Source of the DNA: Halorubrum sodomense
GTDB taxonomy: Archaea; Halobacteriota; Halobacteria; Halobacteriales; Haloferacaceae
NCBI RefSeq assembly: GCF_900111935.1
Contig: NZ_FOYN01000001.1
Span: 852,069 to 916,068, forward strand
DNA: 64,000 nucleotides
Direction: 5' to 3'
Under the pieces are notes generated by a model, which was not told where the DNA came from, made no database searches, and worked only from the letters and a program-made list of their open reading frames with translations. This document shows positions 1-64,000 of the stretch, one piece after another. The position numbers and the translations under genes are program-made. Every line of letters starts with the position of its first letter. Within the stretch, counting starts at the first letter, position 1.

Positions 1-2
1 AC

Positions 3-332
3 CACAATGTCGAGGGGTGGCTCCTCGGAATCCACTATCGGATAAACGCGCGGAGCAAGTCCACCACGGACGACGCCCCCGCCCCGAACAAGACGCCGCC
101 TATCGATGTCACACAGGTCCTGTGCGCGAGCATGGACCACGAGGACTGGGAGTACCGCGACGCCGAGGGCTCGAACCGGACGAACACCAGCGAGCTAAAG
201 GCGAAAGTCGGGCTTCACGAGATGCGGAAGAACCCGATCATCGAGATGGAGTCTGCGATTACCGGAGTGGGAGATCTCCTTCGAGAGTACAAACAGGCCC
301 ACGCTGAGTTCGACCCAGACTACTCGGTATAA
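3..332 (+). CDS. 3' end of an unknown gene, truncated by the window edge
   Basis: The frame is open from the window edge to a TAA at 330-332, giving 109 residues that lack a start, so the gene begins to the left. I do not recognise the family. The visible part is hydrophilic and its last third (KNPIIEMESAITGVGDLLREYKQ) reads as amphipathic helix. The codon use is less GC-extreme than in the chromosomal genes after 800, and the next small frame starts four bases later, which suggests an operon in an integrated element that ends near the tRNA-Val gene. An internal ATG at 132 would give only 66 residues; the open upstream frame makes that start less likely. Confidence 0.5.
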   Translation, partial: HNVEGWLLGIHYRINARSKSTTDDAPAPNKTPPIDVTQVLCASMDHEDWEYRDAEGSNRTNTSELKAKVGLHEMRKNPIIEMESAITGVGDLLREYKQAHAEFDPDYSV

Positions 333-336
333 CCGA

Positions 337-465
337 GTGGAAAAGCTCAGAGCGCAGCAGTACGCGCTGTTAAAAGACGGATATCCTGCGGGCGATGCTA
401 CCAAAATTGCGAGGAATCAAAAGTGGGTTGGGGCAGATTTGAACCTCAGTCACTCCGCTCGCTAG
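337..465 (+). CDS. small 42-residue frame running into the att-like repeat
   Basis: A GTG start lies four bases after the preceding stop. The protein begins VEKLRAQQYALLKDGYPAGD and continues ATKIARN, which looks like a helix-turn-helix segment of the sort seen in small DNA-binding or phage packaging proteins; that is a resemblance only. Its last 13 codons are read through the 424-445 copy of the tRNA 3' end, so the natural C-terminus was probably replaced when two attachment sites recombined. Codons such as TTA, AAA and ATT are atypical of the surrounding chromosome. It could be a truncated gene and not a functional one. Confidence 0.3.
   Translation: MEKLRAQQYALLKDGYPAGDATKIARNQKWVGADLNLSHSAR
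424..445 (-). repeat. att-like copy of the tRNA-Val 3' end
   Basis: These 22 bases match 556-577, the T-arm and acceptor end of the tRNA-Val gene, with a single mismatch (A435 against G567), in the same orientation. Duplicated tRNA 3' ends are the usual scar of site-specific integration by tyrosine recombinases. Only 110 bases separate the two copies, so this is either the inner end of an element to the left or a leftover of nested integrations. Confidence 0.6.
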
Positions 466-501
466 CGCTCGCTCCGTTCCCTGCTTCAAATCCGCGGCAC
501 C

Positions 502-555
502 ATTTTGTCGACACGGACCGCTCGCTGTCGCTCGCGGTTGCGGTGTCGACAAAAA
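502..555. repeat. inverted repeat directly downstream of tRNA-Val
   Basis: The arms at 502-514 (ATTTTGTCGACAC) and 543-555 are near-perfect reverse complements with a 28-base loop. The structure abuts the tRNA 3' end and lies between the two att-like copies. It may act as a terminator, since a T-run follows the tRNA on its own strand, or be part of a recombination site. Confidence 0.45.
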
Positions 556-630
556 TGGGTTGGGGCGGATTTGAACCGCCGGCCTCCTCCATGTCAAGGA
601 GGTGTCATAACCGGACTAGACTACCAACCC
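556..630 (-). tRNA. tRNA-Val (GAC anticodon)
   Basis: Reading the minus strand from 630, the acceptor arm GGGTTGG pairs with CCAACCC. The anticodon stem CCTCC/GGAGG closes a seven-base loop TTGACAT with anticodon GAC, which reads GUC valine codons. The T-arm is GGCGG-TTCAAAT-CCGCC. The discriminator is A, no CCA is encoded, and a run of five T follows at once. The gene is intact at 75 bases, and its 3' end is duplicated at 424-445. Confidence 0.95.
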
Positions 631-772
631 GCAGGGGCTTACTGACGCGTTTCGTCGTACCCGGGGGACGTAATTGAACCTTTCGTTTCGGGGATCCGGA
701 CGGGGTGAGTCACTACCCGCCGATCGGGCGACGGCGGGCCCCCGAAGCCGACGGCGCGCGAGGCTTTCGACC

Positions 773-780
773 GTTTTTAC
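773..780 (+). promoter_or_regulatory. TATA-like box for the M24-family gene
   Basis: GTTTTTAC lies 24-31 bases before the ATG at 804, the usual archaeal box spacing for a leaderless transcript. It supports 804 over the in-frame start at 705, because a start at 705 would put this box inside the gene. Confidence 0.5.
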
Positions 781-803
781 CCGCTCGCCGACAGTCCGTT
801 CGT

Positions 804-1970
804 ATGGTCGACCTCGCCGCCCGCACGGACAGGCTCGACGCGTACCTCGCGGAGCGCGGGCTCGAAGCGGTCTGGTTCGCTCGCCCCAACGGCTTCGCGT
901 GGCTCACCGGCGGCGACAACGTCGTCGACGCCGACGCGACGACGGGCGTCGCGGCCGCCGGCTACGACGGCGAACTCCGCGTCATCACCGACAACATCGA
1001 GGCGGACCGGCTCGCCGCGGAGGAGCTCCCGGACGCGTTCGCGGTCGAGTCGGTCCCGTGGTACGCCGACTCGCTCTCCGAGGCGGTCGCCGAGCGCTCG
1101 CCCGCCCCCGCGGCCGCGGACTTCGACGTGCCCGGCTTCGAGGCCGTCGACGGCAGCCGGCTCCGACAGCCACTCACCGACGACGACGTCGAGCGCTACC
1201 GCGAGCTGGGCCGCGAGGTCGCGGCCGCCGTCGAGACCGTCTGTCGGAACCTCGAACCCGAGGACCCCGAGTACGAGGTCGCGGCCGGCATCGACATCTC
1301 GCTCGCCTCCCGCGACGTGGACACGCCGGTCGTGCTCGTCGGCGGCGCGGACCGGGCGCAGGCGTTCCGTCACTACACGCCGACTGACGCCGCCCTCGGC
1401 GACTACGCGCTCGTGTCGGTCACCGCCGAGCGCGCGGGGCTGTACGCCTCGATGACGCGCACCGTCGCCTTCGACGCCCCCGACTGGTTCGAGGAGCGCC
1501 ACCGCGCCGCGGCGCGCGTCGAGGCGACCGCGGTCCGCGCCACCGAGGCCGCCGCGTCCGGGACGCTCTCGGGCGGTGAGGGCGCCGGCGGTGACGCCGC
1601 CGACAGCGACGCACCTGACCCCGACGCCCCCGACACCGCCGGCGACGTCTTCGAGGCCATCCAAGCGGCGTACGACGCGGTCGGCTTCGCGGACGAGTGG
1701 GAGAACCACCACCAGGGCGGCGCCGCCGGATTCGCCGGCCGGGAGTGGTTCGCGACCCCGGACGGCGACGAGGCGGTCCGGCGGCCGATGGGCTACGCGT
1801 GGAATCCGACGGTTCAGGGCACGAAAAGCGAAGACACCCACCTCGTCACGTCCGATCTGACCGAACGGCTCACGAAGACCGGTCGGTGGCCGACTCACGA
1901 GGTCGAACCGGTTGACGTCGCGGGGATCGAGGCCGAGCCCGTCGAGCTGGCGGCGCCGGTAATCCGGTAA
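804..1970 (+). CDS. degenerate M24 (pita-bread fold) peptidase homologue
   Basis: A 388-residue protein with the two-part layout of Xaa-Pro peptidases and creatinase: an N-terminal creatinase-like domain (about 1-125) and a C-terminal pita-bread domain. The C-terminal landmarks align with the family (LYASMTRTV, NHHQGG, SEDTHLVT), but the metal ligands are mostly lost: the two Asp positions are Ser205 and Ser216, and the Glu of the usual IEPG is Asn; only a His and the last Glu remain. An insert rich in Asp, Gly and Ala (about 254-276) interrupts the domain. It may be a metal-free hydrolase, as creatinase is, or a binding protein. It is convergent with the reductase that follows. Confidence 0.75.
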   Translation: MVDLAARTDRLDAYLAERGLEAVWFARPNGFAWLTGGDNVVDADATTGVAAAGYDGELRVITDNIEADRLAAEELPDAFAVESVPWYADSLSEAVAERSPAPAAADFDVPGFEAVDGSRLRQPLTDDDVERYRELGREVAAAVETVCRNLEPEDPEYEVAAGIDISLASRDVDTPVVLVGGADRAQAFRHYTPTDAALGDYALVSVTAERAGLYASMTRTVAFDAPDWFEERHRAAARVEATAVRATEAAASGTLSGGEGAGGDAADSDAPDPDAPDTAGDVFEAIQAAYDAVGFADEWENHHQGGAAGFAGREWFATPDGDEAVRRPMGYAWNPTVQGTKSEDTHLVTSDLTERLTKTGRWPTHEVEPVDVAGIEAEPVELAAPVIR

Positions 1971-2038
1971 CGGGACGGACTCGGCGGAGGACGCGCCGCC
2001 GCCGCCCGAACGCCGCACCGCGCCGCGCGAACGCGGCG

Positions 2039-3427
2039 TCAGTAGACGTACTCGCTCTCGTCGATGCCGACGTAGTCTTTCTTCACCCGGCGCTTGTTCC
2101 ACTTGTAGCCGAGCATGAGCTTCAGCGACTCCCAGCCGGAGCGGTACGGCTGCGAGAGGAGGCTGTCACCGGTCTCGGCGGCGAGCATCGCGTCGGCCGC
2201 GCCGATGACCCGGTTCCAGTCGTCCGGCTCGTACTCCGCGACCATGTCGGCCATCGTCACGTTGCGGACGGTCTCGTCGCCGATCGCCTCCTTCCAGCGG
2301 CGGTTGTACGCGGCGAGGTCGCCCTCGGCGGCGAGTTCGCCCGCGATCGCGCCGGTGCGGACCGCGACGTGGTCGCCGCCCTCGTGGAACGCCGAGGTCG
2401 TCCCCATCGCGCCGCCCGCGACCGCGATGCCGGCCTCGACCGGCGAGTCGATCGGTCGCGTCGACGAGATCGGGTAGGTCTCCGTCCCGTTCCGCTTCCC
2501 GGCGTCGTCGACGACGGGGAACTCCTCTTCGATGTCGTACTCGTCGCCGTACTGCCACTCTAAGAGCCGGCGGACGTACTCGCCGCCCCGCGGAATCGAC
2601 TCGTCGTCGGCGTCGAGCAGCGCGTACGCGTCGCGGTCGAACTCCTCGATGTCGAGTCCGATCGGCATCGTCAGCCCGACCCGACAGACGCGGTCCGCGT
2701 TCGGGAATATCCACGGGTAGGCGGTCTCGCCCGGCATCACGCCCCACCAGAAGACGAGGGCGTCGTTCACCTCCTCGAACACCGCCTCGGGGACGCGCCG
2801 GTACTCCTGGTACGCGATGTGGTTCGCGGTGCGGGAAGCGAGCCGGTCGGAGGCGGCCGCGTCCGCGGGCAGGTACTCGTCGAGGACCCGGTTGGTCACG
2901 GTTCGCTGCGGCCCGTCGGCGAGCACGACGAAGTCTGCGCCCACGGTCCCGCCGTCCGCGAGTTCGAGCGTGTGGCGCGGCTCCTCGTCACCGGATCCGA
3001 CCGAGAGGTCGGTGTCGACGCCGCGGACGGAGGTCCCGGCACGGTACTCGGCGCCGGCCTCCTCGGCGCGGTCGCGGAGCCAGTCGTCGAAGCGTGCGCG
3101 GTGGAAGGTGTACCCGAACTTGTCGTACGAGGAGTCGATCCCGGTCGAGGTGAGCGTCGCGGACTCGTCGGGGCCGCGGAACTCGGCGCGGTTCAGCTCG
3201 CGCTGGACGACCCCGTCGCCGAACTCGTCGGGGTGGATCCCCATGATGTCGACCCAGTAATCCAAGATTCCGGCCGCGTCGGTCGAGTCGGGACCGAGCC
3301 CCTCGCGGTCGGCTCGGGGGACTCCCTTCTCGAGGACCAGGGCGTCCGCTCCGCCGGTCGCGGCGGCGTGCGCCGCGGACGACCCGGTCGGCCCGCCGCC
3401 CACGATCGCGACGTCTACGCGTTCCAT
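2039..3427 (-). CDS. geranylgeranyl reductase family FAD-dependent oxidoreductase
   Basis: A 462-residue flavoprotein. The N-terminus has a dinucleotide-binding motif (VAIVGGGPTGSSAA) for FAD, followed about 35 residues later by an acidic residue in VLEKG. The middle carries a second FAD contact (FVVLADGPQRTV) and the C-terminal third a GGAMGTTSAFHEGG segment, as in digeranylgeranylglycerophospholipid reductases that saturate archaeal isoprenoid chains. Haloarchaea carry several paralogues, so the substrate could be a lipid, menaquinone or carotenoid chain. A TATA-like ATTTAATA lies about 25-30 bases before the start (near 3452-3459). AIM24 lies upstream on the same strand, 154 bases away. 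Confidence 0.8.
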   Translation of the reverse strand: MERVDVAIVGGGPTGSSAAHAAATGGADALVLEKGVPRADREGLGPDSTDAAGILDYWVDIMGIHPDEFGDGVVQRELNRAEFRGPDESATLTSTGIDSSYDKFGYTFHRARFDDWLRDRAEEAGAEYRAGTSVRGVDTDLSVGSGDEEPRHTLELADGGTVGADFVVLADGPQRTVTNRVLDEYLPADAAASDRLASRTANHIAYQEYRRVPEAVFEEVNDALVFWWGVMPGETAYPWIFPNADRVCRVGLTMPIGLDIEEFDRDAYALLDADDESIPRGGEYVRRLLEWQYGDEYDIEEEFPVVDDAGKRNGTETYPISSTRPIDSPVEAGIAVAGGAMGTTSAFHEGGDHVAVRTGAIAGELAAEGDLAAYNRRWKEAIGDETVRNVTMADMVAEYEPDDWNRVIGAADAMLAAETGDSLLSQPYRSGWESLKLMLGYKWNKRRVKKDYVGIDESEYVY

Positions 3428-3581
3428 ACCCCGAGAGGTTCCCGTCCGGCTATTAAATTCACGGTCCGTTGCGGCACGACGTCGCTTTCGCGGTGTCGGT
3501 TTCGTTCGAATCTCCGCGTTCAGGCCGGCCGCCGATCGGTCGGAACCGGTGGGTGTCCGATCCCTTCGGAGCGGCGCCGTC

Positions 3582-4238
3582 TCAGACGTGCTCCTCGTGC
3601 GGTTGGACCACGACGAAGCCGCCGGCGCCGTCGAAGCGCATCTGGTAGCGCTCGCCCGACTCCTGGCCCACCATGTCGGAGAGGCTCCGGTTGACCTCCA
3701 CGTCCGGGGAGGTGCCGCTCCACGCGACGGTCGCGCTCGGATCGGTCGCCACCGGCGGTTCCAAGACGATCGGGTCGCCGTGGGTGGTGAGCGCGGCGTA
3801 CCCCGGCCCTTCGAGGTAGACGTTGCTGAAGCCGCCCGCGAACGCTCCGGCGAGGCTGTCGATGGTGCTGATCTCGTAGGTGAGCGACTCCTCGAACGCG
3901 AGCACGTCCTCGCCGTTGACCGTGATCGACTCGTCGGCGCCGAGTTCGACCACCTGTACCTTCTTGCCGTTGTCCGCGAAGTAGACGTGACCGTCGCCCT
4001 CGACGGCCATGATCGGCGTCCCTTCGCCGGTCGCGGACTGCTTGAGGAATCCGGTGATACCCCCTTCCGCGGAGGCCTTCCCGGTGAACGAGACGTCGCC
4101 CGTGTACGCGACCATCGAGCCCGCCTTCGCCATGACGGTGCCGGCGACCTCGACGTCGAGGGTGTAGCTGTTCTCGCGCTGGAACGGTTCCGCGCTGTCG
4201 GTCGGTGCGTTCTCCGCGGTGAACTGATCGAGATTCAT
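3582..4238 (-). CDS. AIM24 family protein
   Basis: A 218-residue protein of the AIM24/TIGR00266 family, built of beta-strands in a pseudo-repeated fold. Typical features are the opening YTLDVEVAGTVMAKAGSMVAY, here split as YTLDVEVAG and VMAKAGSMVAY, a glycine-rich stretch near 58-63, and ALTTHGDPI late in the chain. There are no signal peptide and no membrane helices, so it should be cytoplasmic. The biochemical role of prokaryotic members is unsettled. A perfect-arm palindrome sits just upstream of the start and may be an operator. Confidence 0.85.
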   Translation of the reverse strand: MNLDQFTAENAPTDSAEPFQRENSYTLDVEVAGTVMAKAGSMVAYTGDVSFTGKASAEGGITGFLKQSATGEGTPIMAVEGDGHVYFADNGKKVQVVELGADESITVNGEDVLAFEESLTYEISTIDSLAGAFAGGFSNVYLEGPGYAALTTHGDPIVLEPPVATDPSATVAWSGTSPDVEVNRSLSDMVGQESGERYQMRFDGAGGFVVVQPHEEHV

Positions 4239-4248
4239 GGTGCGGGGA

Positions 4249-4266
4249 CCGAACCGTTCGGTTCGG
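4249..4266. promoter_or_regulatory. palindrome over the AIM24 promoter region
   Basis: CCGAACCG-TT-CGGTTCGG has perfect 8-base arms with a 2-base centre. It lies 11-28 bases before the AIM24 ATG, where the core promoter and transcript start of a leaderless gene would be. A dimeric repressor bound here would block transcription; this is inferred from position and symmetry. Confidence 0.4.
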
Positions 4267-4350
4267 CTACATGAGGGTTCCGCGCTATGGCTTAAGAATG
4301 TACGGGCTGCGTGCGAACGTTTGGCAGGGATCGGACGGTGCCGCGGTCGG

Positions 4351-5016
4351 TCAGTACACGACCAGCGAGAGGTACAGCTGTCCGATTCCCGCGGCGATCA
4401 TCACGGCGCCCGCGATCCGTTTCAGCAGGCCGGCGTGCGCCATCACCCGATTGGCGTTGCTGATGAGACCGACGCCGGTCGCGACGGTCGTCGCGGCCAT
4501 CAGGACCGCGACGGTGCCCGCGTAGACGGCGACGACGAGAACAGCCGCCTCCGACGGGAGGGCGATCGCGCGGGCGACGACGCCCAGGAACACCGGCGCC
4601 ACGCAACCGGCCCCGGCCAGCGCGTACCCCGCCCCGAAGACGCCGAAGCCGAACACGCCGGTGCGTCGCTGCGGCAGCGGTACGGACACCGACGGCGCGC
4701 GCCCGGCGACCACGAGCAGTCCGAAGGCGATCAACAGCCCGCCGACGAACGTCTCGAAGACGGTGATGTTCGACAGCGTCGAGTAACCGATCCGGACGGT
4801 GGCGCCGGCGAGCAGCGCGAACGTCGCCAGCACGCCGACCGCGGCCGCGACGCCGCGAACTCCGGCGCCGAGGACGGACGCGGAGTCGGCGTCGACGGAG
4901 TTCACGTAGAAACCGACGTACCCCGGCAGGAGGGGGTACGCGCACGGGGAGAAGAACGTCGCCACGCCCGCGGTCACGGCGAACGGGACGTTCGTCGCGA
5001 GCGAGACGTCCGTCAT
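4351..5016 (-). CDS. ccdA: CcdA/DsbD-type transmembrane thiol transporter
   Basis: A 221-residue membrane protein with about six helices. It has the paired redox cysteines of the CcdA family: Cys25 in FFSPCAYPLLPGY and Cys138 in AGAGCVAP. Proteins of this family pass electrons from cytoplasmic thioredoxin to extracytoplasmic thioredoxin-like proteins that mature cytochromes and copper centres. It is the last gene of an operon with a SCO1 homologue and a TlpA homologue, 36 bases after the TlpA stop, which fits that role: it would recharge the TlpA partner. Confidence 0.88.
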   Translation of the reverse strand: MTDVSLATNVPFAVTAGVATFFSPCAYPLLPGYVGFYVNSVDADSASVLGAGVRGVAAAVGVLATFALLAGATVRIGYSTLSNITVFETFVGGLLIAFGLLVVAGRAPSVSVPLPQRRTGVFGFGVFGAGYALAGAGCVAPVFLGVVARAIALPSEAAVLVVAVYAGTVAVLMAATTVATGVGLISNANRVMAHAGLLKRIAGAVMIAAGIGQLYLSLVVY

Positions 5017-5052
5017 CGGCGGGCCCGTCCGTTCATCGATCGGCCCGCCCCG

Positions 5053-5598
5053 TCATCGGTCGATCGCTCGCCGGATTCCCTCGACGAACTCCTCGGCCGT
5101 GTGGGTCCCGGAGGTCGCCCAGCGGACGCGTCCCGAGGCGTCGATGGCGCGCGCGCTGGGGTACTTACCGACGTTGAGCCGCGCCGCGAGCACGGCGGTC
5201 ACGTCGGCGGCGACGAGCCAGTCGCCGCCGTGTTTCGTCCACCAGTCGACTATCGTCTCCTCGCTGACCGCGCCGCCGACGGGCTCCGTCGTCACCGAAA
5301 CGAACAACACTTCGTCGCCGATCCGATCGTGGGCCGCCGCCAGGGCCGGCATCTGCTCGGCACAGGGCGGACACCACGTCCCGAAGAAGTCGACGAACGT
5401 GGGCCGGTCTGGCGCCGGGATCGTCACCTCGCCGTCGCGGCTCCCGGGCGCGTCGACCGTGTCGAGCGTCACCGGTTCGATCGGCTCGGGCGCTTCCTCG
5501 CCGCCGAGCGCGTTCGGTACCCCGCCGGTCGCGACGGCGCCCGCGCCGCCGAGGACCCCGACGCTCGCGAGCCCGGCCAGCAGGTGCCGTCGCCTCAC
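5053..5598 (-). CDS. TlpA-like exported thioredoxin-fold protein
   Basis: A 181-residue protein starting at a GTG whose GTGA overlaps the stop of the SCO1 gene, so the two are translationally coupled. The N-terminus (VRRRHLLAGLASVGVLGG) is a short Tat-like or anchor signal. The thioredoxin motif FFGTWCPPC (Cys76, Cys79) follows, and a KYPSARAIDASG segment holds the cis-Pro region. It probably reduces disulfides on the extracytoplasmic face in haem-copper oxidase or cytochrome assembly, receiving electrons from CcdA downstream. A longer frame upstream overlaps SCO1 fully and is rejected. Confidence 0.85.
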   Translation of the reverse strand: MRRRHLLAGLASVGVLGGAGAVATGGVPNALGGEEAPEPIEPVTLDTVDAPGSRDGEVTIPAPDRPTFVDFFGTWCPPCAEQMPALAAAHDRIGDEVLFVSVTTEPVGGAVSEETIVDWWTKHGGDWLVAADVTAVLAARLNVGKYPSARAIDASGRVRWATSGTHTAEEFVEGIRRAIDR

Positions 5599-6305
5599 GC
5601 CGTCACCACCCGTCGGAAGTCGCCGACGATCCGTTCGACGTCGGTGGCCGGGCCGCGCGGGTACGCCCGTTCGACGATTCCCCGCTTGTTGACGAGGAGG
5701 ATGAGCCCGTAGTGCGGGAACGTGTACTCCAGATTCTCGTATTGGTCGTTCTCGTCCGGGTACTTCTCGATCTTCAGCCCGAAGTTCTCCATCATCAGCT
5801 CCTTTCCCGCCTCGTAGCTCTCCGGCCGAAGGAAGTGCCAGTTCCCGGCGTCGAGGTCGACCCCGCGCCGGGCGGCGTACTCGCGGAGGACCTCGGCGGT
5901 GTCGCGCTCGGGGTCGAAGGTGAGCGGGAGGAACGCGGCCTCGTCGCCGAACCCCTGCTCGGCCGCGACCTCTTGGGCGCGCCGGAGCCGGAGGATGAGC
6001 GCCGGGCAGACGCCGTCGGGACAGCTCGTGTAAAAGGAGGTCCACAGGAACGCGCGCTCGCCCTCGAACTGCGCCGTGGATATCTCCTCTCCCGAAATCG
6101 GGTCGGGAACGCTGAACTCGGGCATCTCGTCGCCGTGGATCGGGTGGACCGGATCGCCGCGGGTCTGCTCCGGGGGCCCTAGGACCGTCCCGTCGTCGCC
6201 GAGGAGGCCAGTGTCTCCGATAACGCCGGCACAGCCGGCGGTAGCGGTCGCGCCGGCGGCGGCGCCGGTCGCGGCGAGCGAGCGGAGGAAGTGGCGGCGG
6301 TCCAT
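5595..6305 (-). CDS. SCO1/SenC copper chaperone, Tat lipoprotein
   Basis: A 236-residue protein beginning MDRRHFLRSLAATG, a Tat signal, with a lipobox TAGC (Cys25), so it should be a lipid-anchored extracytoplasmic protein. SCO proteins insert copper into the CuA site of cytochrome c oxidase. The copper-binding region reads SCPDGVCP (Cys95, Cys100) with His198 in FPHYG. Classical SCO proteins have CxxxC; here there is one extra residue (CPDGVC). It heads the SCO1-TlpA-CcdA operon and is divergent from cspA. I chose 6305 because it puts the Tat motif at the N-terminus. Confidence 0.88.
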   Translation of the reverse strand: MDRRHFLRSLAATGAAAGATATAGCAGVIGDTGLLGDDGTVLGPPEQTRGDPVHPIHGDEMPEFSVPDPISGEEISTAQFEGERAFLWTSFYTSCPDGVCPALILRLRRAQEVAAEQGFGDEAAFLPLTFDPERDTAEVLREYAARRGVDLDAGNWHFLRPESYEAGKELMMENFGLKIEKYPDENDQYENLEYTFPHYGLILLVNKRGIVERAYPRGPATDVERIVGDFRRVVTA

Positions 6306-6513
6306 GTTGTCGTCGAAACTACGTGGTCGCTCGTAAATGAACCCCGCGCCTGGTGGCGCGCAGTGAACACGACCGGGAGAGTTCGAACATCGACCGTAGC
6401 GGCCAGAGACGAGGCGGTATTCGGGGTTTCTCGGATAGACGAACGTCCGGAACCTCCGTGGTACCGCGACCCTCGCAAGGGTTATCCCCGAACGGGCTGT
6501 ACGTATATTCGCA

Positions 6514-6720
6514 ATGGCAAACGGTAAGGTTGATTTCTTCAACGACACTGGCGGCTACGGTTTCATCTCGACTGACGACGGCGACCTCGACGACGACGAA
6601 GACGTGTTCTTCCACATGGAAGACGTCGGCGGCCCGGACCTCGAGGAGGGTCAGGAAGTGGAATTCGACATCGAATCGTCCCCCAAGGGACCCCGCGCGA
6701 CGAACCTCGTCCGCAACTAA
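6514..6720 (+). CDS. cspA: cold-shock domain protein
   Basis: A 68-residue single cold-shock domain with both RNA-binding motifs, RNP1-like GGYGFI and RNP2-like DVFFHM, separated by an acidic loop (DDGDLDDDED). It is an OB-fold single-stranded nucleic acid binding protein, probably an RNA chaperone. The loop and overall acidity are halophilic adaptations. A TTAT element near 6480 sits at the expected distance for a leaderless transcript. It is divergent from the SCO1 operon, with 208 bases shared. Confidence 0.92.
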   Translation: MANGKVDFFNDTGGYGFISTDDGDLDDDEDVFFHMEDVGGPDLEEGQEVEFDIESSPKGPRATNLVRN

Positions 6721-6820
6721 CCCCCACGTAGCGGACGACGCGTCCGCACGCACTACCGGATTTCGGCCGTCGCTCGACGCGATCGACGCCTATCTCCGCT
6801 TCTTTCACACTTATCACACA

Positions 6821-6871
6821 CCGACGAGCGGCGGCCCCATCCGACGAGCGGCGATTCTCCCCCGACGAGCG
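6821..6871 (+). repeat. three direct copies of CCGACGAGCG upstream of radB
   Basis: Copies start at 6821, 6841 and 6862, that is every 20-21 bases or about two helical turns, so they would present the same face of the DNA. The last copy ends 14 bases before the radB TATA box. The spacing suggests protein-binding iterons, though the motif is short and GC-rich. Confidence 0.4.
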
Positions 6872-6884
6872 ACGCGATCGACCG

Positions 6885-6892
6885 TTTAAATA
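6885..6892 (+). promoter_or_regulatory. TATA box of radB
   Basis: TTTAAATA lies 25-32 bases before the GTG start at 6917, ideal for a leaderless archaeal transcript, and is the main support for that GTG start. Confidence 0.7.
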
Positions 6893-6916
6893 CGAACGCG
6901 AGCGAAGCTCTCGCTA

Positions 6917-7624
6917 GTGAGCGATCCGATCCCGACCGGCTGTCGCCCGGTCGACGAGCTGTTGGGCGGCGGCTTCGAGCGCGGCGTCGTCACGCAGGTG
7001 TACGGCCCGCCGGCCGCGGGGAAGACGAACCTCGCGCTCGCCGCGGCGGTCGAGGTCGCGGCCGGCGGCGACCGCGTCCTCTACATCGACACCGAGGGGC
7101 TCTCGATCGACCGGTTCGAGCAGATCGCCGAAGGGAAGATCGGTCGGAACGACGACGGTGAGACGGTCGAGGAGATCGCCTCGCGGCTGGTGATATCGGA
7201 GGCGTACGACTTCGACGACCAGCGCGAGGCGGTCCGCGACGCGGAGGAACTGGCCGAGGAAGTCGAACTGATCGTGTTGGACTCCGCGACGGGCTTCTAC
7301 CGACTGGAGCGCGCCGGCGACACCGAGGGCGGCGAGTCGCTCCGCAAGGTCGCCAAACAGGTGACTCACCTCCTCTCTCTGGCCCGCCGTCACGACCTCG
7401 CCGTCGTGATCACGAACCAGGTGTTCACCGACCCCGACGGCGACCGCGACCGCGCGCTCGGTGGCAACACGCTGAACCACTGGACCGGCGCAATCGTCCG
7501 CGTCGACCGGTTCCGCGGCGGGAACCGTCGGGCGACTCTGGAAAAACACCGCTCGAAGCCCGGGGGCGACACCGCGACCTTCCGCATCGTCGCCGACGGA
7601 CTCGCGGAGGGGACCGACGCCTGA
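6917..7624 (+). CDS. radB: DNA repair and recombination protein RadB
   Basis: A 235-residue RecA-fold protein that lacks the N-terminal helix-hairpin-helix domain of RadA, which defines RadB. The Walker A motif is GPPAAGKT (about 31-38); Walker B is LIVLDSATG; VVITNQVF and GGNTLNHW are conserved recombinase segments. RadB is a RadA paralogue thought to act as a recombination mediator. The gene starts with GTG under a clear TATA box and stands alone. Confidence 0.93.
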   Translation: MSDPIPTGCRPVDELLGGGFERGVVTQVYGPPAAGKTNLALAAAVEVAAGGDRVLYIDTEGLSIDRFEQIAEGKIGRNDDGETVEEIASRLVISEAYDFDDQREAVRDAEELAEEVELIVLDSATGFYRLERAGDTEGGESLRKVAKQVTHLLSLARRHDLAVVITNQVFTDPDGDRDRALGGNTLNHWTGAIVRVDRFRGGNRRATLEKHRSKPGGDTATFRIVADGLAEGTDA

Positions 7625-7643
7625 GCGTCGCGGGGGACGTGTC

Positions 7644-7688
7644 GAAGCGGAGGGCGGAGAAGCGGAGGCCGGAGAAGCGGAGACCGGG
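7644..7688. repeat. three tandem 15-base repeats
   Basis: Units GAAGCGGAGGGCGGA, GAAGCGGAGGCCGGA and GAAGCGGAGACCGGG stand head to tail between the convergent radB and CBS-protein genes. No reading frame or known element is associated with them. Confidence 0.6.
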
Positions 7689-7769
7689 ACCGAAACGCTC
7701 GCAGCGAGCGACCGCGGCCCGCCGACGGCCCGGCGACGCGGGCCGCCGCCAGGCCGAGCGTCTATCGGC

Positions 7770-8909
7770 TCACAGCTGGCCGAGCTTCCGGAGGAGCTGG
7801 CCGCGGTACTCCTCGTCGGCGTTGACGCCCTTGATCTCTAAGACGTTCCGCTCCAGCTTGTCGAGCGCGACGTGGAAGGCGTGTTCGGCCCCGTACCCCT
7901 CGCCGGAGCCGCCGACCTGCCCCTCGTTGGTGCGGAGGCGGATCTGACACTGGATCAGGGGCGTACCGCGGAGCTTCTCCTTGTGGGCGTGGAGCCGGAC
8001 GTGCGCGTGGATGACGTGCATGTCCGCGTACTTGTCCGCGACCTGCTCGATGGACTGGACGATGTGCTCGCGAGAGGTCGTGTCCAGCAGGTCGACGTTC
8101 GTGATCTGGACGTCCATCGAGTCCTCTTCGGTGAAGGTAAGCGCGCGCAACACGTCGGTCTTCGTCACGATTCCGGCGACGGTGTCGGCGTCCCCGGGCG
8201 TGACGACCAGCCCGGAGACCTCGTTGTCGAACATCCGCTGAACGACGGTCTGAGCGGTCTCGTCGTCGGTCGCGGTGACGACCGGGCTCGACATGATGTC
8301 GTAGACGGGGATGTCGAGCATCCGGTCGATGTCGCCCGCGCGGTCGCCGCTGCCCTGGCGCTCCTGGTCGCGGACGACGAACTCCACGATGTCGTTGGTG
8401 GTGACGACGCCGACGAGGTCGCCGTCGTCGTCGAGCACGGGGAGCCGAGAGACGCCGTTCTCGCGGAGGCGGTTGATCGCTCGGCCGACGCTCTCCGTCT
8501 CGCCGATGCCGATCACGTCCTCGGTCGCGATCTGTTCGACGGTGATCGCGTCCAGGCTGTCGAGGACCGCCTCGAGGATCTGATCGACCGTGACGATGCC
8601 GTATAGCTTCTCGCCCTCGTAGACGGGCGCGATCTTCACGTCGCCCTCGACGAGGAGCCGCGCGGTCTCGCGCACGTCCTCGTGGCGGTCGACCGAGGGC
8701 GCGGGCTTCATCACCGCCGACACCTTCGTGTCGTCCTCCATGCGCGAGCGCATGAGCTGTTTCTCACCGACGACGCCCGCGTACTCGCCGTCCTCGACGA
8801 CGACGATCCCCTTGGGATTCTCTCGCTCGAAGATAGAACGGACCTTCGCGAGCCGCTCATCGACGTCGACCTCGACGTATTCCGGTACCGCGATATCAGA
8901 GATGTTCAT
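7770..8909 (-). CDS. four-CBS-domain protein with an HPF/S30AE-like C-terminus
   Basis: A 379-residue protein. Residues 1-265 hold four CBS motifs in two pairs (GIVVVEDGEYAGVV, YGIVTVDQIL, PVLDDDGDLVGVVTTNDIV, GLVVTPGDADTVAGIVTKTD), which usually bind adenine nucleotides. Residues about 270-370 (DVQITNVDLLD, HVIHAHVRLHAHKEK, AFHVALDKLERNVLEIKG) resemble the S30AE/HPF ribosome hibernation fold in strand-helix order and in the ALDKLER helix. CBS proteins have been described as hibernation factors in other archaea. I infer a nucleotide-sensing ribosome-binding factor. The CBS call is sure; the C-terminal assignment is a pattern match made by eye. Confidence 0.82.
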   Translation of the reverse strand: MNISDIAVPEYVEVDVDERLAKVRSIFERENPKGIVVVEDGEYAGVVGEKQLMRSRMEDDTKVSAVMKPAPSVDRHEDVRETARLLVEGDVKIAPVYEGEKLYGIVTVDQILEAVLDSLDAITVEQIATEDVIGIGETESVGRAINRLRENGVSRLPVLDDDGDLVGVVTTNDIVEFVVRDQERQGSGDRAGDIDRMLDIPVYDIMSSPVVTATDDETAQTVVQRMFDNEVSGLVVTPGDADTVAGIVTKTDVLRALTFTEEDSMDVQITNVDLLDTTSREHIVQSIEQVADKYADMHVIHAHVRLHAHKEKLRGTPLIQCQIRLRTNEGQVGGSGEGYGAEHAFHVALDKLERNVLEIKGVNADEEYRGQLLRKLGQL

Positions 8910-9006
8910 GGTCCGATTTACGCGTTCGACGGGCCGGGTATTGAAAGTGCGGGAGTCGTCGCGCGCGCCGACAGCCGCCGTCCGACGAGCGGAATCCGCC
9001 TGAAGG

Positions 9007-9176
9007 CATTTCCGCGCGGCGACCGAAGTTCAGGCGCGAAGCCATCGACCGCGCTGATCGCCGTCGGCGTCGCGCTGATCGTGACTCCCCTCCCGGGTCC
9101 GACCCCGTTTATCGGCCCGCTCGCCGGTGCGCTCTCGCTGTTCGCCGGGCTCTTCCTCCGGCTGTTCGGCGTCTGA
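9007..9176 (+). pseudogene. remnant or non-canonical-start small membrane protein
   Basis: This frame encodes two hydrophobic helices around a proline turn (LIAVGVALIVTPLPGPTPF, then IGPLAGALSLFAGLFLRLFGV, split here) and a TGA at 9174-9176. Reading back towards 8910 there is no in-frame ATG, GTG or TTG at a sensible place, and further upstream the frame runs antisense into the CBS gene. Either the start was lost by a frameshift or a rare start codon is used. The helical hairpin looks like real protein and not chance. Confidence 0.35.
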
Positions 9177-9277
9177 GAGCCGTCGGCTCGGCGCGTGAGG
9201 CGACGCCCCGCGGCCCGTGGGGCGCGGCCGTCCCGGCGTGTGAAACCTTTTTGCCCGTTACCGCCCCACGGAAAGGC

Positions 9278-9958
9278 GTGTACGACGCCGTCGTCCTCGA
9301 CAATGACGGGGTGTTGATCGGGCGGACGCCGTTCGACACGCTCCGCGAGGCCGCCTGGGACGCGTTCGTGAGCCTCGGCGTCGAGGACCCCGACCTGGCC
9401 CACGTGGACGACGTCGCGATCGGCGTCGACCCCGCGACCTTGACCGACATCTGCGAGCGCTACGGGGTGGACCCGACGGAGTTCTGGCGGGTCAGGGACG
9501 AGACCGCCGCCGCGGCGCAGATCGACGCCGCCCGGAAGGGGCGGAAGACGCCGTACGACGACGTCGACGCGCTGCGCGCGCTGGACGCCCCGCTCGGCGT
9601 CGTCTCCTCGAACCAGCAGGCGACCGTCGACGCCCTGCTGGACCACTTCGGGCTGGCAGGCCGCTTCGAGGTGGCGTACGGCCGCGAGCCCTCGGTCGCC
9701 AGCCTCTCGCGGAAGAAGCCCTCGCCGTACTACATCGAGCGCGCCCTCGAAGACCTCGGCGCCGAGACGGCGCTGTTCGTCGGCGACAACGAGTCGGACG
9801 TGCGCGCGGCCGACAACGCCGGCATCGACTCCGCGTTCGTCCGCCGGCCCCATCGCCGGTCGACGGATCTCACCTGTCAGCCGACCTATGAGATCGACGA
9901 CCTCCACGACCTCGTGAGCCTCTGCGGGCGGGCCCCCGAGGCGGACGACTCGGCCTGA
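9278..9958 (+). CDS. HAD superfamily hydrolase (phosphatase-like)
   Basis: A 226-residue haloacid dehalogenase-fold protein. Motif I is LDNDGVL (Asp8 nucleophile, Asp10), motif II VVSSNQ, the motif III lysine lies in SRKKPSP, and motif IV is FVGDNESD. The cap is helical. Phosphoglycolate phosphatase-like members share this layout, so it probably removes phosphate from a small metabolite. The GTG at 9278 is preferred because CCTTTTTG at about 9247-9254 lies at the leaderless promoter distance; the in-frame TTG at 9251 would overlap that box. Confidence 0.85.
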   Translation: MYDAVVLDNDGVLIGRTPFDTLREAAWDAFVSLGVEDPDLAHVDDVAIGVDPATLTDICERYGVDPTEFWRVRDETAAAAQIDAARKGRKTPYDDVDALRALDAPLGVVSSNQQATVDALLDHFGLAGRFEVAYGREPSVASLSRKKPSPYYIERALEDLGAETALFVGDNESDVRAADNAGIDSAFVRRPHRRSTDLTCQPTYEIDDLHDLVSLCGRAPEADDSA

Positions 9959-10027
9959 GGGCGCCCGCCGCCGCGGCCGACCGCGTCGACCGAAATTCTG
10001 AACTGCGGTCCCGCCGAGTCGGCGGCC

Positions 10028-10756
10028 ATGCCCGAGCCCTCCGCTCCCGTCGAGTCGCGTCGCCGCGTCGACCGAGACGCGCTCGACGCCGCGGTCACGG
10101 GGTACCGACGCACCGAACGGGTCGCGAGCTGGACGCTCGCGCTGCTCGCCGCGGGCGCATTCCTCGCTGCGGTCGCCGCGTTCTCGCTCTGGCACGGCGC
10201 GGCGGTCGCCCTCGTCCTCGCCGTCGCGCTGCGCGCGCCGGTCCTGCGTCGGGGCGGGACGACCAGGCTCCGGACCGACGGGCCCCCGGAGGAGGTGACC
10301 GAGGCGTTCGCGTCGGCGACGCCGCCGGTCCTCGCCCTCCAGTGGGGGGTCGCCGACGAGGTCCGCCCGGCGTCCGACGGCGCGGGCGGCGTCTACGAAC
10401 ACGAGTGGCTCCTCGGGCTCCGGAGCCACTCGCTGACGGTCGACACGGAGGCGGAGCCGTCGGACGGCGCGAGCGCGGCCGACGGCGACCCGGCGGCGCG
10501 CGTCCTGATAGAGGGGACGCTCGACGGCCGGCCGTGGGGCGCGTACGCGGCCGCGGTCCGAGAGGCCGCCGACGGGACGGCGGGCCGGACGGTCGTCGAC
10601 GTCGAACTGTGCCCCCGGCGGCGGTTCGGCCTCCGCAGCCTGCCGCAGACGCTGGTCGCCGAGCGGTACTACGCCGACGCGCTCGCCGCGCAGGGGTACG
10701 AGACCGTCTCCCGCGACGTCTCGTTCGCGGTCTCGTCGACCGCGCCCCGCTCGTAG
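10028..10756 (+). CDS. haloarchaeal membrane protein of unknown function
   Basis: A 242-residue protein with two adjacent hydrophobic helices at about 33-70 (ASWTLALLAAGAFLAAVAAF and AAVALVLAVAL), then a large soluble domain of some 170 residues with beta-rich segments (HEWLLGLRSHSLTV, RTVVDVELCPRRR). No catalytic motif is recognised. It lies between the HAD hydrolase and the aldo/keto reductase on the same strand with moderate gaps, so it may be independently transcribed. Confidence 0.7.
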   Translation: MPEPSAPVESRRRVDRDALDAAVTGYRRTERVASWTLALLAAGAFLAAVAAFSLWHGAAVALVLAVALRAPVLRRGGTTRLRTDGPPEEVTEAFASATPPVLALQWGVADEVRPASDGAGGVYEHEWLLGLRSHSLTVDTEAEPSDGASAADGDPAARVLIEGTLDGRPWGAYAAAVREAADGTAGRTVVDVELCPRRRFGLRSLPQTLVAERYYADALAAQGYETVSRDVSFAVSSTAPRS

Positions 10757-10814
10757 CCGCTCGCCCGGCGCGGGAAGTCGGGCGCTTTTTGCCCCGGTCG
10801 GTCCACGCCGGACC

Positions 10815-11609
10815 ATGGACCTTCCGCCCGTCGGTCTCGGCACGATGGGGATCGACGACCCCGACGCGGTCGCGACCGCGCTCGCCGCCGGCTACCGCCA
10901 CCTCGACACCGCTCGGATCTACGAGAACGAGGCGGTCGTCGGCGAGGGGCTCGCCGCGGGGCTGGACCGGGCCGTCGGCGCCGCGGACCGCGACCTCGAC
11001 CGCGAGGACGTGACCGTCGCGACGAAGCTGTGGATCGACGACCTCGCGGCCGACACGGTCGCGCCCGCCGCCCGCGAGAGCGCGGACCGCCTCGGGGTCG
11101 ACGCGCTCGACCTGCTGTACGTCCACCGCCCGCGCGGCGACTACGACCCCGAGGCGACGCTGCCCGCCCTCGATCGACTGGTCGACGAGGGGTTCGTTCG
11201 GAACCTCGGCGTCTCGAACTTCGAGATCGCGGACCTGGACCGCGCGATCGAGGTCATCGGCCGGCCGCCCGCGGCCCACCAGACCGAACTCCACCCGCTG
11301 TTCTTCCGGCCGGACCTGCTCGATCACGCCCGCGAACACGGCTACCCGGTCGTCGCCTACTCGCCGCTGGCCGGCGGGCGGGTGCGCGAGGTGGAGCCGG
11401 TCGCCGAGGCCGCAGAGGCGCACGAGACGACGGCCGAGGCGGTCGCGATCGCGTGGGCGACCGCGAAGGAGCCGGTGGTGGCCATCCCGAAGGCGTCGAC
11501 CGAGGAACACCTCCGAGCCAACCTCGCGGCGGCCGACCTCGAACTCACCGACGCGGAGGTCGCCGCGATCGACGCGGTCGAGCGCGAGGAGGAGCTGTTC
11601 CCCGCGTAG
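10815..11609 (+). CDS. aldo/keto reductase
   Basis: A 264-residue TIM-barrel NAD(P)H oxidoreductase. The four catalytic residues are present: Asp31, Tyr36 (HLDTARIYENE), Lys71 (VATKLW) and His104 (LYVHRP). The segment FVRNLGVSNF and the C-terminal IPKASTEEHLRANL bind the cofactor phosphate. It probably reduces an aldehyde or a 2,5-diketogluconate-like sugar; the substrate cannot be told from sequence. A T-rich element at about 10788 serves as its promoter. Confidence 0.9.
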   Translation: MDLPPVGLGTMGIDDPDAVATALAAGYRHLDTARIYENEAVVGEGLAAGLDRAVGAADRDLDREDVTVATKLWIDDLAADTVAPAARESADRLGVDALDLLYVHRPRGDYDPEATLPALDRLVDEGFVRNLGVSNFEIADLDRAIEVIGRPPAAHQTELHPLFFRPDLLDHAREHGYPVVAYSPLAGGRVREVEPVAEAAEAHETTAEAVAIAWATAKEPVVAIPKASTEEHLRANLAAADLELTDAEVAAIDAVEREEELFPA

Positions 11610-11702
11610 TTGATCCGTATTTTTGGATCGATTTAGGTCTGTTCGAGGTTCGATAACCACGATCCCGTATGATTTTTATTCCGCCGCCGTCGACGTCCTC
11701 CC

Positions 11703-12596
11703 GTGACAGAGATCATCGACGGGGAGGCCGTCGCGGCCGACGTGCGCGACGCGGTCGCCGACGAGGTCGCGCGGCTCTCCGACGCCGGCGTCGAACCGGG
11801 GCTGGCCACGGTGCTGATGAGCGACGACCCCGCCAGCGAGACGTACGTCTCGATGAAACAGCGCGACTGCGAGGAGGTCGGCATCGAGAGCTTCCACGTC
11901 GAGATCGATGCCGACGCGCCCGCGAGCGAACTGTACGAGACCATCGACGACCTCAACGGCCGCGACGACGTCCACGGGGTTCTGGTCCAGCTCCCGCTCC
12001 CGGACCACGTGGACAAGCGGACCGTCCTCCGGCGGGTCGACCCCGAGAAGGACGTGGACGGCTTCCACCCGGAGAACGTCGGTCGGCTCGTCGCGGGCGA
12101 CGCCCGGTTCAAGCCGTGTACCCCCCACGGCGTCCAGAAGCTGCTCGACGCCTACGACGTGGCGACGGAGGGCGCGGACGCGGTCGTCGTCGGACGCTCC
12201 GACATCGTCGGGAAGCCGATGGCGAACCTGCTGATCCAGAAGGCCCCGACCGGGAACGCGACCACGACGGTCTGTCACTCCCGGACGGAGGACCTGGAGG
12301 CGAAGCTGGCCGGCGCGGACCTCGTCGTCGCCGCCGCCGGCATCCCGGAGTTCGTCGACGGCTCGATGCTCAAGGAGGGCGCGACCGTGATCGACGTGGG
12401 GATCAATCGCGTCGACGCGGACACGGAGAAGGGGTACGAGCTCGTGGGCGACGTGGACTACGAGTCGGCGAGCGAAGTGGCGGGGGCGATCACGCCCGTC
12501 CCCGGCGGGGTGGGGCCGATGACGCGCGCGATGCTCCTGTATAACACGGTGAAGGCGGCCGGGATCCAGCACGGCGTCGACGTGCGTCTGGAGTAG
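11703..12596 (+). CDS. folD: FolD, methylene-THF dehydrogenase/cyclohydrolase
   Basis: A 297-residue bifunctional enzyme interconverting 5,10-methylene- and 10-formyl-tetrahydrofolate, a NADP-dependent dehydrogenase plus cyclohydrolase. The catalytic pair Tyr48 and Lys52 lies in SETYVSMKQ. PLPDHVDK and the Rossmann segment VVVGRSDIVGKPMANLL are family signatures, as is TPVPGGVGPMTRAML near the end. The start is GTG; an AT-rich segment with TTTTTATT lies about 20-30 bases before it. It supplies one-carbon units and so links to the glycine cleavage genes further on. Confidence 0.95.
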   Translation: MTEIIDGEAVAADVRDAVADEVARLSDAGVEPGLATVLMSDDPASETYVSMKQRDCEEVGIESFHVEIDADAPASELYETIDDLNGRDDVHGVLVQLPLPDHVDKRTVLRRVDPEKDVDGFHPENVGRLVAGDARFKPCTPHGVQKLLDAYDVATEGADAVVVGRSDIVGKPMANLLIQKAPTGNATTTVCHSRTEDLEAKLAGADLVVAAAGIPEFVDGSMLKEGATVIDVGINRVDADTEKGYELVGDVDYESASEVAGAITPVPGGVGPMTRAMLLYNTVKAAGIQHGVDVRLE

Positions 12597-12620
12597 CGCG
12601 GCGTCGACCGCCGCCGTCCC

Positions 12621-13178
12621 CTACCCCTCGGGACGCCAGCGGCCGCCGATGTCGTCGCGGGGGTAGTCCTGGTACGTGCCGTCGAGGAACGTGGTGACGC
12701 GGCCGTCCTCCTCGCTGAGCGTGATCGCCCAGAGGACGTCGTCGCGCAGCGACGTCTCCAGCGCGCTCATGTGTTTCGTGCCCATCCAATCGGGGAACTC
12801 CAGGGCGGCGACGCCCGGCACCTCCTCCTCGAAGGGGCTCCGAACGCGGACCATCTGTCGCTGGATGGTGCCGTCGCCGGTCACGACGACGGCCCCGTCC
12901 CGACTGAACGCCACGTCGCGGGCGACCTTCGTGAACACGTCGGGCGACTCGGTAACGACCTGACACCGGTCGACCGGCCACCGGTTGTCGCCCAGCGGGT
13001 CGGTGTACTCGTCGAAGTTGACCTCCGCCACGATCAGCACGTAGAGACTGGGACCGCTCACGTACTGCTCGTCCCACTGGTCGAAGCCGAGGCTGAGCGC
13101 CTCGGCGGTGTACCTGATCTGGTCCATCAGGTCCTGGCTCGTCGCGTACTTCTTCAGGACTCGGTCGAGCGACTCCAT
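12621..13178 (-). CDS. dacZ: DisA_N-like diadenylate cyclase (DacZ-like)
   Basis: A 185-residue protein consisting mainly of a DisA_N-like domain. DGA (94-96) matches the family nucleotide-binding motif; GTKHMSAL (133-140) takes the place of the GxRHRAA motif; SEEDG (155-159) is also conserved. Such enzymes make c-di-AMP from two ATP; the single-domain archaeal form is called DacZ. The usual RHR triplet reads KHM here, so activity is inferred and not assured. It is cytoplasmic, with no sensory domain attached. It is convergent with folD and downstream of the nucleotidase gene on the same strand. Confidence 0.72.
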   Translation of the reverse strand: MESLDRVLKKYATSQDLMDQIRYTAEALSLGFDQWDEQYVSGPSLYVLIVAEVNFDEYTDPLGDNRWPVDRCQVVTESPDVFTKVARDVAFSRDGAVVVTGDGTIQRQMVRVRSPFEEEVPGVAALEFPDWMGTKHMSALETSLRDDVLWAITLSEEDGRVTTFLDGTYQDYPRDDIGGRWRPEG

Positions 13179-13281
13179 ACCGTGTGTGACACAACGGCAC
13201 GGATACTGTTAAAACTCCGTCACGACGCGGCAGACGGCGGACGAGCCGCCCGCGACGGGAGCGCGGTCCGCTCCGCCGGCT

Positions 13282-14715
13282 TCAGTCGTCGTCGGCCGCG
13301 GCGGCGCGGTTCCGGATCTCGATCCGGCCCTCGATCTCGGGGTCGATTCCGTGTTCACGGGCGTAGTCGGCCAACACCTCGTACTGGATGCCGGCCTCGT
13401 CGATCCGGTGGCGCTGTGCGAGCGTCGGGTACTCGTGTTCGGAGTGGAGCAGGTACTCCGAGACGGCGACCGTGTAGCGCGCGTCCGGGTCGATGGGTTC
13501 GCCGCCGACGGTGGCTTCGAGGATTAGTTCGGCCTCGTCGTCCCAGACGACCCGGGCGTTCGAGACGTGACCGTGCCACCAGTCCTCCTCGCCGAAGTCC
13601 ACGTCGGGGGCGGCCATCTCGCGGAACACGTCGTGGAGCTCCGCGCCGGTGACCGACGCGAGCGCGACCGGCTCCTCGAACGGGATCAGACTGATCAGGT
13701 CGGCCTTCGTCACGTCGCCGTCCCACGGATCGCCCTGCCGGAGTCCGCCGGCGTTCGACAGGCCCACGTCGGCGTCGTGGACCCAGCGGAACGCGTCCGC
13801 GACGAAGTTGCCGACGCGGCACTCCCCGCCGTGGACCACGTCCCCGGAGCGATCGATCGGCTCCTCGACCGCGTCGACGACCTCGCCGAGATCGGCCGCG
13901 GCCATCCGCGCCGCGAGCGCGTCCGCCAGCCCGGGAGCGGGCTCGGCCCCGTCCGGCTCGTGTAGCGTCGCGGTCGGCGGGTCGGCGTCGAGGTCGACCT
14001 CGGCCACCGTCTCCCCGTTGACGCCGGGCCGGACGAGCAGGGTGTCCGCCACGGTCTCGTTCCGACGGCTGTGGACGTGGCCGCCGAGTATCGCGTCCGC
14101 GTCGAGCTCGCGGGCGAGGTCGTCGTCGCCCGCCCCGAGGTGCGAGAGGACGACGACCCGGTCGAGTCCCCCGCCCGTCGCGCTGTCGACCGACGCGTCT
14201 TTCCCTCGCTCGGCGGCCGCAGCGCGCATCTCCGCGAGCGCGTCGCGCGCCGCGCCGACGGGGTCGTCGAAGGAGAGGTCGGCGGCCATCGGGTTCAGCG
14301 AGTCCGTCGCGGGGTCGGTGACGCCGACGAACCCGATCCGAGCGCCGTCGACCTCGCGGATCGCCCACGGAACGACGCCCTCGTCGCGGCCGAACGGATC
14401 GCCGTCCTCGTCCCGGACGTTCGCGGAGACGAACGTCGCCGGTGAGTCGGCGACGAGGTCGCGCAGCGCGTCGGGACCGTAGTCGAACTCGTGGTTGCCG
14501 AACGTGTCGAGTTCGGTGTCGGTCGCGTCGTAGAAGTCGAGGACCTGCCTGCCGGTCGCGACCAGCGAGAGGACGCCCGGCGCGGTCGTGTCGCCGGTGG
14601 CGACGACCGCGGCGTCGGGGCCCGAGAGCGCTCGGATCCGGCCGGCGAGCCGGGCCGCCCGCTCGGGGGCGTCGAAGACGTTCTCGATATCGGAGTAGTG
14701 AACGAGACGGACCAT
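13282..14715 (-). CDS. UshA-like metallophosphatase / 5'-nucleotidase
   Basis: A 477-residue two-domain protein. The N-terminal calcineurin-like metallophosphoesterase has HYSDIEN, ATGDTTAPG, FGNHEFDYG (the GNHE motif), LSHLG and GGHVH, which supply the metal ligands. The C-terminal 5'-nucleotidase domain (about 270-465) has LSNAGGLR and VTGAELHDVF. Related enzymes hydrolyse nucleotides or sugar-phosphate esters. Unlike most UshA proteins there is no signal peptide, so it acts inside the cell. In motif I the usual DxH is DIE, so one ligand differs. Confidence 0.85.
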   Translation of the reverse strand: MVRLVHYSDIENVFDAPERAARLAGRIRALSGPDAAVVATGDTTAPGVLSLVATGRQVLDFYDATDTELDTFGNHEFDYGPDALRDLVADSPATFVSANVRDEDGDPFGRDEGVVPWAIREVDGARIGFVGVTDPATDSLNPMAADLSFDDPVGAARDALAEMRAAAAERGKDASVDSATGGGLDRVVVLSHLGAGDDDLARELDADAILGGHVHSRRNETVADTLLVRPGVNGETVAEVDLDADPPTATLHEPDGAEPAPGLADALAARMAAADLGEVVDAVEEPIDRSGDVVHGGECRVGNFVADAFRWVHDADVGLSNAGGLRQGDPWDGDVTKADLISLIPFEEPVALASVTGAELHDVFREMAAPDVDFGEEDWWHGHVSNARVVWDDEAELILEATVGGEPIDPDARYTVAVSEYLLHSEHEYPTLAQRHRIDEAGIQYEVLADYAREHGIDPEIEGRIEIRNRAAAADDD

Positions 14716-14864
14716 CGGACGTGCGTCCGGAGGGGCGAGCGACGCTTAAAAAACGCGGAGTTCGCCCGCCTCGGTGGCCGCGGCTCGCCGGCGTCGCCTT
14801 CTCGTGTTCTCTCGGGGTTCCGACCCGTGACCCGCGCTCGCACACGCACGAGACATTGAAAGCG

Positions 14865-14873
14865 CTTTTATGG
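14865..14873 (+). promoter_or_regulatory. TATA-like box of the rpl7ae operon
   Basis: CTTTTATGG is the best core promoter upstream of rpl7ae. It predicts a transcript start near 14893-14898 and so an unusually long leader of about 90 bases, in contrast to the leaderless genes around it. Confidence 0.5.
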
Positions 14874-14891
14874 ATGTCCTGACTACGACGG

Positions 14892-14922
14892 GGCACAGCC
14901 TCTGTGGGGTTGATGATGTGCC
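14892..14922 (+). promoter_or_regulatory. hairpin in the rpl7ae leader
   Basis: GGCACA (14892-14897) pairs with TGTGCC (14917-14922). The 3' side of the loop carries TTGATGA, with GA directly before the stem, as on the non-bulged strand of a kink-turn. The opposite strand lacks an obvious GA pair, so a true kink-turn is unproven. L7Ae binds kink-turns and autoregulation through its own leader is known in other archaea. A purine-rich Shine-Dalgarno (GGAGGACAGGAG) follows at about 14967-14978. Confidence 0.35.
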
Positions 14923-14984
14923 GTTCCGTTAGGGACCGACCACGGGACGGACACGCGAGCCCGCGCGGAGGACAGGAGAAACAT

Positions 14985-15347
14985 ATGCCCGTTTACGTAG
15001 ACTACGACACCCCAGCGGACCTCGCGGAGCGATCCCTCGAAGCGCTCGAGGTCGCCCGAGACACCGGCACAGTGAAGAAAGGAACCAACGAGACCACCAA
15101 GGCCGTCGAGCGCGGCAACGCGGACCTCGTCATCGTCGCCGAGGACGTCTCCCCCGAGGAGATCGTGATGCATCTCCCCGAGCTCGCCGAGGAGAAGGGG
15201 ATCCCCGTCGTCTTCGTCGACACGCAGGACGAGGTCGGCCAGGCCGCCGGCCTCGAGGTCGGCTCGGCCGCCGCCGCCGTCGTCGATGCCGGCGACGCCG
15301 ACGACGACGTCGAGGACATCGGCGAGAAGGTCGCGGAGCTCCGATAA
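14985..15347 (+). CDS. rpl7ae: ribosomal protein L7Ae
   Basis: A 120-residue acidic L7Ae. It binds kink-turns in 23S rRNA and also in archaeal box C/D and H/ACA guide RNPs and RNase P. Conserved segments are [14 protein letters not shown], the RNA-binding loop, and [18 protein letters not shown]. The ATG at 14985 follows a strong Shine-Dalgarno; a 27-codon upstream extension in frame lacks family similarity. It heads the rpl7ae-rps28e-rpl24e-ndk operon. Confidence 0.96.
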
Positions 15348-15353
15348 CCACCC

Positions 15354-15578
15354 ATGAGCGCAGAAGAGGGTACCGGCGACTCGACGACCGCGGAGGTCAT
15401 CGAGGTCGTCGGCAAAACCGGGATGCACGGCGAGGCCATGCAGGTCAAGTGCCGCATCCAGGAGGGATCGAACCAGGGACGGATCATCACCCGGAACGTC
15501 CTGGGTCCCGTCCGTCTGGGCGACGTGCTCCAGCTGCGGGAGACCCAGCGCGACGCCGACTCCATCGGAGGCCGATAA
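15354..15578 (+). CDS. rps28e: ribosomal protein S28e
   Basis: A 74-residue OB-fold small-subunit protein. The S28e core is plain: [19 protein letters not shown] and [19 protein letters not shown] with LRETQRDA at the end. The first twelve residues form an acidic extension. It starts six bases after rpl7ae and ends three bases before rpl24e, in an order conserved across archaea. Confidence 0.96.
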
Positions 15579-15581
15579 CCA

Positions 15582-15776
15582 ATGGTCGAGACACGCACCT
15601 GCGATTACACCGGCGAGGAGATCGAGCCCGGCACGGGCACGATGTACGTGAAGACGGACGGACAGATCCTCCACTTCGTCGACTCGAAGGCGGAGAAGAA
15701 CTACTTCCTCGGCCGCGAGGCTCGCGACCTCGAGTGGACCGAGGAGGGTCGTAGAGCCGGAGGCGACGACCGGTGA
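15582..15776 (+). CDS. rpl24e: ribosomal protein L24e lacking its zinc finger
   Basis: A 64-residue large-subunit protein with the family core [12 protein letters not shown] and [10 protein letters not shown]24e normally holds zinc with four Cys in CxxC...CxxxC. Here only Cys7 remains: the others are Thr10, Val33 and Ala37 (CDYT and FVDSKAEKN). The fold must therefore be stable without zinc, perhaps through salt-dependent packing. Its stop overlaps the GTG of ndk by GTGA, so ndk translation is coupled to it. Confidence 0.94.
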
Positions 15777-16252
15777 GCCACCACGACGAGCGCACCTTCG
15801 TGATGGTGAAGCCCGACGGCGTCCAGCGCGGACTCATCGGCGAGATCGTCTCTCGCTTCGAGGACCGCGGGCTCAAGCTCGTCGGCGGGAAGTTCATCCG
15901 GATCGACGAGGCGCTCGCCCACGAGCACTACGGCGAACACGAGGACAAGCCGTTCTTCGACGGCCTCGTCGAGTTCATCACCTCCGGCCCCGTCTTCGCG
16001 ATGGTGTGGGAGGGCGCGGACGCGACCCGACAGGTCCGCGCGATGGTCGGGGAGACCGATCCCGCCGAGTCCGCTCCGGGCACGATCCGCGGCGACTTCG
16101 GCTTAGACCTCGGCCACAACGTGATCCACGCGTCGGACCACGAGGACGAGGGCGCCAACGAGCGCGAGATCGGCCTGTTCTTCGACGAGGCGGAGCTCGT
16201 CGACTACGACCTCGACACCTCGGCGTGGGTGTACGAGGACGAGGACCACTGA
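15773..16252 (+). CDS. ndk: nucleoside diphosphate kinase
   Basis: A 159-residue enzyme that balances NTP pools by a phospho-histidine ping-pong mechanism. The active site His119 lies in [10 protein letters not shown], and [17 protein letters not shown] is the N-terminal signature. The GTG start overlaps the rpl24e stop. It is the last gene of the operon; T-runs follow. No frame with translation factor IF2 similarity, a common neighbour in other archaea, is seen after it. Confidence 0.97.
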
Positions 16253-16268
16253 CGCGGTCACGCTCCGA

Positions 16269-16282
16269 TTTTTGAACCTTTT
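16269..16282 (+). terminator. T-rich termination signal after ndk
   Basis: TTTTTGAACCTTTT begins 17 bases after the ndk stop. Archaeal intrinsic termination depends on T-runs in the non-template strand, so this is a good candidate for the end of the ribosomal operon. Confidence 0.5.
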
Positions 16283-16600
16283 GCGGACCGACCCGTCCCG
16301 CCGAGCCCCCGCTCCCTCGACACACCGCATTTCCGGTGAACCTCGTAGGAAAACGGTCCGCAGTCACGCGGTTTTCGAAAGAAAATCGGTTATAAACCGA
16401 CGGCTCCGCTGAGACCATTGAGCGCTGATCGTTCGTCGGGGCCGCGTCGAATGCCGAGCGCAAATCGGCCGGGACACGGCCGGACGCGATCGGGTACGTC
16501 GGTAAGTACAGGTTCTGTCCCTCCGAATCTATCGCAGTGAGCGGTGTGCGAACGGAAAGCGACAAGAAAATATTTGTTCGAAGCGCGCCGAACGGCTTCC
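16283..16600. other. intergenic stretch without a clear gene
   Basis: About 320 bases. It has AT-richer patches: GGTTATAAACC near 16389-16399 looks like a TATA region on the plus strand, and GAAAATATTTG near 16565-16575 fits the promoter of the next gene. A TTG-started frame of about 40 residues after the first element has no recognisable features. A small RNA from the first promoter is possible but not shown. Confidence 0.4.
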
Positions 16601-16828
16601 GTGGTCGACTTCCTCCCGGTCGGGACGGGGCTCGTACTCGTACTGATGGGCGGATTGGCCGTGGTGAATCACCCTCTCGTGGACGCGTTCAATCGCGTCG
16701 TGAAGTCGCGGGGAACGAAACAGACCGCGGCCGACATCGAGATGAGTGTCGTGTCGGTTACGATCGGCAGGATCGCGGGCGCGTTTATCGCGCTGTTCGG
16801 AGTCGGAGTTATTCTCGACGGGTTGTGA
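16601..16828 (+). CDS. small two-helix membrane protein
   Basis: A 75-residue protein starting with GTG, with two hydrophobic helices (LPVGTGLVLVLMGGLAVV at about 4-21 and TIGRIAGAFIALFGVGVIL at about 53-71) around a basic loop (NRVVKSRGTKQ). The GTG was chosen because AAAATATTTG lies about 27-35 bases upstream; an in-frame GTG at 16544 would place that promoter inside the gene. I do not recognise the family. Confidence 0.65.
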   Translation: MVDFLPVGTGLVLVLMGGLAVVNHPLVDAFNRVVKSRGTKQTAADIEMSVVSVTIGRIAGAFIALFGVGVILDGL

Positions 16829-16894
16829 CTCAGGACTTCGCCCGCGTGAACGCGCACCGTCTGAGCCACCCCGACCGACAGCGCGCCCGACGGC

Positions 16895-18157
16895 TCAGGT
16901 GTCGACCGCGATCGCGGTCCCGTCGGCCGCGACCACGATCACCTCGTCGCCGGCGTCGTCGGTGACGTCGGCGAACAGCGGGCCGCCGTACGCGACGACG
17001 TCGTCGGGACCGCCCCGTGCGACAACGCGACCCTTCCGGGTCATCGCGAGGACTTCGCCGGCGCGGTTGACCACCACCGGGGCGATTTCGCCGTCGCCGT
17101 CGACGTCACCGACGCGCGGTTCGTTGATACGGGTCCCGGCGTCGTACTGCTGTTTCCAGACGACTTCGCCGTCGAGGAGGCTGACGGCCCACACGCTTCC
17201 CGACCCCCCGACGTACACCCGTCCGGGGTCCGCGTCGCCGACGGCGATCGGGAGGTCCTGGAGGCCGACCTCGTAGCGAGTCGACCCGTCGCTCGTCTCG
17301 ATGGTCTCGAGGTTCCCGTTCGACCCGCCGAGCGCCAGCACGGGACCGTTGCCGCTGTCCGCGGCGCTCCAACTCAGCGGGTTCACGCTCGGCGTCGTCG
17401 TCCAGCGCGTCTCGCCGCTCCCGTCGAGCATGTGGATCGTCGCCGGGTCACCGACGGTCGTCAACACCGCGAGTCCGCCCCGTTCACCGGCTTCGAGGTC
17501 CGGTTCGACGAGGAGCGGTCGTCGGGTAACGTCGCCCGGCACCGCGGCCTCAGCCACCGGGTCGCCCCCGCCGTCGACGACGCGAACGCTCCCGTCCGTC
17601 GCGACCGCGGCGACCTCTCGGCTCCCGTCGCCGGTGAGGTCACCGACCGCCGGTCGGAGTCCTCCCGGACCGCCGAGTTCGACCGCGAACCGCTCCGACC
17701 CGTCGCTCGCGTCGAGGACGACGAGCTCTCCCGGCGCCGTCGTGAGCGCGATCACCGGGTCGCCGCCGAGGGTCCCCGTGACGAGCCCGCTGACGCCGAG
17801 GGGACCGCCGCCGCTCTCGCCCGAGTCGCCGCCGCTCCCGCTCGCGTCGCCGCCGCCGCGCTCGGCGTCCGGTCCGGAAATCGGGGTCGTCCAGGCCGTC
17901 TCGTCGGTCCCCACGACCGTCGCGCGGACGGCGCGAGACCCGTTTTCGACCGCGGGCCGGACGATCAGGGGATCGCCGTCGACCGTCGCGACCACCGCCC
18001 CGCTGCCGTCGTCGCCGGCCGCGGGCTCGGACTCCCAGACGACCGTGGTCTCCGCGGTCGCGTCGTCGATGCCCACGAACGCGAACAGCGACACGCCGAC
18101 GCCGGTCGCGCCCCCGGCCAGCAAAATAAGCGTCGCGAACAGGACGCGTCGGTCCAT
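16895..18157 (-). CDS. membrane-anchored extracellular beta-propeller protein
   Basis: A 420-residue protein. An N-terminal helix (VLFATLILLAGGATGVGVSL) anchors or exports it. The rest is a series of PQQ/FG-GAP-like blades, for instance VGDLTGDGSREVAAVATDGS and VGDVDGDGEIAPVVV, whose DxDGDGE loops resemble calcium-binding sites. A Gly/Ser-rich stretch (RGGGDASGSGGDSGESGGG) breaks the series near 115. Such propellers act in binding at the cell surface; there are no catalytic residues to assign. The start at 18157 places the helix at the terminus. Confidence 0.8.
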   Translation of the reverse strand: MDRRVLFATLILLAGGATGVGVSLFAFVGIDDATAETTVVWESEPAAGDDGSGAVVATVDGDPLIVRPAVENGSRAVRATVVGTDETAWTTPISGPDAERGGGDASGSGGDSGESGGGPLGVSGLVTGTLGGDPVIALTTAPGELVVLDASDGSERFAVELGGPGGLRPAVGDLTGDGSREVAAVATDGSVRVVDGGGDPVAEAAVPGDVTRRPLLVEPDLEAGERGGLAVLTTVGDPATIHMLDGSGETRWTTTPSVNPLSWSAADSGNGPVLALGGSNGNLETIETSDGSTRYEVGLQDLPIAVGDADPGRVYVGGSGSVWAVSLLDGEVVWKQQYDAGTRINEPRVGDVDGDGEIAPVVVNRAGEVLAMTRKGRVVARGGPDDVVAYGGPLFADVTDDAGDEVIVVAADGTAIAVDT

Positions 18158-18281
18158 TTGAACCCACTTCGGGCGTCGCGGTGAAACGGTTGTCGGATGT
18201 GGCCCCCGGCCGTCGGGACCCGGAGCACGCACCGGGCGACCGAAACGCGTGTCCCGAGGCGCGCGAGGGAACCGCGTCCCG

Positions 18282-19040
18282 CTACAACAGCGTGGCCACG
18301 TGGTGGCCGCGCGCGTCGCCGACGAGGTCACGCAGCGCCGCGGGGTCCCGCTCCCCGTCGGCGTTCACGAGGTAGGCGGCGCCGTCGCGGTCGCCGTACG
18401 CGCCGTGGAGGTCGTAGACGAACCCGTACACGGTCGCGTCGGCCGTCTCCTCGCTCTCGCGGGCGAACGCGACCTGCTCGTGGACGTTGTACTCGACGAG
18501 GCGGTCGCGGATCCGGGCGTCGTCGTCGCGGTCGGAGGCGCCGTCGCTCTGCGTATCGGAGCCGCCGTCGCTCTGCGTATCGGAGCCGCCGCCTCCCCTT
18601 CCGGTGACGGCCGGATCGTCCAGTCCGGCCTCGACGATCGGCACCAGCGCCTCGACGTCGGCGCGGACTCCCGGTTCGGCCGGGAACTCCCCGGTGCGAG
18701 CCGCCGTGAGCGCGGCGCCGATCGCGCCGCATCCGGTGTGACCCACCACGACGAGGACCTCGGTGTGCGTGTGACGGAGGGGGTACGCCACGCTCCCGTC
18801 GAGGACCCGCTCGCCGTCGACGAGCGCGCTCACGCCGTTGCCGATGGCGCCGGACGTGAAGAGGAACCCCGGCTCGTCGACGGCGAACATCCCCTCCTGA
18901 GAGACGCGCGAGTCCGAACAGCAGACGGAGACCACCCCGGGACGCTGGCCGTCGCGGTGCCGGTCGAAGGCGCCTGACGGGAGCGCAGCGACGTGGTCGT
19001 CGTTGCGGTCGAGGAGGTCGCCGAGTATCCGCTGGTCCAT
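18282..19040 (-). CDS. beta-class carbonic anhydrase
   Basis: A 252-residue zinc enzyme interconverting CO2 and bicarbonate. Zinc ligands are Cys41 and Asp43 of CCSDSR, His101 and Cys104 of VGHTGCGAI. Between the core helices there is a low-complexity insert (about 155-180) that includes SDTQSDG twice, encoded by a perfect 24-base tandem repeat. There is no signal peptide, so it is cytosolic. The DabAB carbon pump genes lie 3-7 kb away, which makes a shared bicarbonate role plausible. Confidence 0.9.
   Translation of the reverse strand: MDQRILGDLLDRNDDHVAALPSGAFDRHRDGQRPGVVSVCCSDSRVSQEGMFAVDEPGFLFTSGAIGNGVSALVDGERVLDGSVAYPLRHTHTEVLVVVGHTGCGAIGAALTAARTGEFPAEPGVRADVEALVPIVEAGLDDPAVTGRGGGGSDTQSDGGSDTQSDGASDRDDDARIRDRLVEYNVHEQVAFARESEETADATVYGFVYDLHGAYGDRDGAAYLVNADGERDPAALRDLVGDARGHHVATLL
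18541..18588. repeat. perfect 24-base tandem duplication inside the carbonic anhydrase gene
   Basis: CCGTCGCTCTGCGTATCGGA plus GCCG occurs twice without a mismatch (18541-18564, 18565-18588). It adds eight residues to a disordered insert and keeps the frame. Perfect identity points to recent slippage. Confidence 0.85.
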
Positions 19041-19134
19041 ACCGTCCCGATCCGTCGAAGAGGCAAAAACGCCGCGGGCACGGGAACGCTCCGATGCGGG
19101 AGCGTCGGCCGTTGCCGCCGGAACGGAGGCCGGA

Positions 19135-19269
19135 TCAGGCGACGAGGCCGACAACCGAGACCAGGGCCCCGACGACGAACACCGCGAGGAGCGCGATCGT
19201 CGCTATCACCACCGCGGGCGCGAGCGCCTCCTCGTTCTCGTCGAGGACGAGGCCTTCCATGTTCTGCAT
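19135..19269 (-). CDS. short single-helix membrane protein
   Basis: A 44-residue protein beginning MQNMEGLVLDENEEALAP, then one long hydrophobic helix (AVVIATIALLAVFVVGALVS and VVGLVA). The acidic N-terminus should stay inside. GTTCAAAC lies about 25-30 bases upstream as a promoter. An alternative start three codons later at 19260 is possible. No known family, but the composition is that of a real small protein. Confidence 0.6.
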   Translation of the reverse strand: MQNMEGLVLDENEEALAPAVVIATIALLAVFVVGALVSVVGLVA

Positions 19270-19435
19270 GTCCGAGTTCTCGTCGCGGCGGGGTTTGAAC
19301 GCTTCGCTCGACCGCGGGACCGTCGGGTCCTCGTCCGGTCGCCCCGTCGACCGGGCTCTCCCGCGTGGATTCCTCGGTGAATCACCCCCCGGCGACGTGT
19401 TTTTGTGCGTCCGGCGTGGCGGATACGCCAACACG

Positions 19436-20110
19436 ATGCCACGCGAACAGTATCAGACGAAACTGGAAGGGCTCCGCGCCGACGTCCTCTACATGAGCGA
19501 ACTGGTCGCGGAGCGCCTCCGCATGGGACTCGACGCCCTCGAACAGCAGGACGAGGAGCTGGGCGAGGAAGTGATCGCCGGCGACGCCGAGATCAACGAC
19601 CTGTACCTCGAACTGGAGGGCCAGTGTACCGACCTCATCGCGCTTCAACAGCCGGTCGCGGGCGACCTGCGGTTCATCGCGGCGTCGTTCAAGATCATCA
19701 CCGACCTCGAACGGATCGCGGACCTCGCGACGAACCTCGGGGAGTACGCCAAGCAGGCCGACCGGGAGGTGTTCCCGGACGTCGACGCTCAGCGCATCGG
19801 AGACGACACGCTGGCGATGCTCGAGGAGGCGATGGACGCGTACGCGGAGTCGGACCCCGAGCGCTGTTACGCCGTCGCCGAGGCGGACGACGACATCGAC
19901 GCCGCCTGCGAGGCCGCCAGCGAGCTCGTCGTCCGCGACCTCATCGAGCGCGACGAGCTCCGCGAGGAGGAGGACGTGGAGGCGACGATGCGGAACGTCT
20001 CGCGGCTCCTCCTCACGATCCGCGACCTCGAACGCGTCGGCGACCACGCGGTGAACATCGCCGCCCGGTCGCTGTACATGATCGAGAACGACGACGAGCT
20101 GCTGTACTGA
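19436..20110 (+). CDS. phoU: PhoU-like phosphate signalling protein
   Basis: A 224-residue all-helical protein with two PhoU repeats, each carrying the metal-binding signature: DLERIADLATN at about 99-109 and DLERVGDHAVN near the end. PhoU proteins modulate phosphate uptake by the Pst transporter and its sensor. No pst genes flank it here, so it is an orphan copy. A frame extending upstream to 19094 lacks similarity and overlaps the small membrane gene, so 19436 is preferred; GTTTTTGTG lies about 30 bases before it. Confidence 0.92.
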   Translation: MPREQYQTKLEGLRADVLYMSELVAERLRMGLDALEQQDEELGEEVIAGDAEINDLYLELEGQCTDLIALQQPVAGDLRFIAASFKIITDLERIADLATNLGEYAKQADREVFPDVDAQRIGDDTLAMLEEAMDAYAESDPERCYAVAEADDDIDAACEAASELVVRDLIERDELREEEDVEATMRNVSRLLLTIRDLERVGDHAVNIAARSLYMIENDDELLY

Positions 20111-20243
20111 GCGGCGGTCGCTCCGGTTCGGTCCGAACGATTCACGCCGGCGACCCGTCCGGAGCGCGCCGGCAGCCCCGAACCTATCACCGAGCGTGAC
20201 GCTGTCCCCCCGTTATATCCCTCCGACCGGCGACGGCGTACAC

Positions 20244-20588
20244 ATGGTACTCGGAGCGATCGTCTCGTTCGTCGTCGCGCTGTTGGTCGGTGGGCTGGGA
20301 ATTCACGTCAGCGGCCGCCTCGTCGCGGGCGTCGACGACTACTCGCACGCGGTGGTCACGGCGCTGCTCGGCGCCGTCGCGTGGGCGATCGGGTCGCTGA
20401 TCCCCCTGATCGGCTCGGTGGTCGCGCTGGTCGCGTGGGTATGGGTGATCAAGTGGCGGTACCCCGGAAGCTGGAAGGACGCGGCGATCATGGGGCTGGT
20501 CGCGTGGGCGGCCGCGCTGGTCGTCATCGTGGTGTTGGACGGCGTCCTCGGCCTCGGAATCAGCGCGTTCGGCGTCCCCGGCGTCTGA
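20244..20588 (+). CDS. haloarchaeal membrane protein with three or four helices
   Basis: A 114-residue hydrophobic protein: helices at about 2-22 (VLGAIVSFVVALLVGGLGI), 33-68 (VVTALLGAVAWAIGSLIPLI and SVVALVAWVWVI) and 81-105. A basic loop (KWRYPGSWKD) separates the last two. TTATATCC lies about 24-30 bases before the ATG, supporting this start. It resembles small uncharacterised haloarchaeal membrane proteins; no function can be given. Confidence 0.75.
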   Translation: MVLGAIVSFVVALLVGGLGIHVSGRLVAGVDDYSHAVVTALLGAVAWAIGSLIPLIGSVVALVAWVWVIKWRYPGSWKDAAIMGLVAWAAALVVIVVLDGVLGLGISAFGVPGV

Positions 20589-20627
20589 ACGGGTCGCACT
20601 CCGCTCTTCTCCCTTCCGTCCGCGTTG

Positions 20628-22034
20628 TCAGGTGAGGATCTCGAAGCGAGCGCCGCCCTCCGTCCCCTCGGTGAGGCGCACGTCCCAGCCGTGCGCGTCG
20701 ACGATCCGCTCGACGATCGCGAGTCCGAACCCGCTCCCGTCCCGGCGGGTCGTGTGTCCCTTCTCGAAGACGCGGTCTCGCTCCGCGGGCGGGACCCCGG
20801 GCCCGTCGTCTTCGACGAACACGCCCGCCTCGTCGGGGAGCACGCCGGCGGTGAGCGTGACGCCGCTCCCGCCGTGCTCGACGGCGTTGCGGACGACGTT
20901 CTCGAACGCCTGCGTGAGCCGCGCGGAGTCGCACGACAGCGGGACGCTCCCCGTGACCCGTAGGTCGCTCTCGGACGCCCGGACGTTCTCGTAGCTCTTC
21001 TCGACGATCTCCTCGTACGGAACGTCCCGCCGCTCGCCGAGCGTCCGGCCCTCCTTCGCGAGCGTCAGCACCTCCTCGATGAGGTCGTCCATCCGCGCGA
21101 CCGCGTCGATCGCCGTCTCGAGGTGCTCGTCCCCGTCGCTCCCCCGCGCGAGCTGGAGGTTCCCGGCCGCGATGTTCAGCGGATTCCGGAGGTCGTGAGA
21201 CACGGTGGCGGTGAACTCCTCCAGCCGGTCGACCGTCTCGGTCAGCTCCCGCTCGTACAGCTTCCGGTCGGTCACGTCCCGCGTCAGCCCGACGAGCGAG
21301 GTGACGTTCCCGGCGTCGTCGGTGATCGGCTTACACCGCGACTCGACCCAGAGCCGCACCGCGTCGGACTTCTCGACCCGGTACTCGACCACCTGCGGCG
21401 TCCCCTTCGAGGCCGACTCCATCGCCAGCCGGACGCGGTCCGCGTCGTCCCCGTGGACGCGGTCGAGGAACGTCGTCGGATCGGCCCGGAGCTCCGACAC
21501 CGGCTGGCCGAAGATCGCCTCGTGGCCGTCGTTGATGAACCGCAGCTCGTCCCACGTCGGCGAGAACACCCACCACACCTGGTCGGTCACGGAGGCGATC
21601 TGGCGGAGCCGCTCGTTCGTCCGGTCGCGCTCGCGCTGCGCCCGCCGGTGCTCGACGTAGGTGATTATCTTCCGGGCGAGCAGCGGCGCCTGGTTCTCGA
21701 TGGCGTCCTGGATCACGTAGTCCGTGACGCCGGCCTCGATGCTCTCGCTCGCGACGGCCTCGGTCCCGGTGTTCGTGAAGAGCAGAAAGGGGAGGTCCGG
21801 GCGGTCCTCGCGGACCCGCTTCAGGAACTCGACGCCGGTCACCTCCGGCATGTGGTGATCGCAGAGCACGCAGTCGATCGGCTCCGCCGCCAGCAGCCGC
21901 TCGCCCTCGGCCGCGGAGTCCGCGGTCTCGATCCGGAGCCGGTCGCTCTCGGCGCGCAGCTGCGCGGAGACCAGCTCCCGGAGCCGGTCGTCGTCGTTGA
22001 CGTACAGCAGATCGACGGGGGGGTCGCTTCTCAT
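20628..22034 (-). CDS. REC-PAS-histidine kinase hybrid
   Basis: A 468-residue soluble sensor. Residues about 7-125 form a receiver domain with acidic pocket NDDD and phosphoacceptor Asp in VLCDHHMPEV; the conserved Lys after the fifth strand is missing (DYVIQDAIE). A PAS domain (about 145-260) ends with a PAC motif. The HisKA helix has FTATVSHDLRNPL with the phosphorylated His; the ATPase domain has the N box (ENVVRNAVEHG), DDGPGVPPAERD and a G2 box (GSGFGLAIVERIV). No cognate regulator lies next to it. ATG 22034 puts the receiver at the terminus; a TTG 15 codons earlier is possible. Confidence 0.9.
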   Translation of the reverse strand: MRSDPPVDLLYVNDDDRLRELVSAQLRAESDRLRIETADSAAEGERLLAAEPIDCVLCDHHMPEVTGVEFLKRVREDRPDLPFLLFTNTGTEAVASESIEAGVTDYVIQDAIENQAPLLARKIITYVEHRRAQRERDRTNERLRQIASVTDQVWWVFSPTWDELRFINDGHEAIFGQPVSELRADPTTFLDRVHGDDADRVRLAMESASKGTPQVVEYRVEKSDAVRLWVESRCKPITDDAGNVTSLVGLTRDVTDRKLYERELTETVDRLEEFTATVSHDLRNPLNIAAGNLQLARGSDGDEHLETAIDAVARMDDLIEEVLTLAKEGRTLGERRDVPYEEIVEKSYENVRASESDLRVTGSVPLSCDSARLTQAFENVVRNAVEHGGSGVTLTAGVLPDEAGVFVEDDGPGVPPAERDRVFEKGHTTRRDGSGFGLAIVERIVDAHGWDVRLTEGTEGGARFEILT

Positions 22035-22177
22035 GCCCCCGCTACCGGAAGCGACCCGAAAGTCGTTGTCCCGCGACAATCACTTCTGATACCTCGCTGT
22101 CGCCCCCTGACCCGCCGGAACGCCGCGGTCCCGGACCCGGCACCGGACGGAACGGTGCGGTTCCGGACCCTCCCGAC

Positions 22178-24646
22178 TCAGTCGTCGGCGACGGCGGGCG
22201 CCGTCCGCGGCTCGGCGCTCGCGTCTGTCGCCTCGGGCGCCGGCGCCCACTCCAGGTCGCCCTCGTAGTGGAACGCGCGGTGGTCCCGCGTCGGGTCGAT
22301 CACCGTCAGCGAGAGCCAGTCGTTGTCCAGCAGCCCGGTCACCGTCTCGGCGTCGCGCAGGGCCTCGGTGACGCGGTCCACCGGCGCGTGGATCACCGCC
22401 GAGAGCCTGAGCGGCTGGTGGTACGGGGCGTCGGCGTCGGCCATCACCGACTGGAGCGGAAGCCCGGTCATCAGGTCGCCGCCGTTGCCCTGGTAGACGC
22501 CGACGTTGCCGACCGGGTTGTGAGTCACCTTCGACCCGCTTCCGTACGCCGCGTTGTCGACCGTCGAGAAGTAGTACTGGGCGTTGATCCACTGGGTGAC
22601 GACGGTCGGCCCCGCGAGGATCGCTTCGAGCGCGTCGCCGTCCGGGTCGGTCGTCCAGTCGTACGAGTGGAGGAACGCGCGCCCGTCGAGGTCGAGCCCG
22701 CTCGTCAGCTCCCGGGGCCCGACGACGAACCCGGCGTTGCCGGCCAGTCCCCACTCGGGGCGCGCCTCGGCCCAGTCGGCGGCGCGGCGCTCCGCCTCGC
22801 GAACGGCCGGCGTCCCCTCGTCCGACCCGGTGCGCTCGGCGGCGGCGCCCTCGCGGGCGGCGTCGAGGTCCGCGCGCAGCCGGTCGAGGTCCGCGGCGTG
22901 CGAGTCCGGGACATCGCCGTCGTACAGTTCGATCTCGTCGGTCGTCGTGTTGTGTTCGGCGGCGAGGAAGACGGTGTCGTCGGGCACGTCGATCCCGCGC
23001 TCGCGCAGCCCCGCCCGCACGTCGGGGTCGTTACAGATCGCGGCGAGGGCGCGGGCGTTCGGGCCGCCGGGGTTGCCGGCGCAGGCGCCGCAGTCGAGGC
23101 TGGAGTCGTAGGGGTTGTTCGCCGTCTCCGCCGCGTGACCGGTGAAGACGACGAGCCGCGCGAACTCTTCGAACCCCATCAGCTCGAACGCGGTCGCGGC
23201 GTACTCGACCCGCTCGTCGCGGGTCAGGCCCGTCGGGAGCCCCTCGCCGGAGTCGTCGTGCTCGTGGACGCCGGGCTCGCAGAACTCGTGGTCGCCCGGC
23301 ACCGCGTCGTCCGCGCCGCCGAGCAGGTCGCGGACGCGACCGGGCACGAGCGTGCGGGCCGCGAGCGCGAGCCCGTACCCGCTCCCGGCGCTCTCGACGA
23401 AACTGAACGCGGTGGCCGGGTTCGACTTCAGCGTCTCGATCACCTCGCCCGCGGCCTCGCGGAGGCCCGCCCGGCGGTCGCGACTCGCCCGCGCGTCGTC
23501 GTCGACCGGGACCTCCGAGACGCGGTGTTGCGCGTCGACGATGGGCGGACAGGCGTCGACCGAGACCTCGGAGTCGTATCCCCGGTACTCCATCGGAACG
23601 CCGAAGAAGCCGGCGTATCCGTGCGTCTCGTAGTCGCCGGTCGCCTCGACGTGGCGGCGGATGACCTCCGAGCGCGTGTCGATACAGAAGACCAACTGGG
23701 CGGCCGGCCGACCCGAGGCGTCGCCGTCGTCGAGCGCCTCGCTCTCCGCGGCGACCCGGCCGACGAGCTCACCGCGGTACGTGGCCTCCCACGCGCTCAG
23801 GAACGCCTCGGCGATTCCGTCGCTCCCCTCGGTCGGCGCCTCACACGCTCCGGTCGCCGCGTCGCCCGACTCGGTCGGCGGCGCGACGTCGACGTCGAAG
23901 GCGTCGGCCAGCGCGAGCCGCACCGCGAGGTACCCTTCCGGCGTGATCGGGTACGCGGACTGCCACGCGCCGCCGTCGTCGGCACGGCGTTTGAGCAGGC
24001 CGGTCCATCCGGGCAGCGCCGCGAACTGCGCTTCGAAGACGGAGTTCCACCGCCCCTCGGGGTGCGACTCCAGCGCGGACTCGATCGCTTCGATCGGTGA
24101 GTCCGGCAGATCGGTGACGAGGCCCCCGTCGGGAACCTCGTCGTCGTACGCGGCCACCGACCGGAAGGCGTCGTAGAACCCGTCCTCGCGGTTCGGCATC
24201 GACCACTGAGCCCGCCCCTCGTCGAGGAACACCGACAGCCACTTCGTCAGCACGCGGTCGACGCGCTCGGCGTCGGCGGGGCCCGCCTCGTCGGCGGCGT
24301 TCCGGGAGTCCGCCGCCTCCGCGGCGCTTGACGGTTCCGGCTCGGCGGCGGTCTCCGCCCGCGCCAGCAGGCTCTCCGGGTCGGCTTCGTAGCCCCGCTC
24401 GGTCAGTTCCGAGTCGAGGCGGTCGCGGTCGATCCGCCCCTCGTCGAGGGCCGCCCGGAACGTCTCCGGACTCGGATAGCCGCGGCCCCCGAGGCGGTCG
24501 GACGCCCGCTCGACGGCCTCGGGGAACGGGAGGTCCTCGAAGCCGGAGAGGGGGTTCGCGGTCACGAACGAGTGGATCGGCCACACCGATCCGACGGCGG
24601 TCGCGGCCTCGTCGACGCGGTCCTCGATAGCGCGTTCAGTGCTCAT
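22178..24646 (-). CDS. dabA: DabA subunit of the DAB inorganic carbon pump (DUF2309)
   Basis: An 822-residue protein of the DUF2309 family. DabA resembles a beta-carbonic anhydrase and, with membrane partner DabB, accumulates bicarbonate in an energy-coupled way. The zinc-site residues are visible: Cys321 and Asp323 in FCIDTRSE, His504 in TGHAAETANNP and Cys519 in DCGACAGNPGG, with the 15-residue His-Cys spacing of the family. The opening WPIHSFVTANPLSGFEDLPF is also a hallmark. Its ATG overlaps the end of dabB by 11 bases, so the two are coupled. Confidence 0.92.
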   Translation of the reverse strand: MSTERAIEDRVDEAATAVGSVWPIHSFVTANPLSGFEDLPFPEAVERASDRLGGRGYPSPETFRAALDEGRIDRDRLDSELTERGYEADPESLLARAETAAEPEPSSAAEAADSRNAADEAGPADAERVDRVLTKWLSVFLDEGRAQWSMPNREDGFYDAFRSVAAYDDEVPDGGLVTDLPDSPIEAIESALESHPEGRWNSVFEAQFAALPGWTGLLKRRADDGGAWQSAYPITPEGYLAVRLALADAFDVDVAPPTESGDAATGACEAPTEGSDGIAEAFLSAWEATYRGELVGRVAAESEALDDGDASGRPAAQLVFCIDTRSEVIRRHVEATGDYETHGYAGFFGVPMEYRGYDSEVSVDACPPIVDAQHRVSEVPVDDDARASRDRRAGLREAAGEVIETLKSNPATAFSFVESAGSGYGLALAARTLVPGRVRDLLGGADDAVPGDHEFCEPGVHEHDDSGEGLPTGLTRDERVEYAATAFELMGFEEFARLVVFTGHAAETANNPYDSSLDCGACAGNPGGPNARALAAICNDPDVRAGLRERGIDVPDDTVFLAAEHNTTTDEIELYDGDVPDSHAADLDRLRADLDAAREGAAAERTGSDEGTPAVREAERRAADWAEARPEWGLAGNAGFVVGPRELTSGLDLDGRAFLHSYDWTTDPDGDALEAILAGPTVVTQWINAQYYFSTVDNAAYGSGSKVTHNPVGNVGVYQGNGGDLMTGLPLQSVMADADAPYHQPLRLSAVIHAPVDRVTEALRDAETVTGLLDNDWLSLTVIDPTRDHRAFHYEGDLEWAPAPEATDASAEPRTAPAVADD

Positions 24647-26117
24647 CGTACTCCTCCGTGGCGGTCAAGACGGTGTCCGGGGCGGGTTGGCCCGCGTTCA
24701 ACAGCGCGACGTAGAGGCGTTCGCTCCGCTCGTACACCCCGGTCTCGATCGCGACGTACGCCGCGAGGAAGGCGACGGCGACGACCGCGTGAAGCGCGGT
24801 CAGTTCGGTCGGTGCGGAGACCACCGGGACCCCCGAGAGGACGCTCGAAACGGCCTCGTAGACGAGCGCGTAGCCCGCGATGGCCGGGAGGAAGACCAGC
24901 GGGACCGCGCCGTAGCGCGCCGTCGCCGGCAGGCCGGTGCGTCTGACCGCGCTCCGGGCCGCGTGGAGCGTCGTGAGCGCGACGAGCGACGCGAGCAGCA
25001 GTCCGCCGTCGACGCTCGTTCCCTTCCCGGTCAGGAGCGCGAACGTCGCGCCGCCGGCCAGCGCGGTCAGCAGGACGACGACCGCGCCCGCGAAGCCCGT
25101 CCCGGGGAGGTCCTCTCCGGTCGGACCGGTGTGTTCGACTTCCTCGCCCGCGCTGAGGAAGTGGTACGCCTTATAAAAGCCGTGGACGATCAGGTGCGTG
25201 ATCGCGGCGCCGAAGAAGCCGAGGCCGGCCTGGAGTATCATGAACCCCATCTGTCCGACGGTCGAGCAGCCCAGTTCGGTCTTGACGTCCGGCTGGACCG
25301 TTTTGAGTAGCTTCCCGGCCAGGGCGCTCGCCGCGCCCACGACCGCGATACCGAGCATGAGCGCGGTCTCGGCGGTCACGACGGGCGCGAAGCGAGTCAG
25401 CAGGACTCCGCCCGCGTTGACGAACCCCGCGTGCATCAGCGCCGACGCCGGCGTGGGGGCGGTCATCGAGGAGAGCAGCCAGCCGTGGAACGGGACGAGC
25501 GCCGACTGGATCATCGCCGCGAGGACGAGCGCGACGCCCGCGACGAGCCACGCGGGCCCGCCGAGGCCGTCGGCGCTCGCGGCGATACCCGATATGGTCG
25601 TCTCGCCGGTCGCCCACCACAGCGCCGTCAGCGCCACGCCGAGGAGCGCGCTGCTGGCGAGGAAGTGCCGGCGGGCGACGCCCGCGGCGGCCCGGGCCTG
25701 CGGCCAGCCGTCGACGGTGCCGACGAGCCGGGCCATCAGGAGCCCCATCGCCAGCCAGAAGCACCAGAACAGCGCGAGGTGGTCGGCCGCGACGAGCGCC
25801 ATCACGGCGAGCGTGAACCCGAAGACCCCGAGGAAGAACTCAGTCTCGTGGGCGCTCCCGGCCATGTAGCGGCGCGAATAGCTGTGGACGATCCCGCTGA
25901 AGAACGTCACGACGACCCACAGCAGGACGGTCAGTCCGTCGACGGCGACGGCGCCGGGGACCTCCCACGCCCCGTCGAGTCGGAGTCGGGCGACGAGCGC
26001 GACGACGCTCGCGGCGAACAGCGCCCACGCGAGCCGCGTTAGTACGACGGGAGCGGACGACGCGTTCGCCGCCTCCCGGAGCGCTCCGACCGTCGGTTTC
26101 GAGGTGCGTCCTGACAT
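24636..26117 (-). CDS. dabB: DabB membrane subunit of the DAB carbon pump (NuoL-like)
   Basis: A 493-residue membrane protein with about 14 helices, homologous to the proton-conducting subunits of complex I and Mrp antiporters. The core VPFHGWLLSSMTAPTPASALMHA is characteristic, here as VPFHGWLLSSM and APTPASALMHAGFVN, and a conserved lysine lies in KLLKTVQPDVKTELG. DabB is thought to let cations flow in to drive CO2 hydration by DabA. It precedes dabA and has an AT-rich upstream region shared with the divergent amidohydrolase. Confidence 0.9.
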   Translation of the reverse strand: MSGRTSKPTVGALREAANASSAPVVLTRLAWALFAASVVALVARLRLDGAWEVPGAVAVDGLTVLLWVVVTFFSGIVHSYSRRYMAGSAHETEFFLGVFGFTLAVMALVAADHLALFWCFWLAMGLLMARLVGTVDGWPQARAAAGVARRHFLASSALLGVALTALWWATGETTISGIAASADGLGGPAWLVAGVALVLAAMIQSALVPFHGWLLSSMTAPTPASALMHAGFVNAGGVLLTRFAPVVTAETALMLGIAVVGAASALAGKLLKTVQPDVKTELGCSTVGQMGFMILQAGLGFFGAAITHLIVHGFYKAYHFLSAGEEVEHTGPTGEDLPGTGFAGAVVVLLTALAGGATFALLTGKGTSVDGGLLLASLVALTTLHAARSAVRRTGLPATARYGAVPLVFLPAIAGYALVYEAVSSVLSGVPVVSAPTELTALHAVVAVAFLAAYVAIETGVYERSERLYVALLNAGQPAPDTVLTATEEYDEH

Positions 26118-26392
26118 CGGTCGATCCGTTGTGCGACCGGTTCCGGAATCCGAAACGAGTTCAGATCCGATTTCGGTCGCTCTCTACACCGCCTGAGAAC
26201 ACTCCGGGTATTAAACTTGTCTTTATTCACAAATCGTTCGTAAATTGCGAATTATAGAACATTATGTTTCTGCGGGGCCGAGGAGTGGCGGGCGACCCGC
26301 CGGCCCTCGCTCTCCTCGCAGCGGCGAGACTCGCGCGTCGTTCGCCGTCGCCACTCAGGAACTCATATCGTCCCCGAGTTCGCAGGGACGGT
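26118..26392. promoter_or_regulatory. AT-rich divergent control region between dabB and amidohydrolase genes
   Basis: The stretch 26205-26265 is strikingly AT-rich for this genome (GGTATTAAACTTGTCTTTAT, then TCGTAAATTGCGAATTATAG) and should hold the promoter for dabBA on the minus strand. An ATG at 26264 in frame with the amidohydrolase would add 43 residues with no family similarity, so it is not taken as the start. Confidence 0.45.
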
Positions 26393-27409
26393 ATGGAGAC
26401 GCTCTCGGGAACCGTCCTCGCCGGCGAGTCGTTCGACCCGATTCGGGGACGCGTCGTCGTCGAAGACGGACGGATCGAGGCGGTCGAGGAGGCGGACACC
26501 GACTCGACGGACATCGTGCTGCCGGCGTTCGTCAACGCGCACACCCACCTCGGCGACTCGGTCGCGAAGGAGGCGGCCGTCGGCCTGTCGCTCGAGGAGG
26601 CGGTGGTGCCGCCGGACAGCCTGAAACACCGCCGGCTGGCGGCCGCCGACCGCGAGGAACTGGTGTCGGCGATGCGCCGGACCCTCCGGTTCATGCGGCG
26701 GACCGGCACCGTCTCCGCCCTGGACTTCCGCGAATCGGGGCGTGCCGGGGCGCGGGCGCTCCGCGAGGCGGCCGCGGAGACGGGGGTCGACCCGTTCATC
26801 TTCGGGAGCGGCGACCCGTCCGTCCTCGACGTCGCCGACGGCTACGGCGCGTCCGGCGCGAACGACGGCGACTTCGCCGCGGAGCGCGCCGCCTGCGAGG
26901 AGCGCGACCGGCCGTTCGCGATCCACGCGGGCGAACCGGACGCGACCGACATCCACCCGGCGCTCGACCTCGACCCGGACCTCCTCGTTCACATGGTCCA
27001 CGCCGGGCGGGAGCACTTGGAACGGGTCGCGGACCGGTCGGTCCCGGTCGCGGTCTGTCCGCGCGCGAACGCGGTCCTCGACGTGGGGGAACCGCCGGTT
27101 CGCGAACTGCTCGACCACGCGACGGTCGCGCTCGGGACGGACAACGCCATGCTGAATCAGCCGTCGATGTTCCGGGAGATGGCGTACACGGCGAAGCGGT
27201 TCGACGTGACCGACCGGGAGGCGTTGCGGATGGCCACCGCCGCAGGGGCGGAGATCGCCGGCCTCGACTGCGGCGTCGTCGAGCCCGGTCGGCGGGCGGC
27301 GCTCGTCGTCCTCGACGGCGACTCGGACAACCTGTCCGGGTCGGACGATCCGGTCAGTGCGGTCGTCCGGCGGGCGACCGGGCTGGACGTCGAGCGGGTC
27401 GTGGCCTGA
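26393..27409 (+). CDS. amidohydrolase family protein (deaminase/chlorohydrolase-like)
   Basis: A 338-residue metal-dependent hydrolase of the ATZ/TRZ-cytosine deaminase type. Metal ligands: the HxH of NAHTHLG, His in FAIHAGE, and Asp in LGTDNAML. The N-terminal 50 residues and the C-terminal part (PGRRAALVVLD) form the small composite beta domain typical of the group. It probably removes ammonia from a purine, pyrimidine or related amine; no neighbour narrows this down. Divergent from dabBA. Confidence 0.82.
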   Translation: METLSGTVLAGESFDPIRGRVVVEDGRIEAVEEADTDSTDIVLPAFVNAHTHLGDSVAKEAAVGLSLEEAVVPPDSLKHRRLAAADREELVSAMRRTLRFMRRTGTVSALDFRESGRAGARALREAAAETGVDPFIFGSGDPSVLDVADGYGASGANDGDFAAERAACEERDRPFAIHAGEPDATDIHPALDLDPDLLVHMVHAGREHLERVADRSVPVAVCPRANAVLDVGEPPVRELLDHATVALGTDNAMLNQPSMFREMAYTAKRFDVTDREALRMATAAGAEIAGLDCGVVEPGRRAALVVLDGDSDNLSGSDDPVSAVVRRATGLDVERVVA

Positions 27410-27430
27410 CCGACGCCGACGGAGGAGGCC

Positions 27431-27910
27431 TCACTCCTCGTCGTGACGCTCCGCGTCGAACCTACCGAACGGGGTCGTCTCGTGGGTCCGCACGAGCACC
27501 TCGTCGGCGACGGTGACGCCCATGTCGAGGAGGGCCTGCGCCACGGGCGTGATGTCGCTGTCCGACTCGCCGACGACGGTCACGAGGAGGTTCTGCTCGC
27601 CGGTCACCAGCTCCTGGACCGACACGACGCCGTCGATGTCGAGGATGTCGGGGATGAGTTCGCCGCGCTCCGGTATCGACGCGGTGCAGTAGAGCAGCAT
27701 CCGGAGCGGGTACCCCGACCGCTGGTAGTCGACGCTGGCGCTGTACCCCTTGATCACGCCGTCGGACTCGAGGCGCCGGATGCGCTTGCGGACGGTGCTG
27801 TCCGAGGTGCCGGTCCGCTCCGCGATGTCCCCGGACGACGTGTTTCGGGCGTCCGCCTGTAGCGCGTACAGGATCGCCCTGTCGACGTCGTCTATCGCGC
27901 CGTTGTCCAT
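27431..27910 (-). CDS. Lrp/AsnC family transcription regulator
   Basis: A 159-residue regulator. Residues 7-60 form the winged helix (DVDRAILYALQADARN, with recognition helix TSDSTVRKRIRRLE); the rest is an RAM-like ligand domain with VVSVQELVTGEQNLLVTVVG, split here as VVSVQELVTG and EQNLLVTVVG. Lrp proteins sense amino acids or other small molecules. CGTATAAAAACG at 27932-27943 is a clear TATA region 24-33 bases before the ATG. It is convergent with the amidohydrolase. Confidence 0.9.
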   Translation of the reverse strand: MDNGAIDDVDRAILYALQADARNTSSGDIAERTGTSDSTVRKRIRRLESDGVIKGYSASVDYQRSGYPLRMLLYCTASIPERGELIPDILDIDGVVSVQELVTGEQNLLVTVVGESDSDITPVAQALLDMGVTVADEVLVRTHETTPFGRFDAERHDEE

Positions 27911-28002
27911 GCGTTCGTCGTAGGCGCGTCTCGTTTTTATACGTTGTCGAGTCACCGCTCCGATCCCGACGCCTACATACGGTCGCCGTCAGTGGGTCGA
28001 AT

Positions 28003-28401
28003 ATGGGAACGTACACCGCGGACATCGACGTGCGGTTCCGCGACATCGACGCGATGGGCCACGTCAACAACGCCGTCTACGCGACGTACATCGAACAGGC
28101 GCGGACGCGGTACTTCCGCGACGTGCTCGATGTCGACATCTCGCGGGCGTCGACCGTGCTGGCGTCGATATCGATCGACTTCCGGTCCCCCGTCGAACTC
28201 GCTGACGGCGAGGTCACGGTCACCGTCGACGTGGCGGACCTCGGGCGGTCGAGCGCGACGATGACCCACGAGGTCCGGGTCGGTGACGCGGTCGCCGCGG
28301 CGGCCGAGGCGACGCTCGTCTCGCTGGACCCCGACACCGGGAAGCCGGCGCCGATCCCCGAGGAACACCGGGCCGGGATGGAGTCGTACCACGACCTCTG
28401 A
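28003..28401 (+). CDS. acyl-CoA thioesterase, 4HBT hot-dog fold
   Basis: A 132-residue hot-dog-fold enzyme. The 4-hydroxybenzoyl-CoA thioesterase signature is plain: RFRDIDAMGHVNNAVYATY with the catalytic Asp, followed by the long helix, and SISIDFRSPVELAD. It should hydrolyse acyl-CoA or aromatic acyl-CoA thioesters. Its start is 92 bases from the divergent Lrp gene, and control by that regulator is possible. Confidence 0.9.
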   Translation: MGTYTADIDVRFRDIDAMGHVNNAVYATYIEQARTRYFRDVLDVDISRASTVLASISIDFRSPVELADGEVTVTVDVADLGRSSATMTHEVRVGDAVAAAAEATLVSLDPDTGKPAPIPEEHRAGMESYHDL

Positions 28402-28487
28402 GGCGGTCGCGGGGGACCGCTTCCGGATCGACCCGCCGAGCCGACCCGGACGCACACCTTCTTGACGGCGCGGACGGATCAATCGGT

Positions 28488-28727
28488 ATGAACGTTCGAC
28501 TGTACGCCCTCGACGGGTGTCCGTGGTGCGAGAAGGCGACCGACGCCTTAGACGAGGCGGGCGTCGAGTACGAGACCGAGTGGGTGGAGGCGCTCCACTC
28601 CGAGCGGAACGAGGTCAAGCGCGTCAGCGGCCAGCGCGGCGTCCCGGTCCTCGTCGACGAGGAGCGGGGCGTGACGATGGCGGAGAGCGCGAACATCGTC
28701 GAGTACGTCGAGAGAACCCTTCAATGA
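28488..28727 (+). CDS. glutaredoxin-like protein
   Basis: A 79-residue thioredoxin-fold protein with CPWC (Cys11, Cys14) after the first strand, GVPVLVDEERG with the cis-Pro, and the terminal helix ANIVEYVERTL. This arrangement is typical of glutaredoxin/NrdH or of the GST N-terminal domain. Haloarchaea use gamma-glutamylcysteine in place of glutathione, so that may be its partner. The stop overlaps the next gene's start by ATGA. Confidence 0.9.
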   Translation: MNVRLYALDGCPWCEKATDALDEAGVEYETEWVEALHSERNEVKRVSGQRGVPVLVDEERGVTMAESANIVEYVERTLQ

Positions 28728-29257
28728 GCATCTACACCGGCCGCGGCGACGAGGGCGAGACCGACCTCCGGGACATGAGCCGGGTGTCGAAGTCGAGTCA
28801 CCGGATCGAGGCGTACGGCTCCGTCGACGAGGCGAACGCGCTGCTCGGCACGGTCCGCCCCACGGGCCACGACGACCTCGACGACCTGCTGGAAACGGTC
28901 CAAAATCACCTCCACGTCGTCCAGGCCGACCTCGCGAACCCCGATCCCGACCCGGACGACCCGCAGGTCGAGAGCGAACACACCGAGCGGCTGGAGGCCC
29001 ACATCGACGCGTTCGACGAGGAGCTGGAGCCGCTCACATCGTTCGTCCTGCCCGGCGGCGGCGAGGCGGGGGCCGCGCTCCACCACGCGCGCGCCGTGGT
29101 GCGACGGGCGGAGCGCCGCGTCGTCGACCTCGCGCGCTCGGAACCGATTAACGAGGCCGTCGTCACCTACCTCAACCGGCTCTCGGACCTCCTCTTCACC
29201 CTCGGTCGGGTCGCCAACGCGCGCGACGGCGAGCCCGAGGAGTCGCCGTCGTACTGA
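28724..29257 (+). CDS. PduO-type ATP:cob(I)alamin adenosyltransferase
   Basis: A 177-residue helical-bundle enzyme that makes adenosylcobalamin from ATP and cob(I)alamin. The ATP-binding N-terminus YTGRGDEGETDL, the helix YGSVDEANALLGTVR and the active-site RRAERRVVDL with LNRLSDLLFTLGR are all family signatures. Its ATG overlaps the glutaredoxin stop by four bases; the coupling suggests that the thiol protein helps keep cobalamin reduced, which is an inference. Confidence 0.94.
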   Translation: MSIYTGRGDEGETDLRDMSRVSKSSHRIEAYGSVDEANALLGTVRPTGHDDLDDLLETVQNHLHVVQADLANPDPDPDDPQVESEHTERLEAHIDAFDEELEPLTSFVLPGGGEAGAALHHARAVVRRAERRVVDLARSEPINEAVVTYLNRLSDLLFTLGRVANARDGEPEESPSY

Positions 29258-29301
29258 CGCCCGAGCGCGCGACTTTTCACCGTCCCGCGCGAGACACCGG
29301 T

Positions 29302-29628
29302 ATGACGCTCGACAGCTACGCGGCGGCGGTCTCCGGTCTCGACCCGGCACCCGGCGAGGTCGAGACGGCGGAGCTCGTCGTCACCGACGACGTGCTCGTG
29401 AAGGCGTTCGTCCTCGGTCCCGACGCGGCGGTCGACCCGCACGAACACGCCGACGCCACGAACGTGTTTCACGTGGTAGAGGGCGAACCGACCGTGATCC
29501 GCGACGACGAGGAGTCGGCGCTCGCGGCACCCGCGGTGGTGGAGAACGAGCGGGGCGCGGTCCACGGCGCGCGCAACGACACCGACGAGCGAGCCGTGCT
29601 CACGGCCAGCCTCGCTCCGCTCCCCTGA
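29302..29628 (+). CDS. cupin domain protein
   Basis: A 108-residue single cupin barrel. The metal-binding motif 1 is partial: PHEHADATNVFHVVEG holds two His and a Glu, while motif 2 (ENERGAVHGARN) keeps one His. A metal site is therefore likely. It may bind a small ligand or act as a simple dioxygenase or isomerase. The stop shares a base with the next start (TGATG), so it is co-translated with the rhodanese. Confidence 0.85.
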   Translation: MTLDSYAAAVSGLDPAPGEVETAELVVTDDVLVKAFVLGPDAAVDPHEHADATNVFHVVEGEPTVIRDDEESALAAPAVVENERGAVHGARNDTDERAVLTASLAPLP

Positions 29629-30029
29629 TGGACGGCGAAATCGACCCCGAGGAGCTGTCGTCGCTGCTGTCGGAGCGGGGCGACGGGTCCGTCGACGAGC
29701 CGCTTCGTATCGTCGACATCCGCGACCAGCGCGCGTTCGACCGGGGGCACCTCCCCGACAGCGAGTGTATCCCGTTCCCCGAACTGACGAGCCGGGTCGC
29801 CGAACTCGACGACGCCGACCGGATCGTCACCGTCTGCCCGCACGGCGTCGCCAGCCGGCAGGCCGCCCAGCTGATCGGCAGCTACGAGGGGACACGGGAG
29901 GCGCGCGTCGAGAGCCTCCGCGGCGGGATCGAGGCGTGGGAGCGCGAGGTCGGCGAGCTGGTGACGGCGGGAGCGGAGTCGCAGGCCGAGAATGACGGGA
30001 CGGACGAGGGGCCCGAGGCGCCGTTCTAA
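29628..30029 (+). CDS. rhodanese-like sulfurtransferase
   Basis: A 133-residue single rhodanese domain. The active-site loop is VCPHGVASRQAA with Cys70, preceded by IVDIRDQRAFDRGHLPDSE, and followed by LRGGIEAWE. It transfers sulfane sulfur to thiol acceptors or holds persulfide. The last 20 residues form an acidic tail. It is coupled to the cupin gene. Confidence 0.9.
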   Translation: MDGEIDPEELSSLLSERGDGSVDEPLRIVDIRDQRAFDRGHLPDSECIPFPELTSRVAELDDADRIVTVCPHGVASRQAAQLIGSYEGTREARVESLRGGIEAWEREVGELVTAGAESQAENDGTDEGPEAPF

Positions 30030-30050
30030 CCGCGCCGTCCGTACCCTCCG

Positions 30051-30104
30051 ACCGCTCCGCCCGCGCTCCCTAACCGCTCCGCCCGCGCTCCCTAACCGCT
30101 CCGC
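30051..30104. repeat. 22-base tandem repeats after the rhodanese gene
   Basis: Two perfect copies of ACCGCTCCGCCCGCGCTCCC plus TA (30051-30072, 30073-30094) are followed by a partial third. On the minus strand each full copy contains a TAG, one of which ends the frame described next. Confidence 0.75.
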
Positions 30105-30276
30105 TCGAACCGCCCGAACGGCCCCGCGGCCGTCGGCAGCGCGACCACGGCCGGCACGAGACCGAACCCGGGCACCCCGTCGTCGCTCGCGCCGCCGACC
30201 GGCAACGCGGTGACGAGCAGGACTGCGACGAGCGAGGCGACGACGACCGACCGAACCGAGGGGCTCGAGGCCGACC
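30092..30276 (-). pseudogene. possible remnant of a small exported protein with a PGF-type tail
   Basis: The frame reads SVRSVVVASLVAVLLVTALP, a good signal or membrane helix, then VGGASDDGVPGFGLVPAVVAL and ends PFGRFERSG at a TAG in the repeats. DDGVPGFG before a hydrophobic stretch recalls the archaeosortase (PGF-CTERM) signal, but the second helix is broken. No ATG, GTG or TTG lies in frame upstream; a GTG about 30291 is one base out of frame. CATATATCG near 30304-30312 could be the old promoter. Confidence 0.3.
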
Positions 30277-30562
30277 GTGTCGTGGACGCACAACGCGCGT
30301 CGCCGATATATGGCCGTTCTTCACCGTTCGCCCGAACCGTCGGAACACGGCGCGGAGTCGGACCGACGGAAGCGTCGAAAACCCGCGAAAAAGAGGGGGG
30401 AGGGGGAGCGAGTGACGTTCCCTCCGTTCGTCAGTGTGCTATCCAATTTCAAAGGTATTCAGTGCTTACCGGCGGCGAACCGACGGATATCTGTGGATCC
30501 TGGTGAGCTATCGGGTGCGTCTCCCGGTTGAGCGAGCCCGGTCGAAGGTGGCCGACGTGGTG
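30277..30562. other. intergenic stretch without a gene
   Basis: It contains a purine run (AAAAAGAGGGGGGAGGGGGA near 30390-30410) and no frame with protein-like composition on either strand. Confidence 0.4.
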
Positions 30563-31462
30563 TCAGATCGCGTGTAGCCTGCCGGTCCAGAAGTCGCGGA
30601 ACGCGTCCTCGAGGGCCGCTTTCGGGTTCCCGGTGGCGTCCGACACGTCGGTGACGTCGGCGTGGTCGCGAACCCGCCCCAACACGCTGCGCTCGCCGAC
30701 GACTATCGTGCGGTCGACGTTCTCGACCCCAGCGAGCGCCTCGTTCGCCCGGTCGAGGTGGTCGTCGATCTGCCCCTCGCGGCGCCGCTCGAAGCGCCCC
30801 TGCGAGAAGCCGCCCTTCGAGTGAGCCTCTTTCACGTCTGAGGTGAACCCCTCGTACGCGACCCGCTCGCCGCCCTCGTAGGTGCCGAGCGCGAACGTGT
30901 CCGCCCGGACCAGCCCGAACGCGAACCGCCCGGTCGGCCGGAACCACGCGTCGTCGAGCCGGAAGCGGTCGCTCCACGCGTCGAAGGGGTCCGGCGCGAC
31001 AGCCGGCGTCAGCGCGGCGCTCACTGCCCCGGTGTCGTCGGCGAGGACGACCGCCGGCGCAGCGCGCCGGACCAGTGCCGTACGGTCACCGAACCAGTCG
31101 CTGACGGTCTCGGGCACCGAGTCAGGGCCGGGGACGAACGCGGTGAGGAGTCCCTCGGGGCCGTCGCTCTCGACCGCCCGGAACCGGTCGAGCGCGTCTG
31201 CCAGCCGCGGGCCGCCGAGGTCGCTCACGCGTCGGAACTCGACGGACTCATCGGTGCCCTCAGTCCGATCGAGGCGCTCCTCTAACGACTCGATCCGGTG
31301 TTCGAGTTCGTTGACGCGCTCCTCGGCGCGCTGACGGTCGGCGACCGCGTCGGACCGGCGCTCCTCCTCGGCCTCGGCGCGGCGCTCGAGGTGGCGCTTC
31401 TCCGCTTCGAGCTCCTCGATCCGCTCTTTCAGCTCGGCGCGGCCGAGCAGCTTGTCGATCAT
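30563..31462 (-). CDS. VLRF1/Vms1-type release-factor-like protein
   Basis: A 299-residue protein. Residues 4-66 form a charged coiled coil (ELKERIEELEAEKRHLERRA). The remainder matches the VLRF1 domain, related to eRF1 domain 2, found in Vms1/ANKZF1, which cleave peptidyl-tRNA on stalled ribosomes. The catalytic-loop region reads SKGGFSQGRFERRREGQ (216-231), with the Gly/Gln-containing loop. The coiled coil probably contacts the ribosome. It stands alone, with an empty stretch upstream. Confidence 0.82.
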   Translation of the reverse strand: MIDKLLGRAELKERIEELEAEKRHLERRAEAEEERRSDAVADRQRAEERVNELEHRIESLEERLDRTEGTDESVEFRRVSDLGGPRLADALDRFRAVESDGPEGLLTAFVPGPDSVPETVSDWFGDRTALVRRAAPAVVLADDTGAVSAALTPAVAPDPFDAWSDRFRLDDAWFRPTGRFAFGLVRADTFALGTYEGGERVAYEGFTSDVKEAHSKGGFSQGRFERRREGQIDDHLDRANEALAGVENVDRTIVVGERSVLGRVRDHADVTDVSDATGNPKAALEDAFRDFWTGRLHAI

Positions 31463-31882
31463 ACCGAATCCGCGCTCTCCCGCGACCTAAAAGGTGCGTC
31501 TGCGGCGACGACGCGACCGGGAACCCACACCGCAGTGCCGTGCGGTGGCGCACGCCTCCGAGTGACCGCCTCCGGCGGCCGGAGCGCCTGCGAGGGCGGC
31601 GGCGGCGGAGTCGTCGGCTGCCCGTGGCGCGTAGCGTCATCGCGGTCGGAGTTCGGGCTCCGTCGAAGTCACCTCTCCGAGGACGCGCTGAACACAGAGC
31701 GCGAATGTGTTACAAAACGAGGCAGGGCTACGCGGGAACTGATCACTCAGTACGGGGAATTCAAGCAACGAGTGGCGTCGCCGATCGGGAACTCGATTCG
31801 TCTCGGTCGCGTCGATACGTTGTTAAATACGGTATCGCGGTCGAGTCGCTTCCGTTCGGTTGGTGAGATCGGTCGTCGCGGG
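31463..31882. other. gene-free stretch with a composition change
   Basis: About 420 bases. From about 31680 the GC content drops compared with the surroundings (ACGTTGTTAAATACGGTATC near 31818-31837). No frame on either strand has recognisable protein sequence. TTAAATAC would be a TATA box for a plus-strand transcript, but it would run antisense into the next gene. Confidence 0.4.
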
Positions 31883-32767
31883 TCACTCTCCGAGCGTCCG
31901 ATCGAAGAATCGCCTCCCGGCGTCGATTTTCTCCTCGGGGGGCGTGTCGAGTTCGTTCTCGTAGACGACCCACTCGACGGCGGCGACGCTCGCGGCTTCG
32001 AGCACGCGTTTCATGTCCACTACCCCGTCACCGTGTGGAACGTGCTCGAACTCCCCGAGACCGGAGCCCGGAGCCAGGTCGCGGAGATGGAGCAGCTCCA
32101 CCCGGTCGCTGAGCAACGACAGCGCCTCGGTCGGCGCAACGCCCCCGGCACGGAGCTCGGCGACCTCGAGCTCAAACCAGACGGACCGGGGATCCGTCTC
32201 CGCGAGCAGCCGGAGGGGGGTGCCGCGAGGGACTGTGCCCGCGTTTCGAGTCCGGAGTCGCCGCCCCGCCGTCTGGAGGTAGTCGGCCGCTCCGTCAGGT
32301 ACCGGCGTCGCGTCGATAAGCGCCTCGACACCGCCCGGTAGCAACGGACGCGTCCACCGGCGGTCGTTGTGGAGCCCCAGTTCCAGCCCTCGGTCGTCGA
32401 GCGCCGCCGCCGCGTCGTTCAGTCGGTCCGCGAGCGCGCGAACGGACTCACGGGTGTGAAAGTGCGCCGAGTCGGGGTGGGCGACGACGAGTCGGTCACA
32501 GCCGACGATCGCACACCGCTCCAACAGGTCACTCTCACCGGTGAGAGCGTCCTCGATAGTCGAGAGGTCAGCGTGGACCGCGACCGGAACGAGCCCGGTT
32601 TCGTCGAGTGCGGCAGCGATAGCGTCGGGCGGCTCCTCCTGAAACCGCTGGGCGAACTCGACGCCGTCGTATCCGCCTGCCGCGACGCGACGAACGAGAT
32701 CAGGGAGGGAATCCGAATCCGACCGAACGCTGTACAGCTGAAAAGCGGTGCTAGCCGATGCGGTCAT
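31883..32767 (-). CDS. sugar phosphate isomerase/epimerase (xylose isomerase-like barrel)
   Basis: A 294-residue TIM-barrel protein of the AP endonuclease 2/xylose isomerase-like family. Landmarks are FQLYSVR at strand 1, GYDGVEFA, VAVHADLS, LVVAHPDS, LELGLHND, LLHLRDL and EWVVYENELD at the last strand. The His and acidic residues at strand ends form the metal site. Homologues isomerise or epimerise sugars or inosose. No sugar genes adjoin it. Confidence 0.85.
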   Translation of the reverse strand: MTASASTAFQLYSVRSDSDSLPDLVRRVAAGGYDGVEFAQRFQEEPPDAIAAALDETGLVPVAVHADLSTIEDALTGESDLLERCAIVGCDRLVVAHPDSAHFHTRESVRALADRLNDAAAALDDRGLELGLHNDRRWTRPLLPGGVEALIDATPVPDGAADYLQTAGRRLRTRNAGTVPRGTPLRLLAETDPRSVWFELEVAELRAGGVAPTEALSLLSDRVELLHLRDLAPGSGLGEFEHVPHGDGVVDMKRVLEAASVAAVEWVVYENELDTPPEEKIDAGRRFFDRTLGE

Positions 32768-32910
32768 ACGCGTCGATCACGAGGCGGTCTCGATTAGTAT
32801 TCGGTGCCTACCACCCGGCAGCGAAAGTCGCTGCCACGCGCTTGAACCCCGTATTCAGTAGCTGACCCTTATCCGTGTCTGAGAACTTCAGCGGAACCGG
32901 TTTCGGCGGT

Positions 32911-32955
32911 GTTGGCTCCCGGAATCGAACTCCCCGCTCGCACGTGCCGGCCAAC
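32911..32955 (-). other. tRNA-like hairpin, possible tRNA remnant
   Basis: GTTGGC (32911-32916) and GCCAAC (32950-32955) are exact reverse complements. On the minus strand the segment before the closing arm reads GAGTTCGATTCCGGGA, which contains the TTCGATT of a tRNA T-loop, but the T-stem pairs poorly and D and anticodon arms are missing. It may be a decayed tRNA end left by an integration, or chance. Confidence 0.25.
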
Positions 32956-32987
32956 GTCGACATCGAACCGGGGCCTTCCCCGTCGCC

Positions 32988-33332
32988 TTACGCGTTCACG
33001 TACGGCTCCCACCCCTCCCACCGAAGGAGCGTCTCGGCGCGGTCCGCGTCCGCTAGGAGGACGTTCTTCCGGTCCGGGAGCGTCTCGTCGGCGAGCTCCT
33101 GGGGAATCGCGAGCGTGCCGCTCGGTACGTCGTCGTCGCCGCCGACCGGGATGTGGCCGCCGTCGACCTTCATGACGAGCGGGGCGTCGAGCCGCTCGAC
33201 GCCCTCGCCGTCCGCGTACAGCTGCTCGTTGACGCGTTCGTGGTCCGCCCGCCGGATGACGGCGCGCTCGCCGTCGCGGGGTTCCACGTACAGTTCCCCA
33301 AGGTAGTAGCCGCTCGAGAATCGCTCGAACAT
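32988..33332 (-). CDS. haloarchaeal DUF5802-type protein
   Basis: A 114-residue cytoplasmic protein of a small haloarchaeal family. It opens MFERFSSGYYLGELYVEP, then RADHERVNEQLYAD and a C-terminal AETLLRWEGWEPYVN. The fold and role are unknown to me. I chose the ATG at 33332 because the family begins with this MFE segment; eight more codons are open upstream. Confidence 0.75.
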   Translation of the reverse strand: MFERFSSGYYLGELYVEPRDGERAVIRRADHERVNEQLYADGEGVERLDAPLVMKVDGGHIPVGGDDDVPSGTLAIPQELADETLPDRKNVLLADADRAETLLRWEGWEPYVNA

Positions 33333-33430
33333 TCTATGCGTGTCAGACTCTACCACGACAGTACATAAGCCTTTCTCGGACGTGACCGATCCTGCTACTC
33401 AGACGAAGGAACCGTTTCGGTCGTCCGCTC

Positions 33431-34354
33431 CTACTCCTCTCCGGACCGCCGCGCGACCTCGTGACGGCCGAACCCGTACCGGAGCCGGTTCGCGAGCCGC
33501 CGCGAGAAGCGCCCTTCGTTTCGCGAGTCGAACCGCTCCGCGAGCGCCTGATAGATGATCGGCACGGGGACCTCCTGTTCGAGCGCCTCCCGAACCGTCC
33601 AGGTGCCCGTCGAGCCGCCCGCGACGTGGTCGGCCACGTCGCCCAGGTCCGACCCCTCCTCGCGGAACGCCTCCTCGCAGAGCTCCAGCAGCCACGACCG
33701 GATCACGGCGCCGTTGTTCCACGTCCGCGCGACGGTCTCCATGTCGAGGTCGTACCGGCCCTCGGTGAGCAGCTCGAACCCCTCGCCGTACGCCTGCATC
33801 AGCGCGTACTCGACGCCGTTGTGGACCATCTTCACGTAGTGGCCGGCGCCCGACTCGCCCATGCGGTCGTGGCCGTCGGGCCCGGTCGCGACCGCGTCGA
33901 ACACCGGGACCATCGCCTCGTAGGCCCACGCCGGGCCGCCGACCATCAGCGAGAAGCCCGCCTCCGCGCTCGCGGGCCCGCCGGAGGTGCCGCAGTCGAG
34001 GTACGCCGCGTCCGTCTCCTCGGCGCGCCGGACTGACTCCCGGAACTGCGAGTTGCCGCCGTCGACGACGACGTCGTCGCCGTCGAGGTGCGGTTCCAGG
34101 TCCGCGAGCGTGGCGTCGACGGCGTCGCCCGCGGGCACCATCAGCCAGATGCGCTTGCCGCCGCCGTCTCCCCCGCCGTCGTCCAACCGGTCACACAGGT
34201 CCGCGACCGAGTCGGCCGGCTCCGCCCCGTTCTCCGCCGCCGTCGCGGTCGCCTCCGCCGAGAGGTCGAACGCGACCACGTCGTGGCCCGCCGAAAGCGA
34301 CCGGTCCGCGACGATCTGCCCCATCCGACCGAGCCCGATGACGCCGAGTTCCAT
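33431..34354 (-). CDS. gnd: 6-phosphogluconate dehydrogenase, decarboxylating
   Basis: A 307-residue enzyme of the short type (about 300 residues, compared with about 470 for the classical form). It oxidises 6-phosphogluconate to ribulose 5-phosphate and CO2 in the oxidative pentose phosphate route that halophiles use to make pentoses. The Rossmann motif is GVIGLGRMG; the substrate region has GGNSQFRES, DCGTSGGPASAEAGFSLMVG and the catalytic Lys in HYVKMVHNGVEYALMQAYGE. A glycine/aspartate-rich insert lies near 58-65. Confidence 0.94.
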   Translation of the reverse strand: MELGVIGLGRMGQIVADRSLSAGHDVVAFDLSAEATATAAENGAEPADSVADLCDRLDDGGGDGGGKRIWLMVPAGDAVDATLADLEPHLDGDDVVVDGGNSQFRESVRRAEETDAAYLDCGTSGGPASAEAGFSLMVGGPAWAYEAMVPVFDAVATGPDGHDRMGESGAGHYVKMVHNGVEYALMQAYGEGFELLTEGRYDLDMETVARTWNNGAVIRSWLLELCEEAFREEGSDLGDVADHVAGGSTGTWTVREALEQEVPVPIIYQALAERFDSRNEGRFSRRLANRLRYGFGRHEVARRSGEE

Positions 34355-34407
34355 GCGCGAGGGGTGGCGACCGGTCGCCGTAGTGGTTCCGGTTCGAGTC
34401 CTCGCTC

Positions 34408-35640
34408 CTACTCGTTCGCCTCCGCCTCGGCCTCGCGCTCGCCGAGGTGCGCGCGGAGCGCGTCCACGTCCTTGTTGCCGGCGCCGGTGTTCAGCAGAAC
34501 GACGGTGTCGTCCGGCCCGAACTCGCCGGACTCCGCGAGCGCGAACGCGCCCGAGACGGCGGCGGCGCAGGTGGCGCCGACCTCCAGCCCCTCCGCCCGC
34601 GCGACCTCGATCGCGGCGTCGAGGATCTCGCGGTCCGTCGTCGCCACCGCCCCGCCGTCGGACTCGCGGATCGCCTCCAGGATGAGGCCGCTCGCGCCGG
34701 GATCCGGGATCGCGATCCCGTTACAGGCCGTGTCGACCTCGTCGTCGTCGAGGGGCTCGTGTCTCTCCGCCCCCGACTCGTAGGCTCGGACGACCGGGGC
34801 ACAGCCCGCGGCCTGCGCGGCGTACATCGGGACGAGTTCGTCGGTCCACCCGAGGTCGCGCGCCTCGCGGGCGGCCTTGTGCATCCCGACGAGGCCGACG
34901 CCGCCGCCGGTCGGGTAGACGACCCCGTCGGGGACCTCCCAGTCGAGCTGCGCCAGCAGCTCCAACGCCATCGTCTTCTTCCCCTCGTGGCGGTACGGCG
35001 TGACGAACGTCTTCGTCGAGTACCACTCGGGGTGCTCCTCGATCGCCTCGGCGTACGCCTTTCCGGCGTCGCCGATCTGCGAGTTCCCGTCGACGGGGTC
35101 GGTGACGGTCAGGTCCGCGCCGTGGACCTCCGTCATCGCCTTCTGCGTGAACCCCGCCCGCGAGGGGAGAAACACGTGCGCGTCCAGGTCCGCGCGCGCC
35201 GCGTACGCCGCGGCCGCCTGCCCCGCGTTGCCGGCGCTGTTCAGCGCGACCTCGCTCGCGCCGTGTTCGCGCGCGGCCGTCATCGCGGCCGCCTGCCCCC
35301 GGTCCTTGAACGTGCCAGTCGGGTTCGCGCCCTCGTCTTTCAGGAGGACGCGGCCGACCCCCATCGCGTCCGCCAGCGCCGGGCACTCCACGAGCGGCGT
35401 CGCGCCCTCCCCGAGCGACACCGCCGTCTCGGCCGGGAACGGGAGCAGCTCGGCGTACCGCCACATCGACCCGTCGGGACGGGCGTCGAGCGTCGCCGGG
35501 GTCAGGTCGACCCGGTCGTAGTCGTAGTCGGGGTCGAGGATCCCGCCGCAGTCGGGACAGCGGTGCGTCGCCGCCGCCGCGTCGAACGTCTCCTCGCAGT
35601 CGACGCAGGTCAGGCCGATGAACGCGTCCGTCGTCTCCAT
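34408..35640 (-). CDS. thrC: threonine synthase
   Basis: A 410-residue PLP enzyme converting O-phosphohomoserine to threonine. A zinc ribbon opens the protein (Cys12, Cys15, Cys28, Cys31), as in the archaeal and plant-type enzyme. The PLP lysine is Lys113 in GTFKDRG; SAGNAGQAAAAYAARA binds the substrate phosphate; PTGGGVGLVGMHKA binds the PLP phosphate. The ATG at 35640 places the ribbon correctly; a longer frame upstream is not supported. No other threonine genes adjoin it. Confidence 0.95.
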   Translation of the reverse strand: METTDAFIGLTCVDCEETFDAAAATHRCPDCGGILDPDYDYDRVDLTPATLDARPDGSMWRYAELLPFPAETAVSLGEGATPLVECPALADAMGVGRVLLKDEGANPTGTFKDRGQAAAMTAAREHGASEVALNSAGNAGQAAAAYAARADLDAHVFLPSRAGFTQKAMTEVHGADLTVTDPVDGNSQIGDAGKAYAEAIEEHPEWYSTKTFVTPYRHEGKKTMALELLAQLDWEVPDGVVYPTGGGVGLVGMHKAAREARDLGWTDELVPMYAAQAAGCAPVVRAYESGAERHEPLDDDEVDTACNGIAIPDPGASGLILEAIRESDGGAVATTDREILDAAIEVARAEGLEVGATCAAAVSGAFALAESGEFGPDDTVVLLNTGAGNKDVDALRAHLGEREAEAEANE

Positions 35641-35812
35641 GAACGCGCGCTCGCGCGCCGGGGACTTCGGTCCTGCGGTCGCGGCGGGGTATTTAGGTTC
35701 GAAACGTATGAAGGGGTACACCGAGGGGGACCGCCGCCGTACCCGGACGTGAGATGCGCGCACCAGCGACCGTCGGGACGGGCGATCCGCCGGGCGAACC
35801 GAGGTGGAAGCG

Positions 35813-36649
35813 ATGAGCCGGACCGACCTGCGACTCGACCTCCCGACCGGGTCGTGGCTCGGTGACGTCTCCCGAAGCGTCCCCCCGGCGACGCTCCGGG
35901 TCGCGGAGACGATCGCGGTCGGCGTCGATTCGAGCGCGACCGGTGGCAACACCCGGCAGACGGCCGACGACGACCCGGAGGCGATCGCGACCGTCCTCGT
36001 CGCCGGCACCGAGAGGGACCGCGCCGAGGACGCCCTTCGCGATCACGACGCGGTCGAGCGCGCGACGACGGTCGAGCGCCGCGGCGAGGTTCGCACGCTC
36101 CGGGTCGCCGGGCGCGCCCCCGTATACCTCCCGGCGGCGCGGGCGGTCGGCTTACCGATCGAGTCGACGGTGGAAGTCGTCGACGGGCGCGCCACCGTGA
36201 CGGTCGTCGGCGACCGCGACCGGATCGAGGCGTTCGGGCGGCGGCTCACGGGCGACGGCGTGACGGTCGGTGTCGCCGCGACCGACGCCGGCGACCCGGA
36301 TCGGACGCTCACGGAGGCGCAGCGCGAACTCGTCTTCGAGGCGGTCCGGGCGGGGTACTACGACACGCCGCGACGGTGTACCCTCACCGAACTGGCCGAG
36401 GCCAACGAGATCGCGAAATCGACCTGTAGCGAGACGCTCCACCGCGCCGAGGGGCGGGTGATGCGCCGGTTCGTCGACGGCGAGGGGGCGTTCGCCTCGG
36501 GGGCGGACGTCGGAGACGCGGTGACGGCCGAGACCGCGCCCCCCGAGGAGCCACCCCTCGACGAAGGGGAGTTCGACATCGACGACGCCGACGAGCTCGA
36601 CGCGAGCGACCGCGAGGAACCCGTTCGGTCCGCGGCGACCGAGCCCTGA
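35813..36649 (+). CDS. HTH_10 (Bat-type) transcription regulator
   Basis: A 278-residue haloarchaeal regulator. The C-terminal HTH_10 domain lies at about 164-220: LTEAQRELVFEAVRAGYYDT, RRCTLTELAEANEIAKST and CSETLHRAEGRVMRR. The N-terminal half is a small-molecule or redox sensing region of a type common in these regulators. After the HTH comes a 55-residue acidic tail (EEPPLDEGEFDIDDADELD). A GTG three codons earlier is possible. It is convergent with gcvPB; its target genes are unknown. Confidence 0.88.
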   Translation: MSRTDLRLDLPTGSWLGDVSRSVPPATLRVAETIAVGVDSSATGGNTRQTADDDPEAIATVLVAGTERDRAEDALRDHDAVERATTVERRGEVRTLRVAGRAPVYLPAARAVGLPIESTVEVVDGRATVTVVGDRDRIEAFGRRLTGDGVTVGVAATDAGDPDRTLTEAQRELVFEAVRAGYYDTPRRCTLTELAEANEIAKSTCSETLHRAEGRVMRRFVDGEGAFASGADVGDAVTAETAPPEEPPLDEGEFDIDDADELDASDREEPVRSAATEP

Positions 36650-36680
36650 CGCGGTCGACCGCCTTCGGACGCCGACCGTC

Positions 36681-38111
36681 CTACTCTCCGTCGAGCGCCT
36701 GCCACGAGAGCCGCGGGTCCCGCGCGGCGCCGACCTGGTCGATCCGGGCGGCGGCGGTCCGGGTCGGCGCGGAGTCGAGCGCCGCGTCGGTGTCGGCGTA
36801 CGCGAGGTTGAACGCCTCGGCGAGGTCGTCGAGCGACGACCGCCCCTCGATTTCTGTCGGCTCCGTCAGCATCGCCTCCGGGACCATCTCGGGCCACTTC
36901 GTTGTCGGCGGGTGGACGCCGAAGTCCAGCATCCGCTTGGCGACGTCGGCCGCGTCGCGGTCGCCCGCAGTCGCCGCGAACTCGTGGTGGAAGGGGCCGA
37001 AGGGCACCTCTAAGTCGATCCGCTCGGCGAGGTAGTTGGCGTTGAGAACGGCCTTCGCGGCGGCGTCCGACAGCCCCTCGTCCCCGAGGCGGGCGATGTA
37101 CGCGTACGCCTTGATCAACACGAGCCAGTTGCCGGCGAAGCCGTGGACCTTGCCGATGGTGTGACTCGGTTCGAAGCGCTCGTAACCACCGCCGTCGTCC
37201 GCCTCTCGGACTCGCGGCGTCGGGAGGAACGGCGCCAACTCGTCGACGACGCCGACCGGCCCGGCGCCGGGACCCCCGCCGCCGTGTGGCGTCGCGAACG
37301 TCTTGTGGACGTTGTAATGCATCACGTCGAACCCCATGTCGCCGGGGCGGCCGCGGCCGAGCAGCGCGTTGAGGTTCGCGCCGTCGTAGTAGAGCAGGCC
37401 GCCGGCGTCGTGGACGATCTCGGCGATCTCGGTGATGTCGCGCTCGAAGAGTCCGACCGTGTTCGGGTTCGTGAGCATCAAGGCGGCGGTGTCGTCGCTC
37501 ACGGCCGCCTCCAGCGCCTCGAGGTCGACTCGGCCGTCCTCGCCGGAGGGGAGTTCGACCACGTCGTAGCCGGCGGTCGCGGCGGTCGCGAAGTTCGTCC
37601 CGTGCGCCGACGCCGGGATCACGACCTCCGAGCGGTCGTTGCCGTGATGCTCGTGGTACGCCTTCGCCACGAGGATTCCGGTCAACTCCCCGGCGGCGCC
37701 CGCGGGCGGCTGGAGCGTGACGGCGTCCATGCCGCCGATGTCGGCCAGCACCTCTTGGAGCCGGTACTGGAGCGCTAAGGTTCCCTGGGCCGAGCGCGCG
37801 GAGCGGTCGGGGTGGACCGCCGCGTTCGGGTCGGCCGCCACGTCCTCGGTGAACTTGGGGTTGTACTTCATCGTACAGCTCCCCAGCGGGTACGGGCCTG
37901 CGTCGATCGCCCAGTTCATCTGCGAGAGCCGGGTGTAGTGGCGCGCCGTCTCCGGCTCCGAGGGGTTCGGGAGCGTCAGCGCCTCCCGGGTCAGGTCGTC
38001 GGGTAGCGGAGAGTCCTCACGCACGTCGACCGTCTCCTGGCCCTTCTCCGAGAGCAGCGGCTCCCGGACGTCCTCCGCCTCGCGCTCGTAGTTCGCCTGG
38101 TCGTGGATCAT
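36681..38111 (-). CDS. gcvPB: glycine dehydrogenase (decarboxylating) subunit 2
   Basis: A 476-residue PLP subunit of the glycine cleavage P-protein, the two-subunit form. The PLP lysine is in HYNVHKTFATPHGGGGPGAG. Other family segments are LGSCTMKYNPK, LYYDGANLNALLGRGRPGDMG (split: LYYDGANLNALLGR, PGDMGFDV) and GVHPPTTKWP. With subunit 1 it decarboxylates glycine and passes the methylamine to the lipoyl arm of GcvH. Its ATG directly abuts the stop of gcvPA without a gap. Confidence 0.96.
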   Translation of the reverse strand: MIHDQANYEREAEDVREPLLSEKGQETVDVREDSPLPDDLTREALTLPNPSEPETARHYTRLSQMNWAIDAGPYPLGSCTMKYNPKFTEDVAADPNAAVHPDRSARSAQGTLALQYRLQEVLADIGGMDAVTLQPPAGAAGELTGILVAKAYHEHHGNDRSEVVIPASAHGTNFATAATAGYDVVELPSGEDGRVDLEALEAAVSDDTAALMLTNPNTVGLFERDITEIAEIVHDAGGLLYYDGANLNALLGRGRPGDMGFDVMHYNVHKTFATPHGGGGPGAGPVGVVDELAPFLPTPRVREADDGGGYERFEPSHTIGKVHGFAGNWLVLIKAYAYIARLGDEGLSDAAAKAVLNANYLAERIDLEVPFGPFHHEFAATAGDRDAADVAKRMLDFGVHPPTTKWPEMVPEAMLTEPTEIEGRSSLDDLAEAFNLAYADTDAALDSAPTRTAAARIDQVGAARDPRLSWQALDGE

Positions 38112-39440
38112 CTACAGCACCTCCTCGAAGGCGGCGACGAGGCCGTCCGCCCGCCCGGCGTTCAGGTCGGTGACGCAGACCTGAAGCAGGTGGTCGCCGA
38201 TCGCGTGGACCGCGAACCCCTCGGCCTCTAACTCCTCGGCGACGGCCGCCGCCGGCTGGTCGACGCGCACCGCGAACTCCCGGAAGTGGTGGCGGTCGTG
38301 GACGGGGGCCGCGGCGCCGGAGCAGTCGTCGATCCGCGTCGCGAGCGCCTCGGCCTCGCGGACGCAGTCGTTCGCGAGGTCGACGAGCCCGTCCGGACCG
38401 AGCGTCGCCGCGTGGATCGCCGCCCGGAGCGCGACCCACGCCTGATTCGTACAGATGTTCGAGGTGGCTCGCTCCTTGCGGATGTGCTGTTCGCGGGTCT
38501 GGAGCGTCAGCGTGTACGCGCGGTCGCCGTTCGCGTCCTCGCTCGCGCCCACGAGCCTGCCGGGCACCTGCCGCAGGAACTCGTCGCTACAGGCGAAGAT
38601 CCCCAGTCCCATCCCGTAGCTGGTCGGCAGGCCGAGCGCGCCGGCCTCGCCGACGACGACGTCGGCCCCGACCGCTTCCGGCGACTGTAACACCGACAGC
38701 GCGACGACGTCGGAGCCGAGCGCGAACAGCGCGTCCGTCTCGCCGGCGAGGTCACCGATTGCCGCGAGCCGCTCCTCGATACAGCCGCGGACGGTCGGGC
38801 TCTCGGCGTACAGCATGACGACGTCGTCGCCGGCGCGGTCGGCCAGGGCGTCGACGTCGGCGGTCCCGTCGGCCATCGGATACGTCTCGACGGTCAGGTC
38901 GACGCCCGCGCAGTAGTTCTCCAACACCGCCCGTTTCCCCTCGCGGAGCTGTTCGGGGACGAGGACGACGTCGCCGGACGTGGCACGGACGCGGTCCGCG
39001 AGCGTCGCGGCCTCGCCGAGCGCGGTCGCGGCGTCGTACATCGAGCAGTTCGCGACGTCGAGACCGGTCAGCTCGACCAGCATCGACTGGTACTCGAACA
39101 GCGCCTGGAGGAACCCCTGTGACGCTTCCGGCTGGTACTGGGTGTAGCTCGTGAGGAACTCGGCGCGGTCCGAGAGGTGATCGACGACGCTCGGGACGTA
39201 GTGGCCGTAGTGTCCCCGTCCGAGGAACTCCGTGAGGTCGTCGTTGCGGTTCAACATTCGGGCGCACTCGTCGCGGATCTCGCGTTCCGTCCGCGGCTCG
39301 ATGCCGAACTCGCCGTCGAAGGCGACCGACTCGGGGATGTCGAACAGCGCCTCCTCGTCGTCGACGCCGATCTCCGCCAGCATCGCCGCGGTTTCCGCGT
39401 CGGTGTGGGGCGCGTACGGCGTGCCGTTCGCCCGGCTCAT
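38112..39440 (-). CDS. gcvPA: glycine dehydrogenase (decarboxylating) subunit 1
   Basis: A 442-residue fold-type I PLP protein without the PLP lysine, as expected for subunit 1, which pairs with gcvPB. Signatures are [38 protein letters not shown] (split at SQG), [14 protein letters not shown] and [14 protein letters not shown]. It is the middle gene of the gcvH-gcvPA-gcvPB cluster; 190 bases separate it from gcvH. No gcvT is in the window. Confidence 0.96.
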
Positions 39441-39630
39441 CGGTTCGTTCCGTCTCGTCCGCGACGGTTTGTTCGTCCGGTCGCGGGTCGTGGATTTTCG
39501 GATCGTCGGTTCACGGGCGGCGCGGAGTCGAACGCTGGCGTGGGATCGGAAGGTGGCGTGGTCATTGTCGTGTGTCCGGTTGGTGTTTCGTCCGAGTCTG
39601 GCGCCCCGTTCCCGGCGTCGATCGGGACAC

Positions 39631-40014
39631 TCAGGCGATCTGGTCGTCGTACGCGTCGGCGTCGAGCAGCCCCTCGGCGTCGCCGCCCTCGACGGGCTCG
39701 ACCTCGAGCATCCAGCCGTCTCCGTAGGGGTCCTCGTTGACGAGCTCCGGGCGGTCGAACAGTTCCTCGTTGACGGCGACGACCTCGCCCGAGACGGGCG
39801 CGTACAGGTCGGAGACGGCCTTGATCGACTCGACGACGCCGAACGCCTCGCCGGCGGCGACCTCGTCGCCGACCTCCGGGAGCTCGACGAACACCACGTC
39901 GCCCAGTTCGTCCTGCGCGAAGTCGGAGACGCCGATCCGGACGGTGTCGCCGCCGGTCGTCGCCCACTCGTGCGATTCCAAGTACCGTCTGTCGTCGGGA
40001 ACGTCGAAGCTCAT
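39631..40014 (-). CDS. gcvH: glycine cleavage system H protein
   Basis: A 127-residue lipoyl carrier of the glycine cleavage system. The lipoylation site is Lys65 in [24 protein letters not shown] near the start and [12 protein letters not shown] near the end are typical. It shuttles the aminomethyl group from the P-protein to the T-protein. It is the first gene of the cluster in the window; 265 bases upstream are free of genes and hold a GAAATAAAA patch near 40169. Confidence 0.96.
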
Positions 40015-40279
40015 TGGTCAGGGTCGCCGCGGTCCGCTCGGGCGTCGGCCCGCGGACGCGCCGCGCCGCCGGAAACGGCGGCGGATCCGGCTCGTCTACC
40101 GGTCGTGGACGACGTCCGCGATCGAAAGGCGATCCGCGACACGTGTGAGTCACCCTTCTGACGACGAGGAAATAAAAGGTGTGTTCGCGGCGGTCTCGAC
40201 GACGGACCCCCGCCCGAACCCGGTCGGTGGCGCCTCGTCTGTTCCCGGGCCGTCTCCTCGGTCCACCGGTCGTATCCGC

Positions 40280-41257
40280 TCAGGTCCACCGGTCGAGACC
40301 GGCCTGAACCTGCGACTCCGCGATGCGCTCGAACCCGCGTTCGACCTCGTCGGCGGCCACGCCCCACTCGTCGACGACGTACTCCCGGGCGGCCTCCACG
40401 TCCGGGTTCACGTCGGTGTCGACCGCGACGTCCTCGGCCGGGGGGTTCATGAACAGCTCGCGGATCGCCTCGGCGTCGGGTATCTCGGCGTCGCGCGCCT
40501 CCAGAACGCCCCACAGATCGCCGTGTTCCGTCACCGCCGTCACCGCCGTCTTCGGTCCGATTCCACGGATCCCGTCGTTGAAGTCGGTGCCACAGAGCAT
40601 CGCGACGTCGACGAGCCCCTGTCGGTCCAACCCGAGGTCCGCCAGCGTCGCCGCGAGGTCCATCAGCTCCGGGTCGCCCTTGCTCGTCAGCTGGCGGAGC
40701 GTCGTCGGCGCGCCGAACAGCAGGGTGTCGTAGTCCTCGCTGCCGGCGTGGTCGACGGTCCCGCTCGCGGCCATGTGCGCGCACTGCGCTTCCCCCTCGG
40801 CGGGCGCCTCGACTATCGGCACGTCGAGCCGTTCGAGCAGCTCGCGGGTCGTCTCGTGGATCGCGTCGGTGAGCCGCTGGGTCCGGGCCTCCAGCCGGGC
40901 GGCCTCGACGGCGTCGCCGCGCTCCTCGGCGGCGGCCCGACGCTCCTCGGCCGCCTCGCGCTTCTCGCGGCGCTCCGCAACCTCGTCCGCCTTCAGGTCG
41001 GTGACGGCGCCGTCGAACACCATCACGGGGATCAGGTCGTGTTCGAAGAACTTCGGGAGCCCCTGGACGACCCCGATCAGGTTCGCGACCTCGACGCCGT
41101 CGGCCGTCGTGTACTTCTCGTCGCTCGTCCACTTGACGGTCGTCGTGAGGTACCGGTACAGCCAGTTGTGCGCGTCGACGGCGACGACGCTCCCCTCGAG
41201 TTCCGCGAAGGGCACGTCGCGGATCGACGCGAGGTCGCGCAGGTCGGCGTTTCCCAT
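40280..41257 (-). CDS. fen: flap endonuclease FEN1
   Basis: A 325-residue structure-specific nuclease that removes 5' flaps in Okazaki-fragment maturation and repair. The N domain has [14 protein letters not shown]; the I domain has [24 protein letters not shown] and [18 protein letters not shown] with the clustered acidic metal ligands. A charged helical arch ([20 protein letters not shown]) threads the flap. The last residues QAGLDRWT form a PCNA-interacting PIP box. It is divergent from the ferredoxin gene. Confidence 0.96.
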
Positions 41258-41421
41258 TACCGGTCTCTGGGGCGCGCCGCTCTTAAACGCTGACGGCTCC
41301 CGGACCGAGGAATCGCCGGCTCGGTGTCTCGCGGCGATTCCTCGGTCCGTCCCGCGTCGCGATTCGCCTGCCGACTTCTGGGCCGTTTATATGCGTCACG
41401 CGCGTACGGGTCCGCGTCTGA

Positions 41422-42084
41422 ATGGTCTCCCCGTTCGAGGTGTTGGAGGTCGACGAGGACGCCGACGACGAGGCGGTCGAACGGGCCTACCGCGAGCGCG
41501 TCAAGCGAGCCCACCCGGATCAGGGGGGTTCGATCGAGGAGTTTCAGCTCGTCCGCCGCGCCTACCGGGAGCTGTCCGAGCGCGACCGGAACGGCGACGA
41601 GAGCGGCGAGGAGAACGGGGCCGGGCCCGCCGACATCGACCTCAGCGACGACGGCGACGCCGCGGGGCCGAAGCCGACCCGCGTCGAGTTCCTCGACTAC
41701 GAGGCCGTCGTCGACTACGGCTGGTCGCTCGACGACGACGAGCTGTTCCGGAAGGCCGGTCAGGCCGACCTCGACCCCGACGCGCACGGTCGCCTGCTGG
41801 TCCAGCCCGACGAGAGCCTGCTGGAGGCGGCCGAGCGGAGCGGCTTCGCGTGGCCCTTCTCGTGTCGCGGCGGCGCCTGCGCGAACTGCGCGGTGTACCT
41901 CGCCGCGGGCGAGCTCTCGCAGCCGACCGACCACATCATGCCCGACGACCTCGCCGAGCGGGGGTTCCGCCTCTCCTGCAACGGCTACCCGCTGACCGAC
42001 GAGCTGTCCGTCGTGTTCAACGTGAAACAGCGCCCGGAGCTCGACGACCTCATCCTCCCGCCCGGTCCGTTCACGCGTCGCTGA
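41422..42084 (+). CDS. J-domain / plant-type [2Fe-2S] ferredoxin fusion
   Basis: A 220-residue protein. Residues 3-55 form a J domain with the HPD tripeptide (31-33). An acidic linker follows, then a ferredoxin domain with the [2Fe-2S] ligands Cys148, Cys153, Cys156 (SCRGGACANC) and Cys186, and the haloarchaeal insert DYEAVVDYGWSLDDDELF before it. Halophile ferredoxins accept electrons from 2-oxoacid oxidoreductases; the J domain suggests an Hsp70-assisted cluster loading. The fusion occurs in other haloarchaea. Confidence 0.93.
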   Translation: MVSPFEVLEVDEDADDEAVERAYRERVKRAHPDQGGSIEEFQLVRRAYRELSERDRNGDESGEENGAGPADIDLSDDGDAAGPKPTRVEFLDYEAVVDYGWSLDDDELFRKAGQADLDPDAHGRLLVQPDESLLEAAERSGFAWPFSCRGGACANCAVYLAAGELSQPTDHIMPDDLAERGFRLSCNGYPLTDELSVVFNVKQRPELDDLILPPGPFTRR

Positions 42085-42141
42085 GGGGGAGTCGATCGGT
42101 CGACGCAACAACGTCCGGCGCCGGAGCGCGGCCGGCGTCCG

Positions 42142-42723
42142 TCACCCGAGCAGGTACCGCAGCGCCGGGGCGTTTCGGACCAGCTCCGTCTCCTCTAACG
42201 CCCGGTCGATCCCGACGATCCGCCCGGCGCCCCACGCGCCGAGGCCGAACAGGATCAGCATGTACACGAGCGAGCTGTCGACGAAGTAGCCGTGCGCGAC
42301 CGGGAACCCGGCCAGCAGTCCGCCCTGCCACGCGGCGGTCCAGAACATCGACATCATGATCGCCCCCATCAGCGCGGCGAACCGGAAGAGGACGCCGAAC
42401 AGCAGCGCCAGCCCGATCAGGATCTGTCCGAACACCACCATCGGGTCGATGATTGCGGCGTAGTCCGCAAAGAAGAGGAACAGCCCCTGTAACGGGTTGG
42501 CCTCGGCGATGGCGTTCCGGAGGAACCCGACCGAGCTCCACGCGAGCGGGTCTGCGAGGCCCCCCTCGAACAGCTTCTCCAGGCCGGCCTGAAGGAACAC
42601 CCACGCCATCACGACCCGGAGTCCAAGCATCGAGTACGCCAGCCAGGTCTCGGAGTAGTTGAACTCCACGTCGCGGCCGAGCAGCTCCGCGCGAAGCGTC
42701 CGTTCGGAGGGTTGCGTTGCCAT
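42142..42723 (-). CDS. DoxX family membrane protein
   Basis: A 193-residue protein with four helices, about 27-45 (SMLGLRVVMAWVFLQAGLEK), 84-105, 107-130 and 150-165. FLQAGLEKL and the layout fit DoxX/DoxD, a family including thiosulfate:quinone oxidoreductase subunits. It probably takes part in membrane redox chemistry, but no partner gene is adjacent. The ATG at 42723 is preferred over an in-frame start 35 codons earlier, which lacks family similarity. Confidence 0.82.
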   Translation of the reverse strand: MATQPSERTLRAELLGRDVEFNYSETWLAYSMLGLRVVMAWVFLQAGLEKLFEGGLADPLAWSSVGFLRNAIAEANPLQGLFLFFADYAAIIDPMVVFGQILIGLALLFGVLFRFAALMGAIMMSMFWTAAWQGGLLAGFPVAHGYFVDSSLVYMLILFGLGAWGAGRIVGIDRALEETELVRNAPALRYLLG

Positions 42724-42896
42724 GTCTGTGACACCAGCTTGAGAGAGGTCAACACACCGGTAATAATCTACCGCCGGATCCGATGCCCCTCGGTTTTCGA
42801 TCGACGGCGAGAGAAAACCATCGCGCATATGGATGCGCGGAACGGGAAGCGACTCCGAGTCGGCCAGTCCCCGAGTCGTCTGACGCGGCGGCCGCC

Positions 42897-45089
42897 TCAG
42901 AACGCCTCGGCGACGGCCGCGACGACGGCGTCTTCGACGGCGTCGCGCTCGCCCGAGAGGAACTCGATCTTCCCCTCGCGGACGCCCGCGGTGTCGATGT
43001 CCGCCGTCGGCGCGAGCTCGGCCGCGCGCGCTGCCACGTCGCGGACCGAGACGTCCGCGGTCGTGCGCACGTACAGCTCGTCGGTGCCGACGCCGACCGT
43101 CGCGAACGGTTCGCCGTCGGCGCGGCGCCGATGCAGGTCGTCGAGCAGGAGCGGCGTCGGCGGGAAGTCGTACCGGTGGGTGTAGTCGTCGGTGTCGAGC
43201 AGGGCGAACTCGACGCCGTCGACCGCCTCGGTCACGACGTTCGCGTCAGCGGTCTCGATCTCGGTCTCTAACTTCTCCCTGAACTGCTCGGAGACGTGCG
43301 CCGCGAGGTTGCCGCCGTCCGAGAACAGCAGGTCCGCGATCAGCTCCCGCTTGTCCTGGTACGACTGGTAGTACGCCTCCAGCGCGACGGCCTCGCGGAG
43401 CTCCGCGACGCGCTCGGCGTCGTGGCCCGCGTCACGCGCGAGGTCGACGTAGCGGTCGGGGGCGTCCGCCCAGTAGCTCACCGCCGGCAGGTGCCGGAGG
43501 TCCGCACGGACCTCGTCGTTGATCGCCGACGCGAGCGAGGCGACGAGCGCGCCCGTCGAGAGCGTCTCGTCGCCGTCGACATCGGCCAGCTCCGGCGAGA
43601 CGAGCGTGTCGACCGCGTCCCGGGTCTCCGGGTCCGCGACCGCGGCGTCGACGACGACCGCGTCGACCCCGTACACCGACAGCAGGTCGATGCCGTCGGC
43701 GGACTCGGTCGTCGAGCCGGCGCCGACGAGCAGGAACAGCGGGAGATTCTCGTCGTGGCGGTCGCGGTCCTGGAGCATCCGCGTCGCGTCGTTGGTGGCC
43801 GCGTCCATCCCGTACACCGGCTCGTCGAGCGGCCGGCGGGTAAAGTAGTGGTACTCGGCGTCGCTCTTCGCGTGTTCGTCGCGGATCAGCGGGAGGACGG
43901 CGCGTTCGACCGCGGCGCCGGCGACGTAGCCGTCGGCGGTCGCCGGGTGGCGGACGACGATCGGTCGCGACTCGAGGACCGCGCGCCGGACGGCTTCGGC
44001 CGCGTCGAGGAGGCCGTCCGCGAGCTCCGCGACCGTCTCGTCGCCGGCGAGCGGCTGGAGCCCCTCGGGTCGGGCCTCGTCCGTGAGCGCCTCGGCGATG
44101 CGGCGGCGGACCGATTCGGCCGCCGCTCCGTCGAGGAGGACGAGCGCCTCGGACTCCACCTGGACGTCGCCGCGGTGGCTCTCGACCTCGCCGTCGACCC
44201 GCACCGCGTCCCCGACCTCGACGTCCGGATGCGCCCGGACGCCGGGCTCGACGAACGCGGCCACGTCGACCGCGCCCGTCTCGTCGCTGACCTCGAACAC
44301 CGTCGGGCCGCCGGTCTGGCGGACGCCGACGACCTCGCCCTCGATCCGCACCGCGTCGCCGACCGCGTCTCCGAGCGTCGTGATCGGCACGCGTTCCGGG
44401 TCCGCGTCGGCGTCTTCCCCGGCCGCCTCGACCGCCTCAGATTCCGGGATCTCCTCGGCGGCGGTCGGCGCCGCGTCACCGCTCTCGGCGGACCCCGTCT
44501 CGCTTTCGGGTTCCGCCGCATCGTCGGACCCCGCGTCGGCCTCGGGCTCTACCTCGACGGACCCCGCGTCGGCCTCGATCGTCTCGTCGACCGACTCGTC
44601 CGCGTCCTCGTCGTCGCCTGCGTCGACCGACTCCTCGGCTTCGGCGGACGCATCGCCGGTCGTCTCGGCTGCGCCCTCGCCGTCGTCGCCGTCGTCGCCC
44701 GGCTCCTCGTCCGGGAGGTGCTCGCCGTCGGACTCCTGAACGAGAACGCCCCGGAACTCGCGGTCGGCTTGGCGGATCGACCAGCCGAGGTCGACGTTGC
44801 CGTTGTCGCGGACGCCTTTCACCTGGACGAACACCTCGTCGCCCGGCTCCCAGTCGAGGCTGTCGAGCCGGCGGTCGAGTTCGGAGCGGTGGAGCAGTCC
44901 GGTGACGCCCGGCGCGAGGTCGACGAACACGCCGAACTCGGCGTACCCGTCGACGACGCCCCGATAGAACCGGCTCGGAACCAGATCGTCGGGAGAGTCG
45001 CCGCGGAAGTCGAACACGACGTCTTCCTGGTGCGAGTCGCAGACGCGACCGCCTCCGACGTCGGTACCACAGATGATACAGGATCCCAT
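42897..45089 (-). CDS. RecJ-like DHH-family protein with lost catalytic motifs
   Basis: A 730-residue protein. An N-terminal zinc knuckle (CIICGTDVGGGRVCDSH) and an S1 RNA-binding domain (SRFYRGVVDGYAEFGVFVDL) are followed by a 120-residue acidic linker, an OB fold (RIEGEVVGVRQTGGPTVFEV) and a RecJ-like DHH region. The nuclease signatures are degenerate: motif I reads HPATADGY (381-388) with Thr384 for the first Asp, and the DHH triplet is DAA (481-483). It is probably a nucleic acid binding protein without nuclease activity, comparable to inactive RecJ-like partners in archaeal replication complexes. Confidence 0.85.
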   Translation of the reverse strand: MGSCIICGTDVGGGRVCDSHQEDVVFDFRGDSPDDLVPSRFYRGVVDGYAEFGVFVDLAPGVTGLLHRSELDRRLDSLDWEPGDEVFVQVKGVRDNGNVDLGWSIRQADREFRGVLVQESDGEHLPDEEPGDDGDDGEGAAETTGDASAEAEESVDAGDDEDADESVDETIEADAGSVEVEPEADAGSDDAAEPESETGSAESGDAAPTAAEEIPESEAVEAAGEDADADPERVPITTLGDAVGDAVRIEGEVVGVRQTGGPTVFEVSDETGAVDVAAFVEPGVRAHPDVEVGDAVRVDGEVESHRGDVQVESEALVLLDGAAAESVRRRIAEALTDEARPEGLQPLAGDETVAELADGLLDAAEAVRRAVLESRPIVVRHPATADGYVAGAAVERAVLPLIRDEHAKSDAEYHYFTRRPLDEPVYGMDAATNDATRMLQDRDRHDENLPLFLLVGAGSTTESADGIDLLSVYGVDAVVVDAAVADPETRDAVDTLVSPELADVDGDETLSTGALVASLASAINDEVRADLRHLPAVSYWADAPDRYVDLARDAGHDAERVAELREAVALEAYYQSYQDKRELIADLLFSDGGNLAAHVSEQFREKLETEIETADANVVTEAVDGVEFALLDTDDYTHRYDFPPTPLLLDDLHRRRADGEPFATVGVGTDELYVRTTADVSVRDVAARAAELAPTADIDTAGVREGKIEFLSGERDAVEDAVVAAVAEAF

Positions 45090-45163
45090 TTGAGTACACC
45101 GAGAGCCTCGGGCCTAAAACGGTTGTCGAAAACCCGCTGGCGGCGGCGCGGGCGCCCGGCCCG

Positions 45164-45784
45164 TCACGCGCCGAGCAGCGTTCGCGCCGCGGCCACGGCC
45201 CGATAGCCGACGCCGTAGCCGAGCGCGGCCGGCGGGAGCGCGGCCGCGGCGGTCCGGAGCGGTCCAAGTCCGTGAACCGCCCGGAACCCGACGAACAGGA
45301 GGAGTGCCGCGTACGCGCCGCAGACGACCCTGAGTTCGGGGATCGCCGGTCCGGCCAGCGCCATCGGGGAGCTGGCGTACGCGACCGCCTGGACCGTCTC
45401 GCTCACTCCCCCGCGGTCGCGAAAGCCGACTCCGCCGTCGACCTCGAGGCTCGCCAGCACGACGGAAACGGTCGCGACCGCGGCGGTCAGGTGGAGCCCG
45501 ACCGGCGCCGCCAGCGCGACCACGACGACGACGACCACGGCCTCGGACAGCACTCGCGAGGAGGGGACGACGACGGGCATCGCCGCGGGGTCCGACGCGA
45601 TCCACCCGAGGGTGAACGCCGCGGCGACCGCCACCGCGAACGTCAGCGCGGGCGCCTGATCGCCGGGCGTGATCCCGTTCGCGAACGTGCGCCGCGGCCG
45701 AACGAGCACCTCGGCCCACGTGCGAGCGATGCCTCGCGGTCCGCGGGGACGACCGCCCGCCGAGCCGTCGGGACGAGACTTCAC
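45164..45784 (-). CDS. Yip1-domain membrane protein
   Basis: A 206-residue protein with five hydrophobic helices. The N-terminal segment TWAEVLVRPRRTFANGITPGDQ, split as TWAEVLVRPRRTF and ANGITPGDQ, is the usual entry of Yip1 proteins, and YASSPMALAGPAIPEL marks the middle. The role of prokaryotic members is unknown. It lies 74 bases downstream of the RecJ-like gene on the same strand and is divergent from the pilin-like gene. Confidence 0.82.
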   Translation of the reverse strand: MKSRPDGSAGGRPRGPRGIARTWAEVLVRPRRTFANGITPGDQAPALTFAVAVAAAFTLGWIASDPAAMPVVVPSSRVLSEAVVVVVVVALAAPVGLHLTAAVATVSVVLASLEVDGGVGFRDRGGVSETVQAVAYASSPMALAGPAIPELRVVCGAYAALLLFVGFRAVHGLGPLRTAAAALPPAALGYGVGYRAVAAARTLLGA

Positions 45785-45935
45785 GGCCGGCGTTCGCCCG
45801 CGCGGAATAACCCGTTTCCGGTTCGGGTCGAGGCCCGGTTCCGACCCGGCCCGCCGCGCCCGGCGACCCCGAACGTATCACGACTGATACGCGGCGCGCA
45901 AACGCTTATACCGGTGCCGTCTGAGTCACGGCCGA

Positions 45936-46397
45936 ATGGTCGCGTTCCGAGACGACGAGCGAGGGTTCACCCCCCTGGCGGGGACGGGGCTGCTCGTCGG
46001 GGTCGTCGTGCTGCTGCTCGCACTCGTCGGCGCGGCGGTGTTCGGTCTCATCGACGGCGTCGCACCGCCGGACGCCGAGTTCGAAGGCCAACAGGAGAAC
46101 GGCACGCTCGTCGTCGTCGCGCTCGGCCCGGACCCGGTCCCGGCCGAGGAGCTGTACGTCCGCGGCACGGACCCGGACGGAAGCGTCCAGTTCGGCGCGT
46201 GGCCCGGCGACGGCGTCGTCCGACCCGGCGACCGGATCGTCGTGCCCAACGCCACGGGCAACGAGAACTTCGAGGTCGTCTGGGAGCCGGTCGCGTTCGA
46301 CACCCGCGAGACGCTCGGCAGCTACAACGGCGAGAGCTCCAAGATCGACGAGTGGAGCGAGGGGAACGGCGGCAGCACCCCGGGCGTCGGCGTCTGA
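45936..46397 (+). CDS. type IV pilin-like protein
   Basis: A 153-residue protein with a class III signal: a short charged leader (MVAFRDDERGFTPLAGTG) ending RGFTP and a long hydrophobic helix (LLVGVVVLLLALVGAAVFGL). The C-terminal part is an acidic beta-rich domain (GTLVVVALGPDPVPAEELYV, split). Prepilin peptidase would cut near the start of the helix. It probably forms or decorates a surface pilus; no pil genes adjoin it. ACGCTTATACC near 45901-45911 is its promoter, 25-35 bases upstream. Confidence 0.8.
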   Translation: MVAFRDDERGFTPLAGTGLLVGVVVLLLALVGAAVFGLIDGVAPPDAEFEGQQENGTLVVVALGPDPVPAEELYVRGTDPDGSVQFGAWPGDGVVRPGDRIVVPNATGNENFEVVWEPVAFDTRETLGSYNGESSKIDEWSEGNGGSTPGVGV

Positions 46398-46406
46398 CGC
46401 GGCGGC

Positions 46407-46505
46407 GGCTGACGGGACGGCGGCGTCGGCTGACGCAGCGGCGTCAGGTGACGGGACGGCGGCGTCGGCTGACGCGGCGGCGTCGGGCGACGGGACGGCG
46501 GTGTC
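46407..46505. repeat. 39-base tandem repeats between convergent genes
   Basis: Two and a half units (46407-46445, 46446-46484, 46485-46505) alternate TGACGGGACGGCGGCGTCGG-like and TGACGCGGCGGCGTC-like halves. On the minus strand they would encode a DAAVPSPDAAASA repeat, but no gene start is linked to it. They lie between the 3' ends of the pilin and oxidoreductase genes. Confidence 0.75.
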
Positions 46506-46548
46506 TCGCGCGCTGTCTGGCCGTCGGAGATCGACCCCCTACGAACGC

Positions 46549-47673
46549 CTACCCTACGGTGACCCACTCGCCGCGATCGTCGGCCCGTTGGATCGCCGCG
46601 AGCACGCGCTGGACCTCGTAACCGTCGTCGAACGACGGCTCGAACGATCCGCCCTCGTCGACCGCCGAGAGGAATTCGTAGTTCTCGTGGACGAACGTGT
46701 GCTCCCACCCGATCACGTGGCCCGGGGGCCACCAGTGGTCGACGTACGGGTCGGACTCCTCGGTGACCAACACCGTCTCGTAGCCGCGGTTCCGCCCGCG
46801 TAACACCTCCAGTTCGTTGAGCCGTTCCAAGGAGAACTTCAGGCTTCCCTCCGTGCCGTGGACCGCGATCGCGTGGTCGTTTTTGTGCCCCTCGGCCACG
46901 CGGCTGGCCTCGAAGCCGCCGGTCGCGCCCGACTCGTAGGCGACCTGCGCGTTGTAGGCGTCGTCGACCGTCACGTCGCGGTACTCCTCGATCCTCCCGT
47001 TCTCGTCGTAGACGGGGCGCTCGTCGACGAACGTCGTCAACTGGCCCGAGAGGCGCTCGATTCCCCCCACCGCGTCGCCGACGAGGAAGTTCGCGAGGTC
47101 GATGGTGTGCGCGCCGAGGTCGCCGAGCGCGCCGGAGCCGGCCATCTCGGCGTCCATCCGCCACGCCCACGGCGCCTCGGGGTCGACGAGCCAGTCTTGG
47201 AGGTATCGCCCTCGAACCTGCCGGATTTCGCCTAGTTCGCCGTCCTCGATCAGTCCCTTCGCGTAGCGGATCGCGGGGATGAACCGGTAGTTGAAGGCGG
47301 TCCCGGCCGGGGCGTCCGCCGCGGCCGCCGCGTCGCGCATCGCCGCCGCCTCCTCCAGCGTCGGCGCGAGCGGCTTCTCACAGAGGACCGGGATCCCGGC
47401 TTCGAGGGCCGCGATCGACGGCTCCGCGTGGACGTGGTTCGGCCCGAGGTTGTAGAAGACGTCCACCTCGTCGAGCGCCGCCTCCCAGTCCGTCGCGGTG
47501 TGCGAGAAGCCGAACCGATCCGCGGCGTCCGCGAGCGCTCCCTCGTCGCGTCCGACGAGGGTGTGGCGCTCGATTTCGGGTGCGTCCGGGAAGAACATCG
47601 GCAGCCGCGCCATCGCGTTCGAGTGCGCCTTGCCCATGAAACGGTACCCGAGCACGCCGATACGGAGTGTCAT
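46549..47673 (-). CDS. Gfo/Idh/MocA family oxidoreductase
   Basis: A 374-residue NAD(P)-dependent oxidoreductase of sugars or inositols. The Rossmann start is IGVLGYRFMGKAHSNAM, where the family GxGxxG has become GYRFMG. The cofactor lysine motif is CEKPLA; the catalytic segment is GALGDLGAHTIDLANFL. With the isomerase gene directly upstream it forms a two-gene operon of sugar oxidation/isomerisation. Confidence 0.9.
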   Translation of the reverse strand: MTLRIGVLGYRFMGKAHSNAMARLPMFFPDAPEIERHTLVGRDEGALADAADRFGFSHTATDWEAALDEVDVFYNLGPNHVHAEPSIAALEAGIPVLCEKPLAPTLEEAAAMRDAAAAADAPAGTAFNYRFIPAIRYAKGLIEDGELGEIRQVRGRYLQDWLVDPEAPWAWRMDAEMAGSGALGDLGAHTIDLANFLVGDAVGGIERLSGQLTTFVDERPVYDENGRIEEYRDVTVDDAYNAQVAYESGATGGFEASRVAEGHKNDHAIAVHGTEGSLKFSLERLNELEVLRGRNRGYETVLVTEESDPYVDHWWPPGHVIGWEHTFVHENYEFLSAVDEGGSFEPSFDDGYEVQRVLAAIQRADDRGEWVTVG

Positions 47674-47800
47674 GGCAGGGCGTTCTCCGCAGCGGGCCTT
47701 GAGTGTGGGTGGTTCCCGACCCGGATCGCTGCGGTTTCGCGCCGTCGCCGCGACCGGGGCCCGCGAGCGAGAGACGCGCCGCGGCTCTCGGGTCCGCTCC

Positions 47801-48772
47801 TCACTCCGCCCAGTAGGCCTCGCCCGGTTCCGTCTCGAAGACGGCCCGCTCCAGCACGTCGACGGCCTTCTCTAACCCCTCGCGCGAGGAGGTGAGCGAG
47901 TCCTCGTGTTCGATCGACAGCGCGCCCTCGTAGCCGACCATCCGGAGCGTCGAGACGACGTCCTTCCAGTGCGCCTCGTCGTGGCCGTACCCGATCGAGC
48001 GGAACAGCCACGAACGGTCGGCCTCCTCGGCGTAGCCCGTCGTGTCGAGGACGCCCTTCACGCGGGCGTTCGCGTCGTACACCTTCGTGTCCTTGGCGTG
48101 GAAATGGTGGATCGCGTCGCGCTGGCCCAGGAACCGGATCGCCTCGGTCACGTCGATCCCCTGCCAGTAGAGGTGCGAGGGGTCGAAGTTGGCGCCGACC
48201 CGCTCGTTCGTGGCCTCCCGAAGCGCGAGCAGCCCGGTCGGCTCGTACACCAGCATGTTCGGGTGCATCTCGACGGCGACGTCGACGCCGTGCCCCTCGG
48301 CGTGCTCCGCCAGGTCGCGCCAGTAGGGAACCGCGACCTCGTCCCACTGGTAGTCGAGCGCGTCGGCGTGTTCCGTCGGCCACGGCGCCGTGACCCAGTT
48401 CGGCGTCGAGTCGCCGGGCGCGCCGGCCGGGAGCCCGGAAAAGCAGGTCACCGTGTCGACGCCGAGCAGGTCGGCCAACTCGACCGCCTCTCGTAGCTCC
48501 CGGTCGGCTTCCGCGGCTCGCTCCGCGTCGGGATGGAGCGGGTTGTTGTGCGTCGCCAGCGCGGAGATCCGAAGCCCGTGGTCGTCGAGCAGGTCGCGCA
48601 ACTCCTCGCGGGCCGCCTCCTCGCCGAGGAGCGTCTCGCGACCGACGTGGTCCTCGCCGGGCCACCCCCCGACGCCGAGTTCGACGGCGTCGACGCCGAT
48701 CTCGTCGAGGTACGCGGCCGCGTCGTCGATCGATTCGCCGCCCAGGGGTACCGTTAGCACGCCGATGTCCAT
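47801..48772 (-). CDS. sugar phosphate isomerase/epimerase
   Basis: A 323-residue TIM barrel of the xylose isomerase-like type. Metal and substrate residues sit at strand ends: ELGVGGWPG, THNNPLHP, VAVEMHPNMLVYEP, GANFDPSHLYWQGID, HHFHAKDTKV and SIEHEDSLT. Such proteins work with Gfo/Idh/MocA dehydrogenases, as does the gene 127 bases downstream. The likely substrate is a keto-sugar or inosose; no transporter is in sight. Confidence 0.9.
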   Translation of the reverse strand: MDIGVLTVPLGGESIDDAAAYLDEIGVDAVELGVGGWPGEDHVGRETLLGEEAAREELRDLLDDHGLRISALATHNNPLHPDAERAAEADRELREAVELADLLGVDTVTCFSGLPAGAPGDSTPNWVTAPWPTEHADALDYQWDEVAVPYWRDLAEHAEGHGVDVAVEMHPNMLVYEPTGLLALREATNERVGANFDPSHLYWQGIDVTEAIRFLGQRDAIHHFHAKDTKVYDANARVKGVLDTTGYAEEADRSWLFRSIGYGHDEAHWKDVVSTLRMVGYEGALSIEHEDSLTSSREGLEKAVDVLERAVFETEPGEAYWAE

Positions 48773-48920
48773 GCACGGGGGTACGTCGATCCGCCGAATA
48801 AATCTTCAGGGAGCGTCGCGCGGCGCCCGGCCGTCGCGGACGGTGCCCGCTGGCCACGGTCCGCGACGGCCCGCCGCGAACCGCATGAGGTTTTAACGGA
48901 TGGAACGCGTACGATGTGGC

Positions 48921-49820
48921 ATGGGAATCCTCTCGCGCGCCTCCTACGTCGTCCGCTCGAAGGTGAACGCCCTCCTCAACCGGGCGGAAGACCCGACCGA
49001 ATCGCTCGACTACTCGTACGAACAGATGCGCGACGAGCTTCAGGACGTCAAACAGGGGATCGCCGACCTGACGACCCAGAAGAAGCGCCTGGAGATACAG
49101 AAGCGCAAGCTCGAAGAGAACGTCGAGAAGCACAACCGCCAGGCCCGCGAGGCGGTCCAGCAGGACCGCGACGACCTCGCGCGGAAGGCCCTCGAAAAGA
49201 AGAAGTCGAAGATGACCCAGATCGAGGAGCTGGAGGGCCAGATCGCCGAGCTGAACAACACGCAGGAGCAGCTCGTCGAGAAGAAGAACAAGCTCCAGAA
49301 CCGCATCGAGGAGTTCCGCACGAAGAAGGAGACGATGAAGGCTCGCTACGAGGCGGCCGAGGCGTCCACTCGCGTCTCGGAGGCGATGACCGGCGTCGGC
49401 GACGAGATGGAGGACGTGAGCCGCTCGATCGAGCGCGCCGAGGAGCGGACCGAGGAGATGGAGGCGCGCTCGGAGGCGATGGACGAGCTGGAGGACTCCG
49501 GCGCCTTCGAGGACGCGCTCTCGGACAAGGACAGCATCGACCGCGAGCTGGAGGGCCTCTCGACCGACAGCGAGGTCGACGCCGAGCTGGAGACGCTGAA
49601 GGGCGAGCTCGGCAAGGGCGAGTCGGCCGACGACGGCGACGCCGCCGTCAGCGACGAGGACGTCGACGCCGAACTGGAGGACATCGAGTCGGAGATCGAC
49701 GCCGACGACCTGGAGGCCGACCTCGACGGCGACGGCAGCTCCGGGAGCACCGACCTCGACGAGGAGCTCGACGTCGAGTTAGAGGAGTCGGAGTCCGACG
49801 CGGACGAACAGCGGAACTGA
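48921..49820 (+). CDS. pspA: PspA/IM30-like membrane-stress protein
   Basis: A 299-residue protein of the ESCRT-III-related PspA family. The start MGILSRASYVVRSKVNALLN and the following long coiled coil (about 25-170, rich in Lys, Glu and Gln) are typical. After it comes a very acidic region of about 100 residues (DVDAELEDIESEIDADDLEA), a haloarchaeal extension. PspA polymers protect damaged membranes and have been linked to salt stress in haloarchaea. GTTTTAACGG lies about 21-30 bases before the ATG. Confidence 0.93.
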   Translation: MGILSRASYVVRSKVNALLNRAEDPTESLDYSYEQMRDELQDVKQGIADLTTQKKRLEIQKRKLEENVEKHNRQAREAVQQDRDDLARKALEKKKSKMTQIEELEGQIAELNNTQEQLVEKKNKLQNRIEEFRTKKETMKARYEAAEASTRVSEAMTGVGDEMEDVSRSIERAEERTEEMEARSEAMDELEDSGAFEDALSDKDSIDRELEGLSTDSEVDAELETLKGELGKGESADDGDAAVSDEDVDAELEDIESEIDADDLEADLDGDGSSGSTDLDEELDVELEESESDADEQRN

Positions 49821-49883
49821 TCGAGCGCGGTCGCGGCCCGGTCCCCGCGGTCCCCGCCTCCCGTCGGTCCCGCTTCCGACCCC

Positions 49884-50930
49884 TCACTCCGACGCCGGGC
49901 GCGCGCCGGTCCCCGCGCGGTCCCGGTCGGCGAGCCGGATCTCGCCGTCCGCGAGGTCGACGCCCTCGTACGGGTCCTCGGCGAGCAGCAGCGAGCCGTC
50001 GAGGTCGGCGTAATCGAGGAGCGGCGCGAGCTGCGCGGCCGCCGCGATCGAGGCGTTCGACTCGATCATACAGCCGCACATCACCGCCAGCCCGTGCGCT
50101 CGCGCGGCGGCGATCACCCGGCGCGCCTCCAGCAGGCCGCCGGTCTTCATCAGCTTCAGGTTCGCGATGTCACAGCGGTCTGCGATCGCGGGCACGTCCG
50201 CGGCGGTCACGCAGGACTCGTCGGCGGCGATCGGCAGCGCCGACCGCTCGTAGACGTACCGGAGCCCCTCGGGGTTCTCGGCCGGGACGGGCTGTTCGAC
50301 GAACTCCACGTCGCGGCCGGCGAGCCACGCGCTCTTCTCGACCGCCTCCTTCGGCGTCCACGCCTCGTTGGCGTCGACGCGGAGCCGCGCGTCGGGGGCG
50401 GCGTCGCGGACCGCGTCGATCAGCTCCCGGTCGCGGTCGGTGCCGAGCTTGACTTTCAACACGGAGTAGCCCGCCGCGACGGCGTCGGCCGCCTTCTCGC
50501 GCACGCGCTCGGTCTCGTCGAGGCCGATCGTGAATGAGGTCATCGGGGCGTCGCTCGGGTCGAGCCCCCACAGGCGGTAGAGGGGGACCCCGAGACGCTT
50601 CGCCGCGAGGTCGTGGACCGCGATCGAGACGGCGGCGCGGGCGGCGGGGTTGCCGTTCACGACCGCTCGCAGCTCGGCCTCGATCGCGTGGAGCGCGTGG
50701 GGGTCCCCGACGCGCTCGACCGCGTCGAGGAGGGCCGGCAACACCGCTTCGACGGTGGCGGCCGTCTCGCCGTAGTGGGCCGACGGCGCCGCGCCGCCGA
50801 CTCCGGTCGTCCCCGCGTCGTCGGCCACCCGGACGACCACGTTCTCCGCCTCGGTCTGGGTCCCGCGCGCGATGGTGAACGGCGCTTCGAGCGGCATCGA
50901 GACCCGCTCGAATCCGGTTTCGAGGCTCAT
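49884..50930 (-). CDS. dgcA: dipeptide epimerase / DgcA-like enolase-superfamily racemase
   Basis: A 348-residue enolase-superfamily enzyme. The catalytic lysines are in SVLKVKLG and NLKLMKTGG, and the metal ligands in RVDANEAW, EFVEQPV and ADESC. This residue pattern is that of L-Ala-D/L-Glu epimerases. It overlaps a DUF1611 gene by ATGA; in the DgcN-DgcA pathway the DUF1611 protein acetylates D-glutamate and DgcA racemises N-acetyl-D-glutamate. That coupling is the reason for the name; dipeptide epimerase is the alternative. Confidence 0.82.
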   Translation of the reverse strand: MSLETGFERVSMPLEAPFTIARGTQTEAENVVVRVADDAGTTGVGGAAPSAHYGETAATVEAVLPALLDAVERVGDPHALHAIEAELRAVVNGNPAARAAVSIAVHDLAAKRLGVPLYRLWGLDPSDAPMTSFTIGLDETERVREKAADAVAAGYSVLKVKLGTDRDRELIDAVRDAAPDARLRVDANEAWTPKEAVEKSAWLAGRDVEFVEQPVPAENPEGLRYVYERSALPIAADESCVTAADVPAIADRCDIANLKLMKTGGLLEARRVIAAARAHGLAVMCGCMIESNASIAAAAQLAPLLDYADLDGSLLLAEDPYEGVDLADGEIRLADRDRAGTGARPASE

Positions 50931-52045
50931 TCGGCAGTTCCCCCTCCCTCGGTCGCTCGGTCACCGCCCGCGGCGTCGCCCGCGTCGGGGTTCGCGCCGA
51001 GGCCCGCCTCGACGACGGCGTCGACGATGTCGCCCGCGCCGTGGCGCACCGGGTCGGTCGCCGGCACGCCGGTCTCGTCCGCGAACGACGCGACCGCCTC
51101 GGCCGCCGCCTCGTCGTCCGCGACGCCGTTCGTGTTGACCGCGCCGGCGACGACGCTCGCCTCGCGCACGGGCGCCGCCAGGTCCTCGTAGAGGTCGACG
51201 TAGTCGGCGAGCGGCGGCAACTCGAACGACTCGTACCCGTGGATCGCCTCGCGGCCCGCGGCGTGACAGAGGACGAGGCCGTCGGCCATCGACCCGTGGA
51301 GGATGCCGCAGGTGACCGCCGAGTAGGCGGGGTGGACGATGCTCCCCTGTCCCTCGACGACGAGGAGGTCGCGGTCGTCCCCGACCTCGAGGAGCATGTC
51401 CTCGACCGCGCCCGCGGCGAAGTCGGAGACGACGCGGTCGATCGGGTTCCCCCAGCCGGCGATCATGATCCCGGTCTGGCCGGTGGGGACGAACGCGGCG
51501 TCGATCCCGCGCTCGCGGGCGGCCGAGACGATCTCCAGCGAAGCGGTCATCTTCCCGACCGAGCAGTCGGTGCCGACCGTGAGCACCACGTCGGCGTCGA
51601 CGTCGCCGGACGCCCCGGAAGCGACCGTGAGGTCGTCGTCGGGTTCGCGCACGTCGACGAGGTCGACGCCGTGCTCGTCGGCCAGCGCGGCCAGCTCCGC
51701 GTCCTCGTTCAGGAAGTAGTGGAGGCCGCTCACCACGTCGCAGCCGGCCTCGATCGCGGCCTCGACGTCGCCGCGCCACGATTCGTCGAAGCCGCCGCCG
51801 ATGGGCGCGATCCCGATGTAGAGTGCGTCGAGGTCGCCGTCGGCGGCAGCGTGCGCGTCCGCGAACGACTCGACGATCGGCGCGTCCGAGACGTCCGCGA
51901 CGTGGTCGCGCACCCGGTCGCCGGCGCGGTCGCGGTCGAGGACGGCCAAGACGTCCTGGTCGCCGTAGCGCAGCACGCCGAGCGCGGTCTTCGCGCGGTC
52001 CGGGAACTTCTCGTGGGCGAGGACGGCGATCCGCTCGTGGTCCAT
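50927..52045 (-). CDS. dgcN: DUF1611 protein, DgcN-like D-glutamate N-acetyltransferase
   Basis: A 372-residue protein. The N-terminal half is Rossmann-like (VLAVLDRDRAGDRV, ALYIGIAPIGGG); the C-terminal half has a P-loop-like GTDCSVGKMTAS and VVEGQGSIVHPAYSAVTCGI, split, diagnostic of DUF1611. A member of this family, DgcN, acetylates D-glutamate in a catabolic pathway with DgcA. TTCTTAAAAGAG near 52068-52079 gives a TATA region about 23-34 bases before the ATG at 52045. It heads the two-gene operon. Confidence 0.82.
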   Translation of the reverse strand: MDHERIAVLAHEKFPDRAKTALGVLRYGDQDVLAVLDRDRAGDRVRDHVADVSDAPIVESFADAHAAADGDLDALYIGIAPIGGGFDESWRGDVEAAIEAGCDVVSGLHYFLNEDAELAALADEHGVDLVDVREPDDDLTVASGASGDVDADVVLTVGTDCSVGKMTASLEIVSAARERGIDAAFVPTGQTGIMIAGWGNPIDRVVSDFAAGAVEDMLLEVGDDRDLLVVEGQGSIVHPAYSAVTCGILHGSMADGLVLCHAAGREAIHGYESFELPPLADYVDLYEDLAAPVREASVVAGAVNTNGVADDEAAAEAVASFADETGVPATDPVRHGAGDIVDAVVEAGLGANPDAGDAAGGDRATEGGGTAE

Positions 52046-52197
52046 GGTGGGTCGCTCGCCCCGGGAGTTCTTAAAAGAGTCGAGGGATGTCGCTCTGCGT
52101 GGTCGGCGGGAGAGACCCCGTTCGGCCGCTCCCCGGCCCGTGACCGGCCCCGCCGGCCGAGGGCTGAAGTGGGTGCCGCCCCACCGTTCAGTTCGAA

Positions 52198-52641
52198 ATG
52201 AGCGACCCGTCACTCACGCTCGCCCCGGCCGACGACGGCTCGCTCGCCTACGTCGAGGAGCTGCTGGAAGCGAACGGCCTGCCGTCTCGGGACGTCCGTA
52301 CCGCGCCCGGCGCCTTCTACGTCGCTCGCGACGGCGCCGAGCGCATCGGCGTCGGCGGCGTCGAACGGCGCGGCGGCTCCGGGCTGCTCCGGTCGGTTGC
52401 CGTCGAGGAGCCGAAGCGCGGACGAGGGTACGGGACGGCGCTTTGCGACGCGCTCGAAGCAGAGGCGACCGCCGACGGCGTCGACGCGCTGTACCTGCTC
52501 ACGACGACCGCTGCCGACTTCTTCGCGGCCCGGGGCTACGCAGAGATACCGCGGGAGGAGATCCCGGCCGAAATCCGCGCGACTTCACAGTTCGAGGGGC
52601 TGTGCCCGTCAACGGCCGTCTGTCTATGGGCGGAACTGTGA
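52198..52641 (+). CDS. GNAT acetyltransferase, ArsN2-like
   Basis: A 147-residue GNAT enzyme. The acetyl-CoA loop is RSVAVEEPKRGRGYGTAL; LYLLTTTAADFFAARGY and IRATSQFEGLCPSTAVCL are specific to the ArsN2 group annotated near arsenic genes. No ars genes are near, so arsenic detoxification is only a family association; it may acetylate another amine. Divergent from dgcN, with 152 bases between them. Confidence 0.82.
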   Translation: MSDPSLTLAPADDGSLAYVEELLEANGLPSRDVRTAPGAFYVARDGAERIGVGGVERRGGSGLLRSVAVEEPKRGRGYGTALCDALEAEATADGVDALYLLTTTAADFFAARGYAEIPREEIPAEIRATSQFEGLCPSTAVCLWAEL

Positions 52642-52699
52642 GCTCGCGCCCGTCACCGAGCGCGCGACGGGTGAGAAGTCGATCGACCGCAGAACGAGA

Positions 52700-53017
52700 T
52701 CAGGCGCTGCCGTCGACGAACTGGTCGGCGCCCTCGTAGAACCAGTAGCCGTTCTCGCGCATCGCGCGGCCGAGCTCCTGGTGGAACTCGACGAAGTCCG
52801 CGAACTCCTCCTGCTCGACGCCCTCGAAGATCTCCTCGACGGAGACGACCGTCTCGAAGTCGATCCGGATCGGGTGGTCGCCGTACTGCTCGACGTACTC
52901 CGCCGCCGTGAGCGGGAAGTCCTCCTCCTCGTCGATCTTCTTCGCGAGCACGGCGTGGCCGTACTGCCGCATGCCCTCGCTCCCCTGCTCGCCGTCGGGG
53001 TCGTGTGGCCAGTCCAT
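52700..53017 (-). CDS. haloarchaeal DUF5785-type protein
   Basis: A 105-residue acidic protein beginning MDWPHDPDGEQGSEGMRQYG, with KKIDEEEDFPLTAAEYVEQY and a C-terminal MRENGYWFYEGADQF. It is cytoplasmic and conserved in haloarchaea, to my knowledge without an assigned function. The ATG at 53017 fits the family N-terminus; the longer open frame runs antisense to the lipoprotein gene. Confidence 0.75.
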   Translation of the reverse strand: MDWPHDPDGEQGSEGMRQYGHAVLAKKIDEEEDFPLTAAEYVEQYGDHPIRIDFETVVSVEEIFEGVEQEEFADFVEFHQELGRAMRENGYWFYEGADQFVDGSA

Positions 53018-53146
53018 ACCGTGGAATTCGCCGGATCGGGGATAGTGGTTTCGGATGCGGCGGTGACGCCGGTCGCACGCCGCGAGGGCCCCAACCGCAC
53101 CCCCGACCGCACAAGACACTTCCCGCCAGTCCGCGTCGCCAGCAAT

Positions 53147-53614
53147 ATGCGCCGCAGAGCCCTCCTCGCGTCCGCGGCCGCTGTCTCGACCGCTTCGCTG
53201 GCCGGCTGTCCCACCCCGCCGTGGACCGACGATCCGACGACGATCGACGGCGCTGAACTGACCTTTCGACGCGAGTACGACGGCGACCTCGACGTCACCG
53301 AGTCCGGGGGGAACGACGTCGCAGAGCTGCGTCGACGCCTCGACGAAGATCCGCCGCGGCTGGTCGTGGCGGGATCGCTCCTCGACAGCCCCCGGCGTTG
53401 CTATCGAGTCACGCCGTTCGAGGCGGCGCTCGACGACGGGACCCTCCGCCTCCGGATCGTCTCCGAGGACGACCCCGACTCGGACGTTGACCGCTGCTCG
53501 GACGTCGCCGAACCTCACCCGTACTCGGTCGCGGTCGCGTTCCTCGAGGCGCCCGTCCCGGAGCGCGTCGTCGTCCGGCACGAAGACGAGACGGTGCTGG
53601 AAGAACGGGTATAA
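53147..53614 (+). CDS. putative lipoprotein of unknown function
   Basis: A 155-residue protein. The N-terminus MRRRALLASAAAVSTASLAG ends in a lipobox (LAGC, Cys21), with a twin arginine ahead, so it should be a Tat-exported lipoprotein. The mature part is acidic with two later cysteines (RRCYR, DRCSD) that could pair. No domain is recognised. It ends 15 bases before the convergent formate dehydrogenase. Confidence 0.72.
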   Translation: MRRRALLASAAAVSTASLAGCPTPPWTDDPTTIDGAELTFRREYDGDLDVTESGGNDVAELRRRLDEDPPRLVVAGSLLDSPRRCYRVTPFEAALDDGTLRLRIVSEDDPDSDVDRCSDVAEPHPYSVAVAFLEAPVPERVVVRHEDETVLEERV

Positions 53615-53629
53615 AAAAGCCGACGTCGC

Positions 53630-55774
53630 TCAGTCGTCCGCCGATGCCGGCGAGTCGTCGCCCGCGGCCTCGATGTCGACCTCGATCTCGGCCGAAGCGG
53701 CCTTGTACTCGGGGATCTTCGAGCGCTCGTCGAGCACGTCGTTGGTGAGGCGGTTCGCGGAGGCGGCCGCGAAGTGCGGCGTGGTCCAGACCACGCCCTC
53801 CTTGATGTCCTCGGTGACGTCGGCGCGGACGGTGATCTCCCCGCGCCGGGACTTGAGGTTGACGTAGTCGCCGTCCTCGATCCCGTACCGCTCGGCGTCG
53901 TTCGGGTGGACGTCGACGAAGTTCTCCGGGTGCTGGTTCGAGAGCGTGGGCGAGCGGCGGCTCATCGTCCCGGTGTTGTAGTGTTCCTCGAGCCGCGCCG
54001 TGGTCAACACCAGCGGGTACTCCTCGTCGGGGACCTCCTTCGGCTCCTGGTGGACGACGCCCTCGATGCGCCCGAGGCCGTCCTCGGTCTCGAACTCGTC
54101 CTCGTAGAGGAACGGGTCGCCCTCGTCGCCCTCCTCGTAGCAGGGCCAGTGGAGCCCCGTCTCCCCGAGCGCGTCGTAGGTCATCCCGTGCATGATCGGG
54201 CACACCTCGCGCAGCTCCTCGAACACGTCCTCGGGGCCGTCGAACGCGAACTCGTCGCCGTCGAACAGGCGCGTCCCCACCTCACAGAGGATGTCGAGGT
54301 CGTGACGCGTGTTCTCGTGGACCTTGTGGACGCCGCGCATGCGCTGGACGCGGCGGTCGGTGTTGGTGACCGTGCCGTCGCGCTCGGCCCACGTCGTCGC
54401 CGGGAGGACCACGTCCGCGAGCTCGGCGGTCTCGGTCATGAAGATGTCCTGGACCACCATGAAGTCGAGCTCCTCGCGGAACCGCTTCTCGGTCTCGTTG
54501 CCGTCGGGCTCGCTCATGATCGGGTTCTCGCCCATGACGTAGAGCCCGTGGACGGTGTCGCCGATCGCGTGGGAGATCTCGACGTTCGTCAGCCCGGGCT
54601 CCGAGGGGATCTCGAACCCCCACACGTCCTCGACGGACTCGCGCGCCTCGTCGTCGTCGACGAGCTGGTACCCCGGGAGAACGTTCGGCATCGCGCCCAC
54701 GTCGCAGGTGCCCTGGACGTTGTTCTGCCCGCGCAGGGGGTTGACGCCGGTCCCCGGGCGACCGAGGTTCCCCGTGATCAGCGCGAGGTTGATCTCGTTC
54801 TGGACGTTGTCGACGCCGCAGGTGTGCTGGCTCATCCCCATCCCGGTGAAGATGGCCGCGTCGTTCGCCATCGCGTACTTCTCGGCGGCGAGCTCGATGT
54901 CCGCCAGCGGCACGCCGCACTCCTCGGCGGCCGCCTCCTTGTCGAAGTCCGCGAGCGTCTCCTTCAGGTGGTCGAACCCCTTCGTGCGCGCTTCGACGAA
55001 CGCCTCGTCGATCCAGCCCGCGTCCGGCTCTTCCTCGTGGCGCTCGAGGATCGTCTTGAGGACGATGTTCAGGAGCGGAATGTCGGTGCCGGGCTTCAGC
55101 TGGAGGTGCATGTGCCGGTCGGTGTCGTCGATCTCGAACGACCGGGTGGTCTTGTTCGCGTGCGGGTCGACCTGGATGACGGTCGCGCCCTCTAAGACGG
55201 CCTGCCGGAAGTACTGGCTGTTGGCGATCGGGTGCTGCTCGCCGGGGTTCGCGCCCTGGATCCACAGCACGTCCGCGGAGTCCTCCAGGTCGGCCATGCT
55301 GTTCGTCATCGCGCCCATCCCGAGGCTGGTGCGCAGCGCCCACACCGTCGACGCGTGACACATCCGCGTACAGTTGTCCACCTGGTTCGTGCCGTACCGG
55401 CGCGCCAGCTTCTGGATCAGGTAGTTCTCCTCGTTGAACGTCTTCGAGGAGCCGAAGAATCCCATCCCGTCCGGCCCGTGCTCCTCGCGAATTCCCTCCA
55501 TCTCGTCGACGACGCGGTCGAGCGCCTCCTCCCACGTCGCCTCGCGGAACTCGCCGCCGTCCTTGATCAGCGGCTCGGTCAGTCGGTCCTCGTGGTCGAC
55601 GACCTGCGTCGCCGCCCCGCCCTTGATGCAGACGCTCCCCTCGTTCACCGGCGCGTCGGCCCACGGCATAAAGCGCATCTCGCCCGGCTCGTCGCCCTCC
55701 AGCACGCGGATCCCGCAGCCGACGCCGCAGTACGGGCAGATCGTTTTGGTCGCGTCGTCCGGCTCACTGGACAT
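53630..55774 (-). CDS. fdhF: formate dehydrogenase alpha subunit (molybdopterin)
   Basis: A 714-residue molybdo- or tungstopterin oxidoreductase. The [4Fe-4S] ligands are Cys13, Cys16, Cys20 and Cys49 (CPYCGVGC, VCIKGG). The metal ligand is Cys139 in NCTRMCHASTV, the cysteine form of the selenocysteine position. NLGRPGTGVNPLRGQNNVQG, split at NPL, and GENPIMSEPD bind the cofactor. It oxidises formate to CO2; no electron-transfer subunits adjoin it, so it may pair with ferredoxin or a distant partner. It is divergent from a formaldehyde dehydrogenase. Confidence 0.9.
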   Translation of the reverse strand: MSSEPDDATKTICPYCGVGCGIRVLEGDEPGEMRFMPWADAPVNEGSVCIKGGAATQVVDHEDRLTEPLIKDGGEFREATWEEALDRVVDEMEGIREEHGPDGMGFFGSSKTFNEENYLIQKLARRYGTNQVDNCTRMCHASTVWALRTSLGMGAMTNSMADLEDSADVLWIQGANPGEQHPIANSQYFRQAVLEGATVIQVDPHANKTTRSFEIDDTDRHMHLQLKPGTDIPLLNIVLKTILERHEEEPDAGWIDEAFVEARTKGFDHLKETLADFDKEAAAEECGVPLADIELAAEKYAMANDAAIFTGMGMSQHTCGVDNVQNEINLALITGNLGRPGTGVNPLRGQNNVQGTCDVGAMPNVLPGYQLVDDDEARESVEDVWGFEIPSEPGLTNVEISHAIGDTVHGLYVMGENPIMSEPDGNETEKRFREELDFMVVQDIFMTETAELADVVLPATTWAERDGTVTNTDRRVQRMRGVHKVHENTRHDLDILCEVGTRLFDGDEFAFDGPEDVFEELREVCPIMHGMTYDALGETGLHWPCYEEGDEGDPFLYEDEFETEDGLGRIEGVVHQEPKEVPDEEYPLVLTTARLEEHYNTGTMSRRSPTLSNQHPENFVDVHPNDAERYGIEDGDYVNLKSRRGEITVRADVTEDIKEGVVWTTPHFAAASANRLTNDVLDERSKIPEYKAASAEIEVDIEAAGDDSPASADD

Positions 55775-55985
55775 CTGTCTCACCGCCTCCGTGCGCGTTC
55801 ATACCACACGATCGATCGTCAGCGTCCATGAGTGTATCGGTGGATTCACACGAGCGGAGCCGCGGGGAGGCTCCCGACCCCGTCTCGCAATATTTGTTAA
55901 TAGCGAAACGAACCGAGTTATTAATGGTAAAATATAATGGAAAAACATTTACTATGTGTTGTTAACACGTTACAATCGCAACAAC
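55775..55985. promoter_or_regulatory. AT-rich divergent promoter region of formate and formaldehyde dehydrogenase genes
   Basis: The 3' part is very AT-rich for this genome. AAATATAATGG (55930-55940) is the plus-strand TATA box about 46-56 bases before the ATG, so that gene has a short leader. GTTGTT (55958-55963) and AACAAC (55980-55985) form an inverted repeat directly before the ATG, a candidate operator. TATTTGTTAATAGCG near 55890-55905 may serve the minus-strand gene. Confidence 0.5.
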
Positions 55986-57155
55986 ATGAGAGCAGTTGTG
56001 TACCAAGGCCCCTACGATGTGGCCGTCGAGGAGGTAGACGAACCGGAGATAGAACACCCGAACGACGTCGTCGTCGACATCACCACGTCCTGTATCTGCG
56101 GCTCCGACCTCCACATGTACGAGGGACGGACCGCGGCCGAGGAGGGGATCATCTTCGGCCACGAGAACATGGGGATCGTCAGCGAGGTCGGCGAGGCGGT
56201 ATCGACGTTAGAGGAGGGAGACCGCGTCGTCATGCCGTTCAACGTCTCCTGCGGCTTCTGCCAGAACTGCGAGGAGGGGTACACGGGCTTCTGTACCAAC
56301 GTCAACCCCGGCTTCGCGGGCGGCGCGTACGGCTACGTCGCCATGGGGCCGTACCCCGGCGGACAGGCCGAGAAGCTGCGCGTCCCGTACGCCGACCACA
56401 ACGCCCTGAAGCTGCCCGAGGGCCGCGAGCACGAGGACGCGTTCTCGCTGCTCGCGGACATCTTCCCGACCGGCTGGCACGGCACCGAGCTGGCGAACCT
56501 CGAGTCCGGCGAGTCCGTCGCCATCTTCGGCGCGGGACCGGTCGGGCTGATGGCCGCCTACAGCGCGAAGATCAAGGGCGCGGCCGAAATTTACGTCGTC
56601 GACCAGGTGCCGAGCCGACTTGAGCTCGCGGAGGAGCACTGCGACGCCCACGCCATTGACTTCTCCGAGGGCGACCCGGTCGACCAGATCATCGAGGAGC
56701 ACGGCGGGATGGTCGACAAGGGCGTCGACGCGGTCGGTTACCAGGCGACCGATCCGGACGACGTCGACACCGAGACGGAGGACTACTCCTACCAGCCGGC
56801 CAAGGAGAACCCGGCGGTCGTGATCAACAACCTGATCCGGGTGGTCCGGCCGACCGGCGAGCTCGGCATCCCCGGCCTGTACGTCCCCGAGGACCCGGGC
56901 GCACCCGACGACATGGCCGCACAGGGCCGCCTCGGCATCGACTTCGGGAAGTTCTTCGAGAAGGGGCTCAAGTGCGGCACCGGCCAGTGTAACGTCAAGG
57001 AGTACAACCGGTACCTGCGCGACATGATCATCGAGGGGCGCGCGGACCCGAGCTGGGTCGTCTCCCACCGGGTCGACCTCGAGGAGGCCCCCGAGATGTA
57101 CGAGGCGTTCGACGCCCGCGAGGAGGGCGTCACGAAGGTCCTGTTAGAGCCTTGA
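55986..57155 (+). CDS. fdhA: glutathione-independent formaldehyde dehydrogenase
   Basis: A 389-residue zinc-dependent medium-chain dehydrogenase. The catalytic zinc site has Cys in TTSCICGSDLHMYEG and the GHENMG His-Glu pair; four structural-zinc cysteines lie in SCGFCQNCEEGYTGFC. The NAD-binding motif is IFGAGPVGLMAA. The long insert (ETEDYSYQPAKENPAVVIN) is typical of the Pseudomonas-type enzyme that oxidises formaldehyde to formate with tightly bound NAD. It stands opposite a formate dehydrogenase, which would complete the oxidation to CO2. Confidence 0.92.
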   Translation: MRAVVYQGPYDVAVEEVDEPEIEHPNDVVVDITTSCICGSDLHMYEGRTAAEEGIIFGHENMGIVSEVGEAVSTLEEGDRVVMPFNVSCGFCQNCEEGYTGFCTNVNPGFAGGAYGYVAMGPYPGGQAEKLRVPYADHNALKLPEGREHEDAFSLLADIFPTGWHGTELANLESGESVAIFGAGPVGLMAAYSAKIKGAAEIYVVDQVPSRLELAEEHCDAHAIDFSEGDPVDQIIEEHGGMVDKGVDAVGYQATDPDDVDTETEDYSYQPAKENPAVVINNLIRVVRPTGELGIPGLYVPEDPGAPDDMAAQGRLGIDFGKFFEKGLKCGTGQCNVKEYNRYLRDMIIEGRADPSWVVSHRVDLEEAPEMYEAFDAREEGVTKVLLEP

Positions 57156-57206
57156 GACCGCCGCGTCGCGCCGCCGCTTCGAACTCCGCGCTTTTTTCGC
57201 CCGCGC

Positions 57207-57374
57207 TCACGCCCTGAGCCACGCCTTCGGGTGGTCGCTCCGGAGGTGCGTCTGGTACTCCCGGACGAGCGCCGGGTACGTGTCGGCCACGCAGTGCCAG
57301 TCGCAGAGGTCGCACTCACGCTCCACGCCGTCGTCGTCGCCCCGAACGTACCCGCCGCGTCTGTAAGTCGGCAT
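57207..57374 (-). CDS. small zinc-finger protein
   Basis: A 55-residue protein: MPTYRRGGYVRGDDDGVERE, then a finger CDLCDWHC with a helix ending HLRSDHP. The spacing (CxxC, about 18 residues, HxxxxH) resembles a C2H2 zinc finger with an additional Cys. Haloarchaea have many such micro-proteins with regulatory roles. The stop lies 51 bases after the convergent dehydrogenase stop. Confidence 0.65.
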   Translation of the reverse strand: MPTYRRGGYVRGDDDGVERECDLCDWHCVADTYPALVREYQTHLRSDHPKAWLRA

Positions 57375-57489
57375 CTGTTGCTCCGTCGACCCGGGTCGGC
57401 CCGCGTCTGACCGGTGTAAACGCCCGCCACGCTTGAGGGTGTCGGCGAAGCAGGGGAGTCGCCCTCCCGTCCGGGCCGCCGAAACGGGT

Positions 57490-57669
57490 ATGTCATTCCG
57501 GCGCGTGGTCACGCCCATGTGTAAGTACTGCAACTGGGCCTTCCACGACGGGTGGGGGGAGCTGCTGAAGTACGACGAGACGTACCAGTCGGCGGTCGGC
57601 GCGGAGACGGAGTCGACCCACGGCTTCCACGACGAGTGGGACGACCTCCGGAGCGAGCTGGGGATCTAG
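57490..57669 (+). CDS. small CxxC protein
   Basis: A 59-residue protein containing [20 protein letters not shown] and a C-terminal [17 protein letters not shown]. One CxxC and three His could hold a metal. A second ATG at 57517 would begin exactly at the MCKYC segment and is an equally good start. It is divergent from the zinc-finger gene and overlaps the stop of the CobW gene on the other strand by four bases. Confidence 0.55.
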
Positions 57670-58790
57670 ATCGGGAACACCGCGTCCGGGTCCGCCGTCG
57701 TCTCGGCGTCGCCCGCGACGAGTCCGGCCAGCTCCTCGCGGATCCCCGACTCGTCGAGGTCCTCGCCGATGAACACCAGCCGCGTCCGGCGGTCGTCGTC
57801 GGACCCCCACTCGCCGATCGGTCCGGCCTGGACCGACGGGCCGGCCTGGCTCACGCCGATCACCTCGTCGGTGCCCGCCACCCGGACCACGCCCTTCGCG
57901 CGGACGATCGACCCGTCCCAGTCGTCGAGCCACGCCGCGAGCGCCTCCGGGTCGAGCGGCTCGCTCGACCGGTAGACGAACGAGCCGACGCCGTGCGCGG
58001 CGGCCGCGCCCTCCGGATGCGCGTGGTCGTGGCCCTCTCCGCCGTCGTGGTCGTGACCGCTCGCCTCCTCGTCGGCGATGGCGCGCTTCCACCCCGCCGA
58101 CCCCTTCGCCGACTCGAAGTCGAACCGGCCGGTGTCGAGCACCTCGCCGGGGTCGACCGCGGAGTAGGTGGTCCGGATCCGCTTCGCCCTCGGGCCCAGC
58201 CGCTCCGCGACCGCCTCGATCCGGTCGAGCACGTCGTCGGGCACCATGTCGGTCTTGTTCACCAGGAGGACGTCGCAGAACTCGATCCCCTCGACGAGCA
58301 CGTCCGCGAGCGGGCGGTCCGTCTCCGGCTCCGCCCCGCCGGGGAGGCTCTCGCCCGCGTCGAACTCCTTCCAGAAGCCGTAGGCGTCGAGGACGGTCAC
58401 CATCGTGTCCAGCCGGAACCGCTCGCGGGGGTCGACGTCGCTGTCCTCGGTCCCCTCGGTGAACGCCCGGGCGATCGGCACCGGCTCCGAGATGCCCGAC
58501 GACTCGACGAGGAGGTAGTCGAACTCGCGCGACTCCGCGAGCGCCGCGGCCTCGCTCAGCAGGTCGTCCTGGAGCCGACAGCAGATACAGCCGTTCGAGA
58601 GGTCCACGACGCCCTCCTCGTCGTTCTCGCGGGCGATCTTCTCGGCGTCGACGTTCACCTCGCCCATGTCGTTCAGGATGACGGCGATCCGTCTGTCGCC
58701 CGGGTTCGAGAGCAGGTGGTTCACGAGCGTCGTCTTCCCGGCGCCGAGGTAGCCGCTGAGGACGGTGACCGGGATCCGGTCGTCTGACAT
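57666..58790 (-). CDS. CobW/ZNG1-type metallochaperone GTPase
   Basis: A 374-residue G3E GTPase. The P-loop is GYLGAGKT (13-20); the metal-binding motif GCICC (Cys68, Cys70, Cys71) sits in the switch region; base recognition uses VNKTD. A His/Asp-rich loop ([18 protein letters not shown]) precedes the C-terminal CobW_C domain. Such proteins deliver zinc or cobalt to client enzymes. Neighbouring zinc enzymes (formaldehyde dehydrogenase) are possible clients, but that is speculative. The ATG at 58790 gives the standard N-terminus. Confidence 0.9.
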
Positions 58791-58880
58791 GTGTGGTGTC
58801 AATGCCCACACCGATATGAAACGATCGATCGGGATGATTGGCACGAACGTTCATCCGTCTCACCGACGTACCACGAGGCG

Positions 58881-59507
58881 ATGGACCTGAGCGAATCGAC
58901 CGTCCGGGACCGCGCCCGGACGTACGCGGAGCGGGAGCCGTTATACGACGTGGAGCGACAGCACGTCGAGACGGTCCCGGAGACGTTCGCCGGCGACGAG
59001 TACGGCCGCCGGGACGCCCAGTGGATCGTCCGGTGGTACTTCCGGCGCTACCTCGGCGAGTACCCCGACCGCGAGCGGCGCGAGCGGGAGGAGGCGTTCC
59101 GCGACAACGACTTCGGCGACGTGATCGACGCCATCGACGCCGCCGTCGACGCGCTCGGTGTCGGGGAGAACGAGGGGGCCGACGCGGCGGAGAGGGGCGA
59201 CGCGGCGGAGGCAGACGCCGCCCTCGACGCGCTCACCGCGCTCGACGGGGTCGACGTCGCGGTCGCGTCGGGGTTCTGCCAGTTCCTCGCCCCCGAGCGG
59301 TTCGTCGCGGTCGACCGCCGGACGTGGGCGGTGCTCGCCGCGGCGGGCGAGCTCGACGCCTCCTACCCGGAGCCGCCGTCGGCCGCCGACTACCGGCGGT
59401 TCGACGACGCCTGCCGGGCCGTGATGGAACGCACGGGCGTCGACGCGTGGACGCTGTACCGGGCGCTGTGGGTGTCGTACGAGCAGTTGCCTGACGCGGA
59501 CGCGTGA
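58881..59507 (+). CDS. haloarchaeal protein with a helix-hairpin-helix-like segment
   Basis: A 208-residue acidic helical protein. The stretch VASGFCQFLAPERFVAVDRR resembles the helix-hairpin-helix region of DNA glycosylase-like proteins (a VAS helix, then a conserved Asp-Arg-Arg), but the glycosylase lysine is not apparent. A variable acidic loop (ENEGADAAERGDAAEADAA) divides the chain. It is divergent from the CobW gene; function unknown. Confidence 0.65.
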   Translation: MDLSESTVRDRARTYAEREPLYDVERQHVETVPETFAGDEYGRRDAQWIVRWYFRRYLGEYPDRERREREEAFRDNDFGDVIDAIDAAVDALGVGENEGADAAERGDAAEADAALDALTALDGVDVAVASGFCQFLAPERFVAVDRRTWAVLAAAGELDASYPEPPSAADYRRFDDACRAVMERTGVDAWTLYRALWVSYEQLPDADA

Positions 59508-59538
59508 AGAGATCCGTTCGCCGGCCGCACGGAACTAC

Positions 59539-60270
59539 TCACTCCACGACCTCGACGACCGGGTCGTCGGAGACGAGCCGCGTGAGGACGACGCGCGGCA
59601 CGTTCGCGCGGTAGAGAATTTCGCGGGCGACCGCCCGGGCCGCGGTCGCGTCCGCCTCGTCGTCGACCTTGTTCACGACCGGGATCGCGGTCGCGTCGCC
59701 GGGGACGTCCTTCAGCCCGCCGGCGGGACTCGCGAGGACCGTCGCCACGTCGGCGGGGGTGAGCTCGTCGCCGATCTCCCGGCCGGTGATCGCGGCGACC
59801 GCCTCCGGCCGGTGGACGCGCTCCTCGGTGAGCGGCTCCCCGACGACGTGCGCGCTCGCGATCGGCACGATGACGTCCGCGTTCCGCGGGATCTGCGGCT
59901 CGCGCTCGCTCGGCGCCTTGAACTCCCGGAGGCGCGCCCCGTCCGCCTTCACGAGCGTCGCGCCCGGCTCGGCGTCGGCGATATCGGCGACTACGTCCAC
60001 GTCGTACCCGAGGTACCGGTCCGACCGGTCGCGCTCGGGGACGAGCCCGAGCGGCCAGTCGCCGGCGTCGGCGTCCTCGATCGCTCCTATCGGGTCCTCG
60101 GTCACGCGCACCGTCGCGACCCGGTCGTCGAAGATCGGTATCCGGACGCTCGCCGTCACCACCGACCGGTCGAGTCGGTCCGCGAGCGCGAACAGCGTCG
60201 ACTTCTTGCCGCCCGCGCCGACGACGCAGAGGGTCGCGTCGCGGGCGTCGAGCGCGGTCGTCAAGTCCAT
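59539..60270 (-). CDS. yqeC: YqeC-like putative molybdenum-cofactor accessory protein
   Basis: A 243-residue protein. The N-terminus has a P-loop-like VVGAGGKKSTLFALA; LVKADGARLREFKAPSEREP and IPVVNKVDDEADA are YqeC hallmarks. YqeC is associated with selenium-dependent molybdenum hydroxylases in bacteria. No such hydroxylase is here; it is divergently arranged, 139 bases apart, with an AOR homologue, which suggests service to a pterin enzyme. Confidence 0.82.
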   Translation of the reverse strand: MDLTTALDARDATLCVVGAGGKKSTLFALADRLDRSVVTASVRIPIFDDRVATVRVTEDPIGAIEDADAGDWPLGLVPERDRSDRYLGYDVDVVADIADAEPGATLVKADGARLREFKAPSEREPQIPRNADVIVPIASAHVVGEPLTEERVHRPEAVAAITGREIGDELTPADVATVLASPAGGLKDVPGDATAIPVVNKVDDEADATAARAVAREILYRANVPRVVLTRLVSDDPVVEVVE

Positions 60271-60409
60271 GCCGCCGCGTTCGGGCGCCGCGTCCCTCAC
60301 TCTGGCGGTCGGTGACGCGCTCCGCGGGCCTAACTGCGCTCGGAGCCGACGCGGGGGCCGACCCCCCCGGCGAACAGATTGATACGTCCTCGCCGCGCAG
60401 GGCCTCCAA

Positions 60410-62314
60410 ATGAGTCGCCGCCGCACCCACGTCCTCCGCGTCGACCTCTCGGCGGGCGAGACGGCCCGCGAGCGCGTCCCGCGGGACCGGCGGCGCGACT
60501 ACGTCGGCGGGAAGGGGATCGGGGCGCGCTACCTCTACGAGGAGCTGCCGCCGGGGACGGAGCCGACGGGTCCGGAGAATCTCCTCTGCTTCCTCGTCGG
60601 CCCGCTCGCGGGCTACCTCCCGGGCGAGACGCGCTACGCCGCGGTGACCAAGTCGCCGCTCACCGGCGGCTTCCTCGACTCGTACGCGGGCGGCGAGTTC
60701 GCCGACCGCCTCGCGGGGTCGCTGGACGACTGCCTCGGGCTGCTCGTGACGGGCGCGGCCGACCGACCGGTCCGGATCGAGGTCGAGGACGGCCGCGCCC
60801 GGATCGAGGCGAGCGACGCCTGGGGCGACGACGCCGCCGAGACGGCCGAACGGTTCCCGGCCGCCGGCGTCGCCTGCGTCGGCCCGGCGGGCGAGCGCGA
60901 GGCGGCCTACGCGACGGTCGCGAGCGACGGCGGCGCCCACCACGCGGGCCGCGGCGGCGCCGGCGCCGTGATGGGGTCGAAGCGGCTGAAGGCGGTCGTC
61001 GCCCGCGACCCCCCGCCGAGCGTCCCGGACGACCTCGCCGCGCTCCGCGACCGCGACGCGGCGGCCTACGGCCGCGACCCGACCGGCGAGTGGCAGGCGG
61101 CCGGCGAAACGGTCGAGACGGTCGATTACGCCAACGAGGTCGGGATCCTCGCTGCGGAGGGGTGGACGGGGACCGGCTTCGACGGCGCCGACGACATCGG
61201 CGTCGAGGCCGCGCTGGAGCGCGCGACGGGGCGCGAAGAAGTTACCGACGCCGGCCAAGGCGAGGACCCCGCCGTCCCCGGCGGCTTCCGGATCGACACC
61301 CCGGACGGCGAGGTGGTCCCGCGCGGCGCGGCCCCGATCACGCTCGGCGCGGGCCTCGGCGTCGACGACTTCGACCGCGTCGTCGAGCTCTGCGGGGTCT
61401 GCGACCGGCTCGGCCTCGACGTGATCGGCGCGGGCAACGCGGTCGCGTGGGCGGTCCGCGCCGGGGAAGCCGGTGTCGTCGACTGCCCGGTCTCGTTCGG
61501 CGACGCCGACGGGGCAGAGCGCCTGTTAGCGGCGATCGCGGCCCGCGAGGCGCCGCCCGACCTCGACGTCCACCCGGATCTGCCGGACGCGCTCGCCGAC
61601 GGGATCGACGCCGCGGTCGAGCGGTTCGGCGGCGAGGCGCTCGTGCCCACGGTGAAGTCGATGGCGCTGCCCGGCTTCGACCCCCGCGCGGCGGTCGGGG
61701 TCGCGCTCGCGTACGCGACGAGCGACCGCGGCGCGTGTCACAGACGCGCGCGGCCGCAGGACAGCGAGCCGCTCGCCCGGCCCGACCGGTCTCCGACCGA
61801 CCGGGTGCGGGACGTGGTCGGCGAGCAGAACGCGCGCTCCGTGCTGTGGAGCCTCGTCGTCGACGACTTCGTCGGCGAGGCGGTCTGGGACGACCTCGGC
61901 GCGGAGTGGCTCGCGGCGGTCGACCACCCCGCGGTGACGGACCGCGACGGCGACGCGCCGGAGCGCGGCGACCGCGCCGAGGACCGCTCGGACCCGGTCG
62001 CCGCGCTCGCGACGACCGGCGAACGGATCTGGACGCTCACCCGGCTGTTCAACGCCCGCGAGGGGTTCGACCGCGACGACGACGCGCTCCCGGAGCCGCT
62101 CCGCACGGCCGCGGCGGACGGGACGCCGGGGGTCGACGTCGACGCGTTCGACCGCCTGCTGGACCGCTACTACGCGGCCCGGGAGTGGGGCGACCGCGGC
62201 CTCCCGACGCCGGCGGCGCTCGACCGCCTGGGCCTCGCGGAGGTCGTCGACGACGCGACCCCGCTGGACGAGCGCCCGATCGACCTCGCCGAGGCAACGG
62301 ATTCGGACGACTGA
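60410..62314 (+). CDS. aldehyde ferredoxin oxidoreductase homologue without iron-sulfur ligands
   Basis: A 634-residue protein of the AOR family. The N-terminal domain binds the tungstopterin: YVGGKGIGARYLYEELPPG and SPLTGGFLDSYAGG. LCGVCDRLGLDVIGAGNAVA and LAYATSDRGACH are conserved helices of domains 2 and 3. However, the CxxCxxxC that should precede this region, and the fourth Cys near the C-terminus, are absent: where the cluster motif should be there is only an Asp/Gly-rich segment near 280-300. The enzyme may hold the pterin but lack the [4Fe-4S] cluster, so electron transfer must differ or be lost. Confidence 0.86.
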   Translation: MSRRRTHVLRVDLSAGETARERVPRDRRRDYVGGKGIGARYLYEELPPGTEPTGPENLLCFLVGPLAGYLPGETRYAAVTKSPLTGGFLDSYAGGEFADRLAGSLDDCLGLLVTGAADRPVRIEVEDGRARIEASDAWGDDAAETAERFPAAGVACVGPAGEREAAYATVASDGGAHHAGRGGAGAVMGSKRLKAVVARDPPPSVPDDLAALRDRDAAAYGRDPTGEWQAAGETVETVDYANEVGILAAEGWTGTGFDGADDIGVEAALERATGREEVTDAGQGEDPAVPGGFRIDTPDGEVVPRGAAPITLGAGLGVDDFDRVVELCGVCDRLGLDVIGAGNAVAWAVRAGEAGVVDCPVSFGDADGAERLLAAIAAREAPPDLDVHPDLPDALADGIDAAVERFGGEALVPTVKSMALPGFDPRAAVGVALAYATSDRGACHRRARPQDSEPLARPDRSPTDRVRDVVGEQNARSVLWSLVVDDFVGEAVWDDLGAEWLAAVDHPAVTDRDGDAPERGDRAEDRSDPVAALATTGERIWTLTRLFNAREGFDRDDDALPEPLRTAAADGTPGVDVDAFDRLLDRYYAAREWGDRGLPTPAALDRLGLAEVVDDATPLDERPIDLAEATDSDD

Positions 62315-62351
62315 CGCGAGTTACAATCGACTTCCGGCGCTCGCGCCCGCC

Positions 62352-62711
62352 TCAGCGGCGCAGTCCGCCCTCGGCCTTGATCCGCATGATGTGCCGGACG
62401 TTGAGGTAGATCTCCTCGGGCGAGGTCTCCTCGTCGGCGTCGTAGAGGTCCGAGACGCGGTAGAGGATCGCCGAGAGCTGCTTGCTCTCGGAGCTGTCGC
62501 CCCGCACGTCCTCGGCGACCTCTCGGAGGAACTCCCGGACCTCGTCGTCCGCGGGGAACTCGGCGTCCGACGCCTCCTCGGGGACCACCGGGTCGACGCC
62601 CGCGGCCGCGAGGGGGTCCTCGCGGTCGTCGCCGGCGCCGTCGTCGTCGGGCCCGGTTCCGGTAGCGGCGTCGGACTCCGCCCCGTCGGCGCCGCCGTCC
62701 GCGTCGGTCAT
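62352..62711 (-). CDS. haloarchaeal protein coupled to Mrp
   Basis: A 119-residue protein: an acidic, probably disordered N-terminal half (residues 1-55) and a helical C-terminal half (DDEVREFLREVAEDVRG, KQLSAILYRVSDLYDAD and IYLNVRHIMRIKAEGGLRR). The ATG overlaps the mrp stop by ATGA, so the two are translated together. It may be an adaptor or client-specific partner of the Fe-S carrier; I do not recognise the family. Confidence 0.65.
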   Translation of the reverse strand: MTDADGGADGAESDAATGTGPDDDGAGDDREDPLAAAGVDPVVPEEASDAEFPADDEVREFLREVAEDVRGDSSESKQLSAILYRVSDLYDADEETSPEEIYLNVRHIMRIKAEGGLRR

Positions 62712-63775
62712 CGCCCCTCGCTCACCCCGCGGCGGCGGACGACGCCGGCGTTGTTCGCGACGTTCTCGACGAGCACCCTGAACGCGTCCGCGGTCTCGCC
62801 GTCCTCCAAGACGACGGGCTCGCCGTCGTCGCCGCCGGTGCGCACGTCGGGGTCGAGCGGGATCCCGCCGAGGAACGGGAGGTCGTGTTCCTGCGCGAGC
62901 GCCTTCCCGCCACCGGAGCCGAATATCTCGTGGAACCCGCCGCAGTCGGGACACCGGAAGCCGGCCATGTTCTCCGCGATCCCGAGGACGTTCGTGTCGT
63001 GTTTCCCGAACATGCGGAGCCCCTTCACCGCGTCGTCGAGCGCGACGTCCTGCGGCGTCGTGACGATGACGGCCCCCGTCAGCGGCAGCGTCTGAAGGAT
63101 CGTGAGCTGGGTGTCGCCGGTGCCCGGCGGGAGGTCCATCACGAGGTAGTCGAGCTCGCCCCACTCCACGTCCTCGACCAGCTGGGTGATGATCTTGTGG
63201 ACCATCGGGCCGCGCCAGATGACGGGGTCGTCCTCGCCGGTGAGGAAGTCCATGCTCATCAGCTTCACCCCGAACCGCTCCGGGGGAACGATCGTCTCGC
63301 CGTCGGTCTCGGGGCGCTCCTCGGCCGACACCATCCGCGGGACGTTCGGCCCGTACACGTCGGCGTCGAACAGGCCGACGCGCGCGCCGAGCGCGGAGAG
63401 CCCGGCGGCGAGGTTCACCGCGACCGTCGACTTCCCCACGCCGCCCTTCCCGGAGGCGACCGCGATGACGTTCTGGACGCCGGGGAGGACCTGCTCGTCC
63501 GCCGAGAGGTCGTCCGGGATCGACGCCGACAGCTCCACGTCGAGGCCGGTGTCCGCGAGCGCCTCGCGCACGTCGTCCGCGACGGCCGACTCGGTCGGGG
63601 AGAAGGGGGCGCCGAGCGCGAGCGACACGCGGACCGTTCCGGCGGTGCCGTCTCCGGTCCCCTCCCCGCCCTCCTCGACCTCGACGTCGTTCACCAGCCC
63701 GAGCGAGACGATGTCGCCGCCGAGGTCGGGGTCGCGCACGTCCGCGAGCCGCTCCCGCACGTCCGATTCGTTCAT
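62708..63775 (-). CDS. mrp: Mrp/NBP35-type iron-sulfur carrier ATPase
   Basis: A 355-residue P-loop ATPase. The N-terminal 85 residues form a MIP18-like domain (RLADVRDPDLGGDIVSLGLV). The deviant Walker A is SGKGGVGKST, followed by FDADVYGPNVPRM and VMDLPPGTGD. CPDC in FRCPDCGGFHEIFG holds the bridging cluster in the dimer. It transfers [4Fe-4S] clusters to apoproteins, which may include the Fe-S enzymes of this window (formate dehydrogenase). Confidence 0.94.
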   Translation of the reverse strand: MNESDVRERLADVRDPDLGGDIVSLGLVNDVEVEEGGEGTGDGTAGTVRVSLALGAPFSPTESAVADDVREALADTGLDVELSASIPDDLSADEQVLPGVQNVIAVASGKGGVGKSTVAVNLAAGLSALGARVGLFDADVYGPNVPRMVSAEERPETDGETIVPPERFGVKLMSMDFLTGEDDPVIWRGPMVHKIITQLVEDVEWGELDYLVMDLPPGTGDTQLTILQTLPLTGAVIVTTPQDVALDDAVKGLRMFGKHDTNVLGIAENMAGFRCPDCGGFHEIFGSGGGKALAQEHDLPFLGGIPLDPDVRTGGDDGEPVVLEDGETADAFRVLVENVANNAGVVRRRGVSEGR

Positions 63776-63820
63776 GCCCGGGGGGAGGGCCGTGGGTCGA
63801 ATAAGGGTTCTGTCACCCGG

Positions 63821-64000
63821 TCAGTCGATCCGGGTTCCGGCGCCCTCACCGCGCAGGAACGGGGCCAGTCCCGCCGCGCCGAACACGTACGCCGGCGCGT
63901 CGAGGTCGAGCAGCTCGCGCACCTTCGCGGCCATCCCGCCGGAGACGTCCGTCGCGTCGCTCGCGCCGAGCGCGTCCGCGACCGCGCCGAAGTCGTCGAT
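63821..64000 (-). CDS. ipk: isopentenyl phosphate kinase, C-terminal part
   Basis: Only the last 59 residues lie in the window; the gene continues beyond the right edge. The segment ATDVSGGMAAKVRELLDLDA is the amino-acid-kinase-fold C-terminus of isopentenyl phosphate kinases, and AYVFGAAGLAPFL and GTRID follow. It phosphorylates isopentenyl phosphate in the archaeal mevalonate pathway that feeds lipid synthesis. The name rests on the GGM-KV motif and the archaeal context; another amino acid kinase is possible. Confidence 0.75.
   Translation of the reverse strand: MDDFGAVADALGASDATDVSGGMAAKVRELLDLDAPAYVFGAAGLAPFLRGEGAGTRID

Follow-up and report, generated by a model that had tools for sequence, protein, structure and literature searches.

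A haloarchaeal AOR-fold protein without [4Fe-4S] ligands accompanies YqeC and formate dehydrogenase and may serve in cofactor maturation without FdhD

What can a protein with the AOR fold do once the residues that hold its iron-sulfur cluster are gone, and what does its pairing with YqeC mean? This question is raised by the window, a stretch of 64,000 nucleotides from Halorubrum sodomense, in which the gene for a 634-aa AOR-fold protein without [4Fe-4S] ligands (60410-62314, forward strand; hereafter the cluster-less AOR) lies divergently from the gene for a 243-aa YqeC of the formate dehydrogenase (FDH) type (59539-60270, reverse strand). The intergenic region between them (60271-60409) measures 139 bp, exactly as first described. 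The protein matches both Pfam domains of the AOR/WOR enzymes (WorL), with 198 bits for AFOR_N (cut-off 29.8) and 222 bits for AFOR_C (cut-off 27), and its AF2 model (pLDDT 92) has the predicted AOR fold. The closest solved structures are AOR and FOR proteins, with TM-scores of 0.86/0.89 to 1b25 and 0.83/0.87 to 1aor; 9mqx was also matched, the range over 1b25, 9mqx and 1aor being 0.83-0.86. Homologues, collected by searching 59 related genomes and scanning genomes of GTDB, span the Halobacteria (Halorubrum, Haloferax, Haloarcula, Natrinema, Natronococcus, Haladaptatus, Halorussus, Halobellus and others).

Residues were counted in 78 full-length haloarchaeal cluster-less AORs, the window protein included. 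In the alignment, CxxCxxxC is absent from the window protein and from all 77 homologues, and the four-Cys [4Fe-4S] ligand set of AOR/WOR (WorL) is found in none of the 78. By alignment with cluster-bearing paralogues, the site of the lost loop (codons 275-305, 61232-61324, forward strand) is now occupied by an insert of variable sequence, 19 to 66 residues long, in which the otherwise confident AF2 model drops below a pLDDT of 50 (positions 280-284). The fourth ligand, Cys494 in Pf AOR and Cys in the cluster-bearing paralogues, is replaced by Asp485 (codon 485, 61862-61864, forward strand) in 78 of 78 sequences. In the first search, the AOR match was broken at the position of the lost loop in G019:C1:1890243-1892174, G011:C19 and G026:C66, which suggests a long insert there. 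Alignment revealed no cysteines relocated to other positions: the conserved ones are C156, C331 and C443 alone, of which C331 and C443 are shared with cluster-bearing AORs, and nine of the 78 proteins contain no more than three Cys in total. With the conserved cysteines limited to these three positions, Cys ligands elsewhere and substitute ligands were ruled out.

The original prediction, that both CxxCxxxC and the fourth Cys are missing, is therefore valid for the whole family, but its statement that all tungstopterin motifs are visible stands only in part, as the N-terminal pterin residues, DxxGLD, Thr243 and His448 are present, and Glu313 and the second DxxGLC motif are not. R75, TKSPLTG and GRGGxGAVMGSK are kept, together with T234 (Thr243, 78/78), DxxGLD (332-337, with D337 in 78/78) and H444 (His448, 78/78). 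The position of Tyr427 holds Tyr in 72 sequences and Phe in six, among them the window protein, so that the cluster-less AOR resembles AOR/WOR at Thr243, Tyr427 and His448. Where P. furiosus AOR has its catalytic Glu313, the window protein has Ala (codon 307, 61328-61330, forward strand) and all 78 have Ala, Gly or Ser, in a place where close cluster-bearing paralogues have EYE; the residue expected of aldehyde-oxidising AOR/WOR members is thus lacking. The second pterin motif, DxxGLC, is changed to WSLVVDDF, Asp489 being Trp in 78 of 78. Judging from sequence, the retained T243, Y/F427 and H448 leave catalysis possible.

In the phylogeny, all cluster-less proteins fall into a single group (SH-aLRT 100), indicating that the cluster was lost once. 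The nearest relatives come from Halorubrum (L079, L080, L216-L219), Methanoculleus (L168) and a member of the phylum outside Halobacteria (L215). Within a 295-genome sample of the phylum, no cluster-less form was found outside Halobacteria at E<1e-130, and the sole match there at that threshold (G345) has the cluster. Chance or strain-specific loss is ruled out by the 78 of 78 members and the one origin, and cluster loss is, on this comparison, an old, fixed trait of a conserved family rather than the decay of one copy. A 2026 classification of the family reports that pterin- and [4Fe-4S]-coordinating residues vary very little, and that Glu313 is nearly unvarying among aldehyde-oxidising members (PMC13328260). 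In the open-licence literature we found no paper on the cluster-less clade or on a link between YqeC and FDH, though an earlier mention is possible.

YqeC is regarded as a marker of selenium-dependent hydroxylases, alongside SelD and YqeB. The window protein belongs to this family, as it reaches the equivalog level of TIGR03172 (165.5 bits, cut-off 73) and scores 94 bits against PF19842. Its AF2 model (pLDDT 96) has a distant SIMIBI P-loop likeness to SRP54, MeaB and MinD (TM about 0.4); some members of the SIMIBI class are cofactor-loading NTPases. SelD and YqeB, the SDMH accessory proteins, are both absent from the window genome, which rules out a selenium hydroxylase context for its YqeC. 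Among the 59 genomes, true SelD and YqeB occur in G038 and G053 only, with a distant YqeC in the same cluster, in agreement with the suggestion made at the outset that YqeC has a role outside the selenium hydroxylases. In G053, it is a second, different YqeC that adjoins SelD/YqeB. FDH-type YqeC has a Cys (Cys15) directly ahead of GxGGKK in at least 95% of 44 sequences, where SelD-linked YqeC has Ala or Ser, and this residue could carry sulfur. Moreover, a MocA-like nucleotidyltransferase adjoins the SelD-linked YqeC of G053 and MobA adjoins FDH-type YqeC in many loci, so that in both settings YqeC accompanies a pterin nucleotide-adding enzyme. The selenium-hydroxylase cluster of G053 (L179:1642-10001) encodes the MocA-like protein, YqeC, a TusA-like protein, SelD and a fused XdhC/YqeB-like protein, as well as DsrE/F/H-like proteins and a large hydroxylase-like subunit.

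The company of the pair includes FDH. At 4.6 kb from the start of the cluster-less AOR gene, the window encodes a Cys-type FDH alpha subunit (FdhA, 717 aa; 53630-55783, reverse strand; TIGR01591, 728 bits, cut-off 666), which clusters and co-occurs with the pair of YqeC and cluster-less AOR. Other genes of the window are those for a zinc-dependent dehydrogenase, kin of glutathione-independent formaldehyde dehydrogenase (55956-57155, forward strand; TIGR02819, 333 bits, under the equivalog cut-off of 637; 9/80 loci), a CobW/ZigA-like GTPase (57666-58844, reverse strand; PF02492 and PF07683; 8/80 loci), and an uncharacterised protein without a Pfam or NCBIfam match (58881-59507, forward strand, likely start 58881), found adjoining FdhA in 13/80 loci. 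Homologues of the latter adjoin the 717-aa FdhA in many of the loci having that FdhA (L061, L069, L089, L131, L144, L154 and L177), and one of them gives a weak, sub-threshold match to PF21790 (8-oxoguanine glycosylase-like).

Within about 9 kb of 79 cluster-less AOR homologues, YqeC was found at 43 loci, an FDH with high identity at 28 and MobA at 23. An HdrA/FlpD-like cluster is present at 27 of the 79 loci, mostly with a TorD-like chaperone and a Tat-exported FDH-like protein. Overall, three kinds of FDH recur near the cluster-less AOR, namely the 717-aa FdhA, a NuoG-fused FdhA with NuoF, and the Tat-exported FDH-like protein; near FDH, formate-THF ligase was also found at six loci and the formaldehyde-dehydrogenase-like gene at nine. 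The Tat-exported protein, at about 1100 aa, contains a long low-complexity insert and reaches only 417 bits against TIGR01591; L065, L067 and L169-L172 are examples of loci where it recurs with the HdrA/FlpD-like protein, which has multiple ferredoxin domains, and with a chaperone of the TorD/NarJ type. In addition, a haloarchaeal DUF7124 protein (PF23439) with a long acidic N-terminus is encoded 3' of the cluster-less AOR gene in 30/80 loci (e.g., L065:8213-8923 and L067:7227-8012, both on the reverse strand), and may represent a further partner.

Co-occurrence was analyzed across 52 haloarchaeal genera, represented by 126 genomes with a completeness of at least 95%. The cluster-less AOR is present in 71 of them, and all 71 carry FDH-type YqeC, as the original prediction would have it; YqeC alone occurs in 16 more, and none of the 126 has the cluster-less AOR without YqeC (Fisher p 5e-20; at genus level 31/31, p 3e-10, with phylogeny handled by genus collapse only). 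In each of the nine genera variable for the cluster-less AOR, at least one species pair switches both genes together. An FDH above the TIGR01591 cut-off was detected in 67 of the 71 carriers, and in the remaining four the Tat-exported FDH-like gene adjoins the cluster-less AOR; likewise, 82 of the 87 genomes having YqeC have FDH. The assimilatory nitrate reductase NasA, taken as a control bis-MGD enzyme, showed no association with the cluster-less AOR (p 0.72) or with YqeC (p 0.25), and a general tie to any Mo-bis-MGD enzyme is therefore not supported. Nevertheless, 15 genomes have FDH and YqeC and lack the cluster-less AOR, which indicates that the latter is auxiliary rather than indispensable.

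E. coli needs FdhD to sulfurate the cofactor of FDH, as a 2023 review sets out (PMC10609526), and a tungsten-dependent FDH in Methylorubrum depends on FdhD as well (PMC13197769). The 2023 review posed the maturation of halobacterial FDH without FdhD as an open question (PMC10609526). Our searches of haloarchaeal genomes gave no FdhD in 59 genomes with TIGR00129 and none in 126 with PF02634. Searched in the same way, 8 of 14 control genomes have FdhD, three archaea included. Neither the cluster-less AOR nor YqeC matches the FdhD models of Pfam and NCBIfam. The absence of FdhD, together with the FdhA gene at 53630-55783, is the strongest clue to the function of this locus, and both had been left out of the original prediction. 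As FdhD is missing from these organisms, YqeC and the cluster-less AOR may be part of the missing FDH activation machinery. Eight FDH-positive genomes, however, have neither FdhD nor FDH-type YqeC (G064, G073, G082, G083, G126, G039, G112 and G038 (L178)), so that another maturation route must exist for those FDHs.

Based on these results, we see an even chance that the cluster-less AOR is a redox-dead AOR-fold protein that acts with YqeC and MobA to assemble, sulfurate or deliver the Mo/W-bis-pterin cofactor for FDH. What the data establish is the cluster loss with its one origin, together with the association of the gene with YqeC, FDH and MobA in genomes and loci; cofactor binding, the part played in maturation and the sequence of steps are inferred. 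The protein would have retained the Mo/W-bis-pterin pocket and lost the passing of electrons, and would hold a bis-pterin intermediate while MobA attaches GMP; the NTPase-like YqeC would drive a handling or terminal-ligand step of the cofactor; and in Halobacteria YqeC and MobA, with the cluster-less AOR in most species, would replace FdhD. The presence of one and the same protein beside three FDH types that differ in their electron acceptors suggests a role before electron transfer. We hold more tentatively the full form of this proposal, an FdhD-independent halobacterial route with YqeC as the NTPase for handling or sulfurating the Mo/W-bis-pterin alongside MobA, and with the AOR fold devoid of cluster and Glu313 as scaffold; YqeC would then be a general factor for the Mo/W terminal ligand or for cofactor handling, and not a selenium factor. 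Of the two functions envisaged in the original prediction, the cofactor carrier is the one that best fits the neighbours FDH, MobA and YqeC, whereas the new electron path finds neither substitute ligands nor a conserved redox partner, in a protein whose Glu313 is gone and whose FDH partners differ in their acceptors.

It is also possible, but in our view unlikely, that the cluster-less AOR is an active Mo/W-bis-pterin enzyme without an Fe-S relay, working in formaldehyde or formate metabolism beside FDH, either through a non-redox or self-contained reaction (e.g., aldehyde dismutation or hydration) or by direct transfer to a diffusible carrier. In its favour, T243 and H448 are retained, as is Y427 in most sequences, and some FDH clusters include the formaldehyde-dehydrogenase-like gene and formate-THF ligase. 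Nevertheless, Glu313, which varies very little in aldehyde-oxidising members (PMC13328260), is lost in 78 of 78, a conserved electron partner was not found, and the company of three FDH types with different acceptors and of the cofactor genes for MobA and YqeC does not describe one pathway.

A further alternative would be a store or sensor that buffers the W/Mo-bis-pterin during FDH production, with no direct role in insertion. This would account for the retained pocket, the lost cluster and the scattered loss of the gene in genomes keeping FDH and YqeC; still, we find it doubtful, and decidedly more so than an active enzyme, given that close linkage of the gene to those for YqeC and MobA points to an assembly step and that Pfam reveals no regulatory domain in the cluster-less AOR. 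Least probable by far is an Fe-S cluster still bound through other ligands, namely Asp485 and residues elsewhere. Asp can serve as a cluster ligand in other proteins, but here a variable stretch modelled with low confidence stands in for the whole CxxCxxxC loop, conservation of Cys is confined to three positions, and nine of 78 proteins have at most three Cys.

Returning to maturation as the preferred reading, the data single out three candidates for FDH maturation without FdhD, yqeC, mobA and the cluster-less AOR gene, with their exact phyletic patterns, and all three genes are carried by Haloferax gibbonsii, Hfx. massiliensis and Hfx. marisrubri (L130, L137 and L123), in which knockouts can address the question. 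YqeC becomes detached from selenium, in agreement with the deletion of yqeC in C. difficile, which gave no obvious selenium phenotype (PMC11448449). Moreover, the cluster-less AOR would exemplify how the fold of a tungsten enzyme can be converted to the handling of a cofactor. Its sequence makes it one variant within a known family; should it indeed act in maturation, the system as a whole would represent a new kind of FDH maturation.

Compared with known systems, the module of YqeC and cluster-less AOR would take the same place in the pathway as the sulfurtransferase-chaperone FdhD/FdsC, where the cofactor of FDH is sulfurated or delivered, albeit with proteins that share no homology with it and whose maturation function is putative. 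FDH-type and SelD-linked YqeC belong to the same family (TIGR03172) and share the GxGGKK, KADGAR and VHR motifs, but FDH-type YqeC has approximately 40% identity to the SelD-linked haloarchaeal form, carries Cys15, is linked to FDH and lacks SelD/YqeB. The cluster-bearing paralogues (L079, L080, L216-L219, L168 and L215) are 39-45% identical to the cluster-less AOR where measured and, unlike it, have CxxCPxxC, the fourth Cys and EYE (Glu313). Finally, with the AOR/WOR enzymes (WorL; PfAOR 1aor, PfFOR 1b25, HvWOR83 9q1t) the cluster-less AOR has in common both Pfam domains, most pterin-pocket residues, His448 and, as predicted, the full AOR/FOR fold (TM 0.83-0.89); it differs from them in being without the [4Fe-4S] ligands, Glu313 and the second DxxGLC, and in having FDH, YqeC and MobA as its partners.
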